From: Eubacteriales bacterium
GTDB taxonomy: Bacteria > Bacillota > Clostridia > Lachnospirales > Lachnospiraceae
Length of the DNA: 64,000 nt
NCBI GenBank assembly: GCA_030537195.1
Contig: JAUNOK010000007.1
Coordinates: 1 to 64,000 of the forward strand
Direction of reading: 5' to 3'
Part shown: positions 1-64,000 of the stretch, one piece after another
How the letters are laid out: each line of letters opens with the position of its first letter
Numbering within the stretch: position 1 is the first letter of the stretch
Translations under genes and position numbers: made by a program
Notes under the pieces: generated by a model
Told to the model about the DNA's origin: nothing
What the model saw: the letters and a program-made list of their open reading frames with translations, nothing else
Database searches by the model: none

Positions 1-138
1 CATCACAGCATGACCCAACATTATTATAAGTCCTGTAATCCAGTGCTTATATCTGTGTTCATACATTTGTGACATACTCATCCATAATATTATTGCTTCT
101 ACAATGTGAGCAAATGCATAACATATAACTATTTCCAT
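1..138 (-). CDS. N-terminus of a membrane protein, probable GHKL sensor kinase (partial)
   Basis: An ATG at 138 opens a frame that runs off the left edge without a stop. The 46 visible residues begin MEIVICYAFAHIVEAIILWM and are mostly hydrophobic, with a second hydrophobic stretch near residues 33-45. The start lies 6 nt downstream of the LytTR response regulator stop on the same strand, so the two are co-transcribed. AgrC-like GHKL kinases have a multi-helix membrane N-terminus and normally sit next to LytTR regulators, so kinase is the best guess, but no catalytic motif is inside the window. A different membrane partner cannot be excluded. Confidence 0.6.
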   Translation of the reverse strand, partial: MEIVICYAFAHIVEAIILWMSMSQMYEHRYKHWITGLIIMLGHAVM

Positions 139-144
139 ATACAA

Positions 145-855
145 TTACTCCTGTCCTGCAAGATATAACAATACCTTCTGCTTAAATGCTGCTCTCTTTT
201 CTCTAGATAAATCAACTGGCTCTGCAACTCCTCTAAGCTCAACATGTTTATCAGTAAATCTGACTACCCTGTCAATATTAACAATACACGACTTATTAAC
301 AAGAAAGAACTTATCTTCATCTAGAACACTCTGCCAATAAGAAAGACTTTTAAGGCTTGTATATGACTCTGTGTCTGTACGGATGTATCTTTTTCTGACC
401 AGTGATTCTATGCATATAATCGAATCCTGTTCAATAATTGTATTGTTACCATTATATTCTATATTAACTTTCTTGCTCTGATGCTTGCTGCACAATAATA
501 ATGCTTTCTGAAGACCGCGCATAATTACAGGTCTTTCGAGTGGTTTGTTGATATATCTGAAGACGCCCTCGTCCATTGCATCATCAAGATAACCCATATA
601 TGAAGTTATTATGAATAACACAATATGCTTGTTATTGTTTCTTAGACATCTTCCTGCTTCAATGCCATTAATACCCTGCATCTCAACATCAAGAAATGCT
701 ATGTCAATCTTATCCGTATTCTTAGCTGCTTCATCACCGCTGTTATATTCATAAACTTTGTAATCAGTTATCTTATGCTCAGCAAAGAATTCATCCACAT
801 ATTTTCTTATCATATCAACATAAAGCTTATCGTCATCACATATTAATATATTCAT
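145..855 (-). CDS. LytTR-family response regulator
   Basis: A 236-residue two-domain response regulator. The N-terminal receiver domain (about 1-120) shows the acidic pair D7/D8, the phospho-acceptor D56 in the strand ending AFLDVEMQG and the conserved K104 in INKP. The C-terminal third (about 130-232) is a LytTR DNA-binding domain, recognisable by the string around LVNKSCIVNIDRV and the following VELRG. Such proteins bind pairs of 9-bp direct repeats and control exported peptides, ABC transporters or their own circuit. A good sigma-A promoter sits at 890-918, and the probable sensor kinase follows 6 nt downstream. Target genes are not known; the neighbouring ABC exporter at 1008-5170 ends in its own terminator and is a separate unit. 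Confidence 0.93.
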   Translation of the reverse strand: MNILICDDDKLYVDMIRKYVDEFFAEHKITDYKVYEYNSGDEAAKNTDKIDIAFLDVEMQGINGIEAGRCLRNNNKHIVLFIITSYMGYLDDAMDEGVFRYINKPLERPVIMRGLQKALLLCSKHQSKKVNIEYNGNNTIIEQDSIICIESLVRKRYIRTDTESYTSLKSLSYWQSVLDEDKFFLVNKSCIVNIDRVVRFTDKHVELRGVAEPVDLSREKRAAFKQKVLLYLAGQE

Positions 856-889
856 GCATTGTCCTCTTCACATACTAATTAATAGCTTA

Positions 890-918
890 ATTATATCTTG
901 ACAATACATGACATGCAA
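890..918 (-). promoter_or_regulatory. Promoter of the LytTR two-component operon
   Basis: Reading the minus strand, TTGCAT (918-913), a 17-nt spacer, then a perfect TATAAT (895-890). The start codon is at 855, giving a leader of about 30 nt. Confidence 0.7.
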
Positions 919-954
919 TATCAATAATCTTATTCACATTGTTATAATATCAAC

Positions 955-986
955 GCAAAAAACGGCAGAAATCTCTTTCTGCCGTT
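955..986 (-). terminator. Rho-independent terminator of the ABC exporter operon
   Basis: AACGGCAGAAA pairs with TTTCTGCCGTT around a short loop (961-986). On the minus strand it is followed by a run of Us (960-955). It lies 20 nt past the stop of the 616-residue ABC subunit. Confidence 0.9.
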
Positions 987-1007
987 TCACTAACATATAT
1001 TATCACC

Positions 1008-2858
1008 CTAAGAAGCCTGCTCAAACTGTGAATTATAAAGGTCTGCATAGAAACCGTTCTTCGCAAGAAGCTCATCATGAGTTCCCTGCTCTACGATATC
1101 TCCGTCCTTCATAACAAGAATCACATCAGCGTCTTTAATAGTTGAAAGTCTGTGAGCAATAACAAAGCTTGTTCTGCCCTTCATCAGATTATCCATAGCC
1201 TTCTGAATTCGCTCCTCTGTTCTTGTATCAACAGAAGATGTTGCTTCATCAAGAATAAGAATCGGATTATCCGCAAGGATTGCTCTTGCAATTGTAAGAA
1301 GCTGCTTCTGTCCCTGCGAAACATTGCTTGCGTCCTCGTTAAGTTCACAATCATAGCCGCCCGGAAGAGTCTCGATAAAGTGATGGGCGTTAGCTGCCTT
1401 AGCTGCTGCAATAACTTCCTCATCAGTTGCGTCAAGCTTTCCGTATCTGATATTCTCCATAATTGTACCCTTGTAGAGCCATGTATCCTGAAGAACCATT
1501 CCAAATGCATCTCTTAATTCTCTTCTGTTGAAATCCTTAACATTATGTCCGTCAACAAGAATTGCACCATCATTAACATCATAGAATCTCATAAGTAACT
1601 TGACAATAGTAGTCTTACCTGCTCCTGTTGGTCCTACGATAGCAACCTTCTGGCCAGGCTTAACATTTACACTGAAATCCTTAATGATAGTCTGGTTCTC
1701 ATTGTATCCGAATCTTACATGCTCGAAATCAACCTCACCCTTAATTCCTTCAGTAGAAACAGGATTCTTAACAGTCTGGTCTTCCTCTTCTTCATCAAGG
1801 AATTCAAATACTCTCTCAGAAGCTGCTGCCATAGACTGTACCTGATTGATAACCTGCGCAATCTGCTGGATTGGCTGTGTGAAGTTCTTCACATACTGGA
1901 TAAATGCCTGAATATCACCGATTGTTATAACATTTTTAATAGCAAGAAGGCCGCCGGTTAATGCAACACATGCGTAACCTAAGTTACCTACAAACATCAT
2001 GATTGGCTGCATCATTCCTGAAAGGAACTGTGACTTCCATGCTGAACCGTAGAGTACATCATTAGTCTTGTTAAATGAATCAACCATATCCTTTTCTTTA
2101 TTAAAGGATTTAACAATCATGTGTCCGCCGTAAGTTTCCTCAATCTGACCGTTAATATGTCCAAGATATTCCTGCTGAGTCTTGAAATATCCCTGTGACT
2201 TCTTAACTACGAAAGAAACAAGACCGATTGATATTGGAAGAATTATAATAGCAATAAGTGTCATGAGTGGCGAAATGCTTAACATCATGATAAGAACACC
2301 AATCATAGTAGTTAAAGATGTAATGATTGTTGTAATACTCTGGTTAAGTCCCATTCCAAGCGTATCAACATCGTTAGTGATTCTTGATAACACCTCACCA
2401 TATGTCCTGCTCTCGAAATATTTCATAGGCATACGGTTAATCTTCTCGCTTATCTCTTTTCTTAATCTGTAGCAGACCTTCTGCGTAATGCCTGTCATTA
2501 TCCAGCCCTGTACAAAGTTAAATGCTGCACTTGCGGCATACAGACAAAGGACAAATATAAGAATTGTTCCAATCCTTCCGAAGTCAATTCCGCCTGTTCC
2601 TGCAATCTTCTTTACAAGACCTTCTGACAGAGCTGTTGTCGCCTTACCAAGAACCTTAGGGCCTACAACAGAAAATACTGTCGAGCATACAGCCATAATC
2701 GCAACAAATATTATCGCAATCTTATAGCTTCCTATATATCTTATAAGCTTTCCCATTGAGCCTTTGAAATCCTTAGCTTTCTCAACAGGTGCCATTCCTC
2801 TTCCCGGAGGTCCCATTCTTCTCTTCTGCGGCATTTTGATATCTTTATTATCTTCCAT
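1008..2858 (-). CDS. ABC exporter half-transporter, catalytic-site subunit (EfrB/LmrD-like)
   Basis: 616 residues: a cytoplasmic basic N-terminus, a six-helix type IV exporter membrane domain (about 45-330) and an ABC ATPase domain (about 370-610). Walker A is GPTGAGKTT, Walker B is ILILDEATS with the catalytic Glu present, and the signature is NVSQGQ instead of LSGGQ. The partner gene ends 5 nt upstream; its nucleotide site is degenerate in the opposite sense (Asp at the catalytic position, normal SGGQ signature). Together they match the known asymmetry of heterodimeric multidrug exporters of Gram-positives such as EfrAB and TM287/288, where only one composite ATP site is active. SD GGAGG lies 10 nt before the ATG. 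Substrate unknown. Confidence 0.92.
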   Translation of the reverse strand: MEDNKDIKMPQKRRMGPPGRGMAPVEKAKDFKGSMGKLIRYIGSYKIAIIFVAIMAVCSTVFSVVGPKVLGKATTALSEGLVKKIAGTGGIDFGRIGTILIFVLCLYAASAAFNFVQGWIMTGITQKVCYRLRKEISEKINRMPMKYFESRTYGEVLSRITNDVDTLGMGLNQSITTIITSLTTMIGVLIMMLSISPLMTLIAIIILPISIGLVSFVVKKSQGYFKTQQEYLGHINGQIEETYGGHMIVKSFNKEKDMVDSFNKTNDVLYGSAWKSQFLSGMMQPIMMFVGNLGYACVALTGGLLAIKNVITIGDIQAFIQYVKNFTQPIQQIAQVINQVQSMAAASERVFEFLDEEEEDQTVKNPVSTEGIKGEVDFEHVRFGYNENQTIIKDFSVNVKPGQKVAIVGPTGAGKTTIVKLLMRFYDVNDGAILVDGHNVKDFNRRELRDAFGMVLQDTWLYKGTIMENIRYGKLDATDEEVIAAAKAANAHHFIETLPGGYDCELNEDASNVSQGQKQLLTIARAILADNPILILDEATSSVDTRTEERIQKAMDNLMKGRTSFVIAHRLSTIKDADVILVMKDGDIVEQGTHDELLAKNGFYADLYNSQFEQAS

Positions 2859-2863
2859 ACTGA

Positions 2864-5170
2864 CTAGGCCTCCTTTCCAAGTTCTTTAGCAGAAAGCTGT
2901 GAACTTGCAATCTGCTGATATGTTTCACATGTCTTCATAAGTTCTTCATGAGTTCCCTTACCGACAATCTTACCATCTTCCATAACAAGAATCTGGTCTG
3001 CATGAAGGATTGTGCTGATTCGCTGTGCTACGATAATAACTGTGGCATCAGACACATTTGCAGCAAGCTCCTTACGAAGAATTGCGTCAGTCTTTAAATC
3101 AAGAGCTGAAAAACTATCATCAAATATAAACACTCTTGGGTGCTTTGCTATTGCTCTGGCAATCGAAAGTCTCTGCTTCTGACCGCCTGAAACATTAGTA
3201 CCACCCTGTGCTATAGGACTGTCGTACTTCTCAGCCTTGTTATCAATAAACTCAGTTGCCTGTGCAATCTGTGCTGCCTTAACAACATCTTCATCGCTCG
3301 CGTCAGGATTACCGAATCTTAAGTTACTTGCAATAGTACCTGAGAAAAGCATTCCCTTCTGTGGCACATAACCAAGCTCACTTCTTAAGTCATGCATAGA
3401 AATATTTCTTATATCATGACCATCAATAGTAACGCTTCCTTCTGTAACATCATACAGTCTTGGAATAAGATTAACGAGCGTTGATTTTCCACAACCCGTA
3501 CTTCCTATAATTGCTGTAGTCTTGCCCGGCTCTGCTTTAAATGTAATATCCTCAAGCGCATTTGCCTTAGCACCAGGATACATGAAATTAACATGATTAA
3601 ACTCAACAACGCCCTTTGCAGCTTCGATTGTCTCCGGCTTTTCAGGGTCTTCTATTGAAGAATGTGTATTAATAACCTCATCTATACGGTCAGCAGCAAC
3701 CATAGCTCTTGGAAGCATTATTGACATCATAGTAAGCATAAGGAAGGACATAACAATAAGCATTGAATATGTTATAAATGCTGTCATTGAACCTACCTGC
3801 ATAACTCCGGCATCAATTCTGTGTGCAGCAACCCACACAATAAGAACTGATAAACCATTCATAATAAGCATCATGCTTGGCATCATGAATGTCATAGTTC
3901 TATTGGTAAAGAGCATTGTCTTAGTAAGTTTCTTGTTAGCTTCATCAAATCTTTCCTCTTCCTTCTTCTCTCGTCCGAAGGCTCTGATTACAGAAAGACC
4001 TGTAAGAATCTCTCTTGATACAAGGTTGACATTATCAACCAGCTTCTGCATAAGCTTGAACTTAGGCATCGCAATTACCATAAGAAGCATTACAAATGCG
4101 ATGATAACCAGAACTGCCATGACAATAACCCAGCCCATGCCGGCTCCGGTTCCAACAACCTTGATAATTCCGCCGACACCAAGGATTGGAGCGTACAGAA
4201 TCATTCTTAACATCATTACCGTAACCATCTGTATCTGCTGTACATCATTAGTTGTTCTTGTGATAAGTGAAGCTGTAGAGAATTTATCCATCTCAGCATT
4301 CGAGAAGCCCATGACATTAGAATACAGCTTTCCTCTCATATCCTTTGCAACTCCTGCACCAACTCTTGATGCAAGGAAACCTACGCATACAGATGTAACA
4401 GCCATAAGAAGTGCCATAGCAACCATCTTAAGTCCAGATGCCCACAGATATTTAGTCTGGATAGAATCCATATCCATTCCAGCTTTGGCGTCCATGTTCT
4501 TTGCATAAGCAACACCCATAGATGAAACAAGTGTCTTACCCATAGTATCAATTGTACTCTGGAACTCATTTCTCATAGAAAGGATATCATCCTTGCTCAT
4601 AGCACCAGCACTATACATTGCTTTCACAATCTGTCTCATATCCACGCATGTAGTCTCGACTTCATTGCCATCTGAATCTTCCATCATCTGTGTAAATGTA
4701 GTAAGCTCCACACCCATTGACTTTCCAATATCCTCTATCGAAACATTGGACAACTGCTCCTCGCTTACCTGCATCTGTTCCGCCATACGGCTCTTGAATG
4801 CACTTTCAGTTACAGAAGCCATCTGATTGTTAATTATAAGTGCTGTGAAAAGTGTGTCATCAAGATCATCTTTATTCTTAGATCCCTTAACACTTAATTC
4901 ATAAATATTGTCCTCTTCATTATAAGAATAAGACTGTTCCCACAACTGCGCTTCTTCATCGGTCATGAAAAGCTTGGCAGTGTCAAACTCTTCTTTAGTA
5001 ATCTTTTCTGGCACAGTATGCTCTATACCGCCATTCTGTATACCGGTATCAATGATATCCGAAGTATACGAAGGAAGTGACAGATCACACACTGCTTGAA
5101 CAATAAGCAGTGCAAATATAAGCACTATCGACTTCCAGTATGGCAGCACATTTTTAATAATTCTGCTCAT
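2864..5170 (-). CDS. ABC exporter half-transporter with large extracytoplasmic insert (EfrA/LmrC-like)
   Basis: 768 residues from the ATG at 5170, chosen because GGGAG lies 8 nt before it; an in-frame ATG at 5206 has no comparable site. The order is TM1 (about 10-30), a predicted extracytoplasmic insert of roughly 200 residues rich in acidic and polar residues, TM2 onward from about 245, then an ABC domain with Walker A GSTGCGKST, signature NVSGGQ and Walker B VFIFDDSFS. The catalytic Glu of Walker B is Asp, the mark of the degenerate subunit of a heterodimer. Usual half-transporters are about 580 residues, so the excess is almost entirely the TM1-TM2 insert. First gene of a two-gene operon with the 616-residue partner. 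Confidence 0.9.
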   Translation of the reverse strand: MSRIIKNVLPYWKSIVLIFALLIVQAVCDLSLPSYTSDIIDTGIQNGGIEHTVPEKITKEEFDTAKLFMTDEEAQLWEQSYSYNEEDNIYELSVKGSKNKDDLDDTLFTALIINNQMASVTESAFKSRMAEQMQVSEEQLSNVSIEDIGKSMGVELTTFTQMMEDSDGNEVETTCVDMRQIVKAMYSAGAMSKDDILSMRNEFQSTIDTMGKTLVSSMGVAYAKNMDAKAGMDMDSIQTKYLWASGLKMVAMALLMAVTSVCVGFLASRVGAGVAKDMRGKLYSNVMGFSNAEMDKFSTASLITRTTNDVQQIQMVTVMMLRMILYAPILGVGGIIKVVGTGAGMGWVIVMAVLVIIAFVMLLMVIAMPKFKLMQKLVDNVNLVSREILTGLSVIRAFGREKKEEERFDEANKKLTKTMLFTNRTMTFMMPSMMLIMNGLSVLIVWVAAHRIDAGVMQVGSMTAFITYSMLIVMSFLMLTMMSIMLPRAMVAADRIDEVINTHSSIEDPEKPETIEAAKGVVEFNHVNFMYPGAKANALEDITFKAEPGKTTAIIGSTGCGKSTLVNLIPRLYDVTEGSVTIDGHDIRNISMHDLRSELGYVPQKGMLFSGTIASNLRFGNPDASDEDVVKAAQIAQATEFIDNKAEKYDSPIAQGGTNVSGGQKQRLSIARAIAKHPRVFIFDDSFSALDLKTDAILRKELAANVSDATVIIVAQRISTILHADQILVMEDGKIVGKGTHEELMKTCETYQQIASSQLSAKELGKEA

Positions 5171-5310
5171 AAACACTCTCCCATCTTTATTGATAAATAT
5201 TTTCAAAAATCTGCTTTCAATAATAAATAAGCGTTTCTTATATTAACACCGATTTCCATCATAGTAAATTAATGTCAAATGTATTTTTATAAATAATTTA
5301 TAAAGAATGT

Positions 5311-5339
5311 TTGATATTTAACAATATATATGTTATTAT
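5311..5339 (+). promoter_or_regulatory. Promoter of the ECF S-component gene
   Basis: TTGATA at 5311-5316, 17-nt spacer, TATTAT at 5334-5339. It predicts transcription starting near 5346 and a leader of about 73 nt before the ATG at 5419. Confidence 0.6.
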
Positions 5340-5345
5340 ACGCGC

Positions 5346-5418
5346 GAACGTCATCCGTTTTCGGAGATGTATCTTAACAAGTCGGAAAGGCTGCATACCT
5401 TTTCGCAAAGGAGACAAT
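5346..5418 (+). promoter_or_regulatory. Structured leader with mutually exclusive SD-hiding hairpins
   Basis: Two pairings compete. CCTTT (5398-5402) can pair with AAAGG (5407-5411), which is the SD itself, around a UCGC loop. Alternatively CGGAAAGG (5383-5390) pairs over 8 bp, with one G-U, with CCTTTTCG (5398-5405), leaving AAAGGAG free. A separate hairpin, CATCCG/CGGAGATG, lies at about 5352-5370. This layout is typical of a translation-controlling riboswitch or protein-binding leader. I could not match it to a known class. Confidence 0.45.
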
Positions 5419-6057
5419 ATGAATACTATTAATGCAACACGAACTTCTGCAGCGAAGTTCAACACTAAGTACATGGTGGAGCTGGCACTTATGGTTGCGG
5501 TCATACTCGTTATGTCACTGACCCCATTAGGCTACATCCGTACCCCTGGACTTTCTATCACTCTTTTAACTGTTCCTGTAGCTGTAGGTGCTATCATCTT
5601 AGGACCTGTCGGCGGTTTAATCTGTGGTCTGGCATTCGGACTCACAAGTTTTTATCAGTGCTTCGTTGGAGGCGGAATGGGAACTGTTCTTCTCGGAATT
5701 AATCCATTTGGTACATTTGTAACAACAGTAGTAACAAGAACTCTTGAGGGCTTCCTTACAGGACTTATATTCAAGGGACTTCATAGTATTAAGGGAGTTA
5801 AGAAATTTTCTTATTATATAGCAAGTCTTTGCTGTCCTTTACTTAATACTTTATTATTCATGAGTTCACTTGTTCTTTTCTTCTATAATACAGATTATGT
5901 ACAGGCTTTCGTTACTGCACTCGGAGCTAAGAACCCTCTTATATTCGTAGTATTATTTGTTGGTGTTCAGGGACTTATTGAGGCAGGAATCTGCTTCCTC
6001 GTTGCCAGTGTGGTTTCACGCGCATTATATGCTGCGCTTAAGCTTAACCAGAATTAA
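5419..6057 (+). CDS. ECF transporter S component (substrate-binding membrane protein)
   Basis: 212 residues from the ATG at 5419, which has AAAGGAG 6 nt upstream. Roughly six hydrophobic helices are visible, with the typical S-component pattern of small-residue-rich segments (for example VGAIILGPVGGLICGLAFGL) preceded by a short cytoplasmic N-terminus. S components capture vitamins or their precursors at the membrane and work with a shared EcfA-A'-T module, which is not encoded in the window. The sequence resembles the broad ECF-S family that includes pantothenate and folate members; the substrate cannot be assigned from sequence alone. The next gene, 50 nt downstream on the same strand, is a P1-family peptidase, which may process the transported compound. 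Confidence 0.8.
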   Translation: MNTINATRTSAAKFNTKYMVELALMVAVILVMSLTPLGYIRTPGLSITLLTVPVAVGAIILGPVGGLICGLAFGLTSFYQCFVGGGMGTVLLGINPFGTFVTTVVTRTLEGFLTGLIFKGLHSIKGVKKFSYYIASLCCPLLNTLLFMSSLVLFFYNTDYVQAFVTALGAKNPLIFVVLFVGVQGLIEAGICFLVASVVSRALYAALKLNQN

Positions 6058-6107
6058 TCTGTAACTCAGATTGAATAAATCGGACATTAATCAACGGAGG
6101 ATTAGTT

Positions 6108-7091
6108 TTGTTTACAGAGATTTCAGTTAATGATATTAATGATTTTAGGTTAGGCCATGCTTCCAACAAGCAAGCTGGCACCGGTGTAACTGTTATATAT
6201 TTTCCAGACGGTGCAGCGGCAGGCTGTGACATAAGCGGCGGCGGTCCGGCTTCAAGAGAGACTCCTCTTACTATGCCAATGACTGCTGACAATCCAATTA
6301 ATGCAATCGTACTTTCAGGCGGTTCAGCATATGGTCTTGCTGCATCTGACGGCGTTATGACCTGCCTTGAAGAGCATGGTATAGGATATGATACTGGTGT
6401 TTCACTTGTTCCGCTTGTATGCCAGTCATGCATATTTGACCTTGGTTATGGAAATTCCAAAGTACGCCCGGACAGTGCTATGGGTTACGAAGCCTGTATG
6501 CAGGCACTTAAGGATAGCAGCGCACCAGTTCAGGGCTGTATCGGTGCAGGAACAGGTGCGACTGTCGGCAAGATTATGGGCATGAAGCAGGCTGAAAAGT
6601 CCGGACTTGGAATATATTCAGTGAAAGCCGGCACATTTACAATGACAGCGATTGTAGTTGTAAATGCACTTGGCGATATATCAGATTATGAAACCGGTAA
6701 AAAGCTTGCCGGACTTAAGAATGCTGACAGAACAGAGTATATAAGCTGTGAAGAAGCGCTCTATCAGTTCATGTCACCACGCGATATGTTCACAGGTAAT
6801 ACAACAATCGGTGCAGTTATAACTAACGCTGCATTTAACAAGGCTGAACTTAACAAAATTGCTTCTATGGCAAGAAATGCATATGCACGCTGCATTAATC
6901 CAGTCGGCACAATGGCAGACGGAGACACAATCTATGCTGCAAGCACTGCAAAACGAGGCGATACAGACACCGTACATGTCGATATCAACTTTGCAGGAAC
7001 ACTTGCTGCACGTGTTATGTCCGCTGCAATCAAGAATGCCGTAATGAATTCTAAGATATCTGATGAAGAATTTTTAAGCATGATTAAGTAA
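6108..7091 (+). CDS. P1-family peptidase (DmpA/BapA-like beta-aminopeptidase)
   Basis: 327 residues beginning at a TTG codon; CGGAGG at 6095-6100 sits 7 nt before it and no better ATG exists. P1 peptidases are N-terminal-nucleophile hydrolases that cut themselves into two chains just before a Ser or Thr. Conserved stretches here are NAIVLSGGSAYGLAASDG, GCIGAGTGATVGK and GNTTIGAVITNA; the nucleophile should be Thr232 or Thr233 in the last. Family members release N-terminal amino acids, including beta-alanine, from peptides and amides. There is no signal peptide, so the enzyme should be cytoplasmic. Likely co-transcribed with the preceding ECF S component. Terminator at 7099-7146. Confidence 0.88.
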   Translation: MFTEISVNDINDFRLGHASNKQAGTGVTVIYFPDGAAAGCDISGGGPASRETPLTMPMTADNPINAIVLSGGSAYGLAASDGVMTCLEEHGIGYDTGVSLVPLVCQSCIFDLGYGNSKVRPDSAMGYEACMQALKDSSAPVQGCIGAGTGATVGKIMGMKQAEKSGLGIYSVKAGTFTMTAIVVVNALGDISDYETGKKLAGLKNADRTEYISCEEALYQFMSPRDMFTGNTTIGAVITNAAFNKAELNKIASMARNAYARCINPVGTMADGDTIYAASTAKRGDTDTVHVDINFAGTLAARVMSAAIKNAVMNSKISDEEFLSMIK

Positions 7092-7098
7092 TACATGA

Positions 7099-7146
7099 AA
7101 ATCCCCGATAAACTGCAGTGCTTGCAGTCTTACCGGGAATTTTTTA
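7099..7146 (+). terminator. Terminator after the P1 peptidase
   Basis: Hairpin built from CCCGATAAACTGCA and TGCAGTCTTACCGGG with small internal mismatches, followed by AATTTTTT. Confidence 0.8.
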
Positions 7147-7354
7147 TATTATCTTTATAAATGCATTATATTGTTTCACATTTTCTTTCGTAATTGTCTA
7201 CACTTCTGTCACATTTTCCCAGTATTATATAAACAAGCTTAAGGAACAAACCGGATATCTGAATAACCGATAGATAACGATTATGTTTACCAAAGCATTT
7301 ATATAGATATGCATAGAAAAATACGAGACTTTATGCAAAAACCTCCCTCATTTC
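7147..7354. other. Intergenic region between converging genes; possible small RNA
   Basis: No coding frame is supported. The region holds AT-rich sequence with a weak promoter-like box around 7194-7230 and ends in a strong plus-strand terminator (7355-7382) that no plus-strand gene nearby needs. A short transcript of about 150 nt is possible but not shown. Confidence 0.25.
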
Positions 7355-7382
7355 ACTGGCTGTACCCGCAGCCAGTTTTTTA
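7355..7382 (+). terminator. Strong hairpin terminator between converging genes
   Basis: ACTGGCTG pairs perfectly with CAGCCAGT around TACCCG, then TTTTTT on the plus strand. On the minus strand the U-run comes only after a 13-nt gap, so it works best for plus-strand transcripts but may also stop the methyltransferase mRNA. Confidence 0.7.
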
Positions 7383-7399
7383 ATGCCTGTATTATTAAC

Positions 7400-8206
7400 T
7401 TACGCTTTTTCAAATACAAGTATTTTCTCTGAGAATTTACTGACAAGCGGAATCCATGTTACGAGCTTATATGCCGGATTCAAAGTATGCATACCTCTTA
7501 CAATATTGTCATCTTTAACTTTTCTGAATCCATCTGCTATTCCCTTGAGATCATCAAAACTGTTCGCACCCCATGTAAATGTTGCGCCGGTTGCTTTAAT
7601 TGACTTCTCAAGTCCCTCTTTCTTTACAAACATCGGACATAAAGTTTCCATGCACACATATGCATTGTCAAAATTATCTCTTATAATGCCAAGCATTGTC
7701 TTTACTTCATCTGCTGTCATGTACATAGTAAGACCTTCAATAATAAAAAGCATTTTTCCTCTTACTTTTATCTGCTTTGCCCATGCATCATCTAACACAG
7801 AGCAGGCAACTGTTGATATTCTTCCAGACTCCTTAAACACAGAATCTCTTACCTCTATTGTCTCTGGCAGGTCAAGGTTATACCATGTGAGTCTGCCATT
7901 ATCCATTCTATATGCCCTTGTATCAAGTCCGCAGGCAATATTAACAACCGTACAGTCAGGATTCTTATTTATAAAATCACTTACAAGCTCATCAAATACT
8001 ACACTTCTTGCCACAATTCCGCCACTCATGGCAGCATCCTTGCTTGCCTTGCTGAAATCATAATCCAGCCTGTCAACAAGCTCCTCTGCTTTTTCATCAC
8101 GGAATTTATTCTTAGGATTTCTGCTATGCATAGCTCTTGCATAAAAGCACTGAAGCATTGTTTCTGCAGTTCCGTTAAGTACCGGTTTAATCTTTTCATT
8201 ATCCAT
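7400..8206 (-). CDS. Class I SAM-dependent methyltransferase, LCMT/TcmP-type
   Basis: 268 residues. The SAM-binding motif appears as VVNIACGLDTRAYRM, the pattern found in the leucine carboxyl methyltransferase/TcmP O-methyltransferase family, followed by WYNLDLPETIEVR (acidic loop) and MLFIIEGLTMYM. These enzymes transfer a methyl group from SAM to an oxygen of a small molecule or polyketide. The substrate here is unknown. AAGGAG lies 9 nt before the ATG. The alpha/beta hydrolase gene ends 41 nt upstream on the same strand, so the two probably form an operon. Confidence 0.85.
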   Translation of the reverse strand: MDNEKIKPVLNGTAETMLQCFYARAMHSRNPKNKFRDEKAEELVDRLDYDFSKASKDAAMSGGIVARSVVFDELVSDFINKNPDCTVVNIACGLDTRAYRMDNGRLTWYNLDLPETIEVRDSVFKESGRISTVACSVLDDAWAKQIKVRGKMLFIIEGLTMYMTADEVKTMLGIIRDNFDNAYVCMETLCPMFVKKEGLEKSIKATGATFTWGANSFDDLKGIADGFRKVKDDNIVRGMHTLNPAYKLVTWIPLVSKFSEKILVFEKA

Positions 8207-8247
8207 AGAATGTGTCTCCTTCTATCATTAAATCAATTTTATCTTAA

Positions 8248-9099
8248 TTAAAAATTCTTCTTAAGAAATTCCTTTATTATCTGTATGTAATCATCCGCCT
8301 TAAGAATTGTAGAAAGATGTCCTCCTGAAACATATTTAATCTCAGGATTATGCATAAGGTTAATGAGATCCTGCTGCATTTTACCTGAAAAGAAATCCTG
8401 ATTAGGAAGTATCAGGAGTATTCTGCCCTTCAACTGTTTAAAATCGTCCGCCGTAACCGGTGTCTGATTCATAAGGTCAGCCAGCAATCCTGAAATATGC
8501 ACATCTTTTTCTTTTTTATAATCCTTAAATATTGTTTCAAACATATCCTGTGCATAATCTGCCTGCTCTTTGCTTTCATCACGGATATGTCCCATTCCTG
8601 CCTTGATAAGTGTCGGCTTTAACTTTTCGTAATTGCAATGCTTCATATAAAACAACATCAACGGTGCAAAGAAATATTTTTTCTTAAGGCTTTTAATTGT
8701 CGCTGCGTCCATTCCACCAGTTGATACAAGCACAAGTCCGCCAACTTCTCCATGATATTTCTGTGTATATATCTGTGCTACCATTCCGCCATCGCTTGCA
8801 CCAACGAAAACCGGCTGTGTTATTCCCATTTCCTTAAAGAATGCATGCATTCCTTTTACAAGTTCCTGATTCGTCTTTAATTCCTGTGGATAATCAAAAA
8901 GCAGCACCTGATAATCAGTGGATAATTCATCAACATACCTCATCCACATTTCCAGAGTATTCATTCCACCATTTAAAAATACCAGCGCTACGCCATCCTT
9001 TTTACCACTCCTTACATAACGGAATTCCGCCCCATAAGCATTAACTGTCTCATATGTATGGCTGGCTGCAAATTTTTCTAATTCCTGTGAATATGACAT
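8248..9099 (-). CDS. Alpha/beta hydrolase
   Basis: 283 residues from the ATG at 9099, which follows AGGGGGAAG by 6 nt; an upstream TTG in the same frame contains the SD itself and is not a start. The fold shows the oxyanion region VFLNGGMNTLEMW, the nucleophile elbow FVGASDGGMVAQ (Ser of GASDGG), the acid region around ILPNQDFFSG and a late His in SGGHLST. The order and length fit a soluble esterase/lipase-type alpha/beta hydrolase. Substrate unknown. It is the first gene of a two-gene unit with the methyltransferase and lies just after the terminator of the DUF4143 ATPase. Confidence 0.85.
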   Translation of the reverse strand: MSYSQELEKFAASHTYETVNAYGAEFRYVRSGKKDGVALVFLNGGMNTLEMWMRYVDELSTDYQVLLFDYPQELKTNQELVKGMHAFFKEMGITQPVFVGASDGGMVAQIYTQKYHGEVGGLVLVSTGGMDAATIKSLKKKYFFAPLMLFYMKHCNYEKLKPTLIKAGMGHIRDESKEQADYAQDMFETIFKDYKKEKDVHISGLLADLMNQTPVTADDFKQLKGRILLILPNQDFFSGKMQQDLINLMHNPEIKYVSGGHLSTILKADDYIQIIKEFLKKNF

Positions 9100-9132
9100 A
9101 TATTCTTCCCCCTTCAACAGACAATCTATGCA

Positions 9133-9175
9133 ATAAAAAATAGCATCAGTTAGGTTTTACTAACCAATGCTATTT
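9133..9175 (-). terminator. Terminator of the first DUF4143 ATPase gene
   Basis: AATAGCATTGGTTAG pairs with CTAACTGATGCTATT (one mismatch) around TAAAAC, followed by a U-run on the minus strand. Confidence 0.85.
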
Positions 9176-9189
9176 TAGCACATATTTTT

Positions 9190-10443
9190 TTAAAACTCCA
9201 GACTATCTATGTTAAGCAGGAAATATTTCATTCCCATAATCACAAAGCCTTCATCATTTCTCCATGGTTTTTTGCTTCCATTTACTATAATAATCTTCTT
9301 AAATGAATCTGGAATATTTCTAAATGAATTAAATTCCTGTGCCTGTTTTTCCTCAGAAGTCATATCATAAGCTACCTGAATGTAATATCTCTGACTTCCC
9401 TGATTGACTACAAAATCAACCTCTAACTGCTTATGAACCCGCTTACCTTCACTATTCTTCTTTAATACATCTACAACACCAACATCTACATTATAGCCTC
9501 GTATAAGCAGTTCATTATATACGATATTTTCCATAATATGAGTTGGCTCCTGCTGTCTGAAATTAAGCCTTGCATTTCTAAGTCCTATATCTGAAAAATA
9601 ATATTTCAGATTTGCACCTACATATTTCCTGCCTTTAATATCATATCGTTCTGCTTTAGAAATTAAAAATGCTTCAGCAAGATAATCTATATGATTAGAA
9701 ATTGTCTTATTACTATAATTAATACCTCTTTCGCTTTTAAATGTATTTGATATTTTAGTTGGATTAGTTGGAGAACCTATTGCTGACGCAAGAATATCTA
9801 CAAGCGTTCCTATTTCATCGACATTTTGAATCCTGTTACGCTCCACTACATCTTTTATATACACATTACTAAAAATATTTTTTAAGTACTCTGCCTTTTG
9901 GCGTTCAGTAGAAAACTGTGCAACCTGTGGCAATCCTCCATATACCATATACTCTTCCCATGCATCGTCATAATCTCCATCAAAAGCGGCATAAAACTCT
10001 GCAAATGATAACGGATAAATTCTTACCTCATCCCCTCTTCCTCTAAACTCTGTTACAATATCACTTGATAAGAATTTGGAATTACTTCCCGTAACATACA
10101 CATCTATATTGCTGATACGAAGTAAACTATTAAGCACTTCCTCAAATCGAGGCATAAACTGAACTTCGTCCAACAACAAATAATATTTCTGCTCGTCTTT
10201 CATTGAGTCTTTAATATACTGATAGCATATCTTCGGCTCTCTCAGTTCCTCATTTTCAATACCGTCCAATGCAATCTCAATGATGTGATCATTATCTACT
10301 CCACTCTCCAATAAGTATTTCTTATACAAAACAAATAACAAATATGATTTTCCACATCTTCTAATACCAGTAATAATCTTTATCATACCATTATCTTTTC
10401 TTATCTTTAACTGCTCAAGGTATGAATCTCTTTTTATTTCCAT
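9190..10443 (-). CDS. AAA_14/DUF4143 ATP-binding protein (first of three)
   Basis: 417 residues. The N-terminal AAA_14 domain shows Walker A GIRRCGKSYLL (about 27-37), Walker B YYLLLDEVQF (about 90-99) and the sensor-like VYVTGSNSKFLSSD. A winged-helix-like middle is followed by a C-terminal DUF4143 domain with EVDFVV and YIQVAYDM, resembling the PD-(D/E)XK nuclease fold. Proteins of this family are numerous in gut Clostridia and Bacteroidales, are usually single genes and have no established function. AGGAG lies 8 nt before the ATG. A 13-nt motif shared with the two other DUF4143 genes in the window lies about 103 nt upstream (10547-10559). Confidence 0.9.
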   Translation of the reverse strand: MEIKRDSYLEQLKIRKDNGMIKIITGIRRCGKSYLLFVLYKKYLLESGVDNDHIIEIALDGIENEELREPKICYQYIKDSMKDEQKYYLLLDEVQFMPRFEEVLNSLLRISNIDVYVTGSNSKFLSSDIVTEFRGRGDEVRIYPLSFAEFYAAFDGDYDDAWEEYMVYGGLPQVAQFSTERQKAEYLKNIFSNVYIKDVVERNRIQNVDEIGTLVDILASAIGSPTNPTKISNTFKSERGINYSNKTISNHIDYLAEAFLISKAERYDIKGRKYVGANLKYYFSDIGLRNARLNFRQQEPTHIMENIVYNELLIRGYNVDVGVVDVLKKNSEGKRVHKQLEVDFVVNQGSQRYYIQVAYDMTSEEKQAQEFNSFRNIPDSFKKIIIVNGSKKPWRNDEGFVIMGMKYFLLNIDSLEF

Positions 10444-10546
10444 ATAATGACTCCTTATTTTTGTACATTGTACGAAATTTGGTAATGTAATTTTACTACT
10501 AAATTATTATTATTTCAAATCTTATTATTATTTTTTGTGTATTATC

Positions 10547-10559
10547 ACACTTTTATGAC
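10547..10559 (-). promoter_or_regulatory. Motif shared by the DUF4143 genes (single copy)
   Basis: Minus-strand GTCATAAAAGTGT, part of a 14-nt stretch, TCATAAAAGTGTGA, that recurs exactly upstream of the third DUF4143 gene. It lies between the GNAT stop and the ATPase start. Confidence 0.45.
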
Positions 10560-10575
10560 TGCCAGCTTTTTATAT

Positions 10576-11199
10576 CTAAAAAATCTGTCCCGGTAATTTC
10601 TTTTTCTCTTTATACGGAAACTGCTTATCAAACTCTTCCGCCTCCTGCTCATCAACCAGGTAGCCTTCTGGTGTTGCATACTCTCCCGTAATTCCATCAA
10701 GATATCCCGGTATCAGTTCCTTACATAGAAAAAATGATGCATCCTCTCCCTCTGGCAGACCATGATAGCGGATGCCATACTCACTTGCCTGTCTGAAACC
10801 ACTTTTCCCATAAAAATCAATATTTCCTTCAAAGCACAATGCTCCACATCCAAGCTCTGCCGCCTTATTTAATGAATAATCAAGCAGGATTTTTCCGTAA
10901 CCTTTCCGCTTATATTCATTCTTAATACAGATTGGTCCCATGGTCATAATAGGAATGCTTCTTCCATCATCTGCTTTTACTGCTGTTCTCACAAATATAT
11001 TCTGTCCAATGAGTTCTCCACCCAGATACATAACAAAATCAAGTTCCGGCACAAATGCGGAATTATTCCGTAACTGATTAAGTACATAGTGCTCCAGACA
11101 TCCCGGACGATATACATTCCAGAAACTGTCTCTTACAAGACTTTCCACTTCCTGATATTCACTTTTTTCTTCCTGACGAATTACAATATTATTTTTCAT
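10576..11199 (-). CDS. GNAT-family N-acetyltransferase
   Basis: 207 residues. The acetyl-CoA binding region appears as GPICIKNEYKRKGYGKILL (an R/Q-x-x-G-x-G/A motif) preceded by MTMGPI, and GALCFEGNIDFYGKSGF gives the typical C-terminal beta-bulge segment. The N-terminal half is a standard GNAT alpha/beta start. The substrate is unknown; relatives are often annotated as acetylating small molecules or protein amino groups. It starts 4 nt after the TetR stop with GAGGAG upstream, so its expression follows the autoregulated TetR promoter at 11841-11869. Confidence 0.88.
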   Translation of the reverse strand: MKNNIVIRQEEKSEYQEVESLVRDSFWNVYRPGCLEHYVLNQLRNNSAFVPELDFVMYLGGELIGQNIFVRTAVKADDGRSIPIMTMGPICIKNEYKRKGYGKILLDYSLNKAAELGCGALCFEGNIDFYGKSGFRQASEYGIRYHGLPEGEDASFFLCKELIPGYLDGITGEYATPEGYLVDEQEAEEFDKQFPYKEKKKLPGQIF

Positions 11200-11203
11200 A
11201 ATC

Positions 11204-11800
11204 TTATTCTCCTCTAAACTCCTGTACCATACTGTTTACTGCTGATACCAATTCCTCCTTTACCTTTTCTTTATCTTCTGCACCATCATAAATGCTGTAA
11301 TAAAAATACATAACTGCATAAAATCTGTCTGCCTTAATCTTAGCATTTGTAATTCCGATACTTTCAAATAAATCTTTCACATAAGAAGCCGGTCCGGACA
11401 CCAGATACTGCTGATATAAACTCTGCATCTCTTCACTACGAAACTGCTCTATGCTTAACATTTTCCGAAATGAAGATGCAAAGTCATCCTCTGTCCAGTA
11501 TTCAAACATAGACTTACTGTATTTCACAAAATCATCCAGAGACACCGCCTCATACTTATCAGGCATACTCTCTTTATCATCTTCTGGCATATCATAATCT
11601 GATGCCTGTTCATTATCCTGCTGCTCCATGCGCTGCACAATACTGTCAAAAATATCTCTTTTACTTTTATAATGACGGTATAATGCCCCTTTAGTCATGC
11701 CAAGTTCTCCTGCTATCTGACTGACTGAGACAGCTTCATAACCATCCCTTGCAAACTTATGCAAAGCCACACTTAATATTTCTTCTTTTCTATTGTTCAT
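11204..11800 (-). CDS. TetR/AcrR-family transcriptional regulator
   Basis: 198 residues from the ATG at 11800, which has AAAGGGG upstream; an in-frame TTG at 11815 overlaps that site and is rejected. The N-terminal helix-turn-helix runs through ILSVALHKFARDGYEAVSVS, IAGELGMTKGALYRHYKSK, a textbook TetR DNA-binding domain (about 5-50). The rest is an all-helical ligand-binding domain of unknown ligand. It is the first gene of an operon with the GNAT acetyltransferase. Two palindromic operators sit in its own promoter, so it almost certainly represses itself and the acetyltransferase until a ligand binds. Confidence 0.93.
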   Translation of the reverse strand: MNNRKEEILSVALHKFARDGYEAVSVSQIAGELGMTKGALYRHYKSKRDIFDSIVQRMEQQDNEQASDYDMPEDDKESMPDKYEAVSLDDFVKYSKSMFEYWTEDDFASSFRKMLSIEQFRSEEMQSLYQQYLVSGPASYVKDLFESIGITNAKIKADRFYAVMYFYYSIYDGAEDKEKVKEELVSAVNSMVQEFRGE

Positions 11801-11818
11801 CCTAACCCCTTTCAAAAA

Positions 11819-11869
11819 ATAAACGACCGTTTACTTTTTAATAATAGTAAACGGTCGTTTATCTGTCAA
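11819..11869 (-). promoter_or_regulatory. TetR promoter with two operators
   Basis: Minus strand: TTGACA (11869-11864), exact 17-nt spacer, TATTAT (11846-11841). Arms 11819-11835 and 11846-11862 are a perfect 17-bp inverted repeat. Each arm carries the near-palindrome AAACG-NN-CGTTT. One copy fills the -35/-10 spacer and the other covers the transcription start, the classical arrangement for repression by a TetR dimer pair. Confidence 0.85.
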
Positions 11870-11889
11870 GTTTTTATTGTTTTATGACA

Positions 11890-12735
11890 CTAATTCACAT
11901 TAAATTTTCTAACAGAATATTCAGTATTTCCATCCCTGCCAAGTACATGATCAAACTTCTCTAGAATCTCCTTCATCAGTCCCTCATCAATCCTGCTTTT
12001 ACACTCTGCAATCAACGCTTCCGGAATTCCGTAAAATGCTTCTGCTATACTTCCGGTGATTGCACCTAATGTATCAGTGTCTCCTCCAAGTGATACCGCA
12101 TTCCGTATTGCGTCCTCAAAATCTTCTGCCTCCAAAAATGCTATAATTGCTTCTGGTACTGTTTTCTGACAAGTCTCATACATGTGATATTCCGGTCGGA
12201 TTTCATCAAGACTTCTATTCAGATTATAATTAAACTCCCTTTCAATATACGCTTTGATTTCCTCTTTTGAACAACCATTTCTCGCCATATATATTGCACT
12301 GGCCGTTGCCTCTGCTCCCTTTATACCTTCTGGATGATTATGTGTCACATTTGCTGTTGCTCTTGCTACTTCTCTTGTTCTTTCAATCGAATCGTAAAGC
12401 CATCCTGCTGCTGAAACTCTCATTGCTGAACCATTACCATAGCTCCCATATGGTTTAGGTCTATAGTCTCTTAACCAACGTCTGAATTTTCCACCATAAC
12501 CTGCATACGGATATCTTCTTCCCCAATCCTGCATGTTGGATGCTACCGCCTCTTCAATTTGCTTTACTGTGGCTTCATGTCCTACTTCCAGTAATGCTTC
12601 TCCAACTGCTATTGTCATAACAGAATCATCTGTAAAGTTACACCCTTTACTAAATAAATCAAAATTCTTTGTTTTGTCTCCCCTGTCAAACTCAAACGGA
12701 CTACCAATAATATCTCCTAAAATTGCTCCGTACAT
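11890..12735 (-). CDS. ADP-ribosylglycohydrolase family protein (DraG-like)
   Basis: 281 residues from the ATG at 12735 with GGAGA 5 nt upstream; a TTG at 12747 lies within the SD. DraG/ARH proteins remove ADP-ribose from arginine or other groups using two magnesium ions. Visible metal motifs are GAILGDIIGSPFE, NFTDDSVMTIAVG (TDDS-type, near residue 38) and SLGGDTDTLGAITGSIAEA (GGDTDT, near residue 225), all in family order. The protein is a complete single-domain enzyme. A macrodomain-HTH gene and a small unknown gene lie just upstream on the same strand but end in a terminator, so this gene needs its own promoter in 12736-12845. The target of de-ADP-ribosylation is unknown. Confidence 0.9.
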   Translation of the reverse strand: MYGAILGDIIGSPFEFDRGDKTKNFDLFSKGCNFTDDSVMTIAVGEALLEVGHEATVKQIEEAVASNMQDWGRRYPYAGYGGKFRRWLRDYRPKPYGSYGNGSAMRVSAAGWLYDSIERTREVARATANVTHNHPEGIKGAEATASAIYMARNGCSKEEIKAYIEREFNYNLNRSLDEIRPEYHMYETCQKTVPEAIIAFLEAEDFEDAIRNAVSLGGDTDTLGAITGSIAEAFYGIPEALIAECKSRIDEGLMKEILEKFDHVLGRDGNTEYSVRKFNVN

Positions 12736-12845
12736 ATATTTCTCCAATCTCCGGATTGCTCCGACAACTCTCTTTCTTTGTTACAATATGAGTATAATTG
12801 AATGTCATCTTTATATGGTCGCTGTCCTGGCGACACTTTTATATA

Positions 12846-12878
12846 CAAAAATAAACGCCGATACTAAAAGTATCGACG
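12846..12878 (-). terminator. Terminator after the 97-residue gene
   Basis: CGTCGATAC pairs with GTATCGGCG around TTTTA, then TTTATTTTT on the minus strand. Confidence 0.85.
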
Positions 12879-12891
12879 TAACACATACAAA

Positions 12892-13185
12892 TCAATATTT
12901 ACTTGTAAACTCTTTATAGAAGAGAACTTCCTCTTCAGCTGTTGTATCCTTATCTATGAATTCCTGCAAGTCTTTTTTCATATTATCAAATACTTCCTGA
13001 CTATGACTTTTATCACAAAAAGCTGTATGCACCATACATCCATATACACCACATGTAATTGCATCATATCGTTTACATCTCTCTAAAGTAATTCTACATG
13101 CACCTTTATATTCCTCATCTGCTATTATTATACCACCCTCACTGCCAATAGAATCTAACTTATATATGTCGTTCCACATTTTCAT
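12892..13185 (-). CDS. Conserved small protein of unknown function
   Basis: About 97 residues. ATG codons at 13185 and 13179 both lie behind TAGGAGAGGG; the spacing favours either. No family is recognised. It is acidic (for example TTAEEEVLF), with four cysteines including a GVYGCMVHTAFC segment, and has no signal peptide or membrane helix. It begins 7 nt after the stop of the macrodomain-HTH gene and is followed by a terminator, so it is the second gene of that operon. It could be an accessory or partner of the ADP-ribose-binding protein, but this rests only on position. Confidence 0.75.
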   Translation of the reverse strand: MKMWNDIYKLDSIGSEGGIIIADEEYKGACRITLERCKRYDAITCGVYGCMVHTAFCDKSHSQEVFDNMKKDLQEFIDKDTTAEEEVLFYKEFTSKY

Positions 13186-13192
13186 CCCTCTC

Positions 13193-14257
13193 CTATACTC
13201 CCAGAGTTTCATTCGTATATTTAAACAAGGTTACATTCAGCTGCATAATATCATACTGCTTATCAATGATGGCTTTCTGTACAATTAAATCCACCTTACT
13301 GCTTGGACTGAATGCCCAATCCGCTCTGGCAAGCAAATCTTTTGACTGTTCCAAATCAAGTTGCAGTGCAATACAGAGTGCCATCACAGTCTTTTTCTTT
13401 GGATGATAGTTCTTGTCACACTGAATCTTCGAAAAATGTTTTCTGTCAAGGTTTGCCCGTTTCCACACATCTTTATTATCAAGATGTGCTTTGTCAATCA
13501 GTTCAAATAATTTATCATGAAATGAAACTCCAATATTCGCCAGCTGGTCTTCCAACGGAATGTTTGCTGACAGCATACAAGATTCTTCTAAGCTTTCGTT
13601 TTCCTCAAATGGATAATTATCCTCTGCCCCTCTTTGAAGTATTTCCTCGTAAAATGCTTCCTCTGATAAATCCATCAGACCGGCACTACCTCTGCTCCAT
13701 ACAGAATACTCTTTTCTATGACTTTCCCAGACGTAATTAGCATCTATGTAGGAATCAATATCCCCAACAATCTGACCAGACAACTGAAAAGATTTCTTAT
13801 CAAACACTACCAATATAATTTCAATTTCATGCCCGGTAAGGAACTGGCTGAATACTGACACAGCAATCTGTAATGCTTTGTCCTTGGGAAATCCATATAC
13901 CCCTGTCGAAATCAATGGAAATGCTATACTAGCACACTCAAGTTCCATAGCTTTCTGCAATGATTTAAGATAACAGTTCTCCAAAATTTCAAATTCATGG
14001 TGCTTTCCATCTGTCCATACCGGTCCTACCGTATGAATGATATATTTTGCCTTTAGGTTATAAGCCCCCGTAACAGCAATATCACCTCTTGCAATTTTAC
14101 CGATACCTGCTCTTTCCGCAAGAAGTTGTTCTTTTCCTGCTGCTTCATATATGGCTAAGTCTGTGCCACTTACACATACTGGGTTCGGATTGGCAGTATT
14201 TACAATCACATCTGCTTTGACCTTCGTTATATCGTTGCGAACTATCTTAAATGGCAT
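13193..14257 (-). CDS. Macrodomain protein with C-terminal HTH-like region
   Basis: 354 residues from the ATG at 14257 (AGGAAGG 7 nt upstream); a longer frame to 14350 would run through the deformylase terminator. Residues about 1-165 are a macrodomain: GDI-like NDITKVKADVIVNTANP, the nucleotide loop GIGKIARGDIAVTGAYNL, YIIHTVGPVW and PLISTGVYGFP. It lacks the zinc loop of the second macrodomain at 61496. About 230-330 is a helical region resembling an XRE-type HTH (FELIDKAHLDNKDVWKRANL, then FSKIQ and VMALCIALQLDLEQ). Macrodomains bind or hydrolyse ADP-ribose; an attached HTH suggests sensing or regulation. It is followed 7 nt later by the 97-residue gene. Confidence 0.85.
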   Translation of the reverse strand: MPFKIVRNDITKVKADVIVNTANPNPVCVSGTDLAIYEAAGKEQLLAERAGIGKIARGDIAVTGAYNLKAKYIIHTVGPVWTDGKHHEFEILENCYLKSLQKAMELECASIAFPLISTGVYGFPKDKALQIAVSVFSQFLTGHEIEIILVVFDKKSFQLSGQIVGDIDSYIDANYVWESHRKEYSVWSRGSAGLMDLSEEAFYEEILQRGAEDNYPFEENESLEESCMLSANIPLEDQLANIGVSFHDKLFELIDKAHLDNKDVWKRANLDRKHFSKIQCDKNYHPKKKTVMALCIALQLDLEQSKDLLARADWAFSPSSKVDLIVQKAIIDKQYDIMQLNVTLFKYTNETLGV

Positions 14258-14317
14258 TATGGCACCTTCCTTTCTATACCCTATATTTCTTTTCCTCTTC
14301 ATGTACCTCTCAATATC

Positions 14318-14346
14318 AAAAATGGCTATGCTAAAAAGCATAGCCA
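14318..14346 (-). terminator. Terminator of the lgt-to-def gene group
   Basis: A perfect 10-bp stem, TGGCTATGCT with AGCATAGCCA around TTTT, followed by five Us on the minus strand. It lies 82 nt past the deformylase stop. Confidence 0.88.
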
Positions 14347-14427
14347 CCAATAAGGAATCACCAAAAGTAATTCTTTCGCTTTTACAACCTCCACTTAAAG
14401 GTAGGACTCACCTCTATTATTTTTATA

Positions 14428-14838
14428 TTATATCACCACTCCATTACAATGGTCTACCTCATGCTGTATTATCTGCGCCGTAAACCCACTGTATTTCCTG
14501 TGCTGTGGCTGAAAATTACTGTCAAGATAATCGACTTCAATCTCATCATATCTCACGCATGGTCTGACGCCATCAAGTGACAGGCAGCCTTCCTCAGTCT
14601 CATACTCCCCTGACTTACTGGTAATCACCGGATTAATCATTGCGAACTCAAATGGTCCTGCTGCCACAACGATTATCGATTTATTCACACCTATCATATT
14701 CGCTGCCATTCCGACACATATCTGCCTGTTGGCTTTCAGTGTGTCCAGAAGATCAGTCACAACCTGCCTGTCTGCCTCTGTCGCGGGCTGTGCTTTCTTT
14801 GAAAAAATGTGCTGTCCTTTTACAATCTTCTTTACCAT
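14428..14838 (-). CDS. Short peptide deformylase-like protein
   Basis: 136 residues. Metal-site motifs are in order: EGCLSL (Cys85) and QHEVDH (His126, Glu127, His130). The first deformylase motif, normally GxGLAAxQ, reads CVGMAANMIG, so the conserved catalytic Gln is Met48. The protein is also shorter than standard deformylases (about 150-190 residues) and ends right after motif 3, lacking the usual C-terminal extension. Short proteins of this type are common in Clostridia. Formyl-methionine removal may therefore not be its main activity; a housekeeping def should exist elsewhere. AGGGGA upstream. The 2H phosphoesterase ends 27 nt upstream on the same strand. Confidence 0.8.
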   Translation of the reverse strand: MVKKIVKGQHIFSKKAQPATEADRQVVTDLLDTLKANRQICVGMAANMIGVNKSIIVVAAGPFEFAMINPVITSKSGEYETEEGCLSLDGVRPCVRYDEIEVDYLDSNFQPQHRKYSGFTAQIIQHEVDHCNGVVI

Positions 14839-14865
14839 TGTCTTTCCCCTAACCTATATTAAGCT

Positions 14866-15390
14866 TCAATTATCCAGCTCCACCACACATATGTCCCTGT
14901 GCGGATTCGTCTGAGCCAGTCCAAGTCTCACAATCCGTCCCTTAACCGGTGAAAAATGAATCTGCATAGCCTTCATTGCCATAATCATCTGCTCTTTTTC
15001 AAGCTTTTTACCAAGCGTGATGTGCGGAAACCAGCTATATGGCTTGTAACATTTATTAATTGTAACATCATCACGCACTGAAAATGTATCATAAACCGTT
15101 TCAGAAAGCTGCTGCAGATATTTGTCAAGCAGCGGTGACGCATACATAACATATGGAAGAAATTCTCCTATTGCAAATATATTTACATCGCCCTGCTTAA
15201 CCGCTGACAGCTTCTTAAAGTCCTCACACAGATTTTCCGGCTGTCTTGTTTCAAAACTCGATATCGTAAGATGCGGAGGTACATTATTCTCCGTCATATA
15301 AGTATTTCCGGTTTCCCTTGCAATAACATCAATGTACCTCTGTAATTTCTTCGTAGTACTATCATCAAAATAAGCTGAAATAAGATACAT
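14866..15390 (-). CDS. 2H phosphoesterase / 2'-5' RNA ligase-like protein
   Basis: 174 residues from the ATG at 15390, chosen for AGGAGAT 6 nt upstream; a longer frame reading from 15474 overlaps the preceding gene. The two H-x-T/S signature motifs of the 2H superfamily are present: PPHLTISSF (about 44-52) and FPHITLGKKL (about 128-137). Such proteins cleave or form cyclic phosphodiester bonds in RNA or nucleotides (LigT, CPDase and mimivirus-type relatives). The exact substrate cannot be told. It lies 16 nt after the AlkZ-like gene in an apparent run of five same-strand genes from the YkgJ protein to the deformylase-like protein. Confidence 0.85.
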   Translation of the reverse strand: MYLISAYFDDSTTKKLQRYIDVIARETGNTYMTENNVPPHLTISSFETRQPENLCEDFKKLSAVKQGDVNIFAIGEFLPYVMYASPLLDKYLQQLSETVYDTFSVRDDVTINKCYKPYSWFPHITLGKKLEKEQMIMAMKAMQIHFSPVKGRIVRLGLAQTNPHRDICVVELDN

Positions 15391-15406
15391 CTGCCATCTC
15401 CTTATA

Positions 15407-16138
15407 CTAACCAAGCACCTTTTTAATCTGCTTTTCATTTGCAACCGGGTAGACATCATGCATATAATCAGCAATACGCTTCCATGAATCCTGTGGATTC
15501 TCAGAATAGCATGATGTCACATAATCATAACCATAAATGTGTTCAGGTGACGAATACACTGCAACATCCCAGCCATACTCAAGCCCCTTCTTATTGATAC
15601 GCTTTCTGAAATCACAATTACACAGATACATCTGCATCATAAGATTAGTTATTGCTCCGTCAAAGCCCTTCTCGCCATCTTTTCCAAAGCCAGCCATTTT
15701 CTTTAAATCACATGAATATATCTCATTGTTAATATTATCCTCAATAAAATTATCCATTATCTTCTTATGCCTAACAGGTGCTTTTCCGTCTTCATACAAA
15801 GCGTCAAAATCATATCCGTCTCTTCGATAATTAGCAAATACCGGAAACCATTTTTTCGAGATAAAGCCTGCCTTCTTATCAAAGAATTTGTCATAGACAA
15901 TATCATGTCTTCCTGCAATTATTGCGCGCCACAGCCACGGATCCTTCTCCGGGTCATCACACCACCAGTAATCCGGCACAGTCCTCTCTTCCAGAGAGAA
16001 TCCCGGAATCACGTTCTTAAAAAGCGGCAGAAATCCAATCTCATTAATATATTCAATTGCCTCTTCTACTGTATGTATGCACTCTGGATCATTCCAGTCC
16101 ACACCATACATAATCCATTCGCCTGATTCATTACCCAT
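15407..16138 (-). CDS. AlkZ-related protein, function unproven
   Basis: 243 residues, soluble, aromatic-rich. The N-terminal part (IGFLPLFKNVIPGFSLEE, DYWWCDDPEKDPWLW) and the central KKAGFISKKWFPVFANYR resemble proteins of Firmicutes described as related to the AlkZ/YcaQ DNA glycosylase group, with winged-helix modules. The later segment GFGKDGEKGFDGAITNLMMQ and the motif EYGWDVAVYSSPE are also typical of that group. The AlkZ catalytic QxQ/QxD motif is not clearly visible, so repair activity is not supported. It starts 2 nt after the lgt stop, with no strong SD, suggesting translational coupling to lgt. Confidence 0.6.
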   Translation of the reverse strand: MGNESGEWIMYGVDWNDPECIHTVEEAIEYINEIGFLPLFKNVIPGFSLEERTVPDYWWCDDPEKDPWLWRAIIAGRHDIVYDKFFDKKAGFISKKWFPVFANYRRDGYDFDALYEDGKAPVRHKKIMDNFIEDNINNEIYSCDLKKMAGFGKDGEKGFDGAITNLMMQMYLCNCDFRKRINKKGLEYGWDVAVYSSPEHIYGYDYVTSCYSENPQDSWKRIADYMHDVYPVANEKQIKKVLG

Positions 16139-16140
16139 AA

Positions 16141-16953
16141 TTATTTATCCGCATTTTTCAACTTATGATTAACAGCCATCGCAACTACACCAAGTAACAC
16201 AATGAAAAGAGAGATAAACTGTGATGTAGAGAATATTCCAACTGCTCCTCTGTAATCATTTCTTAAGAACTCAATTGCAAATCTTCCAAGTCCGTAGGTT
16301 ATGCAGTATAAGAATCCAATATTACCTGCCGCCATATGCTTTCCGGTAGTTTCCTTCCCGTCAGCCTTGCGCTTCATAACTGCAGTATAAGAAAAATTAG
16401 CAGCTATTATCATAAGAAACGCCATATTAAGGAAATCTGCGCCTGATGATATAAGCTGTGTAGGAATAAGCTTAACTCCTGATGGAGCAAGTGAATCAGC
16501 CGGAAAAACAACTCCCCATGCTGCGTCTGTCTGTCTTCCGTAGCAGCAGCCTGCAAGGAAACAGCCGATTCGTCCAAATCCCTGTGCCAGCGCTATCTCT
16601 GGCATTACTAAATCAAAATACTCAAGGAATGATAACTTCTTAATCTTTACGTATATAAGGTTGCACAAAACACCTGCAATAAGTCCGCCATATACAACAA
16701 ATCCAGACGAACCAAGCACTCCCAGCGGATTCTTAATAAAATCCTTAAAGCTTACTATTATGTATAACAGCTTTGCGCCAAGAAATCCCGAAACTCCCGC
16801 AATTATTGCGATATCAATAAGAGCCTCCTCTTTCATGCCCATCTTCTTGGCCCTGTACTCACCGACAAGCAGCGCCAGCACAAAACCTATACCAATCATC
16901 AGTCCGTAACCATGAATTACGAACTTTCCTATATGAAATAAATCTGTCTTCAT
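16141..16953 (-). CDS. lgt: Prolipoprotein diacylglyceryl transferase
   Basis: 270 residues from the ATG at 16953 with AGGAAGG 8 nt upstream; the frame continues upstream without a better start. Lgt moves a diacylglyceryl group from phosphatidylglycerol to the lipobox Cys of prolipoproteins at the membrane. The N-terminus FVIHGYGLMIGIGFVLALLV carries the conserved H-G region, and the Lgt signature appears as GFGRIGCFLAGCCYG (about 126-140); RFAIEFLRNDYRG follows near residue 225. Around seven hydrophobic helices are visible. Lipoproteins that would need it occur in the window (30349, 49570). Confidence 0.93.
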   Translation of the reverse strand: MKTDLFHIGKFVIHGYGLMIGIGFVLALLVGEYRAKKMGMKEEALIDIAIIAGVSGFLGAKLLYIIVSFKDFIKNPLGVLGSSGFVVYGGLIAGVLCNLIYVKIKKLSFLEYFDLVMPEIALAQGFGRIGCFLAGCCYGRQTDAAWGVVFPADSLAPSGVKLIPTQLISSGADFLNMAFLMIIAANFSYTAVMKRKADGKETTGKHMAAGNIGFLYCITYGLGRFAIEFLRNDYRGAVGIFSTSQFISLFIVLLGVVAMAVNHKLKNADK

Positions 16954-17040
16954 AAAATTAACCTTCCTTTCTATCACCTGCGACTGCGCACCGCCAGCAC
17001 ATATCAGCATGCATAATCTTCTTACACCTGCAAATCAAGC

Positions 17041-17721
17041 CTACGCCAGTCCCAGCTTCTCCCTCGCCATCGCAAGTCTTCTTTCAAATTCAGCATAAAA
17101 TGCCTTATCATCAGCGCATCCGGCATATGTCGTCATGTAGAACAATCTTAAGTTAAATGTATTAAGAATCTTCACATTATCCTCTGAAAGTCCCGGCAGT
17201 GCCGCCTGAAGCTGCTTCACATACTCATGCCATCTGACAATATAAGAATCATACTCCGCAAGTCCCTCTATGCCAAACCATTTTTTAAGTTTAATCTTCG
17301 AAAGATTATCCTTATTACACTCGCCCTTCTGCACAATATATTTAAAATGTGTCGCATCTTCCCAGTATCTTCCAAGCGGAAACATTCTACATATTCCCGG
17401 TCTAATCGTATGTATATTGCACAGGTTATCTTCACGGAGAAATGCACATCTTCCGTCTGATTTCTGCATTTTTAAGTTAGGCATAATAAGCCCGTCAACA
17501 ACATTTAGCTCAAGCTCGTTCATGGTAAGCTGTTCAAATGTTTTCCCTAATCCGGTTGTGAGCTTGTAACAGTCATATGGGTCAAGCACAATCGTACTTC
17601 CCATATTCTGGCAGCATACAGTCTGACAGCCCTTACACGAGTTAGTATCAACGCGAACAAGGTCATTCTCAGTATACAGTCTGCCGTCCGATATATCTTC
17701 TAATGAAACGTTCCTTAACAT
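17041..17721 (-). CDS. YkgJ-family cysteine-cluster protein
   Basis: 226 residues. Cysteines cluster in CKGCQTVCCQN (about 29-38), CAFLREDNLCNIHTIRPGIC (about 93-112), then CRMFPLGRYW and a later KGECNK. This is the pattern of the YkgJ/Fe-S cluster-binding family (proposed metal, probably Zn or Fe-S, site). Family function is not established. No signal peptide or membrane helix. AAAGGA precedes the ATG. It is the first gene of the minus-strand run that continues with lgt 87 nt downstream. Confidence 0.88.
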   Translation of the reverse strand: MLRNVSLEDISDGRLYTENDLVRVDTNSCKGCQTVCCQNMGSTIVLDPYDCYKLTTGLGKTFEQLTMNELELNVVDGLIMPNLKMQKSDGRCAFLREDNLCNIHTIRPGICRMFPLGRYWEDATHFKYIVQKGECNKDNLSKIKLKKWFGIEGLAEYDSYIVRWHEYVKQLQAALPGLSEDNVKILNTFNLRLFYMTTYAGCADDKAFYAEFERRLAMAREKLGLA

Positions 17722-17909
17722 TCTTTTTTCCTTTCAAATGTGTGCAAAAGATTATAAATTTTCCCACACATATTTACTTCATAAGTAACTATATTAAAAA
17801 ATATGTATCAAATCAAGAACATTTTACTCCCATTTTTCGCCATAATGTGCTAAAATACATTCTTGTATATTTATTTTAGGAAATCTGATATTGAGAAAGG
17901 ATTAAGAAA

Positions 17910-18917
17910 ATGAAAGATAAGATTGTTACATTTGGTGAAATTATGCTTCGTCTCTCTCCTGAGAACAACGCAAGATTTACTCAGTGCAATGCATTTGAGG
18001 CTGTTTATGGAGGTGGAGAAGCCAATACTGCTGTGTCCCTTGCTAACTTTGATGTTGATGCTAATTATGTAACAAAGCTTCCAAAACATATAATCGGACA
18101 GGCTGCAATCAACTCACTCCGTCAGTACGGCGTCGGCGTAGACCATATCGTACGCGGTGGCGACCAGATTGGTATCTACTTCCTTGAGAAGAAGACAAGC
18201 CAGCGTCCAACTAACGTTATCTATAACAGAGCAGGTTCTGCATTTGCACTTGCTACTGCTGATGACTTCAACTGGGATGAGATATTTGACGGTGCAACAT
18301 GGTTCCATTTCTCAGGAATCACACCTGCAATCTCTGATGAGATGACTAATATCTGTATCACAGCCTGCCAGAAGGCTAAGGAAAAAGGCATGACTGTAAG
18401 CTGTGACTTAAACTACAGAAGCAAGCTCTGGTCAAGTGAAAAGGCATGCGAGGCAATGACTCGTATCTGCGAGTATGTTGATGTATGTATCGCCAACGAA
18501 GATGACGCTATCGGTATCTTCTCTATGAATCCTGCTGATGCCAATGGCGAAGAGAAAAATGCTTACATTGCCAAGGAACTTATGAAGAAATTCCCATTCA
18601 AGATGGTTGCTTCAGTATGGAGAACAGAAACTTCTATCACAACATTTAAGCTCCAGTCAATGATTTACACAGAAGGCAAGGCTTACTACAGCAAGGAATT
18701 CTTCATGCACATTCTCGACTACATCGGTGCCGGAGACGCTTACTGCGCTGGTCTTATCTACAGCCTTATCAACCACTTCGATCCTCAGAAGGCTGTTGAA
18801 TTCTCTAATGCTGCAAGCTGCTTAAAGCATACAGTAAGCGGAGATTACAACTTAGTTACAGTTGACGAAGTTATGAAGCTCGCTTTCTCTGATGCTGGTA
18901 ACGAAGTTCAGAGATAA
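17910..18917 (+). CDS. kdgK: 2-keto-3-deoxygluconate kinase (PfkB family)
   Basis: 335 residues with GAAAGGA upstream of the ATG. PfkB features: the N-terminal GEIMLRLSP and YGGGEANTAVSLANF (substrate lid), an ADP/anion hole DYIGAGDAYCAGLIY (about 270) with the catalytic Asp, and NAASCLKHTVSGD near the end. The GEIMLRLSP/GGGEAN version is typical of 2-keto-3-deoxygluconate kinases, which phosphorylate KDG from uronate and pectin breakdown to give KDPG. No aldolase or uronate gene is next to it here, so it is a stand-alone gene ended by a bidirectional terminator. A broader sugar-kinase role remains possible. Confidence 0.85.
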   Translation: MKDKIVTFGEIMLRLSPENNARFTQCNAFEAVYGGGEANTAVSLANFDVDANYVTKLPKHIIGQAAINSLRQYGVGVDHIVRGGDQIGIYFLEKKTSQRPTNVIYNRAGSAFALATADDFNWDEIFDGATWFHFSGITPAISDEMTNICITACQKAKEKGMTVSCDLNYRSKLWSSEKACEAMTRICEYVDVCIANEDDAIGIFSMNPADANGEEKNAYIAKELMKKFPFKMVASVWRTETSITTFKLQSMIYTEGKAYYSKEFFMHILDYIGAGDAYCAGLIYSLINHFDPQKAVEFSNAASCLKHTVSGDYNLVTVDEVMKLAFSDAGNEVQR

Positions 18918-18928
18918 TTAACAAAAAA

Positions 18929-18976
18929 TTAGTACCACCAATCTTTAATTTTCGAGATTAGTGGTACTAATTTTTA
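18929..18976. terminator. Bidirectional terminator between kdgK and the broken phosphatase gene
   Basis: TTAGTACCACCAATCT pairs with AGATTAGTGGTACTAA (one mismatch) around a 10-nt loop. U-runs follow on both strands, so it serves both converging genes. Confidence 0.92.
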
Positions 18977-18986
18977 TATTACTATT

Positions 18987-20688
18987 CTATCTGATTCTGT
19001 CAATCTTTGTCTTGCCTGCAAAAGAAACCGTAAGAATACCTGCAAGGGATACTATAAATGCTATAAATGCCATTACAACATTTGATGTATCTCCGGTCTG
19101 AGGAGAATTGATTTCGTTTTCAATTGTATCATTTCCTAATTCCTGCGAAAATACAAGGTCAACTCCATTGTCATTGTAAGCAATCTTTCCTTCAAATCCT
19201 TCTGGAGCATTAATTTCAATTTCATCAAACTGTGATGCAACTGATGCACACTTAATAATTTCAGTATCTGATGATGGGACATAATCTTTGAAGTTAAGAA
19301 CTAATTTACCACCAAATTCAGCATTTCCTGTAATATCAACATAATCATTTTCGTTTGAAATTGTAAGCTCAAGAACACCGCCTTTATTCTGCTTATAATC
19401 GCCATCAACAATTGTATCTCCAGTATAGCTGTTATTACCAGAAAGAACTAACATACCACTTCCCTCCTTTGTAAGTGAACCAGTACCTGAAATATCATTT
19501 TTCCAATTATCGTCAGCATTAAATCCACCTTTTGATGCATCCATATTTACAGTCACATTTGTATCAAATGCTCCATATCCATTAGCAGCCTCGAAAAGAT
19601 TAAGCCTTCCCCAACCTTCCGCATCATCAAGAACCGAATATCCTGAAGAAATAGCAGTCGAATAAAGTATATATCTGATTTGTGATTCATCAAGGTAAGG
19701 ATATCTTGATTCAAGAAGTGCTTCTGCTTCCTTAGGTACAACTGCTTTCTTGGTTGTATCAGCATTATCCTCTTTAATATTGTATGTCATTCTGTAAAGA
19801 TATGTCTCTTTGTCTTTCTGATATGCCTCATAATCACTTTTTTCTTCAACAGTACTGTCATTTCCTGTAAGCTTTTTACCAGACTCTACAGCGGCAGCCT
19901 TCACATTTGAATTAGCACTATTATACAGATTAGATGCTGCTATTGCTGTAGATGTCATTCTTCCCCCCAATAACATCAAGGCATGAATGCATTCCTGCAA
20001 CTATTCTGTCATAACCAAGCTCACTTGCACGAAGCATAAGTTCAGAATACTGTTCAGGCACTGAATATGCCATCGCAATGGCGGCAAGATAAGCTGCATT
20101 CGTATGTCCGCCAGGATAACCTCCATCGTTTGAAGGATCCGATTTTTCCATTGTTTTAAGTGAAGAAAGAATTGTAACCTTTGAAAGTGTCGAATCCGTT
20201 CTTGACCAACGGAAAGGTCTCATATATTTATAAAACTTCTTTGCTGGAGATGTACTTGCAGCGCCTCCTCTTAAAGCTGCTACAAGGTCAACAATACCTG
20301 CATAATCACCTGTCGCATAAGCCCATGTTGCATCATTATGCACATCCATGTAATTGTTATCTTCAGCATCTGCCGGAACTGATGTGGACCATTCTGCTGT
20401 ATTATCTGTATAATCAGATTCAGATTTTCCCGAATTATTATATTCAGCACTCTTTATAATGTAACTCTGCGCATTTACACCCTTTTTAAACTCATCAGAA
20501 TATTTTCCAAGTCCTGAAATCATACTATAATTCTTATCACGGACATCATCATAAAAAGCAAGCACCTGCTGTGATTCAGATGCACCATTTCTTATTTTTG
20601 ATGACTCTGCAATATTCATTTGATGAATTGTTTTATTAAGAATTGTTCCATTATCCCACGAAGTTCCTGGAGTAAAATAATTAATCAC
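18987..20688 (-). pseudogene. Sortase-anchored PAP2/acid phosphatase-like protein with PATR repeat, frameshifted and 5'-truncated
   Basis: Two frames join at a run of six Gs (minus strand, 19968-19963). Upstream the protein reads up to GMHSCLDVIGG; with five Gs it would continue GGRMTSTAIAASNLY. The first part (about 250 residues) holds phosphatase motifs: KFYKYMRPFRWSR, GGYPGGHTNAAYLAAIAMAY and SELGYDRIVAGMHSCLDV, matching the class A acid phosphatase/PAP2 order. The second holds GTGSLTKEGSGMLVLSGNNS, an autotransporter-associated beta-strand (PATR) repeat, then NSPQTGD, a hydrophobic helix and a basic tail, a sortase signal. No signal peptide or start codon with an SD exists before residue 1, and a stop lies 33 nt upstream. 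So it is 5'-truncated and broken, unless the G-run is phase-variable or a sequencing error. Confidence 0.85.
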
Positions 20689-20823
20689 AGCCTTGAGTAT
20701 ACAAGTGAAATGTAAAAATCAAATTACATTTATATATAATCAGCATAATTTGTTTGTAAACTATTATATATAAACTTAAATATAATGCATAAAATATATG
20801 TGCTAACTCATTTAAAATGCTAA

Positions 20824-20915
20824 TTATAACTTATAAAAATGTTTTTATTTTCATTTTTATAAGTTATAACTGATAAAATCATAATCTTCCAATTGAAAAT
20901 CAGTTATAAAAGTGA
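20824..20915 (+). promoter_or_regulatory. Three copies of the DUF4143-gene motif, two as an 18-bp inverted repeat
   Basis: TTATAACTTATAAAAATG (20824-20841) is perfectly inverted at 20852-20869. Motif copies: CTTATAAAAATGT (20830-20842), its inverted partner (20851-20863) and GTTATAAAAGTGA (20903-20915). The last lies in the spacer of the gene's own promoter. Confidence 0.55.
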
Positions 20916-20921
20916 TATATT
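20893..20921 (+). promoter_or_regulatory. Promoter of the second DUF4143 ATPase gene
   Basis: TTGAAA (20893-20898), 17-nt spacer, TATATT (20916-20921). The ATG is at 20954 behind AAAGGAGG. Confidence 0.6.
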
Positions 20922-20953
20922 CTAACTAGCTATAGAAAAGGAGGTTATCTTTC

Positions 20954-22168
20954 ATGGTTAAAAGAGAAATGTATATGAAACGCATCCGCCCTTTTATTGG
21001 GACAGACCTTATAAAAGTAATGACTGGTATCCGACGTTGCGGCAAATCAGTTATGTTAGACTTGATTAAGGAAGAACTGACTGCGTCAGGAATAACTCCG
21101 ACACAGTTTATTTCAATCAACTTTGAAGATTTGAACTATTCCCACCTGCAGACTGCAAAGGCTTTACATGATGAAATTACCAATCGTGCTAAAACAATAA
21201 GTGGCAAAGTCTACCTCTTTTTCGATGAAATTCAGGAAGTTGAAGATTGGGAAAAATGCATTAACTCTCTGCGTGTTACACTTGATTGTGATATCTATAT
21301 TACCGGTTCAAATGCTAAACTTTTATCTGGTGAACTTTCCACATATCTTGGTGGACGCTATGTAGAATTCGTAATATATCCATTCTCTTTTGCAGAGTTT
21401 CTGGAACTATACCGTCCAATTGCTCCTAATGAATCAATTCAGCAATATTTTCAGAAGTATCTAATCTCTGGAGGTATGCCATATCTTGCAAATATACGAT
21501 ATGAAGATGATGCAGCCAGACTTTATCTTCACGATCTCTTTAATTCTGTTCAGCTAAAAGATATTGTTAAACGCAACAAAATTCGTGATGTGGACTTGTT
21601 GGAACGCATTATTTCTTATGTAATTGCCAATATAGGAACAACCTTTTCTGCCAATTCACTTGCCAGATTTCTAAAGAATGAGCACCGTACCGTTGCACCA
21701 GAAACGATTCTGAACTATATAAAATACTGTTGCGACGCATACCTGTTTTATCAGGTTAAGCGAGAGGATTTACAAGGAAAGCAGATTCTTTCATCTAATG
21801 AAAAATATTATATTGCCGACCACGGCATACGTGAAGCAGTATTTGGCGGCAATATGCGCGATATCAATCTTATTTTAGAAAATATCGTCTACCTTGAACT
21901 TATGCGCCGCAATTACAATGTAACTGTTGGACGAACTAGCGATAAAGAAATCGACTTTGTTTGTGACAAACAAGGAGAAAAACTATATATTCAGGTATGC
22001 TATCTTCTTGCATCAGAAGAAACAATCCAGCGTGAATTCGGTGTTTACGATAATATCCGTGACAACTATCCTAAATACGTTGTTTCTCTTGATGAATTTG
22101 ACATGAGCCGCAACGGAATTAAGCACCGCAATATCCGTGATTTTCTTTTAGCAGACGAATGGAATTAA
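20954..22168 (+). CDS. AAA_14/DUF4143 ATP-binding protein (second of three)
   Basis: 404 residues. Walker A is GIRRCGKSVMLDLI (about 24-37), Walker B is YLFFDEIQEVEDW (about 84-96) and the sensor stretch is IYITGSNAKLLSG. The C-terminal DUF4143 part contains EIDFVCDKQGEKLYIQVCYLL, the nuclease-like core. It matches the 417-residue protein at 9190 along its length but the two are clearly diverged, so they are not a recent duplication. It is a single gene with its own promoter and three copies of the shared upstream motif. Function unknown. Confidence 0.9.
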   Translation: MVKREMYMKRIRPFIGTDLIKVMTGIRRCGKSVMLDLIKEELTASGITPTQFISINFEDLNYSHLQTAKALHDEITNRAKTISGKVYLFFDEIQEVEDWEKCINSLRVTLDCDIYITGSNAKLLSGELSTYLGGRYVEFVIYPFSFAEFLELYRPIAPNESIQQYFQKYLISGGMPYLANIRYEDDAARLYLHDLFNSVQLKDIVKRNKIRDVDLLERIISYVIANIGTTFSANSLARFLKNEHRTVAPETILNYIKYCCDAYLFYQVKREDLQGKQILSSNEKYYIADHGIREAVFGGNMRDINLILENIVYLELMRRNYNVTVGRTSDKEIDFVCDKQGEKLYIQVCYLLASEETIQREFGVYDNIRDNYPKYVVSLDEFDMSRNGIKHRNIRDFLLADEWN

Positions 22169-22189
22169 AATTCCACATTTTCTTAATAT

Positions 22190-22228
22190 AAAAAAGGATT
22201 GGAGACTTCTCACAATCTCCAATCCTTC
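22190..22228 (-). terminator. Terminator of the MetE-like gene
   Basis: AAGGATTGGAGATTGTGA folds on its complement AATCTCCAATCCTT-type arm (22195-22228) and is followed by TTTTTT on the minus strand. It lies 30 nt past the stop and also faces the converging ATPase gene. Confidence 0.85.
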
Positions 22229-22257
22229 TAAATCATCATATATTCATTTTCTAAGGC

Positions 22258-23379
22258 TTATCCCCATACTTCTTCAGCAATTTCTTTGACAAGCTTTAAT
22301 TTAGCCCACTGCTCTTCCTCAGTAAGCTTATTTCCAATCTCGCATGAAGCGAATCCACACTGTGGGCTTAAATACAGTCTGTCGAGTGGAACATATTTTG
22401 CTGCCTCATGAATTCTGTTAATAACAAGCTCCTTGTTCTCAAGGGCTGGTGTCTTAGTTGTAACAAGTCCAAGAACAACCTTCTTGTCCCCGGATACCTT
22501 TGCTAATGGTGCAAATCCGCCTGAACGCTCATCATCATATTCAAGATAATAAGCATTAACATTTTCCTCACCAAAAAGCAGATCAGCCACGCTGTCGTAT
22601 GCCCCTGAACTGAAGAATGTTGAATGATAGTTACCTCTGCACACATGTGTATTGATAAGAAGGTCTTCTGGTGCAGCAGCTACAACCTCGTTGTTTAATT
22701 TAAGCATAAGCTTCTTGTACTCTTCAAGCGCTTCACCGCTTCTGCCTGTAAGTGCAACGGCAAGCTTTGGATTAACCATTCCGCCCCATACGCAGTCATC
22801 AAACTGAAGATTTCTACAACCTGCTGCATATATTTCAGAAACAAATTCATTGTAAGCCTTGATTACATCATCTGCAAATGCTTCCTCTGTTCCGTAGATT
22901 GCAAGTGTATCTGCTAAAAGCTCTGCACCTGTAAAATATGCATAGAACTGTCCCGGTGAAGGAATTGTCTGCTTTGCAACAGTGTTCTCGTCCTCTAATG
23001 CCTTAACGAATTTAAAATGTTCAACAAATGGATGGTTCTTTACTGATATTTTTCCAACCATATATGTGTCATCAATCATTGCTGCTTCGGCGTCAAATGT
23101 TGTGTTACCGTCAACTGTCTTTCTATGCTCAACTCCATTAAATCCCCACATGAAATCAAGGTGCCATGTAGACCTTCTGAACTCTCCATCAGTAATAACA
23201 TGATATCCAAGTTCCTTAACCTTAGCAACAAGCTCTCTTATGCAGTCGTCTTCAACTGCTGTAAGCTCTGCCTTGTTAATCTTTCCGCTCTCATAATCAG
23301 CTCTTGCCTCTTTTAATCTTTCTGGTCTTAAAAAACTTCCCACATAATCATATCTGAAAGGTGTATGTAATTCGCTCAT
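22258..23379 (-). CDS. MetE C-terminal-like methyltransferase (YxjG/YxjH type)
   Basis: 373 residues from the ATG at 23379 with AGGAGG 6 nt upstream. It matches the C-terminal catalytic half of cobalamin-independent methionine synthase: DYVGSFLRPERLKEAR, HVITDGEFRRSTWHLDF, NLQFDDCVWGG, INTHVCRGNYHS (His and Cys zinc ligands) and LSPQCGFASCE (second Cys). It has no N-terminal MetE half, as in YxjG and YxjH of Bacillus, which are thought to use simpler methyl donors or S-methylated compounds. The upstream region shows no S-box or T-box that I can recognise. Single gene. Confidence 0.87.
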   Translation of the reverse strand: MSELHTPFRYDYVGSFLRPERLKEARADYESGKINKAELTAVEDDCIRELVAKVKELGYHVITDGEFRRSTWHLDFMWGFNGVEHRKTVDGNTTFDAEAAMIDDTYMVGKISVKNHPFVEHFKFVKALEDENTVAKQTIPSPGQFYAYFTGAELLADTLAIYGTEEAFADDVIKAYNEFVSEIYAAGCRNLQFDDCVWGGMVNPKLAVALTGRSGEALEEYKKLMLKLNNEVVAAAPEDLLINTHVCRGNYHSTFFSSGAYDSVADLLFGEENVNAYYLEYDDERSGGFAPLAKVSGDKKVVLGLVTTKTPALENKELVINRIHEAAKYVPLDRLYLSPQCGFASCEIGNKLTEEEQWAKLKLVKEIAEEVWG

Positions 23380-23495
23380 ATGTATCCTCCTGTTATAAAT
23401 CAATTGTGAGGATAATTGTATCAGATGTGATTTGATATTTATAATACATTTTAATCGTGGTTAGTCATAGTTTTAGGCTATGGCTGGTTTTTGCT

Positions 23496-23963
23496 TTATC
23501 CTTCAATCTCTTTAATAAGATTAACCATCTCAATAGCACCCTCAGCGCACTCAAATCCCTTATTGCCTGCCTTTGTTCCCGCACGCTCAATTGCCTGCTC
23601 GATTGTATCTGTAGTAAGCACTCCGAACATAACAGGAATATCACTTGCTAAAGAAACATTTGCAATGCCCTTAGAAACCTCGCTGCACACATAATCGTAA
23701 TGGCTTGTAGCACCTCTTATAACCGCACCAAGACATATAACAGCGTCATACTTGCCGCTTTTCGCCATCTTTGAAGCTATCAATGGTATCTCAAATGCGC
23801 CCGGCACCCATGCAAGGTCGATATTTTCCTCTGAAACATCATGTCTTACAAGTCCGTCCTTTGCTCCTGCAACAAGTTTAGACACAATAAACTCATTAAA
23901 CCTTGCTGCTACAATACCTACCTTAATTCCACTGTCAACTAACTTACCTTCTAAAACTCTCAT
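23496..23963 (-). CDS. ribH: 6,7-dimethyl-8-ribityllumazine synthase
   Basis: 155 residues from the ATG at 23963 (AGGAGG 8 nt upstream). It condenses the RibBA and RibD products to lumazine, the substrate of RibE. Typical motifs: [21 protein letters not shown] (phosphate/ribityl site), [18 protein letters not shown] with the catalytic His of SHYD, and [11 protein letters not shown]. Length is normal for the icosahedral enzyme. It is the last gene of the rib operon, separated from ribBA by 152 nt that contain a long palindromic element (23990-24122). Confidence 0.95.
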
Positions 23964-23989
23964 TATCAATTCCTCCTTATAAATAATCC

Positions 23990-24122
23990 ATGTGAAAATA
24001 TGAATATATGTCAGGTGCTTTGAGGTCGCCGGTACTTAGCGACCGTATTATGGTCGCTTATGTACCGTTGCGAACCGAGAGCAGCGAAAGCGTGCCTGAC
24101 ATATATTTCATATCTTTACACC
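23990..24122. repeat. Long palindromic element, copy A (between ribBA and ribH)
   Basis: Outer arms of about 26 nt pair almost perfectly (TATGTCAGG at 24007-24015 with CCTGACATA at 24095-24103, extending outward). Inside are CGGTAC/GTACCG and GCGACC/GGTCGC stems and a terminal CCGAGAGC segment. The core GCCGGTACTTAG recurs in copy B at 31938-31949, but the arms are unrelated in sequence. The right arm covers the ribBA stop codon. Confidence 0.75.
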
Positions 24123-25318
24123 ACATTTAAAATGTGTCCCATCTTTGCCTGCTTTGTCTTAAGATAAAACCTGTCAAATGGTGTTGCATCTATCTCAATA
24201 GGCACTCTCTCACTGATTTCGATTCCGAAATCTGCAAGCTGATATACCTTATCGGGATTGTTAGTAAGAAGCCTTAAGCTCTTAGCGCCTAAGTCTTTCA
24301 ATATCTGTGCTCCTATGTAGTACTCGCGCGCGTCTCCCGGCAGTCCAAGTGCCAGATTAGCCTCAAGTGTATCCATTCCCTGATCCTGAAGTGCATATGC
24401 CTTAAGCTTGTTGACAAGCCCGATTCCTCTGCCCTCCTGTCTCATATAAAGAAGCACGCCTCTGCCTTCATTGTTAATCTGTGTCATTGCTGACGCCAGC
24501 TGCTGACCGCAGTCACATTTCATTGAGCCAAATGCGTCTCCAGTCAGGCACTCTGAATGTACTCTGCACAAAAGATTGCTGCCATCACCAATATCACCCT
24601 TTACCAATGCAACATGATGCTCGCCATTTAACTTATTAACATAACAGTGTGCTGTGAATTCACCGTATTTTGTGGGCATTCTTGTAACTGCCACGCACTC
24701 AACGAGCTTATCATGTCTCTTTCTGTATTCCTGAATTGCTTTAATTGTTATGAATTTGAGATTGAATTTTTCGGACATCTCAATAAGGTCTTCTTTCCTC
24801 ATCATTGTTCCGTCCGCTTTCATTATCTCACAACACAGACCACACTCCTTAAGCCCTGCTATTCTCATAAGGTCTACTGTCGCCTCTGTATGTCCGTTTC
24901 TTTCAAGAACCCCATTAGGCTTTGCACGGAGTGGAAACATATGTCCCGGTCTTCTGAAATCCTCCGGCTTAGCTTCATCTGACACACAGGCTCTTGCAGT
25001 AAAGCCTCTCTCCTCTGCCGATATTCCTGTTGTTGTATCCACATGGTCTATCGACACTGTAAATGCTGTTTCATGGTTATCCGTATTGTCAGCAACCATC
25101 TGTGTAAGCCCCAGCTTCCTGCACAAATCCCCACTCATAGGCATACATATAAGTCCCTTTCCATATGTCGCCATGAAATTCACATTTTCAGTAGTTGCAA
25201 ACTCTGCGGCACATATAAGGTCGCCCTCATTCTCTCTGTTTTCGTCATCTGAAACAAGTATCAGCTTTCCATCCTGTAAATCCTTAACCGCCTCTTCAAC
25301 TGTGTTATACTCAAACAT
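24116..25318 (-). CDS. ribBA: Bifunctional 3,4-dihydroxy-2-butanone-4-phosphate synthase / GTP cyclohydrolase II
   Basis: 400 residues. The N-terminal RibB domain (about 1-200) makes the four-carbon unit from ribulose 5-phosphate and shows [17 protein letters not shown] and RRPGHMFPL. The C-terminal RibA domain (about 205-400) opens GTP and shows the zinc motif [18 protein letters not shown] and [12 protein letters not shown]. Both domains appear complete. AAAGGACGG precedes the ATG; ribE ends 37 nt upstream. The stop codon lies inside the arm of palindromic element A. Confidence 0.96.
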
Positions 25319-25355
25319 TTTCTTTTACCGTCCTTTCTTTTATTTAATAATCTTT

Positions 25356-26000
25356 CTAGAATCCATTCTTTAGAAGAAACTCTTTCGTTATCCCACTTTT
25401 GGATTTTTCCTTTTCAAATGTTATGAACTTTTCTATGTATTTCCCGACAATATCATTTTCAAGATTAACTACATCACCGACTTTCCTAAGTGACAACGTT
25501 GTCGCACCTGCCGTGTGCGGTATTATTGAAACTGAAAAGCTCTGGCTGTCCGTCTTTGCAACCGTAAGACTTATACCATCTATGGCAACCGAACCCTTTT
25601 CAACGATATATTTTAATATCCCGCTGTCTGCCTTAATCTGATACCATATTGCGTTATCGTCCTTTGTTATTGCTGCAACTTTTCCTGTTCCATCTATATG
25701 TCCTGAAACTATATGACCGCCAAATCTTCCGTCAGCCGCCATCGCCCTCTCAAGATTAACAGCACTGCCATTCACCAGCTTTCCAAGTGATGAACGGTTC
25801 AGCGTCTCGTGCATAACATCAGCAGTAAATGTATTATCATATATTCCTGTCACTGTAAGGCACACACCGTTGACAGCTATACTGTCTCCTATATGTGTTC
25901 CCTCAAGGACTTTTTCTGCCTGTATTGTAAGAATTGCAGACGCTGTTCCTTTTTTTACATTATTTACATGTCCGATTTCTTCAATAATTCCTGTAAACAT
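25356..26000 (-). CDS. ribE: Riboflavin synthase alpha chain
   Basis: 214 residues forming two lumazine-binding halves. Family marks: the N-terminal MFTGIIEEIG, GDSIAVNGVCLTV in the first half, FGGHIVSGHIDGTG and GSVAIDGISLTV in the second. It converts two lumazine molecules to riboflavin and one pyrimidine. Its ATG shares one base with the ribD stop (TAATG), so translation is coupled. Confidence 0.95.
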   Translation of the reverse strand: MFTGIIEEIGHVNNVKKGTASAILTIQAEKVLEGTHIGDSIAVNGVCLTVTGIYDNTFTADVMHETLNRSSLGKLVNGSAVNLERAMAADGRFGGHIVSGHIDGTGKVAAITKDDNAIWYQIKADSGILKYIVEKGSVAIDGISLTVAKTDSQSFSVSIIPHTAGATTLSLRKVGDVVNLENDIVGKYIEKFITFEKEKSKSGITKEFLLKNGF

Positions 26001-27121
26001 TACAACTCTCCTTCTATCAGAATATCGTCTCCGAGAAGACGCACAGTTTTGTTTCTCAACTGATATGCTTCATCTACATTTGCAACTCCCTGACCTTCAA
26101 CTGCTGTTTTACTGTCCGCCCCGCCAAATATCTTAGGTGCAATATAAGTCTGAACCCGGTTCACAATTCCAGCCTGCAAAGCCGAGAAGTTAAGGGTTCC
26201 TCCACCTTCAAGAATTATGCTGTCGATACCTTTTTCTCCAAGTATGTGCATAAGCTCTTTAAGGTCAACATGCTGATCATACTCTTTCGTAACTATCACT
26301 TCACAGCCTGCATTTTCATATAAAGATTTCCTGTCGCTGTCGGTACTGCATGTAGCAATTATTGTTGGTATCTGCCCTGCACTTTCTACAATTCTGCTAT
26401 CCAGCGGTGTCCTTAAACTGCTGTCACATATGATTCTTACAGGATTGTGTGGATTGACAACAGAAGTACTTCTACAGTCAAGCATCGGATTGTCTGCAAG
26501 CACAGTACCGACCCCAACCATAATTCCCGCATATCTGTGACGGTCTGCATGCACATTTTCTCTTGCCTGCTCACCCGTAATCCACTTGGAAAGTCCCTTA
26601 TATGTGGCAATCTTTCCATCAAGCGTCTGTGCTGTTTTCATCACAACATACGGATCTTTATTCCTTATGTAATGAAAGAATACATAATTCATAGCCAGAC
26701 ATTCTTCATTACATACACAGCCCTCAACTTTAATTCCATGTTCTTCCAGATATTTAACACCTTTTCCACTGACCAGAGGATTAGGATCCATCGAGCCTAT
26801 TACAACTCTGCTTATTCCCGCCTGTACAAGTGCTTCTGTGCAAGGTGGCTGTTTTCCATGATGACAGCATGGCTCAAGTGTCACATATATAGTTGCTCCG
26901 CTGGTATCCTCTGTGCACCTTGAAAGTGCGTCTCTTTCTGCATGAAGCTCACCATACTTCCTGTGCCAGCCTTCACCTATGATTTTGTTATCCTTTACAA
27001 TAACAGCACCAACCAGCGGATTAGGATTAACCCAGCCTGTTCCCTTTTTCGCCAGCTCAATCGCCCGCCTCATGTAGAATTCATCTTCTTTTGAAAACTT
27101 ATTATTTATTTTCTGCTGCAT
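26000..27121 (-). CDS. ribD: Bifunctional riboflavin biosynthesis deaminase/reductase
   Basis: 373 residues from the ATG at 27121, preceded by GAAGGTG; a longer frame to 27265 starts at a TTG with no SD and lies in the leader. The N-terminal deaminase (about 15-150) shows GAVIVKD, GEWH-like GEGWHRKYGELHAERDAL and the zinc motif TLEPCCHHGKQPPC. The C-terminal reductase (about 155-373) shows KTAQTLDGKIAT, SKWITGEQAR and ILEGGGTLNFSAL. It carries out the second and third steps of the pathway. First gene of the riboswitch-controlled operon. Confidence 0.95.
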   Translation of the reverse strand: MQQKINNKFSKEDEFYMRRAIELAKKGTGWVNPNPLVGAVIVKDNKIIGEGWHRKYGELHAERDALSRCTEDTSGATIYVTLEPCCHHGKQPPCTEALVQAGISRVVIGSMDPNPLVSGKGVKYLEEHGIKVEGCVCNEECLAMNYVFFHYIRNKDPYVVMKTAQTLDGKIATYKGLSKWITGEQARENVHADRHRYAGIMVGVGTVLADNPMLDCRSTSVVNPHNPVRIICDSSLRTPLDSRIVESAGQIPTIIATCSTDSDRKSLYENAGCEVIVTKEYDQHVDLKELMHILGEKGIDSIILEGGGTLNFSALQAGIVNRVQTYIAPKIFGGADSKTAVEGQGVANVDEAYQLRNKTVRLLGDDILIEGEL

Positions 27122-27421
27122 ATTTACACCTTCTTCCTTGTCCTGATTTCCTATATCCTGATTCTGCCGGCTAATGTCGTGATACCTATAAGTAGTCGCA
27201 TTTCCTATGATTAGTAGGTCTTTTTTCGTGTTGTCGATAATGTTAAACGCATTTTCACAACTCAAAAACCTATAAATTCATTGCTTATGTCTCATTTAGT
27301 AGGTAATTTCCTCCATATCCTTTGGTTTTCCTTCAAAATAAGCCTACTAAAGCCGCAAAAAACTTGTATTTATAGGTTTCCGCCGAATTTATCTGACACC
27401 AGATATAAAACCACCAGACAT

Positions 27422-27473
27422 AAAAAAACTCCCAAAGCAGTTTCATTTTCACCACTTCAGGAGCCATACGCCA
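27422..27473 (-). terminator. Second terminator-like hairpin in the rib leader
   Basis: CTCCTGAAGTGGT pairs, with G-U pairs, with ACTGCTTTGGGAG, followed by TTTTTTT on the minus strand. It lies about 45 nt downstream of the first terminator and 300 nt before ribD. Confidence 0.65.
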
Positions 27474-27514
27474 AAATCTCGAATTTCTAAAATCAAATCC
27501 TTATTCTGACAATC

Positions 27515-27549
27515 AAAAAAGCTCTGAGATAAATAAATCATCTCAGAGC
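27515..27549 (-). terminator. Riboswitch expression-platform terminator
   Basis: GCTCTGAGAT pairs perfectly with ATCTCAGAGC around GATTTATTT (27521-27549), then TTTTTTG on the minus strand. It is about 70 nt after the FMN aptamer and is presumably the ligand-dependent terminator. Confidence 0.88.
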
Positions 27550-27617
27550 CAGTATCCACATTCCAGCCAGCCATTCATTCTATTATCTTTATATTATGAA
27601 TAACCAACTTTAATATC

Positions 27618-27736
27618 ACTTCTTCCATCCAGACTTTACTGTCGGCTTCGGAATTACACCGAATCATGCTCTGGCTTTCGCCTCGGCTCGTGGGCTTTAC
27701 CACCGGTAGGGAATCACACCCTGCCCTGAAGTTACA
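27618..27736 (-). ncRNA. FMN riboswitch (RFN element)
   Basis: The minus strand carries the conserved RFN segments in order: CTTCAGGGCAGGGTG, ATTCCCTACCGGTGGTAA, AGCCCACGAGCC, ATTCGGTGTAATTCCG, GCCGACAGTAAAGTCTGGAT and GGAAGAAG. This six-stem aptamer binds FMN and shuts down riboflavin genes. Downstream are two terminator hairpins and then ribD, so control is by premature termination. Confidence 0.97.
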
Positions 27737-27755
27737 TATGTATTAAATTGTCTAT

Positions 27756-27783
27756 AGTATACACCCGATTTTTAAAAAATCAA
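27756..27783 (-). promoter_or_regulatory. Promoter of the rib operon
   Basis: Minus strand TTGATT (27783-27778), 16-nt spacer ending TG, TATACT (27761-27756). The predicted start is just upstream of the FMN aptamer. Confidence 0.65.
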
Positions 27784-27797
27784 GTTAATTTTCAAAA

Positions 27798-28241
27798 TTA
27801 CTGAATAGCATTTCCTATCAGGAGACGCTCAACAACGCTTAATTTGTTAAAAAATGTTTCATCTACACCAGTTATATCAACTAACCTGTTAGATCTGAAT
27901 TCTTCCTCTAATCCAGGATGAAACGCGGCAATTCCCGGATACAGCACCTTCCACCTGTCTCCCTCTTTATATAATCCTGATTGTGTAAGAAATGTTATCC
28001 TTCCGGATGAAACATTCTCACCTCTGTATACTTTCATATATACACGGACATAGGAGCCATTCTGTTCTACTTTTGACACCTTTGCCAGACGCATATTGGC
28101 ATCATCCTCAACCTTTTTCCTATACTCTTCATCAGACTTATTTCTTGATTTAATAACATCTACCAGAATCATAACCGATAAGATAAGCCCTAGTCCTCCA
28201 ATAAAAAAAGCTATAATATAATTACGATTACCCCATAACAT
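27798..28241 (-). CDS. Membrane-anchored protein of unknown function
   Basis: 147 residues. One clear helix, YIIAFFIGGLGLILSVMILV (about 8-27), is followed by a soluble domain of about 115 residues with no recognised family. The open frame continues upstream through further hydrophobic codons (about 20 residues) without a normal start codon; an extended -10, TGGTATAAT near 28285, suggests transcription begins there and that the ATG at 28241 is the true start. The SD is weak. It ends 14 nt before the rib promoter. Neighbours give no functional hint. Confidence 0.7.
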   Translation of the reverse strand: MLWGNRNYIIAFFIGGLGLILSVMILVDVIKSRNKSDEEYRKKVEDDANMRLAKVSKVEQNGSYVRVYMKVYRGENVSSGRITFLTQSGLYKEGDRWKVLYPGIAAFHPGLEEEFRSNRLVDITGVDETFFNKLSVVERLLIGNAIQ

Positions 28242-28322
28242 TACTGCTATTCCATCAAGTAGCAGATATAAACATAATGCTGCTATTATACCATTATTGC
28301 ATTTTAAATCCAGCTTTCACTC

Positions 28323-28352
28323 TTGACACATTCACCAATCTTATGATAATAT
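28323..28352 (+). promoter_or_regulatory. Promoter of the DUF2798 gene
   Basis: TTGACA (28323-28328), 18-nt spacer, TAATAT (28347-28352). It leaves a leader of about 95 nt before the ATG at 28456, in which I see no known riboswitch. Confidence 0.6.
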
Positions 28353-28455
28353 ACCACGGCACAATTAAATATGGTTATATTGGAAACGACACATCCCCCG
28401 GATGATAACGAACAACACATGTTTTGCTTAGGTTATTATTAAGGAGGATTTTTTT

Positions 28456-28947
28456 ATGCCAAAAAACAAGTTTCAGGATGTTATTTTCACAATTATTATG
28501 GCAACAATTATGGTCTATGGCATGGTCGTATATAATGTTGCCCTTAACACAGGTACTGTAAATGGTACTACTTTCTTAGCTGCAACACATGAATTACCAA
28601 TCATGGTTCCTATTGCATTTGTACTTGAATTCTTCGTTGTTGGAAAGATTGCTAAAATGCTTGCATTCACAGTTATGCGTCCAACAGACAGACCTCAGTT
28701 CATCACATACGCAATATCAATATGCATATGCTGCATTATGTGTCCAATCATGAGTCTTGTTGCAACATTTCTTTTCAAAGAGCCATCTTTCGGTATGTGG
28801 GTTAAGACTTGGGCAATGAACTTCCCTATGGCAATCTGCTACCAGATGTTCTATTGTGGACCACTTGTAAGACTTATATTCAGAGCAATATTTGTCAGAA
28901 AAAATGCTGATGCAACAGAAGCAGTAGTGGCTGCAGATGCTGAATAA
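28456..28947 (+). CDS. DUF2798-family membrane protein
   Basis: 163 residues with TAAGGAGG 8 nt before the ATG. Four hydrophobic helices are visible: about 8-27, 45-68, 85-112 and 120-140, with the polar tail NADATEAVVAADAE. The arrangement and the early motif MPKNKFQDVIFTIIMATIMV fit DUF2798, small four-helix membrane proteins of unknown function widely found in bacteria. Single gene with its own promoter and terminator. No functional clue from neighbours. Confidence 0.8.
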   Translation: MPKNKFQDVIFTIIMATIMVYGMVVYNVALNTGTVNGTTFLAATHELPIMVPIAFVLEFFVVGKIAKMLAFTVMRPTDRPQFITYAISICICCIMCPIMSLVATFLFKEPSFGMWVKTWAMNFPMAICYQMFYCGPLVRLIFRAIFVRKNADATEAVVAADAE

Positions 28948-28958
28948 TATTAATCACT

Positions 28959-28987
28959 AAGCAGGAGATTGAATCTTCTGCTTTTTT
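28959..28987 (+). terminator. Terminator after the DUF2798 gene
   Basis: AAGCAGGAGATT pairs with AATCTTCTGCTT, then TTTTTT. Confidence 0.87.
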
Positions 28988-29062
28988 ATTGTTCATATAT
29001 TCGTATATTTCCGCCAGAATATGTTAATATATGAATATCAATCCAAAGAATGGAGAATTATC

Positions 29063-30277
29063 ATGAAAGCATATGAAAGATTATTAAAATATGTCACTTT
29101 CCGTACACCAAGTGATGAAAATAGCGAAACTACTCCCTCATCTGCATGCCAGTTTGAGTTAGCAAAGTATCTTAAAAATGAGATGGAAGAATTGAATTTA
29201 TCGGACATTGTACTTGACGATATGTGTTATCTGTATGGTAAACTGCCAGCTACCGAGGGCTGTGAAAATGTGCCTGCTATCGGATTTATTGCACATATGG
29301 ATACCGTGTCCGATTATTGCAATCACGATATCACACCTGTTATAACAGAAAACTTCAACGGTGAAGCACTCACACTTCCTGCCGGAATAACCCTGTCTGT
29401 GCATGAGTTTCCACATCTTAGTACGCTTAAGGGACGCACACTTATCACTTCGGACGGAAGCACTATTCTTGGTGCTGATGACAAAGCAGGTATTGCTGAA
29501 ATCCTGACTATGATAGAACATTTGCAGAAAGACAATATACCACATGGAACAATATGCGTGGCATTCACACCTGATGAAGAAATCGGCATGGGAGCTGAAC
29601 ATTTTAACATAGAACAGTTCGGTGCAAAATACGCCTACACAATTGACGGTGATACAGAGGGCGAGATTCAGTACGAGAATTTCAATGCATGCAAAGCAGA
29701 TTTCCACATTAAAGGCTTCAATGTACACCCAGGTTCTGCCAAAGACACAATGATTAACGCAAGCCTTGTTGCAATGGAGATTAACAATGCACTTCCTTCC
29801 ATGGAAACTCCACGCGGCACAGAAGATTATGAAGGCTTCTATCATCTTGTCAGCATGTCAGGTGATGTCAGCAAAGCATCACTCAATTATATAGTAAGAG
29901 ACCATGATAAGAATTTATTCGAAGCAAAGAAAAACACTCTCCGCTTAATTGAAAAGGATATGAATGAGAAATGGGGCGAGGGAACTGTAACCCTCACCAT
30001 TAAAGACCAGTATAAGAATATGTCCGAAATCATTGCCGGATGTATGAATCTTATTGACAATGCAAAGAAAGCCTGTGAATTAGCTGATACAACACCACTT
30101 ATCCTTCCTATCCGCGGAGGAACAGACGGCTGTCAGTTAAGCTTTAAAGGACTTCCATGCCCTAACTTAGGAACTGGCGGACATGCCTACCACGGTCCTT
30201 ATGAACACATCACTGTTGAGGGTATGGATATGACAGTGGCAATGCTTGTTAAGTTAGTTGGAACATTTATCGAATAA
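29063..30277 (+). CDS. pepT: Peptidase T (tripeptide aminopeptidase)
   Basis: 404 residues from the ATG at 29063 (TGGAG upstream); an in-frame ATG at 29021 has no SD. M20B metallopeptidase with two zinc ions. Ligand motifs in order: GFIAHMDTVSD (His78, Asp80), GADDKAGIAEI (about Asp140), FTPDEEIGMGAEHF (general base Glu and ligand Glu, about 172-173), DGDTEGEIQYENFNA and, near the end, GTGGHAYHGPYEH. It releases the N-terminal residue of tripeptides in the cytoplasm. Single gene with a very strong hairpin after it. Confidence 0.95.
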   Translation: MKAYERLLKYVTFRTPSDENSETTPSSACQFELAKYLKNEMEELNLSDIVLDDMCYLYGKLPATEGCENVPAIGFIAHMDTVSDYCNHDITPVITENFNGEALTLPAGITLSVHEFPHLSTLKGRTLITSDGSTILGADDKAGIAEILTMIEHLQKDNIPHGTICVAFTPDEEIGMGAEHFNIEQFGAKYAYTIDGDTEGEIQYENFNACKADFHIKGFNVHPGSAKDTMINASLVAMEINNALPSMETPRGTEDYEGFYHLVSMSGDVSKASLNYIVRDHDKNLFEAKKNTLRLIEKDMNEKWGEGTVTLTIKDQYKNMSEIIAGCMNLIDNAKKACELADTTPLILPIRGGTDGCQLSFKGLPCPNLGTGGHAYHGPYEHITVEGMDMTVAMLVKLVGTFIE

Positions 30278-30287
30278 TACGCCCAGA

Positions 30288-30340
30288 TAAAAACAGCCGT
30301 GAGGTCTGATTCTTATGTATATCAGACCTCACGGCTATAT
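30288..30340. terminator. Strong bidirectional terminator between pepT and the nuclease gene
   Basis: A perfect 16-bp stem, AGCCGTGAGGTCTGAT with ATCAGACCTCACGGCT, loop of 10 nt. On the minus strand it is followed by GTTTTTATC; on the plus strand by an AU-rich tail. Confidence 0.9.
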
Positions 30341-30348
30341 CTTTATTA

Positions 30349-31299
30349 TCATGGCTTGCACACACCACAAGCCTCATATCCCATATCAATAAGCTCCTGC
30401 CTGCTTCCTGTATAAGTCTTTTTATTGGAAGCGTCCATGCTCTTTGCACTGCTGCAGGACTCCTTGTGGAATTTCTTGGTATTCGTATTAAGTACATATG
30501 TCTGCACATTTGCAGAATCGGATACTGTCGCCTGTGAACTACTCTCTGACACCGAATCATCCTGATGGCTGTCTCCGGTTGCATAATCAATAGCAATTCC
30601 CGGCTGCGCATTAAAGCAATACACATTAAACAGAATTCCATCGCCATTATCCTCAACAGACTTAGCTTCCATCTGTACACCGCTGGCAACAAGATTATCG
30701 CCCACAAATACAGGTGTTACGCGGTATAGAACATGATTATTAGTTTCTTTTATGTAATCAGCCACCATATTTTCGAAAGGCAGCATACCGTCAACATTAA
30801 GATATCTCGTACCTGTAATCAGATTCTTTGCATTAGCATTCTCACCGGTAAGCTGATATCCAATCAGATGACATCTGTTATACAGATATTTGCCGTCAAC
30901 ATTATCATACTTAACTGTCTGCCATCCTGTCGGCTTCACCTCGCCAATAGAGCCACGCTTATCCGTAGGCATAAGGTCTTTTCCGATATTAGCAAATGCA
31001 GTTGTACATCTTCCCAGCCCATCAAGCTCACCATAGCTTTCAAATGAGGTGGTCGTCATATCAGCGTCAGTAAAATCAGGATTATTGCCATTAATAACAG
31101 CATAAGGTTCACCCTGATATACTAAAGACGCGATATCATCTGCCACAGCCGTACTCTGAACCTCAGTACTACCCACAGTACCAGCCTGATTATCCTTCTT
31201 AGAAGAACATCCGCTTAATCCAAGTCCGCTCCCAGCAATAAAGAACACCAGTAAAAATGCGGTTATTCTCCTTAGTACTTCTAACCTGATATTACGCAT
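30349..31299 (-). CDS. Secreted lipoprotein DNA/RNA non-specific endonuclease
   Basis: 316 residues. The signal peptide ends in the lipobox LSGC (about 28-31), so the protein should be a membrane lipoprotein. The nuclease domain (about 60-230) shows YNRCHLIGYQLTGENANAKN and GTRYLNVDGMLPFENMVADY, the beta-beta-alpha-metal fold of EndA/NucA nucleases with NRCH in place of the usual DRGH. After a Ser-rich linker, the C-terminal 50 residues (YVLNTNTKKFHKESCSSAKS, then YEACGVCKP) form a small Cys-pair domain like those attached to other extracellular nucleases. Likely role: degrading external DNA for nutrients or uptake. AAGGAG lies 9 nt before the ATG. Confidence 0.88.
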   Translation of the reverse strand: MRNIRLEVLRRITAFLLVFFIAGSGLGLSGCSSKKDNQAGTVGSTEVQSTAVADDIASLVYQGEPYAVINGNNPDFTDADMTTTSFESYGELDGLGRCTTAFANIGKDLMPTDKRGSIGEVKPTGWQTVKYDNVDGKYLYNRCHLIGYQLTGENANAKNLITGTRYLNVDGMLPFENMVADYIKETNNHVLYRVTPVFVGDNLVASGVQMEAKSVEDNGDGILFNVYCFNAQPGIAIDYATGDSHQDDSVSESSSQATVSDSANVQTYVLNTNTKKFHKESCSSAKSMDASNKKTYTGSRQELIDMGYEACGVCKP

Positions 31300-31311
31300 A
31301 TATCAAACTCC

Positions 31312-31719
31312 TTATTTCTTTCTTACATATCTCTCTTCAGTAATCTTCTCATGAGAATTACCCTCAAAATCAGTAGAGCCCTCCAGCTTAAAATCATTAA
31401 GCATGTCTGCTGGGAACTTCACATCAGAAGGATACTTCCTGTTCCACTTATACAGATAAACCTCATCAACCATATCCTCATAAGAAACAATCTCAGAGTC
31501 CTCAACAAAACAGAAATCATCCTTTCCAGCAAACCCAAACTCCTGATTAACCTCAAGATTCTCATAATCGCCAAAAAGCTGCTTGCTATAAAGAGAAAGC
31601 CATAACTTCCTGCCATCAAGCATCTTAACAATATGGTCATTCAACACACTGTCCTTAGAAACACGTCTGTTATTAAACATAATTCCATAATCATCATCAA
31701 CAATAGATATAACCTTCAT
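31312..31719 (-). CDS. Conserved protein of unknown function (often mislabelled ribonuclease Z)
   Basis: 135 residues from the ATG at 31719 with AAAGGAGG 7 nt upstream. A longer frame to 31866 runs through a repeat-rich non-coding stretch and is rejected. The N-terminus MKVISIVDDDYGIMFNNRRV is followed by acidic/aromatic segments (EDSEIVSYEDMVDEVYLYKW) and the end GNSHEKITEERY. Similar short proteins occur in Lachnospiraceae and are sometimes named ribonuclease Z, but the HxHxDH metal motif of that enzyme is absent. Soluble, function unknown. The nuclease gene starts 12 nt downstream, so the two may share an mRNA. Confidence 0.75.
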   Translation of the reverse strand: MKVISIVDDDYGIMFNNRRVSKDSVLNDHIVKMLDGRKLWLSLYSKQLFGDYENLEVNQEFGFAGKDDFCFVEDSEIVSYEDMVDEVYLYKWNRKYPSDVKFPADMLNDFKLEGSTDFEGNSHEKITEERYVRKK

Positions 31720-31744
31720 AAAAAATCCTCCTTTTATATTCTCA

Positions 31745-31768
31745 GCGAGGGAGCAAAGCGACCAACGC
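31745..31768. repeat. 24-bp direct repeat, copy 1
   Basis: Begins GCGAGGGAGCAAAGC and ends GACCAACGC. The identical 24 bp recurs at 31841-31864, 96 bp away, between relQ and the 135-residue gene. Confidence 0.85.
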
Positions 31769-31840
31769 TGCCAATCGCACCCCACTACAACAGCGAAGGT
31801 GTGCAACCCCAGCCAACAACTCACATCTCCAAAACCACAC

Positions 31841-31864
31841 GCGAGGGAGCAAAGCGACCAACGC
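31841..31864. repeat. 24-bp direct repeat, copy 2
   Basis: Identical to 31745-31768. It ends exactly where the left arm of palindromic element B begins. Confidence 0.85.
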
Positions 31865-32089
31865 AAGTAGGTAAAAACTCCCCGGGGTGGTGGGCTGGGT
31901 GTGGTTGTATGGTTTAATTGGAAACCGTGTGAAGACGCCGGTACTTAGTGCGTGGGGAGAGCCGCCGCAAGGCGGCAAATCCCCACAAACTTAGTACCCG
32001 CTGCGTCTTCGCCCGAGCGAGAGCGCGTTTTCAATTAAACCATACAGCCATCCCCAGCCCCCTCTCCGGGGAGCCATTCTTACCTACTT
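31865..32089. repeat. Long palindromic element, copy B (between relQ and the 135-residue gene)
   Basis: Outer arms of about 60 nt pair with few mismatches: AAGTAGGTA (31865-31873) with TACCTACTT (32081-32089), and TGTATGGTTTAATTG (31906-31920) with CAATTAAACCATACA (32031-32045). Inside are GAAGACGC/GCGTCTTC, GGTAC/GTACC, GTGGGGA/TCCCCAC and GCCGCC/GGCGGC stems, with the GCCGGTACTTAG core of copy A. The right arm covers the relQ stop codon. No protein frame is supported in the interval 31720-32083. Confidence 0.8.
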
Positions 32090-32881
32090 CTTAAAGGGAA
32101 ACCTCCCCGATTCCAGCCTCTTCTTAAGCATTGCCCCACCAATCGTCTGTGGTTGCTTAGCCGGACTATTTTCAGCTTCTCTTTCTTCAGCTTCTGCAAT
32201 TCTGCGTCGAATCTCTTCCATCTTATTGTCCATTGCTGCAATCTGGTCTGCGCAGTGGGACAACTCTGCGGCAAGCTGTTCTGCCTCAGAATCTGGAATA
32301 TTCTTCTTATAACGAACCTTATGCTCCACACTTGCCCAGAAATCCATGGCAATAGTACGAAGCTGAACCTCAACCTTCATCATTCTCTTTTCATTCTGAA
32401 GGAATATCGGTATCTCAATTATAAGGTGAAGACTTCTGTAACCGCTTGGCTTAGGATTCTTGATATAATCCTTTCTTTCAACAAGCACAACATCGTCCTG
32501 CTTTAACAGGCAGTCAGCAAGCATATAGATATCTTCCGGGAAAGAACATATTACTCTTACACCGGCAATATCTCTTATGCCTTCCTCAATGCCCTCCATT
32601 GTTATAGGAATATTTTTCTTCTTCGCCTTCTTAAATATACCGTCCATTGACTTAATTCTGCTCTTGATGCTCTCAATAGGATTTCTGTCATACTGTAATG
32701 AGAATTCCTCATTAAGTACCTTGAACTTAGTCTCAACTTCCATAATGGCACATCTGTAATAAGCCATCAGTGTGTTAAACGGCATAATATTTTCTTTTAA
32801 TAACTCAATCATTTCATCAGAAAGCAGATTCTCCTTAATGAATCGCTCCTGCTCCTGCTTGAGTATCTCTTCTAATAACAT
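32084..32881 (-). CDS. relQ: Small alarmone synthetase, RelQ type
   Basis: 265 residues containing only a (p)ppGpp synthetase domain (about 55-210): IKSRIKSMDGIFKKAKKK, GIRDIAGVRVICSFPEDIY, NPKPSGYRSLHLII and the Q-x-R segment VEVQLRTIAMDFWASVEHK. There is no hydrolase, TGS or ACT domain, so it is a small alarmone synthetase rather than a full Rel. The C-terminus is a charged coiled coil (about 215-250), as in RelQ tetramers. It makes ppGpp from ATP and GDP/GTP under stress. AAAAGGGG lies before the ATG. The stop codon lies in the arm of palindromic element B. Confidence 0.92.
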   Translation of the reverse strand: MLLEEILKQEQERFIKENLLSDEMIELLKENIMPFNTLMAYYRCAIMEVETKFKVLNEEFSLQYDRNPIESIKSRIKSMDGIFKKAKKKNIPITMEGIEEGIRDIAGVRVICSFPEDIYMLADCLLKQDDVVLVERKDYIKNPKPSGYRSLHLIIEIPIFLQNEKRMMKVEVQLRTIAMDFWASVEHKVRYKKNIPDSEAEQLAAELSHCADQIAAMDNKMEEIRRRIAEAEEREAENSPAKQPQTIGGAMLKKRLESGRFPFKK

Positions 32882-32909
32882 AGTAACCCCTTTTACCTTC
32901 GATGGTATC

Positions 32910-33509
32910 TTAAAGTGCCTTCTTGATAGCAGCTAAAAGTTCATCGTATGTATCAAATGCTTCTAATTCAGGATTATCAGCCTTAATCTGCTCTGTACTC
33001 TTAAAGAGGAAACCAGCCTTGCTTGCCTTAATCATTCCTAAGTCATTGTGGCTGTCTCCTGACGCAATAGTATCATAACCGATAGACTGTAAAGCCTTAA
33101 CAGTTGTAAGCTTTGACTGCTCACAACGCATCTTAAATCCTGTAATCTCACCGTTGTCAGCAACCTCAAGCGAATTACAGAATATAGTTGGCCATCCAAG
33201 CTTCTTCATAAGTGGAGTAGCAAACTGTGTAAATGTATCTGAAATAATGATAACCTGTGTTATGCTTCTAAGTTCATCAAGGAATTCCTTTGCTCCTGGG
33301 ATTGGGTCAATCTTAGCAATAGTATCCTGAATCTCCTTAAGTCCAAGACCATGCTCCTTAAGAATTCCAAGTCTCCAGTTCATAAGCTTATCATAATCTG
33401 GTTCGTCTCTTGTTGTTCTCTTAAGCTCTGGGATTCCGCTTGCCTCTGCAAATGCAATCCATATCTCTGGTACAAGAACACCCTCAAGGTCTAAACATAC
33501 AATATTCAT
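32910..33509 (-). CDS. thrH: Bifunctional phosphoserine phosphatase/homoserine phosphotransferase (HAD family)
   Basis: 199 residues from the ATG at 33509 with GAGGAG 8 nt upstream. HAD motifs: I, CLDLEGVLVPEIW, with the nucleophile in D-x-E (ThrH-specific, instead of D-x-D); II, VIIISDTFTQF; III/IV, SGDSHNDLGMI. This DLEGVLVPE pattern is diagnostic for ThrH, which dephosphorylates phosphoserine and can pass the phosphate to homoserine. It lies downstream of malY in the same direction, 76 nt away, linking amino-acid sulfur/threonine metabolism. Confidence 0.9.
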   Translation of the reverse strand: MNIVCLDLEGVLVPEIWIAFAEASGIPELKRTTRDEPDYDKLMNWRLGILKEHGLGLKEIQDTIAKIDPIPGAKEFLDELRSITQVIIISDTFTQFATPLMKKLGWPTIFCNSLEVADNGEITGFKMRCEQSKLTTVKALQSIGYDTIASGDSHNDLGMIKASKAGFLFKSTEQIKADNPELEAFDTYDELLAAIKKAL

Positions 33510-33585
33510 ATCATTATCTCCTCGCATATTATTCTTAGATACACCCGTATCTCTTGTGTTAACACACTTATATTATTGTAACCCA

Positions 33586-34749
33586 CTACCTCTCAAAACT
33601 CAATATACCATTTTTAAGTCTTTCAAGTCCGTCCATTAAAGTCGTCTTAGGGCATGCCACATTAAGTCTTAAGAAATGCTTTCCATCTCCGCCAAAGCCT
33701 TCTCCTGCTGACAGAAAAAGTCCTGTATTCTTTCTTATAAATGCTGCAAGCCTTGTTGAATTGTCTGTAATCTCAGACACATCAAGCCAGCAAAGGTATG
33801 TCGCATGTGATTCCATCATTGACACACCCGGAATATTGTCCTTTATGAACTTATCAGTAATCTGTTTGTTTTCATAGATATATGTTCTTAACTGGTCAAG
33901 CCATTCCTCGCCCTTTGTAAATGCAGCTATAGTCGCATCTACTGCGAACACATTTGGCTCAGCTACTTCATCAGTATTGATTGCACGCCATACCTTGTGG
34001 CGGAGTCTCTCGTCCGGCACACATATTGCTGCTGTCTGCAGTCCAGCCATGTTAAATGTTTTCGTAGGCGCTATACATGTTACAGATATCTTCTTGCACA
34101 CCTCTGAAACGCTTGCAAATGGCACATAATCAACGCCAGGATCTGTGAGTTCACAATGAATCTCATCAGATATGACAACTACACCGTACTGGTAAGCAAG
34201 CTCTCCGATACGGGCAAGTTCTTCCTTACTCCATACATTTCCTCCCGGATTCTGTGGGTTGCACAGAATAAGAAGCGTTGTCTGCGGATTCTTAAGCTTA
34301 GCTTCAAGGTCAGCAAAATCTATAACATACTTACCGTTCTCATATACAAGCTGGCTCTGTAATACATTTCTGCCGTTATTAAGAATACTGTTAAAGAAAA
34401 TGTTGTATACAGGTGTCATAATAACAACATTTTCTGCTGGTGTTGTAAGCTTTCTTACAGAGCTTGATATAGCAGGTATAACACCTGTTACGAACATAAG
34501 CCAGTCGTCTTCCATCTTGAAATTGTGACGTCTTTCCCACCAGCCTGTGTATGCGTCATACCAGTCCTTTGATATCTCAGTGTAACCGTACACACCGAGG
34601 TCTGCCTTTGCCTTAATAGCCTCAGTTATCTCAGGTGCTGTCTTAAAATCCATATCAGCAACCCACATCGGAAGCTCATTCTCTGCCACATTCCATTTTA
34701 AAGAACCCGTATTACGACGGTTCACTACTGTGTCAAAATCATATTTCAT
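33586..34749 (-). CDS. MalY/PatB-family PLP aminotransferase (C-S beta-lyase)
   Basis: 387 residues. Fold-type I PLP enzyme: MWVADMDFKTAPEI, MTPVYNIFFNSI, CNPQNPGGNVWS, the cofactor segment VISDEIHCELTD, and the Schiff-base Lys in IAPTKTFNMAGLQ (about 235). This set, especially ISDEIHCEL and SPTKTFNxAGL, is typical of the MalY/PatB branch, which cleave cystathionine or cysteine to pyruvate, ammonia and a thiol. AGAAGGG precedes the ATG. thrH follows 76 nt downstream. Confidence 0.9.
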   Translation of the reverse strand: MKYDFDTVVNRRNTGSLKWNVAENELPMWVADMDFKTAPEITEAIKAKADLGVYGYTEISKDWYDAYTGWWERRHNFKMEDDWLMFVTGVIPAISSSVRKLTTPAENVVIMTPVYNIFFNSILNNGRNVLQSQLVYENGKYVIDFADLEAKLKNPQTTLLILCNPQNPGGNVWSKEELARIGELAYQYGVVVISDEIHCELTDPGVDYVPFASVSEVCKKISVTCIAPTKTFNMAGLQTAAICVPDERLRHKVWRAINTDEVAEPNVFAVDATIAAFTKGEEWLDQLRTYIYENKQITDKFIKDNIPGVSMMESHATYLCWLDVSEITDNSTRLAAFIRKNTGLFLSAGEGFGGDGKHFLRLNVACPKTTLMDGLERLKNGILSFER

Positions 34750-34810
34750 TCTCGGATTTCCCTTCTTGTCATCCTTCTGACTTCTTAATTCTCTGTCTTG
34801 GTTCTGCCAC

Positions 34811-35656
34811 TTAGTTCCTGCATACTATCTTAGTAAGTGAAGGATCAACCTTATCCTTCTCAATTATAAGCTTATCTATACTATCTGCTGTTATAGTTCC
34901 AGAAGTAGGATTTAACACACTGTCAACCCTGCTTGTGATATCAGCGTCTACTGTTGAATATTCGAAAGCAAGTGTAGTATTAATAAGCTTGCAGTTCTTC
35001 ATAACAAGATTGTCAATGTAGCATAAGCCCTGAAGACTCTCTATTGTACAGTTGACAAATGTAAGATTCTTGGAATTCCAGCCAAGGTACTCACCTGAAA
35101 TGTATGAATCATACACTGTTATATTCTCAGCATTCCAGAAAGCGTCCTTACTCATAAGTCTTGAATTTCTTATCTCAAGATTCTTACTTCCGTCAAATGG
35201 ATAATTACCCACAAGTTTTAATCCATCAATCTTCATATTGTTACTGTTCATTGCAAAATAATTGCCCTTTGCCACTACATTTGTCATAGTAACATTGTCA
35301 CAGTTCCAGAGAGTTTCCTCTGCATTGACGAATTCTACATTCTTAAGACCTAGTCTGTTACATCTTCTGAAATTCTTAGGTGCCTCAATAATAGTGTCCT
35401 CAACATTAATGTCGTTAGTGTACCATACGCCTGCTCTTCCCATCTCAAAGAAATAACAGTCCTTTACATTGACATTATTACAGTACCAGAGTGGATATTT
35501 CCACTTAAAGCTGCTGTTTACAAGGTCAATATTACTACTCTCCTTTAATGGTGACTCGCCATCATCAAAGACAGAATCTTCTATAAGAAGGTCTTTACTT
35601 GCAAAAAGTGCACGTTCTCCTGTAAGAAGCTGCTGTTTAACTAATTTCTTTTCCAT
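34811..35656 (-). CDS. DUF3737-family protein
   Basis: 281 residues from the ATG at 35656 with GGAG 5 nt upstream. Family signature: the N-terminal LVKQQLLTGERALFASKDLL, then a long run of short strands with repeated N- and C-turns (NVNVKDCYFFEMGRAGVWYT, LKNVEFVNAEETLWNC, ITVYDSYISGEYLGWNSKNL), which predicts a right-handed beta-helix. DUF3737 function is unknown; it is probably a cytoplasmic or surface scaffold, with no signal peptide. It begins 30 nt past the suf terminator and ends 61 nt before malY, all on the minus strand. Confidence 0.85.
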   Translation of the reverse strand: MEKKLVKQQLLTGERALFASKDLLIEDSVFDDGESPLKESSNIDLVNSSFKWKYPLWYCNNVNVKDCYFFEMGRAGVWYTNDINVEDTIIEAPKNFRRCNRLGLKNVEFVNAEETLWNCDNVTMTNVVAKGNYFAMNSNNMKIDGLKLVGNYPFDGSKNLEIRNSRLMSKDAFWNAENITVYDSYISGEYLGWNSKNLTFVNCTIESLQGLCYIDNLVMKNCKLINTTLAFEYSTVDADITSRVDSVLNPTSGTITADSIDKLIIEKDKVDPSLTKIVCRN

Positions 35657-35685
35657 ATTTACTCCATTCTTATCTACAAACATAC

Positions 35686-35719
35686 TAAAACCCAATCACC
35701 ATGTTACTGTGATTGGGTT
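35686..35719 (-). terminator. Terminator of the suf operon
   Basis: AACCCAATCAC pairs with GTGATTGGGTT around a 9-nt loop; the minus strand continues TTTTAG. It starts 6 nt past the sufU stop. Confidence 0.85.
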
Positions 35720-35724
35720 ACATT

Positions 35725-36165
35725 CTAAACATTCTTCAGGTTCTCTACCATCTCTTCCATTGTGTGCCAGCCAAGTACTGCACATTTAACTCTTGCTGGC
35801 ATATGAGAGATATCTCTTAATGCTCCGGCCTCATCAAGCTCGTCAATCTCTTCCTCAGTTGCCTCGTCCTTAATCATCTTAAGGAAAAGCTCTGAAAGAT
35901 GAACAGCTTCATCAATAGGCTTTCCTATAATAAGCTCAAGCATTATATCTGCTGATGCCTGCGATATTGCACAGCCATCTCCTGTAAATGCCCCATCAAC
36001 AATAGTTTTCTTAGCATCATCAAACTTAAGCTTTAAGATAATGTCATCTCCACAGCTTGGATTAACACCCTCAAGCTCTAAGTCTGCATTGTCTATATCA
36101 TGCTTATGATATGGATGCATGTTGTGGTCCGTGAGAACCTCATTATAAAAAGTTTTAGTCTCCAT
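35725..36165 (-). CDS. sufU: SUF system zinc/sulfur-transfer protein
   Basis: 146 residues. SufU accepts persulfide sulfur from SufS in Gram-positives. The zinc/Cys residues appear in NPSCGDDIIL (about Cys41), FTGDGCAISQASADIM (about Cys66, with the GDGCAIS motif) and ARVKCAVLGW (about Cys128). The 18-residue insertion before the last Cys that separates SufU from IscU is present. It overlaps sufS by 11 nt. Last gene of the operon. Confidence 0.94.
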   Translation of the reverse strand: METKTFYNEVLTDHNMHPYHKHDIDNADLELEGVNPSCGDDIILKLKFDDAKKTIVDGAFTGDGCAISQASADIMLELIIGKPIDEAVHLSELFLKMIKDEATEEEIDELDEAGALRDISHMPARVKCAVLGWHTMEEMVENLKNV

Positions 36166-37384
36166 ATCCCATAAGCCCCCTGATCTTAGATAGTTCTTCT
36201 ACAAAATGCTGTACTTCTTCTTCTGTATTATAGAAAGCAAAGCTTGCTCTCGTTGTTGAATTAACCTTAAGGAAATCCATCAATGGCTGTGCACAATGAT
36301 GTCCTGCTCTTACTGCAATATGCTGTGAATCAAGTATAGAAGCAACATCATGTGGGTGTACTCCATCAATTGTAAATGTGACTATACCCTCATGGTCTTC
36401 TGCCTTAGGAGAACCTATTAAGTTAACTCCCTTCATGTCATTAATTGCATCTACAGCAATCTTGGTAAGCTTTCTCTCTTGTGCCATGATTGTGTCAAAT
36501 CCGACTTTGTTAATATAATCTATTGCTGCATGAAGTCCGACCGCACCTCCTGTATTAACGGTACCTGCTTCGAACTTATGTGGAACTTCTGCATATTTAA
36601 CTCTGTCCCAGTGAACAATCTCAATCATCTCTCCACCGCTTAAGAATGGTGGCATCTTATCAAGAAGCTCTTTCTTTCCATATAATGCACCGATTCCCAT
36701 AGGTGCTAACATCTTATGTCCTGAAAATACAAGGAAATCAACATCAAGGTCAGTTACATTGACCGGCATATGAGGAACACTCTGTGCTCCATCAGCCACA
36801 ATAACTGCACCATGTGCATGTGCAACCTCTGCAATATGCTTAATATCATTAACTCTTCCTAATACATTGGAAACCTGGGTAACTGCTACAAGCTTCGTCT
36901 TATCTGTAATAACCTCTAAAGACTTATCTGTAATCTCTCCATTCTCATCAGGTGTAAGCTGCTTTAATACGGCTCCGCATTTTTCTGCGACCTGCTTCCA
37001 TGGAAGGAAATTGCTGTGATGTTCCATAACACTTACAACAATCTCGTCACCCTCTTTAATGAAATTCATTCCATAGCTGTATGCAATTAAGTTAAGACTC
37101 TCTGTAGCATTTCTTGTAAACACTATCTGGCTTGCGTCCTTAGCACCAATAAACTGTGCTACCGCATTTCTTGCATTCTCATAACTTTCTGTAGCAATCT
37201 CACTTAATTCGTATACGCCTCTGAATGGATTGGCGTTCATCTCCTGATAATACTTATTAACTGCATCTAAAACAGCCTGTGGCTTCTGTGTAGTAGCCGC
37301 ATTATCAAGATATGCAATATTGCTTCCCGAAATAAGTGGGAAATCTTTTCTTATAGACTCAATCGTCTTACTTAACTCACTCAT
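36155..37384 (-). CDS. sufS: Cysteine desulfurase SufS
   Basis: 409 residues. Group II PLP desulfurase: YLDNAATTQKPQAV, VMEHHSNFLPW, DGAQSVPHMPVNV, the Schiff-base Lys in FLVFSGHKMLAPMGIG and the reactive Cys in RAGHHCAQPLMDF (about 365). It takes sulfur from cysteine and gives it to SufU. The ATG shares one base with the sufD stop (TAATG). N-terminal residues 1-20 are variable. Confidence 0.96.
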   Translation of the reverse strand: MSELSKTIESIRKDFPLISGSNIAYLDNAATTQKPQAVLDAVNKYYQEMNANPFRGVYELSEIATESYENARNAVAQFIGAKDASQIVFTRNATESLNLIAYSYGMNFIKEGDEIVVSVMEHHSNFLPWKQVAEKCGAVLKQLTPDENGEITDKSLEVITDKTKLVAVTQVSNVLGRVNDIKHIAEVAHAHGAVIVADGAQSVPHMPVNVTDLDVDFLVFSGHKMLAPMGIGALYGKKELLDKMPPFLSGGEMIEIVHWDRVKYAEVPHKFEAGTVNTGGAVGLHAAIDYINKVGFDTIMAQERKLTKIAVDAINDMKGVNLIGSPKAEDHEGIVTFTIDGVHPHDVASILDSQHIAVRAGHHCAQPLMDFLKVNSTTRASFAFYNTEEEVQHFVEELSKIRGLMGYGD

Positions 37385-38454
37385 TAATAAACCTCTTTAA
37401 TGTAGTCATGTATCTCGTTCCTGATACCCTCATCAGGGATTTTGCCACATACAGCTAAAAGTTTAGCTGCTGCCAGCATATTGTAACATTCTTCTGCTGG
37501 TATTCCTCTTGATTCAAGATAGAATAAAAGCTCCTCATCAGGCTTTCCAATAGTTGCACCATGATTACCGACAACATCTTCCTCTGCACAAAGAATAATA
37601 GGAATAGTCTGGTTAACACATCTCTCATCAATAAGAAGAACTTCTTCCTTCTCATTACCTACAGAACCTGCTGAACCCTTGACGAAATCAATAGTTCCTC
37701 TGAACAGCTTAAATGCTGTATCTCTTAACGCACCAGCTGCATTAATTGCACATTCTGTCTTCTTGCCGATATGTCTTACGCAGTAGTTCATATCAAGTCT
37801 TTCTTCACCTGCTGCAACATATCCAATCTCTGTAGCCATAGAGCTTCCATCACCTGCAAGTTTAATCTCACAGCCTTCATATCTGTTCTTACCACTTAAG
37901 TACAGCTGCACAAGCTCGATTCTTGCACCGTCTTCGCAGTAACCACCGATATCATTAATAAATGTTGTCTCACTGCCTACTCTCTGAATCTGGATAAGAC
38001 GGATAACTGAATCCTTAGCAGCATACAATCTTGTCTGTACTGCTGCAAAGCCTTCTCCATCTTTGTCTCCGTTAAAATCCATGTAAACATCAATGCTGGA
38101 ATTCTCTTTAGTCTCAATACCAACAACATTAATGTCTGCATTATTCTTACCATAATTGAAATCAAGTCTTACGAAACCATCATTCTTCTTATCTGTTATA
38201 TAATATACAGGTTCAGTCTGTGACTTCTTAGCTGCCTCTGTAATCTCCTGTCCACATCCGCCAATGATGTTTTCAAGCTCGCCATTATTAAGCTTTCCAT
38301 CATCAATGAGACTTACATCATTAACAGAAGCGTTAAGTTCACCTGTACGATTAATTACAACCTCTCCAACCTTGCTCTGGTTCATATGAAGATGATTCCA
38401 TGTCTTGGCTGGGATACGGTTTATTATCATGTCCTTTTCTTCGATACCTATCAT
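37384..38454 (-). CDS. sufD: SUF scaffold subunit SufD (divergent)
   Basis: 356 residues, shorter and more diverged than typical SufD (about 430). The beta-helix core is recognisable by VDVYMDFNGD, GCEIKLAGDGSSMATEIGYV and INAAGALRDTAFKLFRGTIDF, and the C-terminus carries VVGNHGATIGKPDEELLFYL, the SufB/SufD signature where sufB has VGHEATIGRISDDAVFYL. It works with SufB and SufC as the Fe-S assembly scaffold. GAGGA lies about 9 nt before the ATG at 38454; 24 nt separate it from sufB. Confidence 0.92.
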   Translation of the reverse strand: MIGIEEKDMIINRIPAKTWNHLHMNQSKVGEVVINRTGELNASVNDVSLIDDGKLNNGELENIIGGCGQEITEAAKKSQTEPVYYITDKKNDGFVRLDFNYGKNNADINVVGIETKENSSIDVYMDFNGDKDGEGFAAVQTRLYAAKDSVIRLIQIQRVGSETTFINDIGGYCEDGARIELVQLYLSGKNRYEGCEIKLAGDGSSMATEIGYVAAGEERLDMNYCVRHIGKKTECAINAAGALRDTAFKLFRGTIDFVKGSAGSVGNEKEEVLLIDERCVNQTIPIILCAEEDVVGNHGATIGKPDEELLFYLESRGIPAEECYNMLAAAKLLAVCGKIPDEGIRNEIHDYIKEVY

Positions 38455-38478
38455 ATCATATTCCTCACTCTGATTAAC

Positions 38479-39885
38479 TTAACCAATGCTGCCCTTCATC
38501 TCAAGACGAATAAGATTATTCATCTCCATTGCATACTCAAGTGGAAGTTCCTTAGATACATTATCAGCAAAGCCTGAAACAATCATGGCTCTCGCATCAT
38601 CTTCCGGGATTCCTCTTGACATAAGATAAAATACAGCATCATCACTGATTCGTCCAATTGTTGCCTCATGTCCTACATCCGCATCATTAACACGGATATC
38701 CATAGCTGGAATTGTATCAGATCTTGAAATATCATCTATCATAAGTGACTGACATGAAACTGATGATTTACTCTTTTTAGCCTTAGTAGTCATTGTTACA
38801 GCACTTCTGAAAGTACTGATTCCGCCACCCTTAGATATTGACTTAGTACTTACAACTGATGTTGTACTTGGTGCGTTATGAACTACCTTCATACCTGTAT
38901 CAAGGTTCTGTCCTGCTCCTGCAAATGTGATTCCTGTAAATTCACAGCTTGAGCGTTCACCATTAAGAATACTCATAGGATACAGATATGATACATGCGA
39001 ACCAAATGAGCCTGAAACCCATTCAATCTTACCACCCTCAGCAACTGTTGCTCTCTTAGTGTTAAGGTTATACATATTCTTACTCCAGTTCTCAATTGTT
39101 GAGTAACGAAGCTTTGCATTCTTAGCCACAAAAAGTTCAACCGCTCCTGCATGAAGATTGGCAACATTATATTTAGGTGCTGAACATCCCTCAATAAAGT
39201 GAAGACTTGCACCCTCATCAACAATAATAAGTGTATGCTCAAACTGACCTGCTCCAGCAGCATTAAGTCTGAAATATGACTGAAGCGGAATATCAAGATG
39301 AACTCCCTTTGGTACATACACAAATGAACCACCAGACCATACAGCTCCATGAAGTGCTGCAAACTTATGATCCTGTGGTGTAATAAGCTTCATAAAATGC
39401 TCGTGTACCATATCAGCATATTCACCTGTAAGTGCGCTCTCCATATCAGTGTATACAACACCCTGGTCAGCAACTTCCTTACGGACATTATGGTATACAA
39501 GCTCAGAGTCATACTGTGCTCCAACTCCGGCTAATGACTCCCTCTCTGCCTTAGGAATACCTAATCGGTCAAATGTTTCCTTGATTTCTTCAGGTACTTC
39601 ATTCCAGTCGCCCTTCATATTCGTATTGGCACGAACATAAGTAGCAATATTATCCATGTTGAGTCCTTCAATAGATGGACCCCAGTCAGGCACCTGCATT
39701 TTATTATATATTTCTAATGACTTAAGTCTGAACTCTCTCATCCATGCAGGATCATGCTTCTCTTCTGATATCTTCTCAACGATTTCAGGAGTAAGTCCCT
39801 GCTTTATTCTATAAGCGTCCTTCTCTTCGTTCTTAATATCATAAACACTTCTGTTTATGTCATCTACAAATGTCTTTTCTTCCAT
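38479..39885 (-). CDS. sufB: Fe-S cluster scaffold protein SufB
   Basis: 468 residues, normal length. Conserved segments: MREFRLKSLEIYNKM, WSGGSFVYVPKGVHLDIPLQ, HFIEGCSAPKYN, and at the end DADVGHEATIGRISDDAVFYL. The scaffold builds the nascent cluster, with SufC driving conformational change. CGGAGG lies 7 nt before the ATG; the sufC gene ends 20 nt upstream. Confidence 0.97.
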   Translation of the reverse strand: MEEKTFVDDINRSVYDIKNEEKDAYRIKQGLTPEIVEKISEEKHDPAWMREFRLKSLEIYNKMQVPDWGPSIEGLNMDNIATYVRANTNMKGDWNEVPEEIKETFDRLGIPKAERESLAGVGAQYDSELVYHNVRKEVADQGVVYTDMESALTGEYADMVHEHFMKLITPQDHKFAALHGAVWSGGSFVYVPKGVHLDIPLQSYFRLNAAGAGQFEHTLIIVDEGASLHFIEGCSAPKYNVANLHAGAVELFVAKNAKLRYSTIENWSKNMYNLNTKRATVAEGGKIEWVSGSFGSHVSYLYPMSILNGERSSCEFTGITFAGAGQNLDTGMKVVHNAPSTTSVVSTKSISKGGGISTFRSAVTMTTKAKKSKSSVSCQSLMIDDISRSDTIPAMDIRVNDADVGHEATIGRISDDAVFYLMSRGIPEDDARAMIVSGFADNVSKELPLEYAMEMNNLIRLEMKGSIG

Positions 39886-39905
39886 TACAAGCCTCCGAGC
39901 CTTAA

Positions 39906-40646
39906 TTACTTGATGAATCTTTCGAAACCATTCTCATTGATATCATCAATCATAGCACTGTCGCCTGTGGCAACAACATTACCATTGACTAGAACATGAG
40001 TATAATCCACCTTAAGTGCCTCTAAGATACGAGTGCTATGAGTAATAATAAGAAGTGCTCCATTCTGAGTCTTCTGATACTCTTCAACACCTAAAGATAC
40101 TGTCTTAACAGCATCTACATCAAGTCCTGAGTCAGTCTCATCAAGAATAGCAAGAGAAGGCTCAAGCATAAGAAGCTGTAATATCTCAGCTTTCTTCTTC
40201 TCACCACCTGAGAAACCAACATTAAGGTCTCTGTCCATATATGATGGATCCATCTGAAGGAATTCCATCTTCTCCTGAAGAAGCTTCTTGAACTTGAAGT
40301 ATGTCATCTTCTTTCCACGCTGCTCCATAGAACTTCTTATAAAATTCCCAAGTGTAATACCAGGAACCTCAATAGGATTCTGGAATGACAGGAAAAGTCC
40401 TGCCTGTGATCTCTCAGCAACATTCTTAGAAAGTAAATCTTCTCCGTTAAATGTAACCTTACCACCTAATATTTCATATCTTGGATTACCCATAAGAGCA
40501 TAACCAAGAGTAGACTTACCTGCTCCGTTAGGTCCCATAAGAACATGAGTTTCTCCCTTATTAAGAGATAAATCAACTCCATGAAGTATTTCTTTATCTT
40601 CAACACCAACCTTAAGCTGGCTTACATTTAATATTTCCTGTGCCAT
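39906..40646 (-). CDS. sufC: SUF ATPase SufC
   Basis: 246 residues, ABC-type ATPase. Walker A GPNGAGKSTLGYALM, signature GFSGGEKKKAEILQLL, Walker B LAILDETDSGLDVDAVK and the H-loop ITHSTRIL. The GFSGGEKKRxE variant is specific to SufC. It powers the SufBD scaffold. First gene of the operon sufC-sufB-sufD-sufS-sufU, with AAGGAGG 6 nt before the ATG and a promoter at 40684-40712. No Rrf2-type repressor gene is near. Confidence 0.97.
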   Translation of the reverse strand: MAQEILNVSQLKVGVEDKEILHGVDLSLNKGETHVLMGPNGAGKSTLGYALMGNPRYEILGGKVTFNGEDLLSKNVAERSQAGLFLSFQNPIEVPGITLGNFIRSSMEQRGKKMTYFKFKKLLQEKMEFLQMDPSYMDRDLNVGFSGGEKKKAEILQLLMLEPSLAILDETDSGLDVDAVKTVSLGVEEYQKTQNGALLIITHSTRILEALKVDYTHVLVNGNVVATGDSAMIDDINENGFERFIK

Positions 40647-40683
40647 AATGCCTCCTTAGCTGTACATTCTTTTAGCAACACAC

Positions 40684-40712
40684 ATAATATCATTGAAAGA
40701 AAAGGTTGTAAA
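40684..40712 (-). promoter_or_regulatory. Promoter of the suf operon
   Basis: Minus strand TTTACA (40712-40707), 17-nt spacer, TATTAT (40689-40684). The start is expected near 40677, about 30 nt before the sufC ATG. Confidence 0.6.
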
Positions 40713-40751
40713 GTTATTCATAATAAGAATTGTTACTATTGTTTAACATAG

Positions 40752-43343
40752 TTACTGTTTTTTTGCGGCTTTTCGCCACAAATCCATCTCCTGTTTCTTT
40801 GCTTCATTGATATTCATTACTATTTCTCTGGCGTATATATCGCCTGTTTCATTATCTTTATATAAGAACATAATTATTCTCATCCATACTGTCTTACCCT
40901 TAAACATCCTTCGATAATCCAGTGTCTGGAACTGATGTCCCTGATTAAACTCATCTATAAGTCTCTGACGGTCCATGAAATCCTTATAAACTGTCTTATA
41001 CTCATCACAGATATATCCGTTAGTAAGATAAGCTATGCATGATGAGAATGTATTTCTTCCTATTCCCATCTCTCTTTCCCACTCAGATATTCCTGTTGTT
41101 CTGAGGACTTCATCTGTGGACAGATTGATAACGAAATTATATTCAGAAGTATGCCATATATCTTCTGTAATATCCTTCTCATCTCCGCCTGTTTCTGGAA
41201 CCACAGTATCTTCATATATATATCTTATTTCTCTAAGATAGAATATAACTGCAGGTATCTCGTCACAGTAATCCTTACTCTTGGAAACAGTTATCTCCAC
41301 CCACTTATATTCGCCATCAAGAAGCCGCCTGAATCTTAATCTCAAAGGTTCACTGCTATTTCTGAAATGTTCAAGAACCTTATCTGCATCTACAAACTCC
41401 TTATATGCCGGTACATCTTCTGGATGAATTATGCCTTCAGAAATATATCTGTCCATATATTCGTCAATACTTCCCGAAAGGCCATCATCTCTTATTATAT
41501 CCTCATCTGTTGACTTTATAAGTTCATATCTGTCATGGATAAAGTCAGCCTTTACTACCTTAATAAATGTACTGAATATAATATCCATGGTATCTTCCCT
41601 GACGCCAGCCTGATAATCTGCCTCTTTCCATGAGAACAGCACTCTTCTGTTATAATCAGAATAATTCCTTAGTTTCGTAATCTCAAATACATACCACTTA
41701 TATGTCCCGTCAATAAGATATCTTATCTGATACCGGCCTCTTTCCTTGCCCTCTGCGAGTCTCTTCTTAATTCTGTTAAGATTAATGGCTTCTTTATAAA
41801 GAGCTGCATCATCAGGATGAATGATTTCATGTTCAATATATCTAGCTGCATATTCACCTATAGTCGCAGGCCTTGGTTTCATTACATATTCAGGTTCTTC
41901 AACCTTTCGTATAAAATGATATTCGCCAGTATCAACATCTACTTCTGCTATCTTCCAGAAATAATCAGTTATCTCTTTCAGATATGACTTATCATTCTTT
42001 CTTCTTCTGAAAATATTCAGCTTATCAACAACATTACTCTTATCATCTATAAGCTTTTCGTAATCACTTATAGGCATAGGTCTGTAATAGTAAAATCCCT
42101 GTGCATATTCACAGCCCAGCAGTTCAAGAAGCTTAAGCTGCTCGTCAGTCTCTATACCCTCTGCAATTGTTGGCAGATCAAGCTGTCTTGCCATATCAAG
42201 AACTGCAGTTATAATGCTTACACCCTTATCATTATTCTCCGCATTAAGATCAAGAAACTTCATATCCAGTTTAAGAACATCCGCATCAATATCCTTAAGC
42301 ATATTAAGTGAAGAATAACCACTTCCGAAATCATCTATAAGAATCTTAAATCCTGCATTCTTAAATGCTTCCTCAGTATCTTTAATTATAGAACCATTCT
42401 CTACATAGGCACTCTCTGTAATCTCTATCTCAAGATAATCTGTTGGAATATTATACTTGTTAACCATATCCTTAAGTACTTTAACAACATCAAGTGAATA
42501 TATATCTGTTCTTGACACATTAATTGAGATAGGCAGCACTGTCCTGCCTTCATCTATCCATCGTCTTATTGTCTGACAAACCTTATCCCATATATATACA
42601 TCCAGTTTGCTTATAAACCCATTCTTCTCAAGCATAGGAATAAACTGTCCTGGCGAAATAAATCCCCGTTCAGGGCTTATCCATCTTACCAGTGCTTCCG
42701 CCCCTATAATCTTGCCTGTCTGGAGGATACATTTAGGTTGAAGATAAAAAGTAAATTCATCGTTCTCCATACCATTACATATCTCTGGCATAAGTCTTGC
42801 TTCTTCTTCCTGCTCCCTGGCCATTCTCTCATCATACCAGCACAGATCCTTATCTGGGCGCTGCTTTGCCATATCAAGAGCGTTAATGGCATAATCACAC
42901 ATTTCCCCTACTGTTATGTCTTTGTCAGATGTCTTATAAGCACCAAAATATGCTCTTGTAATACCATGCCCTCTGTATCCATTAACGACCTTAGATATTC
43001 TGTTTTTAATAACTTTAATTAATTCGTCATTATTCTCAAATACAAGGCAGAAATTATCTCCACCCATGTATCCTGATATTGTTCCGAATTCTTTATCTAT
43101 ATTCTTGATTACTTCTCCTATCTTAATAAGAAGCTCATCACCAACTTCACGACCATACCATTTATTAATAAGATGAAAATTCTCTACATCCACTGCAAGC
43201 ATGCAGTATAACTTATCATCAAAAAGCACTTTCTCATCTGCTATCCGCCAAAATGTTCTTCTTAACGGAAGGTCTGTTGCAAGATCATAATTATATCTGT
43301 CAGGATTAAGCCTTAACTTATTATACCTGCCCATATCTACCAT
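40752..43343 (-). CDS. Cyclic-di-GMP phosphodiesterase with degenerate GGDEF and C-terminal PAS-like modules
   Basis: 863 residues from the ATG at 43343 (GGGAGG 5 nt upstream). N-terminal GGDEF-like domain (about 15-180) has GGDNF instead of GGDEF, so cyclase activity is unlikely. A complete EAL domain (about 190-440) follows: GAEALVRWISP, NVSRTDIYSL, EITESAY, LIDDFGSGYSSLNML, DVLKLDMKFLD and AEGIETDEQL, all catalytic residues present. The rest (about 470-863) holds three similar sensor-like units with HPDD/HPED and LDGTYKWYVFEITK-type segments, resembling PAS_3 folds. No membrane segments. It probably breaks down c-di-GMP in response to an internal signal. EAL before PAS is an unusual order. 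Confidence 0.88.
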   Translation of the reverse strand: MVDMGRYNKLRLNPDRYNYDLATDLPLRRTFWRIADEKVLFDDKLYCMLAVDVENFHLINKWYGREVGDELLIKIGEVIKNIDKEFGTISGYMGGDNFCLVFENNDELIKVIKNRISKVVNGYRGHGITRAYFGAYKTSDKDITVGEMCDYAINALDMAKQRPDKDLCWYDERMAREQEEEARLMPEICNGMENDEFTFYLQPKCILQTGKIIGAEALVRWISPERGFISPGQFIPMLEKNGFISKLDVYIWDKVCQTIRRWIDEGRTVLPISINVSRTDIYSLDVVKVLKDMVNKYNIPTDYLEIEITESAYVENGSIIKDTEEAFKNAGFKILIDDFGSGYSSLNMLKDIDADVLKLDMKFLDLNAENNDKGVSIITAVLDMARQLDLPTIAEGIETDEQLKLLELLGCEYAQGFYYYRPMPISDYEKLIDDKSNVVDKLNIFRRRKNDKSYLKEITDYFWKIAEVDVDTGEYHFIRKVEEPEYVMKPRPATIGEYAARYIEHEIIHPDDAALYKEAINLNRIKKRLAEGKERGRYQIRYLIDGTYKWYVFEITKLRNYSDYNRRVLFSWKEADYQAGVREDTMDIIFSTFIKVVKADFIHDRYELIKSTDEDIIRDDGLSGSIDEYMDRYISEGIIHPEDVPAYKEFVDADKVLEHFRNSSEPLRLRFRRLLDGEYKWVEITVSKSKDYCDEIPAVIFYLREIRYIYEDTVVPETGGDEKDITEDIWHTSEYNFVINLSTDEVLRTTGISEWEREMGIGRNTFSSCIAYLTNGYICDEYKTVYKDFMDRQRLIDEFNQGHQFQTLDYRRMFKGKTVWMRIIMFLYKDNETGDIYAREIVMNINEAKKQEMDLWRKAAKKQ

Positions 43344-43480
43344 AACTGCCTCCCTTACATACATAGAATTCTACAATTACCACGTTACCCAAAATACCTC
43401 TTATATTTTATCATTAATGCATTGATAAAACAACATTTTAAATATAAAATAACTATCAAGTGAGTATGTTTATAAGGAGA

Positions 43481-43587
43481 TAAAATTCCCTCCTCATCAT
43501 AGGATTAAGATTTTGCTCCGCAAAACAAGGAGGCTAAAATCCCCTCCTCACCATAGGGTTCGGATTTTGCTCCGCAAAACAAGGAGG
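43481..43587 (+). repeat. Tandem repeat leader upstream of glpK
   Basis: Two adjacent copies (43481-43533 and 43534-43587) of a 53-54 nt unit: a CCTCCTC segment, a variable 14-nt stretch, the hairpin ATTTTGC/TCC/GCAAAAC and AAGGAGG. Within each unit CCTCCT can pair with AGGAGG. The AAGGAGG of copy 2 is the glpK ribosome binding site (7 nt before the ATG). A further AAGGAG precedes copy 1 at 43474. Confidence 0.8.
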
Positions 43588-43594
43588 ATTCTAT

Positions 43595-45085
43595 ATGTCA
43601 AAATATATTATGGCTCTTGATGCCGGAACAACAAGTAACCGATGTATTCTTTTTAACAGAAACGGCGAAATGTGCAGTGTTGCACAGAAAGAATTTACTC
43701 AGTATTTCCCTAAACCAGGCTGGGTTGAACATGATGCAGAAGAAATCTGGTCTACAATTCTTGAAGTTGCCAAGCAGGCTCTTGCCAATGTCGGCGCTAA
43801 CGCGTCAGATATTGCCTCAATAGGAATAACTAATCAGCGTGAAACAACAATTGTATGGGACAGATATTCAGGCGAACCTGTATACAATGCTATCGTATGG
43901 CAGTGCAGAAGAACTTCTGAATATGCCGATTCTCTTAAGGAAAAAGGTCTTACGGAAACAATACGCAATAAAACAGGTCTGGTCATTGATGCATATTTCT
44001 CAGGCACCAAACTAAAATGGATTCTTGATAATGTAGACGGAGCACGCGAACGTGCCGAAAAAGGAGACCTGCTTTTTGGAACAGTCGAAACATGGATTAT
44101 CTGGAAACTTACCAAAGGTCAGGTTCACGCAACAGATTATTCCAACGCATCAAGAACGATGCTTTTCAACATTAATACACTTGAATGGGATGATGATATC
44201 TTATCTGAACTGAATATTCCCAAATGTATGCTTCCAAAACCAGTCCCATCAAGCAGCATATTCGGTGAGGCCTCTGCTGAGTTTTTTGGATGTCCTATTC
44301 CTATTGGCGGAGCTGCAGGTGATCAGCAGGCTGCGCTTTTCGGACAGACATGTTTTAATGCCGGAGAAGCCAAAAACACATATGGAACAGGCTGTTTTCT
44401 TCTTATGAACACAGGTGAAAAGCCTATTTTTTCAAAAAATGGTCTCGTCACTACTATTGCATGGGGACTTGATGGCAAAGTAAATTATGCACTTGAAGGT
44501 TCAATATATGTTGCTGGTGCTGCCATACAGTGGCTCCGTGACGAAATGCATTTTATTGATTCATCACAGGATTCAGAATATATGGCACGAAAAGTTCCTG
44601 ATACCAATGGCTGCTACGTTGTTCCTGCATTTACAGGACTTGGCGCACCATATTGGGACCAGTACGCAAGAGGTACAATTCTGGGAATAACCCGCGGTGT
44701 TAACAAATATCATATAATACGTGCCACCCTTGAATCCATTGCATATCAGGTAAATGATGTTCTTACAGCAATGAAAGCTGACTCTGGTATAGAACTTTCC
44801 GCTCTTAAAGTAGATGGCGGCGCAAGTGCCAATAATCTTCTTATGCAGATGCAGGCTGATATATCAGGTGCTCCTGTAAACAGACCTGTATGCGTCGAAA
44901 CAACTGCCATGGGAGCTGCTTATCTTGCTGGACTTTCAGTTGGTTACTGGAAGAATACTGATGACATAAGAAAGAACTGGTCAATAGACAGAACATTTGA
45001 CCCTGAAATCACGGCTGATGAGCGCGATTCCAGGGTCAGAATGTGGAAAAAAGCTGTATCCTATTCATTTAACTGGGATAAATAA
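43595..45085 (+). CDS. glpK: Glycerol kinase
   Basis: 496 residues, full length. FGGY kinase: [19 protein letters not shown] (phosphate 1), [67 protein letters not shown] split by the ATP site, and [18 protein letters not shown] near residue 410. The [10 protein letters not shown] glycerol-binding segment distinguishes it from xylulose kinase. It makes glycerol 3-phosphate. It stands alone, with no glpF or glpD adjacent, and its RBS is inside the repeat leader, suggesting translational control. It converges on the hybrid kinase with only 11 nt between stops. Confidence 0.96.
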
Positions 45086-45096
45086 TCCCAGCTAAA

Positions 45097-47886
45097 TCAA
45101 ATAATACATTCCTTCAAAGTATTACTAATTTCTTTAAGATTAACTGGTTTAGAGATAAAGCCATTCATTCCTGCTGCTTCACAATCTTCCCTGTCTCTGG
45201 CAAGAGTATTGGCAGTCATTGCAAGAATACAGATATCATTATCTTTGCGGTGACTGCTTCTGATGCAGCGTGTTGCCTCTATTCCGTCCATAACAGGCAT
45301 CTGCATATCCATAAATATTGCCGAATATTCATACTCCGGACTTTCTTCAAACTTCTGTACTCCGATTTTTCCATTCTCTGCCCAGTCCGTCAGCAATCCA
45401 ATACTCTGTAACAATTCCATTGCTATCTCCGCATTAAGTACATTGTCTTCGACAAGCAGAACTTTTTTACCTCTTAAATCAGAATACATCTTATTCTTAT
45501 CATCATTGCCATTCTCAATAATCTCTCGCTGCTTCTGCGTAGCTTTTTCAAATGGAATATCAATTGTAAATGTTGAACCTTTGCCCATTTCACTTATGAT
45601 TGACAATTCTCCATGCATTAAATCTGTAAATCCTTTCACAACTGCCATTCCAAGTCCTGTTCCTTCTGTTGTGGATATACGGCTGTCCTCTGCACGACTG
45701 TAATCTTCACATATATGTCTTATGTACTCTTCACTCATTCCAATTCCGTTATCTGTACATGAGAATCGATACATGTTATCCCCAACAGTTTTAAGACTTA
45801 CACTAATATTTCCACCTGCATCTGTATATTTAATAGCATTTGAAACAATATTAACAATTATCTGGCTGAGTCTTCCGGCATCTCCTACAACCACACGTTC
45901 TTTACAATCAAGCGACATTGTAAGAATCTGTTCCTTTTTTTCTGCAAGCGGATATAGAATATCTATGCTGTTTCTTACACATTCATTAATATCAAAAGGC
46001 TTGTTATTAAGTTCAATCTGACCATGCTCTAACTGATTGACATCAAGGATTGAGTTAATCATTGTAAGAAGGTAATTACCTTCTGTTAGTATCTGCTCTA
46101 ATGCATTATCAAGCTTATCTTTATCATTCTCGTACTTCTTTGCTATCTGTGTCATTCCAAGTACCGCATTAAGAGGTGTTCTTATGTCATGACTCATCTT
46201 AGAAAAGAAATTAAACTTGGCATCATTAGCCTCTTCTGCCTCCTTAAGCGCCACAGCCAGCTGCTTTGATATACGTTTCTGCTTGTTTCTTGACCTTATT
46301 GACAACAGACACAGGCAGATAATTGATATTGTAAAAAATATAAAAGCAATAGCAGCAACCAGATACACCGGATGGTCAAACAGATATTCCATCAGGCTTG
46401 TAACACTTGTGTCTTCAAGGTACTTCTGGACATATTCCGCACTCTGCTGCTCTGACACCTGTGTAAGAGTTTTTTCCCATATTCCATAGAAAAGCCTGCT
46501 GGTCTGCGAATTCACTCCCATCTTAAGATACACATTAGCACCTGGAACAATATCTACACTAAGTCTGTTCTGTGTATCGTCCCTTGCCAGCTTCTGTGCA
46601 GAATAACTTCTCATAAGCACACAGTCGATTTCATGGTTAATCAGTGCTCTTGAACAATCCTTTTCACTATCATATGTCACTACACTTGCATTAGGCCATG
46701 TTGCAGCAATAATCTCTTCTATTGCAATATTGTATTCTGTAACACCGATTGTATCTACATGCCCCGAAAATCCTCTTCTGTGAATTGCTGACATAGAGGT
46801 AGTCAGATAATTTCCTGTTTCAATATATTTACAACTTCCGTCATCATTATGATAGCTGTCCACATCCATCCAGACATCTACATCGCCTGATGCTATAAGC
46901 TTCTTATATTCTTCCTGTGATGACACTGGTACAATCTCATACTTAAGCCCCAGTTGTTTCGCTGTAGCCGCAAATATATCTGCAACAATTCCTTTAGCTT
47001 CATCATCTTCATACCATGAATATGGATTCCTGTCGGGATTCATAACTCCACGGATAACCACATCATCTGCACGGAGTTTCTCTAAAAATGCTGCTTCTTC
47101 ATCTGTCAGTCTTGTACTATAACTCTGTGAACCATAATACATATTATACAGATCACTTCTCCAGTTCGGAGTCTCTATATTCATCATATCAATGGCATTA
47201 TCTATTCTGTCTATAAGTGCTGCATCTTCTTTTCTTGCCATAAAATAATATGGAGTTTCACCGAAATTCTCTATCGTAACCTCATCCTCTGGTGTACGGA
47301 TATAACTGTTTACAAGTGCATCAACATCGCCATCTATCAATGCCTCAGCCAGTTCTGTCGGTGTATCATAATATACTATCTCACAACTAAAACCCTTACT
47401 CTTTGTAAATTCAATAAATGTCTCATTATATGTATGTCTTGCAAGAAGTCCGACACGCAACCCCTCATAAGTAGAATAGTCCCCCGAAACTACATTCTTA
47501 TTACCACGCTTGATGTTCATACATGTGTTAGCCGTAATCGCCGGGTGCTTTGAAAATGCAAATTCTTCTTCCCTCTCAGGTGTAGACTTAGCCGCAGTAT
47601 AGATATCAACCTCTCCATTTCTTAACATATCTATGTTCTCGCTGGCACTCTTCTCGTATCCCACATATGAAAATGTACACTGCATATATTTAGACATATT
47701 CTGCATCATGTCATATCCATAGCCATATAATTTCCCATTATCATCCTTCATGTTGTAACAATCGAAAGCATAATATGCCACTTTATAGTCAGGAGTATAC
47801 TCCTGTGGCACAGATTGTGCATATACAGGGAAACAACTCATAATGGTCAGTATTATCCCGCACAACATCGCTGTTAATCTCTTCAT
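45097..47886 (-). CDS. Hybrid sensor histidine kinase with two periplasmic binding-protein domains
   Basis: 929 residues. Signal peptide/first helix about 5-24 ([18 protein letters not shown]). Two SBP_bac_3-like domains (about 32-265 and 275-500), each with an NYxxxG-like ligand region, then TM about 507-532, HisKA with [13 protein letters not shown], HATPase_c ([42 protein letters not shown]) and a C-terminal receiver with [13 protein letters not shown]. This is the architecture of amino-acid-binding hybrid kinases such as BvgS/EvgS relatives, here without a separate Hpt domain. It likely senses small ligands outside the cell. No cognate regulator gene is adjacent. Confidence 0.9.
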
Positions 47887-47978
47887 TAATCTTTTATCCT
47901 TATATTAAATTTCACACCACGCGTGACTATTATGTGAGTCACCTTAAATGCTTTCTTATATTACCACATAATGTAAAA

Positions 47979-49325
47979 CTATTCAAAAATTTTCTGTTTC
48001 TCCATATATCTTCTCAATAAAAATGTGCAGAAATACGGCATTGTTACAATGTTACCGCTCATTCCTATATTTCCAGTTGTGAACTTTATTCCGTGCTTAA
48101 TATCCTTATATGATTTACCATTGATTAACTGATTCATGGATTTTGACTGATTAGTATTGGCTTTGACTTCAACAGGTATAAGCTCATTGGCACTACGAAT
48201 AAAGAAATCTTCTTCCAATGTAGAATTATCCTTGGAATAATAATATAATCCGTACCCTTGCTTTACCAATGCTTCCGCTGCAAAATTCTCATAAAGCGCC
48301 CCTTTGTAAATCCCCATATTCTTATTGGCACGCAAATCTATCTGTGACTCATCATCAAGGCTGGCAACCAGTAGTCCCGTGTCAGAAATATATACTTTAT
48401 ACTTATTCTCATCTATATTGCCTTTCAATGGCAGCTCCGGAAATTCAAGACAATTACATACATTAATAAGACCGGCATCTTTCAGCCACTCTATACATCC
48501 CATATAATCCTTAGACCTGCCGCCTTTGGCAACCTTAGAATATTGAAACTTTTTATTTTTTCTTGCTAACTGCGCCGGTATTGACCTGTATACACTAAGA
48601 ATTTTAGCTTTATCCAGCCCTTCCGCATATTTTACAATATCATTCTCATAATCTGTAAGCAGCTGGTGTTGTAACTCCAGTGATCCTTCAAATGTGCCTT
48701 TCTTAATATAATTATCAATAATTGCCGGCATTCCGCCAAGAATACAGTATTCTAAGAATAGATTAGAAAAAATATTCTGCTCCAGTTCGGTAAATGGCTT
48801 AACCTCCAGCATATGCTTTAACATATCCGATATTACATCTTCTGAATATCCTTTAGCCCATAAAAACTCCTCAAAGTCCATTGAAAACATCTGGTAATCT
48901 GTCTTGTATCCGACACTTATGCTTGCTATTCTGTTATACTGCACCCCCAGTAATGAACCTGAACATATAACATCGTATTTGCCATCTTCTTTGAAAAATT
49001 TAAGTGCTGTTGCTATTTCAGGAAAATCCTGAATTTCATCAAAGAAAATCAATGTATTATTCTGTTCAAAATGCTTTGACGGGTCAATTCTGCTTATAAG
49101 TTTAACAATGCTGTCTGCCGAAAATCCTTCTTCAATAATAGCTTTATACATCGGCTCTGTTATAAAATTAATCTCAACAAGACTTTTATAATTTTCTTTC
49201 GCAAACTTCCTTATTGTTTCTGTTTTTCCAACCTGCCTTGCCCCTTTTATAATTAAAGGATATCTGTCAGCATTATTTTTCCATTCAATTAAAAATGAAT
49301 CTGCTTTTCTTGTTAAATATCCCAT
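47979..49325 (-). CDS. AAA_14/DUF4143 ATP-binding protein (third of three)
   Basis: 448 residues from the ATG at 49325, chosen for GGAGG 8 nt upstream; an in-frame start farther out (49388) falls in the repeat array. Walker A GARQVGKTETIRKFA (about 29-43), Walker B IFFDEIQDFPEIA (about 94), and C-terminal DUF4143 with DFFIRSANELIPVEVKANTN (PD-(D/E)XK-like core, ending VEVKAN). It is the most diverged of the three paralogues but shares their order of domains. Three copies of the 13-nt motif lie just upstream. Function unknown. Confidence 0.9.
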   Translation of the reverse strand: MGYLTRKADSFLIEWKNNADRYPLIIKGARQVGKTETIRKFAKENYKSLVEINFITEPMYKAIIEEGFSADSIVKLISRIDPSKHFEQNNTLIFFDEIQDFPEIATALKFFKEDGKYDVICSGSLLGVQYNRIASISVGYKTDYQMFSMDFEEFLWAKGYSEDVISDMLKHMLEVKPFTELEQNIFSNLFLEYCILGGMPAIIDNYIKKGTFEGSLELQHQLLTDYENDIVKYAEGLDKAKILSVYRSIPAQLARKNKKFQYSKVAKGGRSKDYMGCIEWLKDAGLINVCNCLEFPELPLKGNIDENKYKVYISDTGLLVASLDDESQIDLRANKNMGIYKGALYENFAAEALVKQGYGLYYYSKDNSTLEEDFFIRSANELIPVEVKANTNQSKSMNQLINGKSYKDIKHGIKFTTGNIGMSGNIVTMPYFCTFLLRRYMEKQKIFE

Positions 49326-49371
49326 ATAATAAACCTCCATATGTTTTATAGTTATATTATACACCTGTTTC

Positions 49372-49453
49372 ACACTTTTATGAGGCACTTTTTTGTAATT
49401 TTTACACTTTTATGAGGCACTTTTCTTATGTTCGTTACATTTTTATGAGTCAC
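49372..49453 (-). repeat. Three iterated copies of the DUF4143-gene motif
   Basis: Minus strand GTGCCTCATAAAAGTGT at 49388-49372 and 49420-49404, and GTGACTCATAAAAATGT at 49453-49437. Spacing is 32 and 33 bp, three helical turns, so all copies face the same side of the DNA. The nearest copy is 46 nt before the ATG and overlaps the -35 region of a TATAAT box near 49358. Confidence 0.75.
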
Positions 49454-49490
49454 TTTCGTTCATTATCTTACTTTTATTTGCTTAATAATA

Positions 49491-49535
49491 AAACTACCCA
49501 CTTCTGACATGATTATATCAGATAGCAGGTAGTTT
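49491..49535. terminator. Terminator of the LprI-like lipoprotein gene
   Basis: AAACTACC pairs with GGTAGTTT, with further pairing CTGACATGATTATATCAG inside. U-runs occur on both strands, so it may act in both directions. Confidence 0.8.
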
Positions 49536-49569
49536 TTGCTTTTAGATTTAATATATTTTATTATGAACA

Positions 49570-50595
49570 TTAATAATACTTAACGAGTTCATACACTCTG
49601 GCTCTGGTAAGTTCTGCCGCTTTATCATTTTCTAGCATTGCCTGCATAGAACCACCACTTGCCTCTTTTCCTGCAGCCTCCACTTTGCTGTCTTTTTCCT
49701 TAATCCAGCTGCGTTCCTCTTCTTTTAACTTACTCATTGTACTATCGTCTAATGTATCTTTAAGATGTGACCATACTTTATTAAGTTCATCATCCCACAG
49801 CTTATAAATGTCAGCTGTTAACCGGTTCATATCCGTCTGGGTGAGATTTTCATTCTGCAGCTTAACATTGATCTCAGATACTTTGCTCTCAATCTGAGCC
49901 AGTTCTTCCTGTATTGATGATTTACTTATTGAGGTTTTACCAGATGATGCATCACTCTTCGTCTCCCCAACAAATCCCGCTTCATCGTTCTCATTATATA
50001 TTCCATAGAAAGACAGCTGATCTGCACCATTTAATGACATTGAAGCCCAGTTTAAATAACCTTCCGGGAGTTTACTTACCGGTGTTCCCGGTATATATAT
50101 GTATAAATTGGCACCATCTGATATTCCTGCTGGCATAGTATATACATACTTTATTCCGTCCTTTATCTCCTCAGTTCCATCTTTCTTATCTGTTTCCAAT
50201 TTCTCAACCTTCATCGTATAGGAGTAATCATCCGCCTTCTTTGGTGTAGAAAATCTGCCATTAAACTGACAATCATACTGTGTACCATTGGGATTCTTAC
50301 TACCCGAATCACCTCTGTCCATATCATAGTAATGACCTTCAAATGTGCCATCTGCATGTACTTTAAGTTCAGTTGCCCACGCTCCTGCTCCGCTTGAATA
50401 ATAAAAAGATTGTCCATCAATCATGTCTAGAACAGATGACTTTACATCTGTTGACTTCTCAGTGCTATCTGCATATGTAGATTTTTCTGTATTCGCAGAC
50501 TGACCTGTTTCAGATTGTGTTCCACACCCTGCCATTGCTGCCACTGCCAGACTCATGGCAGCTAGCATCGAAACTGATAAAAAAGATTTTCTCAT
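49570..50595 (-). CDS. Lipoprotein with LprI/DUF1311-type C-terminal domain
   Basis: 341 residues from the ATG at 50595 (GGGGGA 7 nt upstream); a longer frame to 50685 lacks an SD. Signal peptide MRKSFLSVSMLAAMSLAVAA ends in the lipobox MAGC. The middle domain (about 60-200) begins after a low-complexity Ser/Thr/Lys linker and is not recognised. The C-terminal 100 residues carry LTADIYKLWDDELNKVWSHL and EERSWIKEKDSKVEAAGKEA, the four-helix pattern of the LprI/DUF1311 family, some members of which inhibit lysozyme. Surface-anchored after Lgt modification. Single gene with its own terminator. Confidence 0.85.
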   Translation of the reverse strand: MRKSFLSVSMLAAMSLAVAAMAGCGTQSETGQSANTEKSTYADSTEKSTDVKSSVLDMIDGQSFYYSSGAGAWATELKVHADGTFEGHYYDMDRGDSGSKNPNGTQYDCQFNGRFSTPKKADDYSYTMKVEKLETDKKDGTEEIKDGIKYVYTMPAGISDGANLYIYIPGTPVSKLPEGYLNWASMSLNGADQLSFYGIYNENDEAGFVGETKSDASSGKTSISKSSIQEELAQIESKVSEINVKLQNENLTQTDMNRLTADIYKLWDDELNKVWSHLKDTLDDSTMSKLKEEERSWIKEKDSKVEAAGKEASGGSMQAMLENDKAAELTRARVYELVKYY

Positions 50596-50708
50596 TTTGT
50601 GTCCCCCATTATTAAATTTTCGTATATTCACGAATTCGAAACATTTATTATAATTATTGTAATGCTTATCAATATTCATTGTCAATCAAAATTAACATCT
50701 TATATATG

Positions 50709-51158
50709 TTATCCCAATCTCATATACAACAACGGATACGCATTGCCCTCCTCATCTAATTCTGTCCTTTTATATGTCTTAAACCCCATATGCTCATAAA
50801 ACCCGATTGCCTGCGGATTCTGCTCATTTACAGTAAGTTCCTGGACTCCGTAATTACTTATTCCATATAAAAGAAGCTGCTTCCCGATTCCTTTTCCCCT
50901 CTCATCATCAGAGATAAACAGCATTTCCAGTCTGTTGTTTTCTATTCCCATAAATGCAACTGCTTCACCGGATTCATTACCGGCAATAATCAGATGTTCT
51001 ACTGCTGCTAAAGCCTGTGGCACATATTGTTTGATATTATTTACTTCTTCATCTGAAAGAAAAAAGTGCGTTGCGCGGACAGAATTCTCCCATATATCTA
51101 AAAGTCTGTTCTTTAACTCCTGTGTTCTGTCCTGAACTTCATATATATTCTGTTTCAT
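50709..51158 (-). CDS. GNAT-family N-acetyltransferase
   Basis: 149 residues. Acetyl-CoA loop ISDDERGKGIGKQLLLYGIS (Q/R-x-x-G-x-G/A near 90), then VQELTVNEQNPQAIGFYEHM, the hallmark N-x-x-A-x-x-F-Y segment. Compact single-domain GNAT of unknown substrate. The SD is weak (GGAGG about 10 nt upstream of the ATG). A LysR gene is divergent, about 160 nt away; a shared regulatory region is possible. Confidence 0.85.
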   Translation of the reverse strand: MKQNIYEVQDRTQELKNRLLDIWENSVRATHFFLSDEEVNNIKQYVPQALAAVEHLIIAGNESGEAVAFMGIENNRLEMLFISDDERGKGIGKQLLLYGISNYGVQELTVNEQNPQAIGFYEHMGFKTYKRTELDEEGNAYPLLYMRLG

Positions 51159-51321
51159 TAATGCTAACCTCCATATTCCGATTATATCATAACATTTTTC
51201 TCATGTCCGATTTCTTCAATAACTATTCACAATAATGTATTGAAACTTTTCAATCTTTTCATTATATTTAAGGTATCAATAAGTATAACTAATCTTTAGA
51301 TTGCAAATGTGGAGGAGTCCT

Positions 51322-52203
51322 ATGTTTCTCAGACAAATAGAATATTTACAGGCTGTTATTGAAAAAGGGAATTTTTATCTCGCTGCTGAACAATGTAATG
51401 TATCGCAGTCAGCAATTTCACAACAGATTAAGAAGCTTGAAGATGAACTTGGAGTACAGCTTTTAGAAAGACACAACCGTACTTTTTCGCTGACTCCAGC
51501 AGGTGAACATTTTTACAGAAAAAGTCTGATTATTACAAGCGATATCAGACAGTTAGTCCGTGAAACCAAACGGATTGCTGACAATAATAATGCTGTTATA
51601 CGAATTGGCTATTATAAAGGATATTATGGCAATGAATTGTCAGAAGCCATCTCTATATTCTCTGAAAAATATCCGACAGTTGATGTTCAGATTGTGACTG
51701 GAAGCCATGAAGAATTGTATTATGCAACTGAAAATGATACAGTCGACATCACATTAAATGACCAGCGCCGTGCATTTTCTGACGCATACAATAATCAGAT
51801 TCTTGCCGAAAGCAGGCTGTATATTGAGTTATCTTCCAAGAACACTCTCAGCAGATTAACACATCTGGAAACAGATGATCTTAAGAACACTCCTTGTATT
51901 CTTGTAATGAATCAGGCTGGACAGAAGGAAGAACAGAACTATTATGAGAAAATTATCGGACTTAAAGGTCCTTTCCTGTTCGCAGACAACATACAGGAAG
52001 CCCGTCTTAAGCTAATCACAGGACAGGGCTATCTTCCCGTAGATGTCATTGGCGAACAGGTGTGGTTTGATACCGCCGTAAGCCGTATTCCTCTTACCAG
52101 AAACGGCGAGCCAATCCGAAAGACATATTGCGCTTTCTGGAAAAAGGATAACTCAGGGTATTATATAGAAGATTTTGCGGAGATACTTAAATCGTGTTTT
52201 TAA
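51322..52203 (+). CDS. LysR-family transcriptional regulator
   Basis: 293 residues from the ATG at 51322 (GGAGGAG at 51311-51317); an upstream TTG at 51301 is rejected. Winged HTH in residues about 1-62: RQIEYLQAVIEKGNFYLAAE, CNVSQSAISQQIKKLEDELG, LLERHNRTFSLT. The C-terminal part is the two-lobed ligand-binding domain. LysR regulators normally control a divergent neighbour; here the divergent gene is the GNAT acetyltransferase, while the SDR gene converges and overlaps by 4 nt. Ligand unknown. Confidence 0.9.
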   Translation: MFLRQIEYLQAVIEKGNFYLAAEQCNVSQSAISQQIKKLEDELGVQLLERHNRTFSLTPAGEHFYRKSLIITSDIRQLVRETKRIADNNNAVIRIGYYKGYYGNELSEAISIFSEKYPTVDVQIVTGSHEELYYATENDTVDITLNDQRRAFSDAYNNQILAESRLYIELSSKNTLSRLTHLETDDLKNTPCILVMNQAGQKEEQNYYEKIIGLKGPFLFADNIQEARLKLITGQGYLPVDVIGEQVWFDTAVSRIPLTRNGEPIRKTYCAFWKKDNSGYYIEDFAEILKSCF

Positions 52204-53000
52204 AGCTCCTTCTTATTCTTTCCCGCAGTCAGGAACTTAAAGAAAGCCCTCCTATTAGTCAGCCAGATAATTCTCGCATTATTCTTCTTATTAGCAATCA
52301 TGCGTGGTACAACATATCTGGCGATAGTTTCAGGGTAATCACCCAGTATGCTGTATACCTTCTTGGTTTTCTCCGACAATTCAAAATGTGTATTCCCACC
52401 ATTGGCTGTATTAAGGAAGTCTGTCAGCATAATGCCGGGTGCAAGTCTTCCAACTTTTACTGCACCATTCGTAATGTCACTGCTTTCCTTTGCAAGTGCC
52501 TGCGTAAAATATGTAACAGCCCTCTTGGTTGTTCCGTAAAGTGTAAGTCCTGTCATCATGGCGTCATTAGAGCCATAACCCTCAACATTAAACATCTGAC
52601 CCTCACCCTGTTCTTTCATTCCTGCAAATGCAGTTTTAGAACCATATATTGTTCCTTTAAGGTCAGTATCAAGCATGAATTCAATTTCCTTATCTGTCAG
52701 CTCATACACTGGCTTATCCGGCTGATTGACTCCAGCATTGTTAATCCATATATCTACTTTACCTAATTTTTCTTTGGCAGTATCCCATAACCTCTGCACT
52801 GCTTCACAATCCGTAACATTACAGATTGTACCGATAACCTCTGATTTCCCCGGACATACCGCCTGCACTTTTTCTAATGCAGCGTTAAGATTCTTTTCAC
52901 TCGTTCCAGACAGAACCACATTGAAACCCGCCTTTTTAAATTCCTTTGCCTGCTCAAGTCCAAATCCCCTTGTTGAGCCTGTAATTACGACTGTTGGCAT
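52200..53000 (-). CDS. Short-chain dehydrogenase/reductase
   Basis: 266 residues from the ATG at 53000 with AAGGAGG 9 nt upstream. Rossmann cofactor loop VVITGSTRGFGLEQAKEF (TGxxxGxG), the NNAG motif IWINNAGVNQP, a catalytic Ser/Tyr region with YGTTKRAV (Y-x-x-x-K, about 158) and SDITNG. Classical SDR, likely NADP(H)-dependent; substrate unknown. Its stop codon overlaps the converging LysR stop by 4 nt. An inverted repeat upstream (53041-53097) may be its operator. Confidence 0.88.
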   Translation of the reverse strand: MPTVVITGSTRGFGLEQAKEFKKAGFNVVLSGTSEKNLNAALEKVQAVCPGKSEVIGTICNVTDCEAVQRLWDTAKEKLGKVDIWINNAGVNQPDKPVYELTDKEIEFMLDTDLKGTIYGSKTAFAGMKEQGEGQMFNVEGYGSNDAMMTGLTLYGTTKRAVTYFTQALAKESSDITNGAVKVGRLAPGIMLTDFLNTANGGNTHFELSEKTKKVYSILGDYPETIARYVVPRMIANKKNNARIIWLTNRRAFFKFLTAGKNKKEL

Positions 53001-53040
53001 ATTTATGCCCTCCTTAATCATTATATCCCAATCATAAAGC

Positions 53041-53097
53041 TATCGGCAAAATATAGCAAGATTTTGTGCCATGAAATTCCGTTATATTTTGCCGATA
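53041..53097 (-). promoter_or_regulatory. Perfect inverted repeat upstream of the SDR gene
   Basis: TATCGGCAAAATATA (53041-53055) is perfectly inverted at 53083-53097 with a 27-nt spacer. It sits between the SDR start and the kdpE stop. The spacing is long for a terminator loop and no U-run follows, so an operator is favoured. Confidence 0.45.
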
Positions 53098-53119
53098 ATA
53101 TTATATGCATTATTTATTT

Positions 53120-53818
53120 TTATACCCTTAACATTCTGTAACCTATGCCAATATGCGTCTGTATATACTGTGGGGAATTAACATCTTTCTCAATTTTCTT
53201 TCTTAATGTTGCCATAAAAACTCTAAGTGATGCCAGATCATTTTCCCACGAACTTCCCCATATATTCTGTGTAATATAAGTATATGTCAACACTCTTCCA
53301 ACATTTTTAGACAATAATATAAGAAGCTTATACTCAATAGGTGTAAGATGCAGTTCCTCCCCCTTCAGATACGCACAGCCAGCCGCATAATCGATTTTTA
53401 AATCACCATTCTCGAACACACTCGTATTCTGAAGCATATCCGTCTGCATAAGTGCCAGCCTTCTTACTGTTACACGCAATCTTGCAAGAAGCTCATCAAC
53501 TGAAAATGGTTTTGTAAGATAATCATCTGCACCTGCATCAAGTGCTTCTATTTTATCCGCATCCTCTGTTCTTGCACTTATAACAATTATTGGCGTATTA
53601 GTCCATGTTCTTATCTTTCTTATAACTTCTACGCCATCTATATCCGGAAGTCCCAGATCTAACAGAATTATATCAGGATTATGTGATGCAGTCTGTGAAA
53701 TTGCGCTTTCTCCATTCACGGCAGTTAAATACCTGTAATTATTAGTTTTTAAAGTTGTTGTAATGAGATTTCTTATGGGTGAATCATCCTCAACCACAAG
53801 CACCTGTGTTTTATTCAT
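53120..53818 (-). CDS. kdpE: OmpR-family response regulator, KdpE-like
   Basis: 232 residues. Receiver domain about 1-120 with acidic pair EDD, phospho-acceptor Asp54 in IILLDLGLPDIDG and Lys in YLTKPFSVDELLARL. Winged-helix DNA-binding domain about 130-230 with LHLTPIEYKLLILLSKN and the recognition segment ASLRVFMATLRKKIEKD. The sequence pattern fits KdpE. It overlaps the kinase gene by 8 nt and ends the potassium operon. The candidate binding site is the 11-bp tandem repeat at 57203-57224 upstream of ktrB. Confidence 0.88.
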   Translation of the reverse strand: MNKTQVLVVEDDSPIRNLITTTLKTNNYRYLTAVNGESAISQTASHNPDIILLDLGLPDIDGVEVIRKIRTWTNTPIIVISARTEDADKIEALDAGADDYLTKPFSVDELLARLRVTVRRLALMQTDMLQNTSVFENGDLKIDYAAGCAYLKGEELHLTPIEYKLLILLSKNVGRVLTYTYITQNIWGSSWENDLASLRVFMATLRKKIEKDVNSPQYIQTHIGIGYRMLRV

Positions 53819-54899
53819 TCAAATGTACCTCACTTAATTGCAGTTTGAATTCAAAAATGCATCCATGTGGTGTATTATCCCTTAATTCTAACTCACTTCC
53901 ATGTGCATTTATTATAGTTTTACATAAAGATAATCCAAGTCCGAGACTTCTTCTGTTATCCGCAATTTCATTGTTGCAAGTAAAAAATGTATCAAATACA
54001 TTCTCTTTCATATCATCTGGTATTCCCTCGCCATTATCTTCAATGGATATAATTACATATCTGCCTTCTTTTCTTGCTTTTATATATATATCAGAACCTT
54101 CTTGTGTGTATTTTATAGCATTATCAACTATATTAATAATAACTTGTATTATAAGTCTGACATCCATTCTCGCGAGCAGAAGTTCCTTGCCACAATCAAC
54201 ATGTATCTTGTGTTCACAGCTTTTTCTGTTAATGTGTTTTAACGCCTCTGCAATAACCTCATCAATCAGCTGATCTGACATATTAAGAGTTACTGTTCCA
54301 TCCTCAAATCTTGTAACAAACAAAATATTCTCCACCAGACCGATGAGCCATTCTGAATCATCATATATATCTGTAAATATCTGTTCTCTAGTTTCATTAT
54401 CAAGCTTTTCATAATTATACATAAGATTATTGGCATTACCTGATATTGATGTGAGTGGAGTTCTTAAATCATGTGAAATTGTCCTTAACAGGTTAGCTCT
54501 CAGCTGTAGAGTTTTTTCCCTATATGCTGCCTGCTCTGACATACGCACATGCTTTTTTAATTTGGATGCAAGAGTTCCTGTAAGCATTGACGCTGCAAGC
54601 ATAATAATACATGTAAGCGGATATCCTGTATCATATGCATGGAAAGTAAATCTTGGTTCTGTCAAAAAGAAATTCATCAGTACAACACTTGCTAACGAAC
54701 CTGCCACGCTCCAGATATATCCATTTGTAAATATTGAAATCAAAAGCACGCACAGAAGATATACCATTGTAACATTTGATTCTGTAAATCCAATGTATAT
54801 AAGCAACATTCCTACCACTGTTGCAATGCTTAAAAAACCTGTTGTTATTAACAACTCTTTTATAAATTTTCTCAATGCCTTTTCCGTTATCGTTACCAC
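53811..54899 (-). CDS. KdpD-like sensor kinase lacking the N-terminal sensor module
   Basis: 362 residues versus about 900 for KdpD. Present are a DUF4118 four-helix membrane part (about 15-115), HisKA with RTISHDLRTPLTSISGNANN (His143) and HATPase_c with IINIVDNAIKYT, DNGEGIPDDM and GLGLGLSLC. Missing are the N-terminal KdpD and Usp domains that sense potassium and c-di-AMP. Normally partnered with KdpE, encoded next. It is probably a potassium or membrane-stress sensor for the Ktr genes upstream in the same operon. Confidence 0.88.
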   Translation of the reverse strand: MVTITEKALRKFIKELLITTGFLSIATVVGMLLIYIGFTESNVTMVYLLCVLLISIFTNGYIWSVAGSLASVVLMNFFLTEPRFTFHAYDTGYPLTCIIMLAASMLTGTLASKLKKHVRMSEQAAYREKTLQLRANLLRTISHDLRTPLTSISGNANNLMYNYEKLDNETREQIFTDIYDDSEWLIGLVENILFVTRFEDGTVTLNMSDQLIDEVIAEALKHINRKSCEHKIHVDCGKELLLARMDVRLIIQVIINIVDNAIKYTQEGSDIYIKARKEGRYVIISIEDNGEGIPDDMKENVFDTFFTCNNEIADNRRSLGLGLSLCKTIINAHGSELELRDNTPHGCIFEFKLQLSEVHLNE

Positions 54900-54935
54900 C
54901 TTATTTTATTTTGTATATAATAACACATATTCACA

Positions 54936-55115
54936 TTAACATCTTTTTTTTTCATTATCGTCGCTTTCATTTAATACGGCATTCATTGTATCTTTGTCAT
55001 TGGTTCTTCTTGTTCTGTTCATGAATCCGTCTATTTTATTCATAACATACCATCCTGCTGCCATAAATAATAATATCACAACTATCAGTATTATTATAAT
55101 TAATCCCATTCTCAT
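54936..55115 (-). CDS. Small single-pass membrane protein
   Basis: 59 residues from the ATG at 55115 (AAGGGGG 7 nt upstream; the ATG at 55121 is too close). One hydrophobic helix, LIIIILIVVILLFMAAGWYV (about 4-23), then a charged tail rich in Asn, Asp and Lys. No family recognised. It lies between ktrA and the kinase gene in the same operon, so it may be a small accessory of the transporter or sensor, but this rests only on position. Confidence 0.65.
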   Translation of the reverse strand: MRMGLIIIILIVVILLFMAAGWYVMNKIDGFMNRTRRTNDKDTMNAVLNESDDNEKKRC

Positions 55116-55132
55116 ACTCATGCCCCCTTGTC

Positions 55133-55783
55133 TTAAAACTTAAAGCACTTTTTTAAATTTTTATAATCTCCCAATACAAGTAATGTAATATCATCTGTAA
55201 GTACAATATCAGGTTCTACATTCACATTTATTGAATCATTATGCTTTATAGCCATTATGTTGATTCCATATTTTTTTCTTATATCAAGTTCAATAATGCT
55301 TTTACCTAACCATGACTCAGGAACCTCTACTTCAAGAATTGCATGGGTATCATCCAATTGTATAAAATCCAGAATATGATCCGCTGTATAGCGCACCGCT
55401 GCCCACTTTGCTTCATGTTTTTCAGGATAGACAACCGCATCTGCACCATTACGCAGTAAGAATTTTTCCTGTACATCCCGTTCTGCTCTTGATACCACAT
55501 ATCTGGCGCCAAGTTCCTTTAACAAAGATGTGGTCTCCAGAGAATTCTGAAAACTGTCCCCAATTGTCACCATGCACACATCAAAATTCCCCACCCCCAA
55601 AGATTTTAAAAATTCGGCATTAGTGCTGTCTCCAATCTGCGCATTTGTAACTATATTCATCACATCATTAATTCTTTTTTCATCTGTATCAACTGCCATC
55701 ACCTGATGACCAAGCTGATTAAGCTGCATAGCCATATGCTTTCCAAATCTTCCGGCTCCTATAAGTAATACATTCTTTTTCAT
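55133..55783 (-). CDS. ktrA: Ktr potassium channel regulatory subunit
   Basis: 216 residues. N-terminal RCK/TrkA_N Rossmann domain with GAGRFGKHMAMQLNQLGH and a second-strand acidic AVDTDEKRIND, then TrkA_C (about 135-216) with LGKSIIELDIRKKYGINIMA. KtrA forms an octameric gating ring that binds ATP/NAD and, in relatives, c-di-AMP through the TrkA_C part. It follows ktrB by 9 nt. Confidence 0.93.
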   Translation of the reverse strand: MKKNVLLIGAGRFGKHMAMQLNQLGHQVMAVDTDEKRINDVMNIVTNAQIGDSTNAEFLKSLGVGNFDVCMVTIGDSFQNSLETTSLLKELGARYVVSRAERDVQEKFLLRNGADAVVYPEKHEAKWAAVRYTADHILDFIQLDDTHAILEVEVPESWLGKSIIELDIRKKYGINIMAIKHNDSINVNVEPDIVLTDDITLLVLGDYKNLKKCFKF

Positions 55784-55792
55784 ATTGTGCTC

Positions 55793-57127
55793 CTATCCTA
55801 TATTAATCTTTTCTTCTGGAAATCTTGAATAACTGTTTCCATTAGTTGAAAATGCTGCATATATTAAAGTGAGGCCTCCAACTCTGCCCATAAACATAAG
55901 AATCATAAGAACAATTCTTGACACTATTCCAAGCTGTGGAGTAATTCCCAGTGTCAGTCCAACCGTTCCCACTGCTGACGCTGTTTCAAAAAGACATTTT
56001 CCTAATGAGATTCCTTCTGTAACATTTATAATAAATGCCCCTGTAACAAATAATGTAATATACATCATAGCTATAGTAGCCGCATTTTTAACTGTATCAT
56101 TATCTATTCTTCTGTCAAAAAAATGTATGTTCTTATTTCTCTTAAATGTTGCGATCATGTTACCCATCAGAACCGCAAATGTGGTTGTTTTCATACCGCC
56201 TGCTGTTGATCCTGGCGAACCACCTATAAGCATAAGAACTATCATAATCATTATGGATGACTGTTTCATTACATTCAGATCTATTGTGTTAAATCCCGCA
56301 GTCCTTAAGGTCACTGATTGAAAAAGTGCCTTGAGCACAGGCATTTCTACATTCCCTGTCATCATATCATTTATCATAAATATAATTGCTGGTATTGTTA
56401 TAAGAGCAAATGTTGTAACAATTATTAATTTGCTCTGCATTTTATATCTTTTGAAATGGTACTTATTATTCTTAATATCTTCCCATGTAACAAATCCAAT
56501 TCCTCCAATCACAATGAGAAAAATTAATACCATATTAATAACAGGATTGCAGGCATATGTCGTCATTGAAGCAAATTGATTGTTCGTTGTTCCTAACACA
56601 TCAAATCCTGCATTGCAAAATGCTGATATTGAATGAAATATAGCAAACCAGATTCCCTTCAGTCCATAATCCCTGCAGAATACCGGCATCATCAATAATG
56701 CGCCTGATAATTCTATGATGAATGTTCCTTTTAATATGAAACCTGTAAGCCTTACTATTCCACCCACCACTGGTGCAGATACAGATTCCTGCATAAGACT
56801 TCTTTGCATTAAAGACACTTTCTTCCCTGACAATAAAGAAAATGCAACAGCTACTGTAATTACACCAAGTCCTCCTATCTGTATAAGTGTAATTATCACA
56901 AGTTGTCCAAATAAAGACCAATAACTTCCTGTATCAAGTACCACTAATCCGGTAACGCATACAGCCGATGTAGATGTAAATAATGCATCACTAAACGGTG
57001 TCACACAACCACTTGCTGATGAAACCGGCAGCATAAGAAGCAATGCTCCCAATATAATTAATCCACCAAATCCAATTGTTATAACCCGGAATGATGACAA
57101 ATGTTTTCTTATCCTGTTGTCAAACAT
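55793..57127 (-). CDS. ktrB: Ktr/Trk potassium uptake membrane subunit
   Basis: 444 residues from the ATG at 57127. About ten hydrophobic helices with repeated pore-like P-loop segments containing TSTSAVCVTGLVV, AFCNAGFDVLG, TLRTAGFNTID and ETASAVGTVGLTLG, the four TVGYGD-derived filters of Trk/Ktr proteins. KtrB conducts potassium, with sodium in some species. The SD AAAAGGGGA is the right arm of a terminator hairpin, and seven Us come just before the ATG (see 57128-57185). It opens the operon ktrB-ktrA-(59 aa)-kdpD-like-kdpE. Confidence 0.93.
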   Translation of the reverse strand: MFDNRIRKHLSSFRVITIGFGGLIILGALLLMLPVSSASGCVTPFSDALFTSTSAVCVTGLVVLDTGSYWSLFGQLVIITLIQIGGLGVITVAVAFSLLSGKKVSLMQRSLMQESVSAPVVGGIVRLTGFILKGTFIIELSGALLMMPVFCRDYGLKGIWFAIFHSISAFCNAGFDVLGTTNNQFASMTTYACNPVINMVLIFLIVIGGIGFVTWEDIKNNKYHFKRYKMQSKLIIVTTFALITIPAIIFMINDMMTGNVEMPVLKALFQSVTLRTAGFNTIDLNVMKQSSIMIMIVLMLIGGSPGSTAGGMKTTTFAVLMGNMIATFKRNKNIHFFDRRIDNDTVKNAATIAMMYITLFVTGAFIINVTEGISLGKCLFETASAVGTVGLTLGITPQLGIVSRIVLMILMFMGRVGGLTLIYAAFSTNGNSYSRFPEEKINIG

Positions 57128-57185
57128 AAAAAAATCCCCTTTTCTAACATAATTTAAATTTACCAGAATTATGTTAAAAAAGGGG
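57128..57185 (-). terminator. Terminator of the ABC-2 operon overlapping the ktrB ribosome binding site
   Basis: Minus strand: CCCCTTTTTTAACATAATT (57185-57167) pairs with AATTATGTTAGAAAAGGGG (57154-57136, one mismatch), followed by ATTTTTTT and then the ktrB ATG (57127). The 3' arm includes the ktrB SD. It stops transcripts of the ABC genes and could also hide the RBS on long read-through mRNA. Confidence 0.8.
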
Positions 57186-57202
57186 TTAAGCATTTTTATA
57201 TG

Positions 57203-57224
57203 ATATTAAGATTATATTAAGATT
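57203..57224 (-). promoter_or_regulatory. 11-bp tandem repeat, candidate KdpE box upstream of ktrB
   Basis: Two adjacent exact copies of ATATTAAGATT (57203-57213, 57214-57224), the 11-bp period expected for OmpR/PhoB-class regulators. A TATAAA-like -10 follows on the minus strand near 57196. Confidence 0.55.
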
Positions 57225-57226
57225 AA

Positions 57227-58120
57227 TTATCTCTCCCGAATCATGATAATCAGAAGATAAGCCGCTCCGAATACAACTATACTCCCAGCCATGATTAAAT
57301 ACATCTGTGACACGCTCACAACATGCCCTCTGAATACAGGATTGCAGTCGAGAGTGTTTCTTATCACTGTGACCGCTTCTGACGGCATTCCTATATCCGC
57401 CATCTCTTTATACACTCCATTAAGCATGTGATTCTTAATCAGAGAAGTTCCGTATGTTCCCGGAAGGTAAGACAATACCTTCTGCAGCCCTGAACCAAAA
57501 TTAGATATCGGCATGTATGCGCCGCACACAAATCCATATCCTGCACTTACAATAGTTCCGACTGCCGACAGCTGCCCCTGCGTCTTTAACGGATAACTTA
57601 CAATACTTGAAAGCGTGCTTCCGAATAACACGAGCAGAATCATATCCAGTATGATAAATATTACATCTGACGCACTCATATACCAGCCCATTTTCAGTAT
57701 GTAAAGCAGACATAATGCAAGCGCCGTGCCATTAACCATAAGTGAATTAAGCACTGTCGATAAGAAATATCCTATATAAATCTTAGTTTTGCTTACAGGC
57801 GAAACATCAAAATCTTTTCTTGCTCCGCTGGCTCTGTCCTGCACCATCGTAAGATTGACGCAGAACGTAACTGTCACACAGCTTACTGCAAGAAGTGCCG
57901 CTGCTAACTGTGCTGCCACTGTGCCATTAATAACTTTGTCTGATAAAGCAATCATGTCTTTGGTTGCAGAAACGAAGGAGTCTTTGTATACATTTGCTAA
58001 AAATGTTGCATACAAAACGATAAGAATTACCGGAGTTATCATTGATGAGAACAACATTCCTTTGTCCTTAAAAAAGAGTTTTCTGTTTCTGCTTACAAGT
58101 GCTGCTATCTCTTTCATCAC
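57227..58120 (-). CDS. ABC-2 type exporter permease
   Basis: 297 residues with six predicted helices: about 22-42, 105-130, 140-165, 175-195, 215-235 and 270-290. The cytoplasmic start KEIAALVSRNRKLFFKDKGM and the conserved PLKTQGQLSAVGTIVSAGYG segment fit ABC-2 permeases (DrrB/YhgE-like). The ATG overlaps the stop of the ATPase gene by 4 nt. Substrate unknown; drugs, lipids or peptides are possible. The stop is directly followed by the ktrB regulatory repeats. Confidence 0.87.
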   Translation of the reverse strand: MMKEIAALVSRNRKLFFKDKGMLFSSMITPVILIVLYATFLANVYKDSFVSATKDMIALSDKVINGTVAAQLAAALLAVSCVTVTFCVNLTMVQDRASGARKDFDVSPVSKTKIYIGYFLSTVLNSLMVNGTALALCLLYILKMGWYMSASDVIFIILDMILLVLFGSTLSSIVSYPLKTQGQLSAVGTIVSAGYGFVCGAYMPISNFGSGLQKVLSYLPGTYGTSLIKNHMLNGVYKEMADIGMPSEAVTVIRNTLDCNPVFRGHVVSVSQMYLIMAGSIVVFGAAYLLIIMIRER

Positions 58121-59025
58121 TGACCACCTCCCAGTATTTTTCCAGTCACGGCAAGAAATACATCATCCATGCCGCCTTTTACGACCTCGTAATCGCGGAA
58201 TATCTCCTGATGTTTCACAATCATTTTCGTAGCTTCAAGTGTATTCTTAACCTGAATCCTGTAACCATCACGGATTGCTTTGTACTCTGTTCCCAAAGAT
58301 TTAATCTCGTCCTCTGTAACTCCGTACAGAGATATCGTGTCCTGAACATATTCATTCTTTAATTCCAAAGGCGTTCCCTCTGCCACGATACTTCCCTTAT
58401 CAAGAATCACAACATATCCGGCACTTGCCGCCTCCTCCATGTAATGAGTTGTAAGAAATACCGTCATATTCTCCTCTATACGAAGCCTTTCAATAACATT
58501 CCATATAAGAAGTCTTGTCTGCGGATCAAGCCCAGTCGTCGGCTCATCAAGAATCAGTATCTCAGGTCTGTGAATAAGTGCCCTTGCAATATCAATCCTT
58601 CTTCTCTGTCCGCCTGACAGCTTACCAACCGGTCTGTTAATGTAATCTCCGAAATCAAGTATCTCCACCAGTTCTGCCAGTCTCTTTTCAAATGCATTTC
58701 CGGTAATTCCATATAACGCCGCCCTGCTTTTCAGATTCTCCTTAACTGTAAGAGGTTTATCAAGAACACTGTCCTGAAACACAATTCCCAGCATTCTCTT
58801 TGTTTCACTGCCCGCACGCTCTGCGTCTTTATCCTTAATCCACACATTTCCACTGTCCTTGCGAAGCTGCCCGCATATAATAGAAATTGTTGTGCTCTTT
58901 CCCGCACCATTTACACCTAAAAATGCAAACAACTCTCCCTTCTTTACGCGGAAACTTAAGTCAATAACTGCCTTCACATCGCCAAAACATTTATTCAGAT
59001 GTTCTATCTTAATAATATCCGACAT
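58117..59025 (-). CDS. ABC transporter ATP-binding protein
   Basis: 302 residues. Walker A GVNGAGKSTTISIICG, Q-loop FQDSVLDKPLTV, signature LSGGQRRRIDIARALIHR, Walker B EILILDEPTTGLDPQ, H-loop TTHYMEEA. The C-terminal 75 residues are the small regulatory domain typical of DrrA-like exporters. AAGGAGGG lies 9 nt before the ATG. It pairs with the permease gene (4-nt overlap). A frameshifted small gene and LytTR-like repeats lie upstream. Confidence 0.93.
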   Translation of the reverse strand: MSDIIKIEHLNKCFGDVKAVIDLSFRVKKGELFAFLGVNGAGKSTTISIICGQLRKDSGNVWIKDKDAERAGSETKRMLGIVFQDSVLDKPLTVKENLKSRAALYGITGNAFEKRLAELVEILDFGDYINRPVGKLSGGQRRRIDIARALIHRPEILILDEPTTGLDPQTRLLIWNVIERLRIEENMTVFLTTHYMEEAASAGYVVILDKGSIVAEGTPLELKNEYVQDTISLYGVTEDEIKSLGTEYKAIRDGYRIQVKNTLEATKMIVKHQEIFRDYEVVKGGMDDVFLAVTGKILGGGQ

Positions 59026-59048
59026 AGCCAGCCCCTCCTTAATGAGAA

Positions 59049-59361
59049 TTATTTCATGTATTTATTAATCCATTCTACCATATCCAGATTACCATTACCG
59101 CAATATTCATGTCCCTGCAGTGAAAGTCCTATCTTATTCAGTTCAGCTTCTGCACTTGAAGTTCCAAGCTTCTCATATTCTGTGTATACGAGCGATAATT
59201 TCTTACTAAAGTCCGCTGTCTTTACTTTTTTACTATAATCAACTATATGCCAGAATACTTTTCCAATCAGGATAAATATGGCATATACAATTGCGTCTCT
59301 TGCATCAAACCAGAACTTCCTCTGCCTTGCTGTCTGTAATCTGTTCTATTGTGAATTTCAA
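59049..59361 (-). pseudogene. Frameshifted small membrane-associated protein gene
   Basis: From a TTG at 59361 (AAGGGTG upstream) the frame reads (M)KFTIEQITDSKAEEVLV and then stops. In the next frame, without an own start, the sequence continues FDARDAIVYAIFILIGKVF and about 65 further protein-like residues to a stop at 59049 (ends NLDMVEWINKYMK). The span is 313 nt, one base more than a multiple of three, so a single-base indel near 59322 accounts for it. The joined protein would have one helix and about 103 residues. Family unknown. It sits between the LytTR-like repeats and the ABC-2 genes and may have been part of that unit. Confidence 0.6.
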
Positions 59362-59445
59362 AACATCACCCTTACTTTCTTCTGTTTATACAAATGCTTT
59401 ATTCATATATATACTTTTTCCGTCCCCAAGTCTATACACTTGCCA

Positions 59446-59478
59446 CTAAGTTGCATTTTAAGCATGCTAAGTTGCATT
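59446..59478. promoter_or_regulatory. 21-bp-period direct repeats resembling a LytTR box
   Basis: CTAAGTTGCATT at 59446-59457 and again at 59467-59478. The period of 21 bp and the AAGTT core are similar to LytTR/AgrA sites (9-bp repeats 12 bp apart), though the last two consensus positions do not match. It lies upstream of the small pseudogene and ABC-2 genes. Confidence 0.4.
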
Positions 59479-59486
59479 CGGACAGT

Positions 59487-59550
59487 AAAAAAGACACAAA
59501 GCAATGTGTTTCTGAGGAACTACCTCATTTTCACATCTGCTCTGTGTCTT
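59487..59550 (-). terminator. Terminator of the sirtuin/macrodomain operon
   Basis: AAGACACAGAGCA pairs with TGCTTTGTGTCTT; inside are ATGTG/CACAT and TGAGG/CCTCA pairings. A U-run follows on the minus strand (59492-59487). It is about 40 nt past the last stop. Confidence 0.82.
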
Positions 59551-59591
59551 ATATAGCTTATTAAGTTGTATCTCTTATTAAGCTGTGCTTC

Positions 59592-60509
59592 TTAGAATAT
59601 ATCCAGCATATTATCCAGATATATCTCTTCCCTCACATGTATCTGGTACTCCGGCTTCGTCATGTAATACAACAGGAATTCCAGAACCAGTGCACTTCCC
59701 AAGCCACGCCCTTCTATCTTAAAATTAGAAAATCCCATCGGCATATATGTATTCCTGATATCATCAACACTGATAAATGCCGGATTCTCCATTGCCTTAG
59801 AAAATCGGTATCCACTCTGTGAATCCGGTGCAACACATACATGGTCAGGACAGTCCTCGCCAAGATTCTGACGGCTAACAATCTCATAGCAGTTCTTTCT
59901 GTCATAACACCCGAACCAGCAGCACTCATTGCACAGGAATTCCACCTTATCCTTTTCCTTATCTGTCAGCTTCGCAAGCTTGTCAAATGCTTTATTCAGC
60001 CTGAAATCCGGCACTACATACTGGAAATCTTCTCTTTTCACCTCATTTAAAAAATCATTAAAATCCGTCAGCACCTTCGTTGTCGATGATACAAGATAAA
60101 GATTCGGATAATGCTTCTTGATATACTTGGCAAGCATGTCGGAATGTACAATCACGCCATTGCGCACACCTTGGTTCATGCCTTCGCTGTCGTTAAGTGC
60201 CTTACATAATGCATTACATTTTTCATCGGATAAATGTTCTTCACGAAGCAGTGAATTGCTGAATGTCAGCCTTGCCGATATCCCATACTCATTCATCAGA
60301 TTCATAATCTCATGCACGTTATGTTCACCCGAACCGATTCGTCCGCCACCCCAGATACAATCTGCAGGTGCACCATATATCGAGCCAATCTCACACCAGT
60401 CATAGAAATATTCCCTATGCTCACGATATATCGGCAAAAATGCTTCATACAACTCATAGAACTCAAACAATCCCGGAAGATGGTAATACGCCTTCTTTAT
60501 ACTATTCAT
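59592..60509 (-). CDS. U32 peptidase-like TIM-barrel protein with Cys cluster
   Basis: 305 residues, not fully recognised. The pattern of strands NGVIVHSDMLAKYI, LYLVSSTTKVLTDF, YVVPDFRLN and the late FSNFKIEGRGLG resembles the collagenase-like U32 family (FKIEGR is typical), whose members modify RNA, ubiquinone or tRNA and some of which carry Fe-S clusters. A Cys-rich stretch CNECCWFGCYDRKNC (about 198-212) and C-x3-C in GEDCPDHVC suggest a metal or Fe-S site. No signal peptide. It is the last gene of the six-gene operon with the class M sirtuin; the start has only a weak SD, 46 nt after the sirtuin stop. Confidence 0.65.
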   Translation of the reverse strand: MNSIKKAYYHLPGLFEFYELYEAFLPIYREHREYFYDWCEIGSIYGAPADCIWGGGRIGSGEHNVHEIMNLMNEYGISARLTFSNSLLREEHLSDEKCNALCKALNDSEGMNQGVRNGVIVHSDMLAKYIKKHYPNLYLVSSTTKVLTDFNDFLNEVKREDFQYVVPDFRLNKAFDKLAKLTDKEKDKVEFLCNECCWFGCYDRKNCYEIVSRQNLGEDCPDHVCVAPDSQSGYRFSKAMENPAFISVDDIRNTYMPMGFSNFKIEGRGLGSALVLEFLLYYMTKPEYQIHVREEIYLDNMLDIF

Positions 60510-60555
60510 ATCATGTATCTTGCCTGTTATATAACCCGGGTTCCCCGGACAATCA

Positions 60556-61488
60556 TCATAACAGCCTCCTTATAACCTCATCAATATCCTTATTAACACA
60601 GACAGATTTCTCCTTAATCTCATCCGGTGCACATGCTTGTCCATAATTAAGACATATATAATGTGCATGTGACCATTTATCTGTCATCTGCCAAAACGGA
60701 TATTTTATTATAACAGGTGTATTATAACCTATACCAAGCTCTATGAAAACAACATTTAATTCCTTATGTCTTTCTAAAAACTGCTCATACCTCTGTGCTG
60801 CCACATGCCAGCCTTCATCTTCCACAAATGTGTTATCTGCCCTTAAGTTCATGCTCATTGGCTTTCCACATTCAGGACAGTATGGGACAAGTTCTGATGG
60901 AACAGCCATCTTTAAGGTTCTTCCCTCTGGCAGATACAAAGAACCATCCTGTTTAAATTCATATCCCTGTGCCATAACCATTTTCCGTATAGTATCTTCA
61001 TTATCGTATGTTTTCTTATGGCATGGTTCACTGCACTGAAATAAACCATAATCACCCTGTGTATAATATAACCTGTGCTTATCAAAACCCGCCTTCTGGA
61101 AACAGTGGTCTACATTAGTTGTAATAACAAAATAATCTTTAGCCTTAACCAGTTCATATAAATTATCATATACCGGCTTTGGCGCATTCATATATCTGTT
61201 AATATAGATATACCTACTCCAGAATGCCCAATGCTCCTCTAATGTCTGATATGGATAAAATCCGCCAGAATACATGTCAGTAAATTTATATTTTCCCTTA
61301 AAATCAGAAAAATATTTATCAAATCTCTCTCCGTTATAAGTAAATCCTGCTGATGTTGAAAGTCCGGCTCCTGCACCAATAACTATGGCATCTGCAGTTG
61401 CAGTTAATTCTTTTATATCTGACAGTTTATCCTCATAACTTCTGTCATCATTGTCATTATTCATCCATCTTTTAAATAACATATCCAT
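60556..61488 (-). CDS. Class M sirtuin (SirTM), protein ADP-ribosyltransferase type
   Basis: About 310 residues; ATGs at 61491, 61488 and 61482 are all possible, with AGAAGG upstream fitting 61482 best. Rossmann NAD loop GAGAGLSTSAGF (about 39-50), then TTNVDHCF (Asn126 in longest numbering) and TQGDYGLFQC with Gln145 where deacylase sirtuins have His. The 19-residue Asn-Gln spacing matches the catalytic pair described for SirTM enzymes, which ADP-ribosylate proteins rather than deacetylate. Zinc cysteines: CSEPC (153, 157) and CPEC (205, 208). It follows the zinc macrodomain gene by about 7 nt, the known SirTM/macrodomain pairing. No GcvH-L or lipoate ligase gene, the usual targets, is in the window. 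Confidence 0.88.
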   Translation of the reverse strand: MDMLFKRWMNNDNDDRSYEDKLSDIKELTATADAIVIGAGAGLSTSAGFTYNGERFDKYFSDFKGKYKFTDMYSGGFYPYQTLEEHWAFWSRYIYINRYMNAPKPVYDNLYELVKAKDYFVITTNVDHCFQKAGFDKHRLYYTQGDYGLFQCSEPCHKKTYDNEDTIRKMVMAQGYEFKQDGSLYLPEGRTLKMAVPSELVPYCPECGKPMSMNLRADNTFVEDEGWHVAAQRYEQFLERHKELNVVFIELGIGYNTPVIIKYPFWQMTDKWSHAHYICLNYGQACAPDEIKEKSVCVNKDIDEVIRRLL

Positions 61489-61495
61489 CATCCTT

Positions 61496-62275
61496 CTACG
61501 CTAGAAGATTTCTATATATTCTTAAATCTTCATCCTTAAAAACATTAAATATAACTTTCTCCACTCTGTTATCTTTATCAAGAAATTCTTTAACTGTCCG
61601 GACTGCAATCTGTGCTGCCATCTGCTGTGGAAATCTGAACACACCCGTTGACAGACAGCAGAATGCTATTGATTTCACTCCATTTTCAGCCGCCAGTTTC
61701 ATACATTCCCTGTAACAGCCAGCAAGCAGTTCCTCATCTTCTCTGGTAACCTCCCACTGGATAATTGGTCCTACCGTGTGGAGTATATATTTTGCCGGTA
61801 AATTGTAACCTGATGTTATCTTTGCCTTTCCTGTTTCCTCTTCATGCCCCTGTTCAAGCATTATTTCATTCATCTTAAGCCTTAACTCTACTCCTGCATA
61901 TGTGTGAATAAAATTATCAATACAGGCATGCATGGGTGAAAAGCAGCCTAACATCTGGGAGTTACAGGCATTAACTATCGCATCACATTTTAATGTAGTA
62001 ATGTCACCCTGCCATATATACAGTCTGCTATCCGTCATAACCGGCTTTAAGTCTCTGATATCTGTAATTCCTCGTTCTGCATTTCTCTGTTGCAGATATT
62101 CATCCTGTATCTTCAGAAATTCTTCACTGACTGGCATCGGCATCCTCACATTCATAAGAGAACGAAGAAGATTTTCCTGTTCCACCTTTTCAGCAGGTAT
62201 CTTATGCCTGCGAATCCTTGTTTCTTCTTTTAAAAGATATTTAATTAAATATATTCTTCTTTCTTCCTGTGTCAT
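61496..62275 (-). CDS. Zinc-containing macrodomain (protein-ADP-ribose hydrolase)
   Basis: 259 residues. An N-terminal helical extension of about 75 residues precedes the macrodomain. Motifs: WQGDITTLKCDAIVNACNSQ (GDI near 90, NACN near 102-105), the zinc loop LGCFSPMHACID (Cys111, His116, Cys118), GKAKITSGYNLPAKYILHT and CLSTGVFRFPQ. The zinc loop and extension mark the bacterial Zn-macro group that removes ADP-ribose attached by SirTM. It therefore reverses the sirtuin encoded next. It starts 13 nt after the PNPOx-ferredoxin stop and lies in the same operon. Confidence 0.9.
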   Translation of the reverse strand: MTQEERRIYLIKYLLKEETRIRRHKIPAEKVEQENLLRSLMNVRMPMPVSEEFLKIQDEYLQQRNAERGITDIRDLKPVMTDSRLYIWQGDITTLKCDAIVNACNSQMLGCFSPMHACIDNFIHTYAGVELRLKMNEIMLEQGHEEETGKAKITSGYNLPAKYILHTVGPIIQWEVTREDEELLAGCYRECMKLAAENGVKSIAFCCLSTGVFRFPQQMAAQIAVRTVKEFLDKDNRVEKVIFNVFKDEDLRIYRNLLA

Positions 62276-62288
62276 GATACATACCCCA

Positions 62289-62900
62289 CTATAATCTTTT
62301 TATACATCTGCCTGGACATACCTCTGCGCAATTACCACAGTGCAGGCAATGATTCTGCTGAATTGAAAAAGGTGTTCCTTCAATAATACATCTTTGAGGA
62401 CAGTTCTTCTTGCATATTCCACATCCAATACATGCCTCTGTTATAATATACCCCTTTTCTCTCTTTACTGCATTTCCTAAAATATATGTATCTCTGAAAA
62501 TCGGATTAACTCCAAGATTAAAATACTCAACCTCTGCTTTATCAATGCAGAATATTATGCCAATGCTTCTTGTATCTCCCGGATACACATTTGCAAGATA
62601 TGGCTGTTCCTCAAATATCTTATCACACCACATCTCCTGTTCTTCATCTGCTACAGCATATGCCTTTCCTGATAAACGAATCATTTCTTTATATCTTGTA
62701 TAGCACAAAATCTGCACCCTGCCATCTTCCATTAACTCCCTGCAGAAATTCTTTCCTCTTGCCGTGAAAAAATACAATGCATTTTCCTCGTAATGAATTG
62801 CACTTATATTTCGTATCTGCGGAGCGCCATCACTATCTACTGTTGCAAATGCAAGAACTCCAACAAGCTGCATTTTCTTTAAACATGTCTGTAAATCCAT
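62289..62900 (-). CDS. Pyridoxamine-5'-phosphate-oxidase-like flavoprotein fused to a 2[4Fe-4S] ferredoxin
   Basis: 203 residues from the ATG at 62900 with GGAGG 8 nt upstream. The N-terminal split beta-barrel (about 1-135), with VGVLAFATVDSDGAPQIRNI and YFFTARGKNFCREL, is a PNPOx-like FMN-binding domain. The C-terminal part (about 150-203) has two [4Fe-4S] motifs: CIGCGICKKNCPQRC and CLHCGNCAEVCPGRC. This combination transfers electrons between Fe-S clusters and flavin. Substrate unknown. It follows the nitroreductase by 26 nt and precedes the Zn-macrodomain by 13 nt. Confidence 0.88.
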   Translation of the reverse strand: MDLQTCLKKMQLVGVLAFATVDSDGAPQIRNISAIHYEENALYFFTARGKNFCRELMEDGRVQILCYTRYKEMIRLSGKAYAVADEEQEMWCDKIFEEQPYLANVYPGDTRSIGIIFCIDKAEVEYFNLGVNPIFRDTYILGNAVKREKGYIITEACIGCGICKKNCPQRCIIEGTPFSIQQNHCLHCGNCAEVCPGRCIKRL

Positions 62901-62926
62901 ATGATATTCCTCCAATAAATAGTTAT

Positions 62927-63502
62927 TTAACCGATTATCTTAACCCTGCCCGTCTTTCTCGGCTTGCTGTGTGGCTGCTCACCATTAATATAGCCAAGAA
63001 TCACAAATCCCTGACATGCATAACCTTCTGGCACGCCCCATTCTTCCATCAATTTTTTACCTTCTTCTGATGCAAATGTTTCATAACCCCTTGAAACTAT
63101 ACACGAAGCAATTCCAAGTTCAGTCGCCTGTAAAATCATATTTTCCATCATGCAGAAAGCGTCTGCTGTCTTGAACAAAAAGTTGTCCTGACAAAATACA
63201 CATATAACCGTTGGTGCATCATAAAATCCATTCTTTATTGATGGATCATCTATTGTACTTGGCTGTTCTTTTGACACATAGCTGCCTGCCAGATGTGTAC
63301 GGTCGAAGTGTGCCATATTCATTTTGCCAACATATGTCGTCATCTCTTTGTTATGAATGGCAACCATCATACTTCTCTGCCCGCCTCCGGCATTAGGCGC
63401 ATAATTGCCGGCTTCCAGAATCTTTTCCAAATCATTAAGGCTTATCTGCTCATCAGTATATTTTCTGATAGAATGTCTTGCTTTAATAATATCCATTAAC
63501 AT
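62927..63502 (-). CDS. Nitroreductase-family FMN oxidoreductase
   Basis: 191 residues from the ATG at 63502, whose A is the last base of the radical SAM stop (TGATG), so translation is coupled. Nitroreductase features: IIKARHSIRKYTDEQISLND (FMN phosphate Arg), AGNYAPNAGGGQ, FCMMENMILQATELGIASC and GVPEGYACQGFVILG. It is a compact form of about 190 residues, usually dimeric with FMN. It could reduce a peptide or small-molecule product of the neighbouring radical SAM protein. Confidence 0.9.
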   Translation of the reverse strand: MLMDIIKARHSIRKYTDEQISLNDLEKILEAGNYAPNAGGGQRSMMVAIHNKEMTTYVGKMNMAHFDRTHLAGSYVSKEQPSTIDDPSIKNGFYDAPTVICVFCQDNFLFKTADAFCMMENMILQATELGIASCIVSRGYETFASEEGKKLMEEWGVPEGYACQGFVILGYINGEQPHSKPRKTGRVKIIG

Positions 63503-64000
63503 CACAATTTCTCCCCGGTAATCTCATTTCTTGTCTTCCAGCACTGCGGATCAGACGCATAGAAACTACTGCTTGTACCATTAGCAACTGCTGGACAGCC
63601 TCTGCACCATGCCTTCAATTCACATTTGCTGCATTTCTCAAATCTATTGTAATCCCTGTATTTCTCCATCTGACATACCCATACATCTGCCAGACGGTCT
63701 TCAAATACATTTGCAATCTTACTGTCTGTAACTCTTCTGCATGCCATTACATCTCCATTTGAAGAGATTGTTATATGGCAGTTTCCACAGTTGCAGCCAC
63801 CATAAATCATTCCTTTCTCTGCATTTTCAGGAAGCTTAAACTGCCCTGTCTCATATTCATACAGAGTCCACAAATGGTCTTTTTTATTAAAATAAGTCTC
63901 ACACCCTGCCTTTTCATATGCCCTATACTTAGCGTCACAGATTTCCAGAAGCTTTCTATACTCCTGCGGAGTCATGCTCGTATCAACCTCGCCGCCTGTA
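63502..64000 (-). CDS. Radical SAM protein, C-terminal SPASM part (partial at window edge)
   Basis: The frame enters from the right edge (TGGEVDTSMTPQEYRKLLEI) and ends at 63502; about 165 residues are visible. The rest, including the CxxxCxxC SAM cluster, lies outside. Visible is a SPASM auxiliary Fe-S domain: CNCGNCHITISSNGDVMACR, then KCSKCELKAWCRGCPAVANG and SDPQCW. SPASM enzymes typically modify peptides (RiPPs) or proteins. The C-G-x-C spacing and the ensuing nitroreductase are compatible with peptide maturation, but no precursor peptide is visible. An ATG at 63975 is internal, since the frame continues upstream. Confidence 0.85.
   Translation of the reverse strand, partial: TGGEVDTSMTPQEYRKLLEICDAKYRAYEKAGCETYFNKKDHLWTLYEYETGQFKLPENAEKGMIYGGCNCGNCHITISSNGDVMACRRVTDSKIANVFEDRLADVWVCQMEKYRDYNRFEKCSKCELKAWCRGCPAVANGTSSSFYASDPQCWKTRNEITGEKL

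Follow-up and report, generated by a model that had tools for sequence, protein, structure and literature searches.

The window analysed, a stretch of 64,000 nucleotides, covers positions 1 to 64,000 of the forward strand of contig JAUNOK010000007.1 (assembly GCA_030537195.1), from an Eubacteriales bacterium of the Lachnospiraceae with a genome completeness of 99.84%. The initial annotation had described six co-oriented genes at 59487..64000, and all six were found there on the minus strand. The radical SAM and nitroreductase genes overlap by 4 nt, and the subsequent gaps, from the nitroreductase to the U32-like gene, are 11, 13, 4 and 46 nt. The window ends inside the operon: what remains of the radical SAM coding sequence, together with a precursor peptide gene, sits beyond 64000. 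The features are as follows (coordinates above 64000 continue the contig numbering):

64935-65321 (= L002:2935-3321), plus strand: divergent HxlR-type regulator; best NCBIfam matches RrpB and RrpA, both below cut-off
64603-64797 (= L002:2603-2797), minus strand: acgA-type ACGX-repeat peptide, 64 aa (TIGR04341)
63502..64000, gene to about 64575, minus strand: acgM-type radical SAM/SPASM enzyme, 3' part (TIGR04340, SPASM domain)
62927..63505, minus strand: nitroreductase-family FMN oxidoreductase (PF00881)
62289..62915, minus strand: PNPOx-like FMN domain fused to a 2[4Fe-4S] ferredoxin (PF01243, PF00037)
61496..62275, minus strand: zinc-dependent macrodomain, predicted ADP-ribosyl hydrolase (NF003163, PDB 8rsi, zinc loop)
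60556..61491, minus strand: class M sirtuin (SirTM), predicted protein ADP-ribosyltransferase (PDB 5a3a, N/Q/R residues, GxGxNTP)
59592..60509, minus strand: U32-peptidase-like Cys-rich protein (sub-cut-off Pfam U32; fold match 5d88)
59485..59550, minus strand: intrinsic terminator, hairpin 59491-59550 plus T-run (RNA fold)

The shared terminator proved to be real, with a minimum free energy of -40 kcal/mol (z -7.7), which none of 200 shuffled sequences equalled. It was absent from the output of a simple consensus scan, and the counts of the simple promoter/terminator scan were close to the shuffled mean.

The search for a precursor peptide past 64000, which the initial annotation had recommended, revealed a gene for a 64-residue ACGX peptide (whole-genome match at C28:64606-64797) that lies 27 nt upstream of the likely radical SAM start. 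The radical SAM enzyme scored 581.5 bits against TIGR04340 (cut-off 400; model type 'hypoth_equivalog') and the peptide 80.2 bits against TIGR04341 (cut-off 28), models that NCBIfam names 'acgM' and 'acgA' of the 'ACGX system'. The enzyme carries a CDQRCKHC cluster motif and a SPASM domain above the Pfam cut-off. In the peptide, the leader MALSNIFGW is followed by ACG repeats, with regular C-x3-C spacing across ACGTACG units. Among ACGX peptides, Cys was followed by Gly in 243/244 cases, and Asp or Glu lay at most five residues after CG in 134/146 segments; Asp was missing from some peptides (Treponema L169, L063). Precursor and radical SAM enzyme are the most constant part across ACGX loci. 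A Cys-bearing HxlR regulator was usually found alongside the peptide, the cysteine having been checked for matches above 150 bits only (37/41 loci with a match, two of them repeat loci). These repeats, L133 and L159 (of L052 and L050), were counted in the HxlR tally and left out of the radical SAM tree, peptide counts and ORF clustering. The regulator of our locus scored 120.3 bits against RrpB (cut-off 175) and was likewise under the cut-off for RrpA. We know of no chemistry for the modification of the ACGX peptide by the radical SAM enzyme, and no paper on the ACGX system was recognised among the matches listed in the open-licence literature; one may exist.

The neighbouring redox genes were assigned by profile. 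The nitroreductase scored 84.7 bits against PF00881 (cut-off 23.5), and PNPOx_N (PF01243) and Fer4 (PF00037) both exceeded their Pfam cut-offs in one protein, which matched PDB chains of both ferredoxin and PNPOx proteins. One or other of these genes was present at 30/38 family radical SAM loci, and the two were exchangeable between ACGX loci. Flavin or dehydrogenase genes usually lay near the peptide, with a zinc-type dehydrogenase in other loci, and at one locus (L047) the ACGX peptide is fused to the C-terminus of a flavin reductase. When ORFs of 58 loci were clustered, no exporter or peptidase was recognised in operon position; two loci with far lower radical SAM scores (L206, L207) were left out here and retained in the phylum count of 4/10 given below. 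Within 6 kb, 7/58 loci had an ABC-ATPase cluster, at a distance of some 5 kb and on one strand or the other, and 3/58 had a MATE-like cluster, judged by eye. Our own locus is among the ABC-ATPase-cluster carriers, the cluster lying past the terminator.

A class M sirtuin/zinc macrodomain pair had been recognised in the initial annotation, and both proteins carry the expected signatures. The sirtuin fell slightly below the Pfam SIR2 cut-off (22.2 vs 24 bits), and its top match in a profile search was PDB 5a3a, SpySirTM (E 1e-91). In class M enzymes Gln replaces the catalytic His, and Asn and Arg are kept (N118, Q137 and R192 in SpySirTM; PMC4518038). N126, Q145 and R217 of the window sirtuin align with these residues and are invariant in 20/20 aligned sequences. 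Judged by these residues, the class M assignment holds. Other marks of the class are a GVGx[NT]TP motif and a linked macrodomain gene; the motif here is GIGYNTP, Ile replacing the Val of GVG in other alignment rows, and the macrodomain gene lies 4 nt upstream. Class M sirtuins are protein ADP-ribosyltransferases without deacylase activity, and the window protein is a predicted ADP-ribosyltransferase. The macrodomain protein exceeded the Pfam Macro cut-off and scored 365.5 bits against the NCBIfam equivalog for protein-ADP-ribose hydrolase, NF003163 (cut-off 272); PDB 8rsi was its top profile match (E 2e-108), and 8rsi and 5kiv matched near full-length. Zn-macrodomains are marked by a zinc loop (GC....H.C) instead of a Gly-rich catalytic loop, and G110-C111, P114 and H116-x-C118 of this loop were invariant in 13/13 aligned macrodomains. 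The protein is a predicted ADP-ribosyl hydrolase. Hydrolysis of Cys-ADP-ribose by a zinc macrodomain has been reported (PMC8360141).

Genes for GcvH-L and LplA2, which the initial annotation had not seen in the window, gave no match in the whole genome. At E 0.001, GcvH (PF01597) and lipoate ligase (PF21948, LplA-B) each had 0 matches genome-wide, and each was found in 13/14 control genomes; a position just beyond the window was thereby rejected. To our knowledge, the GcvH/lipoate ligase system is the only published SirTM target system.

The proposed link between the SirTM/Zn-macro pair and a radical SAM/flavin operon recurs in other genomes. A class M sirtuin was found near 22/38 other ACGX radical SAM loci in the host family, co-directional and downstream in 20 of these 22, and near 4/10 ACGX loci elsewhere in the phylum. 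Across 398 phylum genomes (own excluded), SirTM was present in 6/10 radical SAM genomes vs 12/387 (p 7e-7). Treponema MAGs also carry the combination, as do two Clostridia plasmids (Roseburia sp. 831b, Subdoligranulum variabile); in the Treponema MAG and plasmid loci the order of Zn-macro and SirTM goes either way. Cultured carriers of the operon include Roseburia sp. 831b and Kineothrix sp. MSJ-39. Chance neighbourhood was rejected, the binomial tail for 22/38 being about 4e-43 at a background of 0.004 per 12-kb neighbourhood, an assumed estimate, and about 2e-34 at 0.01. Conservation of the grouping extends well beyond the own genome, the U32-like gene being excepted. Of the two outcomes that the initial annotation had named as contrary to its proposal, a grouping absent from related genomes and GcvH-L and LplA2 genes right outside the window, neither was seen, since the grouping is conserved and the genome has no GcvH or LplA match.

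No SirTM was found near the remaining 16/38 family loci, 4 of which have less than 3.5 kb of downstream sequence, indicating that the core ACGX system does not require ADP-ribosylation. At 9/22 SirTM-positive loci Zn-macro was not found in cis; 7 of these genomes have a Zn-macro match elsewhere, and in the other two (89% and 84% complete) no match reached E 1e-40. Peptides with and without SirTM (27 vs 11) were alike in length and in Cys, Asp and Glu counts. Simple counts thus provide no peptide signature of SirTM-positive loci, and none of the measured features singles out the peptide as target of SirTM. SirTM-profile matches occurred in 170/299 family genomes at E <= 1e-20. Among the best 80 of 588 relatives (L112-L191), a sample biased towards query-like sirtuins, 67 loci had no ACGX radical SAM gene in the available sequence, some being cut at contig ends. 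Of the SirTM-profile matches away from ACGX radical SAM genes, forty were retrieved, mostly better-scoring ones. Since most of the SirTM genes seen lie away from ACGX, this pair must also act on other targets.

A quick SirTM tree, which places long branches (two L054 paralogues, L160) unreliably and in which L087, cut at a contig end and possibly an ACGX locus, was labelled 'other', requires 24 changes of the ACGX label, and 9 or more of these are forced. A single origin of the ACGX-linked sirtuins was rejected from the forced changes on this tree. SirTM presence on the radical SAM tree (47/52 loci; two repeats and three loci with <60% of the radical SAM model left out) requires at least 5 forced changes, and its clustering was no stronger than in shuffles (167/500 as low). 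The Zn-macro tree gave 18 changes, at least 5 forced, with weaker support (22/500 shuffles as low). These forced changes show that the pair joined or left the ACGX operon repeatedly.

The U32-like protein, counted by the initial annotation as a member of the unit, was rejected as part of the system: at the cut-offs used it was found in 0/38 related ACGX neighbourhoods, yet homologues occur in 62/299 family genomes, own included. It scored 12.7 bits against Pfam U32 PF01136 (cut-off 22.4; E 0.079), with no Pfam match at E 0.001. The top PDB fold match of its AlphaFold model, of middling confidence (mean pLDDT 62), was U32 peptidase 5d88 (E 1.6e-3, TM 0.42/0.50). The gene may be co-transcribed with the operon here.

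No gene for the usual GcvH target was detected, in line with the initial annotation, whose suggestion that a redox protein of the operon takes over as target fared less well. The ACGX peptide, encoded outside the window, is the better candidate; nitroreductase and PNPOx-ferredoxin are interchanged from locus to locus. We put at about 0.5 the probability that an ACGX operon has recruited SirTM/Zn-macro and that the radical SAM-modified peptide is an intracellular redox carrier switched by ADP-ribosylation. For regulation, the radical SAM product and the carrier role, we infer the following. The HxlR regulator would sense thiol-reactive stress through its N-terminal Cys, releasing the operon. 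The radical SAM/SPASM enzyme would then modify the precursor, probably at or beside the Cys-Gly pairs. The modified peptide would stay inside the cell as a redox-active carrier and exchange electrons with the operon flavoproteins (nitroreductase and PNPOx-ferredoxin here, zinc-type dehydrogenase elsewhere). By analogy, the peptide would also be the ADP-ribosylation target: SirTM, using NAD+, would modify it on Cys or on the Asp or Glu commonly present after each ACG unit, removing it from the redox cycle, and Zn-macro would strip the ADP-ribose off. Such switching would parallel that of lipoyl-GcvH-L in S. pyogenes.

The same genes could be two independent thiol-stress modules, ACGX and SirTM/Zn-macro, under HxlR, with flavoenzymes or an unlinked protein as SirTM target. 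This is possible, if somewhat doubtful. SirTM/Zn-macro pairs without ACGX are common, often near an HxlR-type regulator and sometimes near a PNPOx-like gene or a regulator that by eye looks Rrf2-like; the frequent exchange on the trees and the lack of covariation between SirTM and any measured peptide feature are consistent with it too. Against independence, the pair is co-directional and downstream in the own operon and in 20/22 other SirTM-positive ACGX loci, the own operon has gaps of a few bases and no separate unit, and it is the nitroreductase and PNPOx genes that are exchangeable, precursor and radical SAM enzyme being most constant.

A role of the modified peptide as a Cys-rich metallopeptide, binding a metal or cluster and with its metal loading controlled by ADP-ribosylation of Cys or acidic residues, is unlikely. 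The regular C-x3-C spacing, a 4Fe-4S protein and radical SAM enzyme in the operon, and a zinc macrodomain suited to Cys-ADP-ribose (PMC8360141) fit such a ligand, but no metal transporter or metallochaperone was recognised, mostly by eye, in ORF clusters common to at least 3/58 loci, and the regulator belongs to the HxlR type, reportedly tied in B. subtilis to disulfide, quinone and aldehyde stress (PMC6943732). A secreted RiPP, antimicrobial or signal, with SirTM as tailoring or self-protection enzyme, is very improbable. A leader, repeats and a radical SAM/SPASM maturase form a standard RiPP layout, and SirTM without cis Zn-macro at 9/22 loci fits a tailoring enzyme. The ABC-ATPase and MATE-like clusters also speak for it, but they are few and several kb off, the former with no fixed strand; a peptidase cluster was not recognised in the 58 loci, and the peptide occurs as a flavin reductase tail with cytoplasmic-type redox enzymes as partners.

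The switched-carrier reading has close relatives among known systems. In the extended SirTM operon of Staphylococcus aureus and Streptococcus pyogenes, GcvH-L, Zn-macro, SirTM, LplA2, OYE and a luciferase-like monooxygenase are encoded together (PMC4518038, PMC11490716); SpySirTM modifies GcvH-L, the carrier of its own operon, after lipoylation and likely on Asp27, and in S. pyogenes the lipoylated carrier is bound by an operon flavoenzyme (PMC4518038). Both operons place SirTM beside Zn-macro, combine a small carrier, putative here, with its modifying enzyme and flavin oxidoreductases, and are connected with stress of the oxidative or thiol kind (PMC4518038, PMC11490716). Here, however, the carrier would be a Cys-Gly repeat peptide rather than lipoyl-GcvH-L, the modifying enzyme would be radical SAM/SPASM rather than lipoate ligase, and the flavoproteins are a nitroreductase (PF00881) and PNPOx-ferredoxin (PF01243/Fer4) rather than OYE and luciferase-like. 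Minimal pairs, such as the lone pairs of Enterococcus faecalis and Treponema pedis and the minimal operon of M. oralis, are described as having no known target (PMC11490716); they comprise the same two enzymes, are frequent in the host family and lack a carrier peptide and radical SAM gene in cis. The HxlR/DUF24 regulons of HypR, YodB and CatR type in B. subtilis share an N-terminal-Cys regulator, flavin/nitroreductases and thiol/quinone stress, but the excerpt of PMC6943732 names no peptide, radical SAM or ADP-ribosylation genes in them.

That SirTM reversibly ADP-ribosylates a radical SAM-modified Cys-Gly RiPP-type peptide, possibly on Cys, and that this peptide is a genetically encoded redox carrier, is a tentative proposal. 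If true, sirtuins can act on RiPP-type peptides, to which ADP-ribosylation would be extended, and the lipoyl arm would have a ribosomally made counterpart in the modified peptide, which would couple in trans to flavoproteins or, where fused to them as at L047, act as a C-terminal extension. Modification on Cys would provide a natural substrate for the Cys-ADP-ribose hydrolase activity of zinc macrodomains. The recurrence of the operon suggests what the little-understood SirTM/Zn-macro pair acts on. As the genome gave no GcvH match and a small, defined and chemically simple candidate target lies beside the pair, the target question is directly testable using one peptide and a handful of purified proteins.

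The orphan ACGX peptide family likely gains a cellular setting, namely thiol/electrophile stress and flavin coupling. As in the NCBIfam ACGX system, the radical SAM enzyme and peptide are adjacent and above curated cut-offs; the SirTM/Zn-macro/flavoenzyme module goes beyond the NCBIfam names, which cover peptide and radical SAM enzyme, and we found no description of it. The Roseburia sp. 831b plasmid is annotated with the gene names acgM/acgA.

A second kind of extended SirTM (class M sirtuin) operon, built on an orphan ACGX peptide system, is real and conserved; no description of it was found in the open-licence literature searched. The six genes of the initial annotation exist in one orientation, with spacing from a 4-nt overlap up to a 46-nt gap, and a strong terminator closes the operon. 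The window end falls inside its first gene (radical SAM/SPASM, rSAM). The contig runs on, the rSAM start lying most likely at ~64575, and two further genes follow:

64603-64797: ACGX peptide gene, 64 residues, with a good ribosome-binding site, ending 27 nt upstream of the rSAM start
L002:2935-3321 (own contig beyond the window), divergent: HxlR-type regulator, next after the peptide gene

The rSAM scored 581.5 bits (curated cut-off 400) and the peptide, MALSNIFGWNKKTEAQPSAACGTACGASDKPEEKPAACGTACGASDKPEEKPAACGAACGASDK, 80.2 bits (cut-off 28) against the NCBIfam 'ACGX system' families. A whole-genome search at E 1 gave no second match to the peptide family.

By its sequence, the operon sirtuin is placed in class M. 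Its profile found S. pyogenes SirTM as top PDB match (E 1e-91), and it carries the three key SirTM residues, which were invariant in 20/20 aligned sequences; passages of PMC4518038 report that mutating them strongly cut activity of the S. pyogenes enzyme. The zinc loop is present in the macrodomain, which matched solved zinc macrodomains over almost its full length. Lipoyl-GcvH-L is the sole published target known for the SirTM/Zn-macrodomain pair. The reported absence of GcvH-L and lipoate ligase was upheld genome-wide: PF01597 and PF21948 each gave 0 matches in the 99.84% complete genome and each matched in 13/14 control genomes.

The rSAM family was present in 38/299 same-family genomes, own included. 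Conservation was scored in 38 rSAM neighbourhoods, own locus excluded; the counts are lower bounds, as 4/38 loci had <3.5 kb of downstream sequence. The peptide was detected by script in 28/38 and on inspection in at least two more (L046, and as a fusion in L047). An HxlR-type gene occurred in 31/38, nitroreductase in 19/38, a PNPOx-type gene in 22/38, and one or other of the latter two in 30/38. SirTM was found in 22/38 and Zn-macrodomain in 13/38, never (0/38) without SirTM. SirTM lay downstream on the same strand in 20 of its 22 loci and was divergent in L046 and L054. The linkage of SirTM with the ACGX rSAM is thus kept beyond the own genome, at these 22 family loci and in 4/10 other phylum rSAM genomes (G517, G365, G632, G610). 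The last gene fared differently. Its fold is probably U32-like, in agreement with the initial annotation, and homologues occurred in 62/299 family genomes, own included; the search of the 38 ACGX neighbourhoods did not detect it, and it is a local neighbour, perhaps co-transcribed, rather than a member of the unit.

SirTM-profile matches were common in the family (170/299 genomes at E <= 1e-20, divergent sirtuins among them), and association was therefore tested by presence and absence as well. By hand count, a match anywhere occurred in 33/37 other rSAM genomes as compared with 136/261 lacking rSAM (p 7e-6). The phylum sample of 398 genomes contained rSAM in 11 and SirTM in 19; with the own genome excluded, SirTM was present in 6/10 rSAM genomes versus 12/387 (p 7e-7). 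In two of these (G528, G621) the genes were on separate contigs and the SirTM matches were weaker or fragments. The sole same-genus genome in the sample lacked any match to rSAM, SirTM or Zn-macrodomain, indicating that the operon is accessory.

In a tree built from 141 SirTM-profile sequences, the ACGX-linked label, borne by 35 of them, required 24 changes, at least nine forced by well-supported branches, although the labels were still somewhat clustered (0/500 shuffles as low). On the rSAM tree, SirTM presence had to change 12 times, with at least five of these changes forced, and was no more clustered than in shuffles (167/500 as low); in the well-supported clade of the own rSAM, SirTM was present in 10/10. 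These forced changes argue that the pair joined or left the ACGX operon many times. Such gain and loss is expected of a useful, exchangeable switch, but also of a drifting stress module.

The likely SirTM target is the ACGX peptide, at about even odds by analogy. According to PMC4518038 and PMC11490716, SirTM of S. pyogenes and S. aureus acts on a small carrier from its own operon, first modified by another operon enzyme and, once modified, bound by an operon flavoenzyme; here the peptide and rSAM take the places of carrier and modifying enzyme. PMC8360141 and PMC11490716 describe cleavage of Cys-linked ADP-ribose by a zinc macrodomain, and action of such domains on Asp/Glu-linked ADP-ribose also. 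The peptide offers candidate acceptors of both kinds. Against the peptide as target, 16/38 ACGX loci have no SirTM nearby, most SirTM genes seen sit away from ACGX loci, 9/22 SirTM loci lack Zn-macrodomain in cis (seven of those nine genomes match elsewhere), and peptides with and without SirTM did not differ in the features measured.

In 38 peptides, Gly followed 243/244 Cys beyond residue 14, and Asp or Glu stood within five residues after CG in 134/146 segments. ORF clustering across 58 ACGX loci showed flavoenzymes recurring in operon position. A zinc-type dehydrogenase directly followed rSAM in 9/58 loci (three checked with Pfam), a tenth cluster member sitting upstream; a DUF1848 cluster occurred, again in operon position, in 4/58 (one member checked), the Roseburia plasmid described below being additional. 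DUF1848 proteins with a C-terminal Cys cluster followed SirTM at L055:7472-8449 and L208:11001-11942. No exporter or peptidase was recognized in operon position in the 58 loci. A MATE-like cluster (by eye) occurred in 3/58 and an ABC-ATPase cluster in 7/58 (own included), within 6 kb of rSAM, ~5 kb away, on either strand; in the window, an ABC-2 type permease and ABC ATPase pair (57227-59025, minus strand) lies beyond the operon terminator.

A single one of the 58 loci (L047:9917-10669, minus strand) encodes, upstream of its rSAM of the ACGX family, a flavin reductase (PF01613, E 3e-12) that bears the ACGX peptide as its C-terminal tail (TIGR04341, 33.7 versus 28 bits), with leader-like LSQLAGW and repeats. 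Some clostridial flavin reductases have a rubredoxin domain in the equivalent place. This natural fusion fits an intracellular, flavin-coupled role for the peptide. The N-terminal Cys was kept in 37/37 HxlR-type hits that scored >150 bits in ACGX rSAM neighbourhoods, recognized through a motif in 35 and by eye in the other two; two of the 37 are repeat records. Passages of PMC6943732 describe B. subtilis HxlR-type regulators with such a Cys as disulfide and quinone stress sensors controlling nitroreductase among others.

Among 80 named SirTM loci, the best 80 of 588 relatives, 13 had an ACGX rSAM nearby, including Blautia sp. An249, Kineothrix sp. MSJ-39, Lachnospiraceae bacterium NK3A20, Oscillospiraceae MAGs and two Treponema MAGs; the other 67 had none within available sequence. 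A Roseburia sp. 831b plasmid has the order acgA, acgM, nitroreductase, 4Fe-4S protein, protein-ADP-ribose hydrolase, Sir2, DUF1848, and a Subdoligranulum variabile plasmid peptide, rSAM, nitroreductase, PNPOx, SirTM, Zn-macrodomain. The archaeal plasmid pNP174 of Methanosphaera sp. ISO3-F5 (L209:5431-9015) carries an ACGX-like system with an ACGxE-repeat peptide, rSAM in two frames (annotated as two genes), a dehydrogenase and a 4Fe-4S protein matched by the PNPOx profile; the 15 kb read contained no SirTM. BREX defence genes lie close by.

Two IMG/VR contigs carried related genes. IMGVR_UViG_3300028886_000026, very large (504 kb) and with a tail-collar gene, has an ACGX-family rSAM at L212:5941-7026 (plus strand; 480.6 bits, cut-off 400) and no repeat peptide in the 13 kb available. 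A 24-kb contig (L211:5737-8322) has ACGX peptide, rSAM, nitroreductase-like and HxlR-like genes, a small gene that is monooxygenase-like by eye, and a phage-type amidase gene near. At L054:4806-6603 (plus strand), two SirTM-like paralogues with very long branches stand in tandem, QG being kept at the catalytic place in one and replaced by EG in the other; these sirtuins may be inactive or altered. In general, the SirTM/Zn-macrodomain pair may have a redox flavoprotein as partner. Among minimal pairs (L072-L111, L112-L191), an HxlR-type regulator lies near many, and a PNPOx-like gene directly upstream of some, e.g. in Ruminococcus flavefaciens FD-1 (L158).
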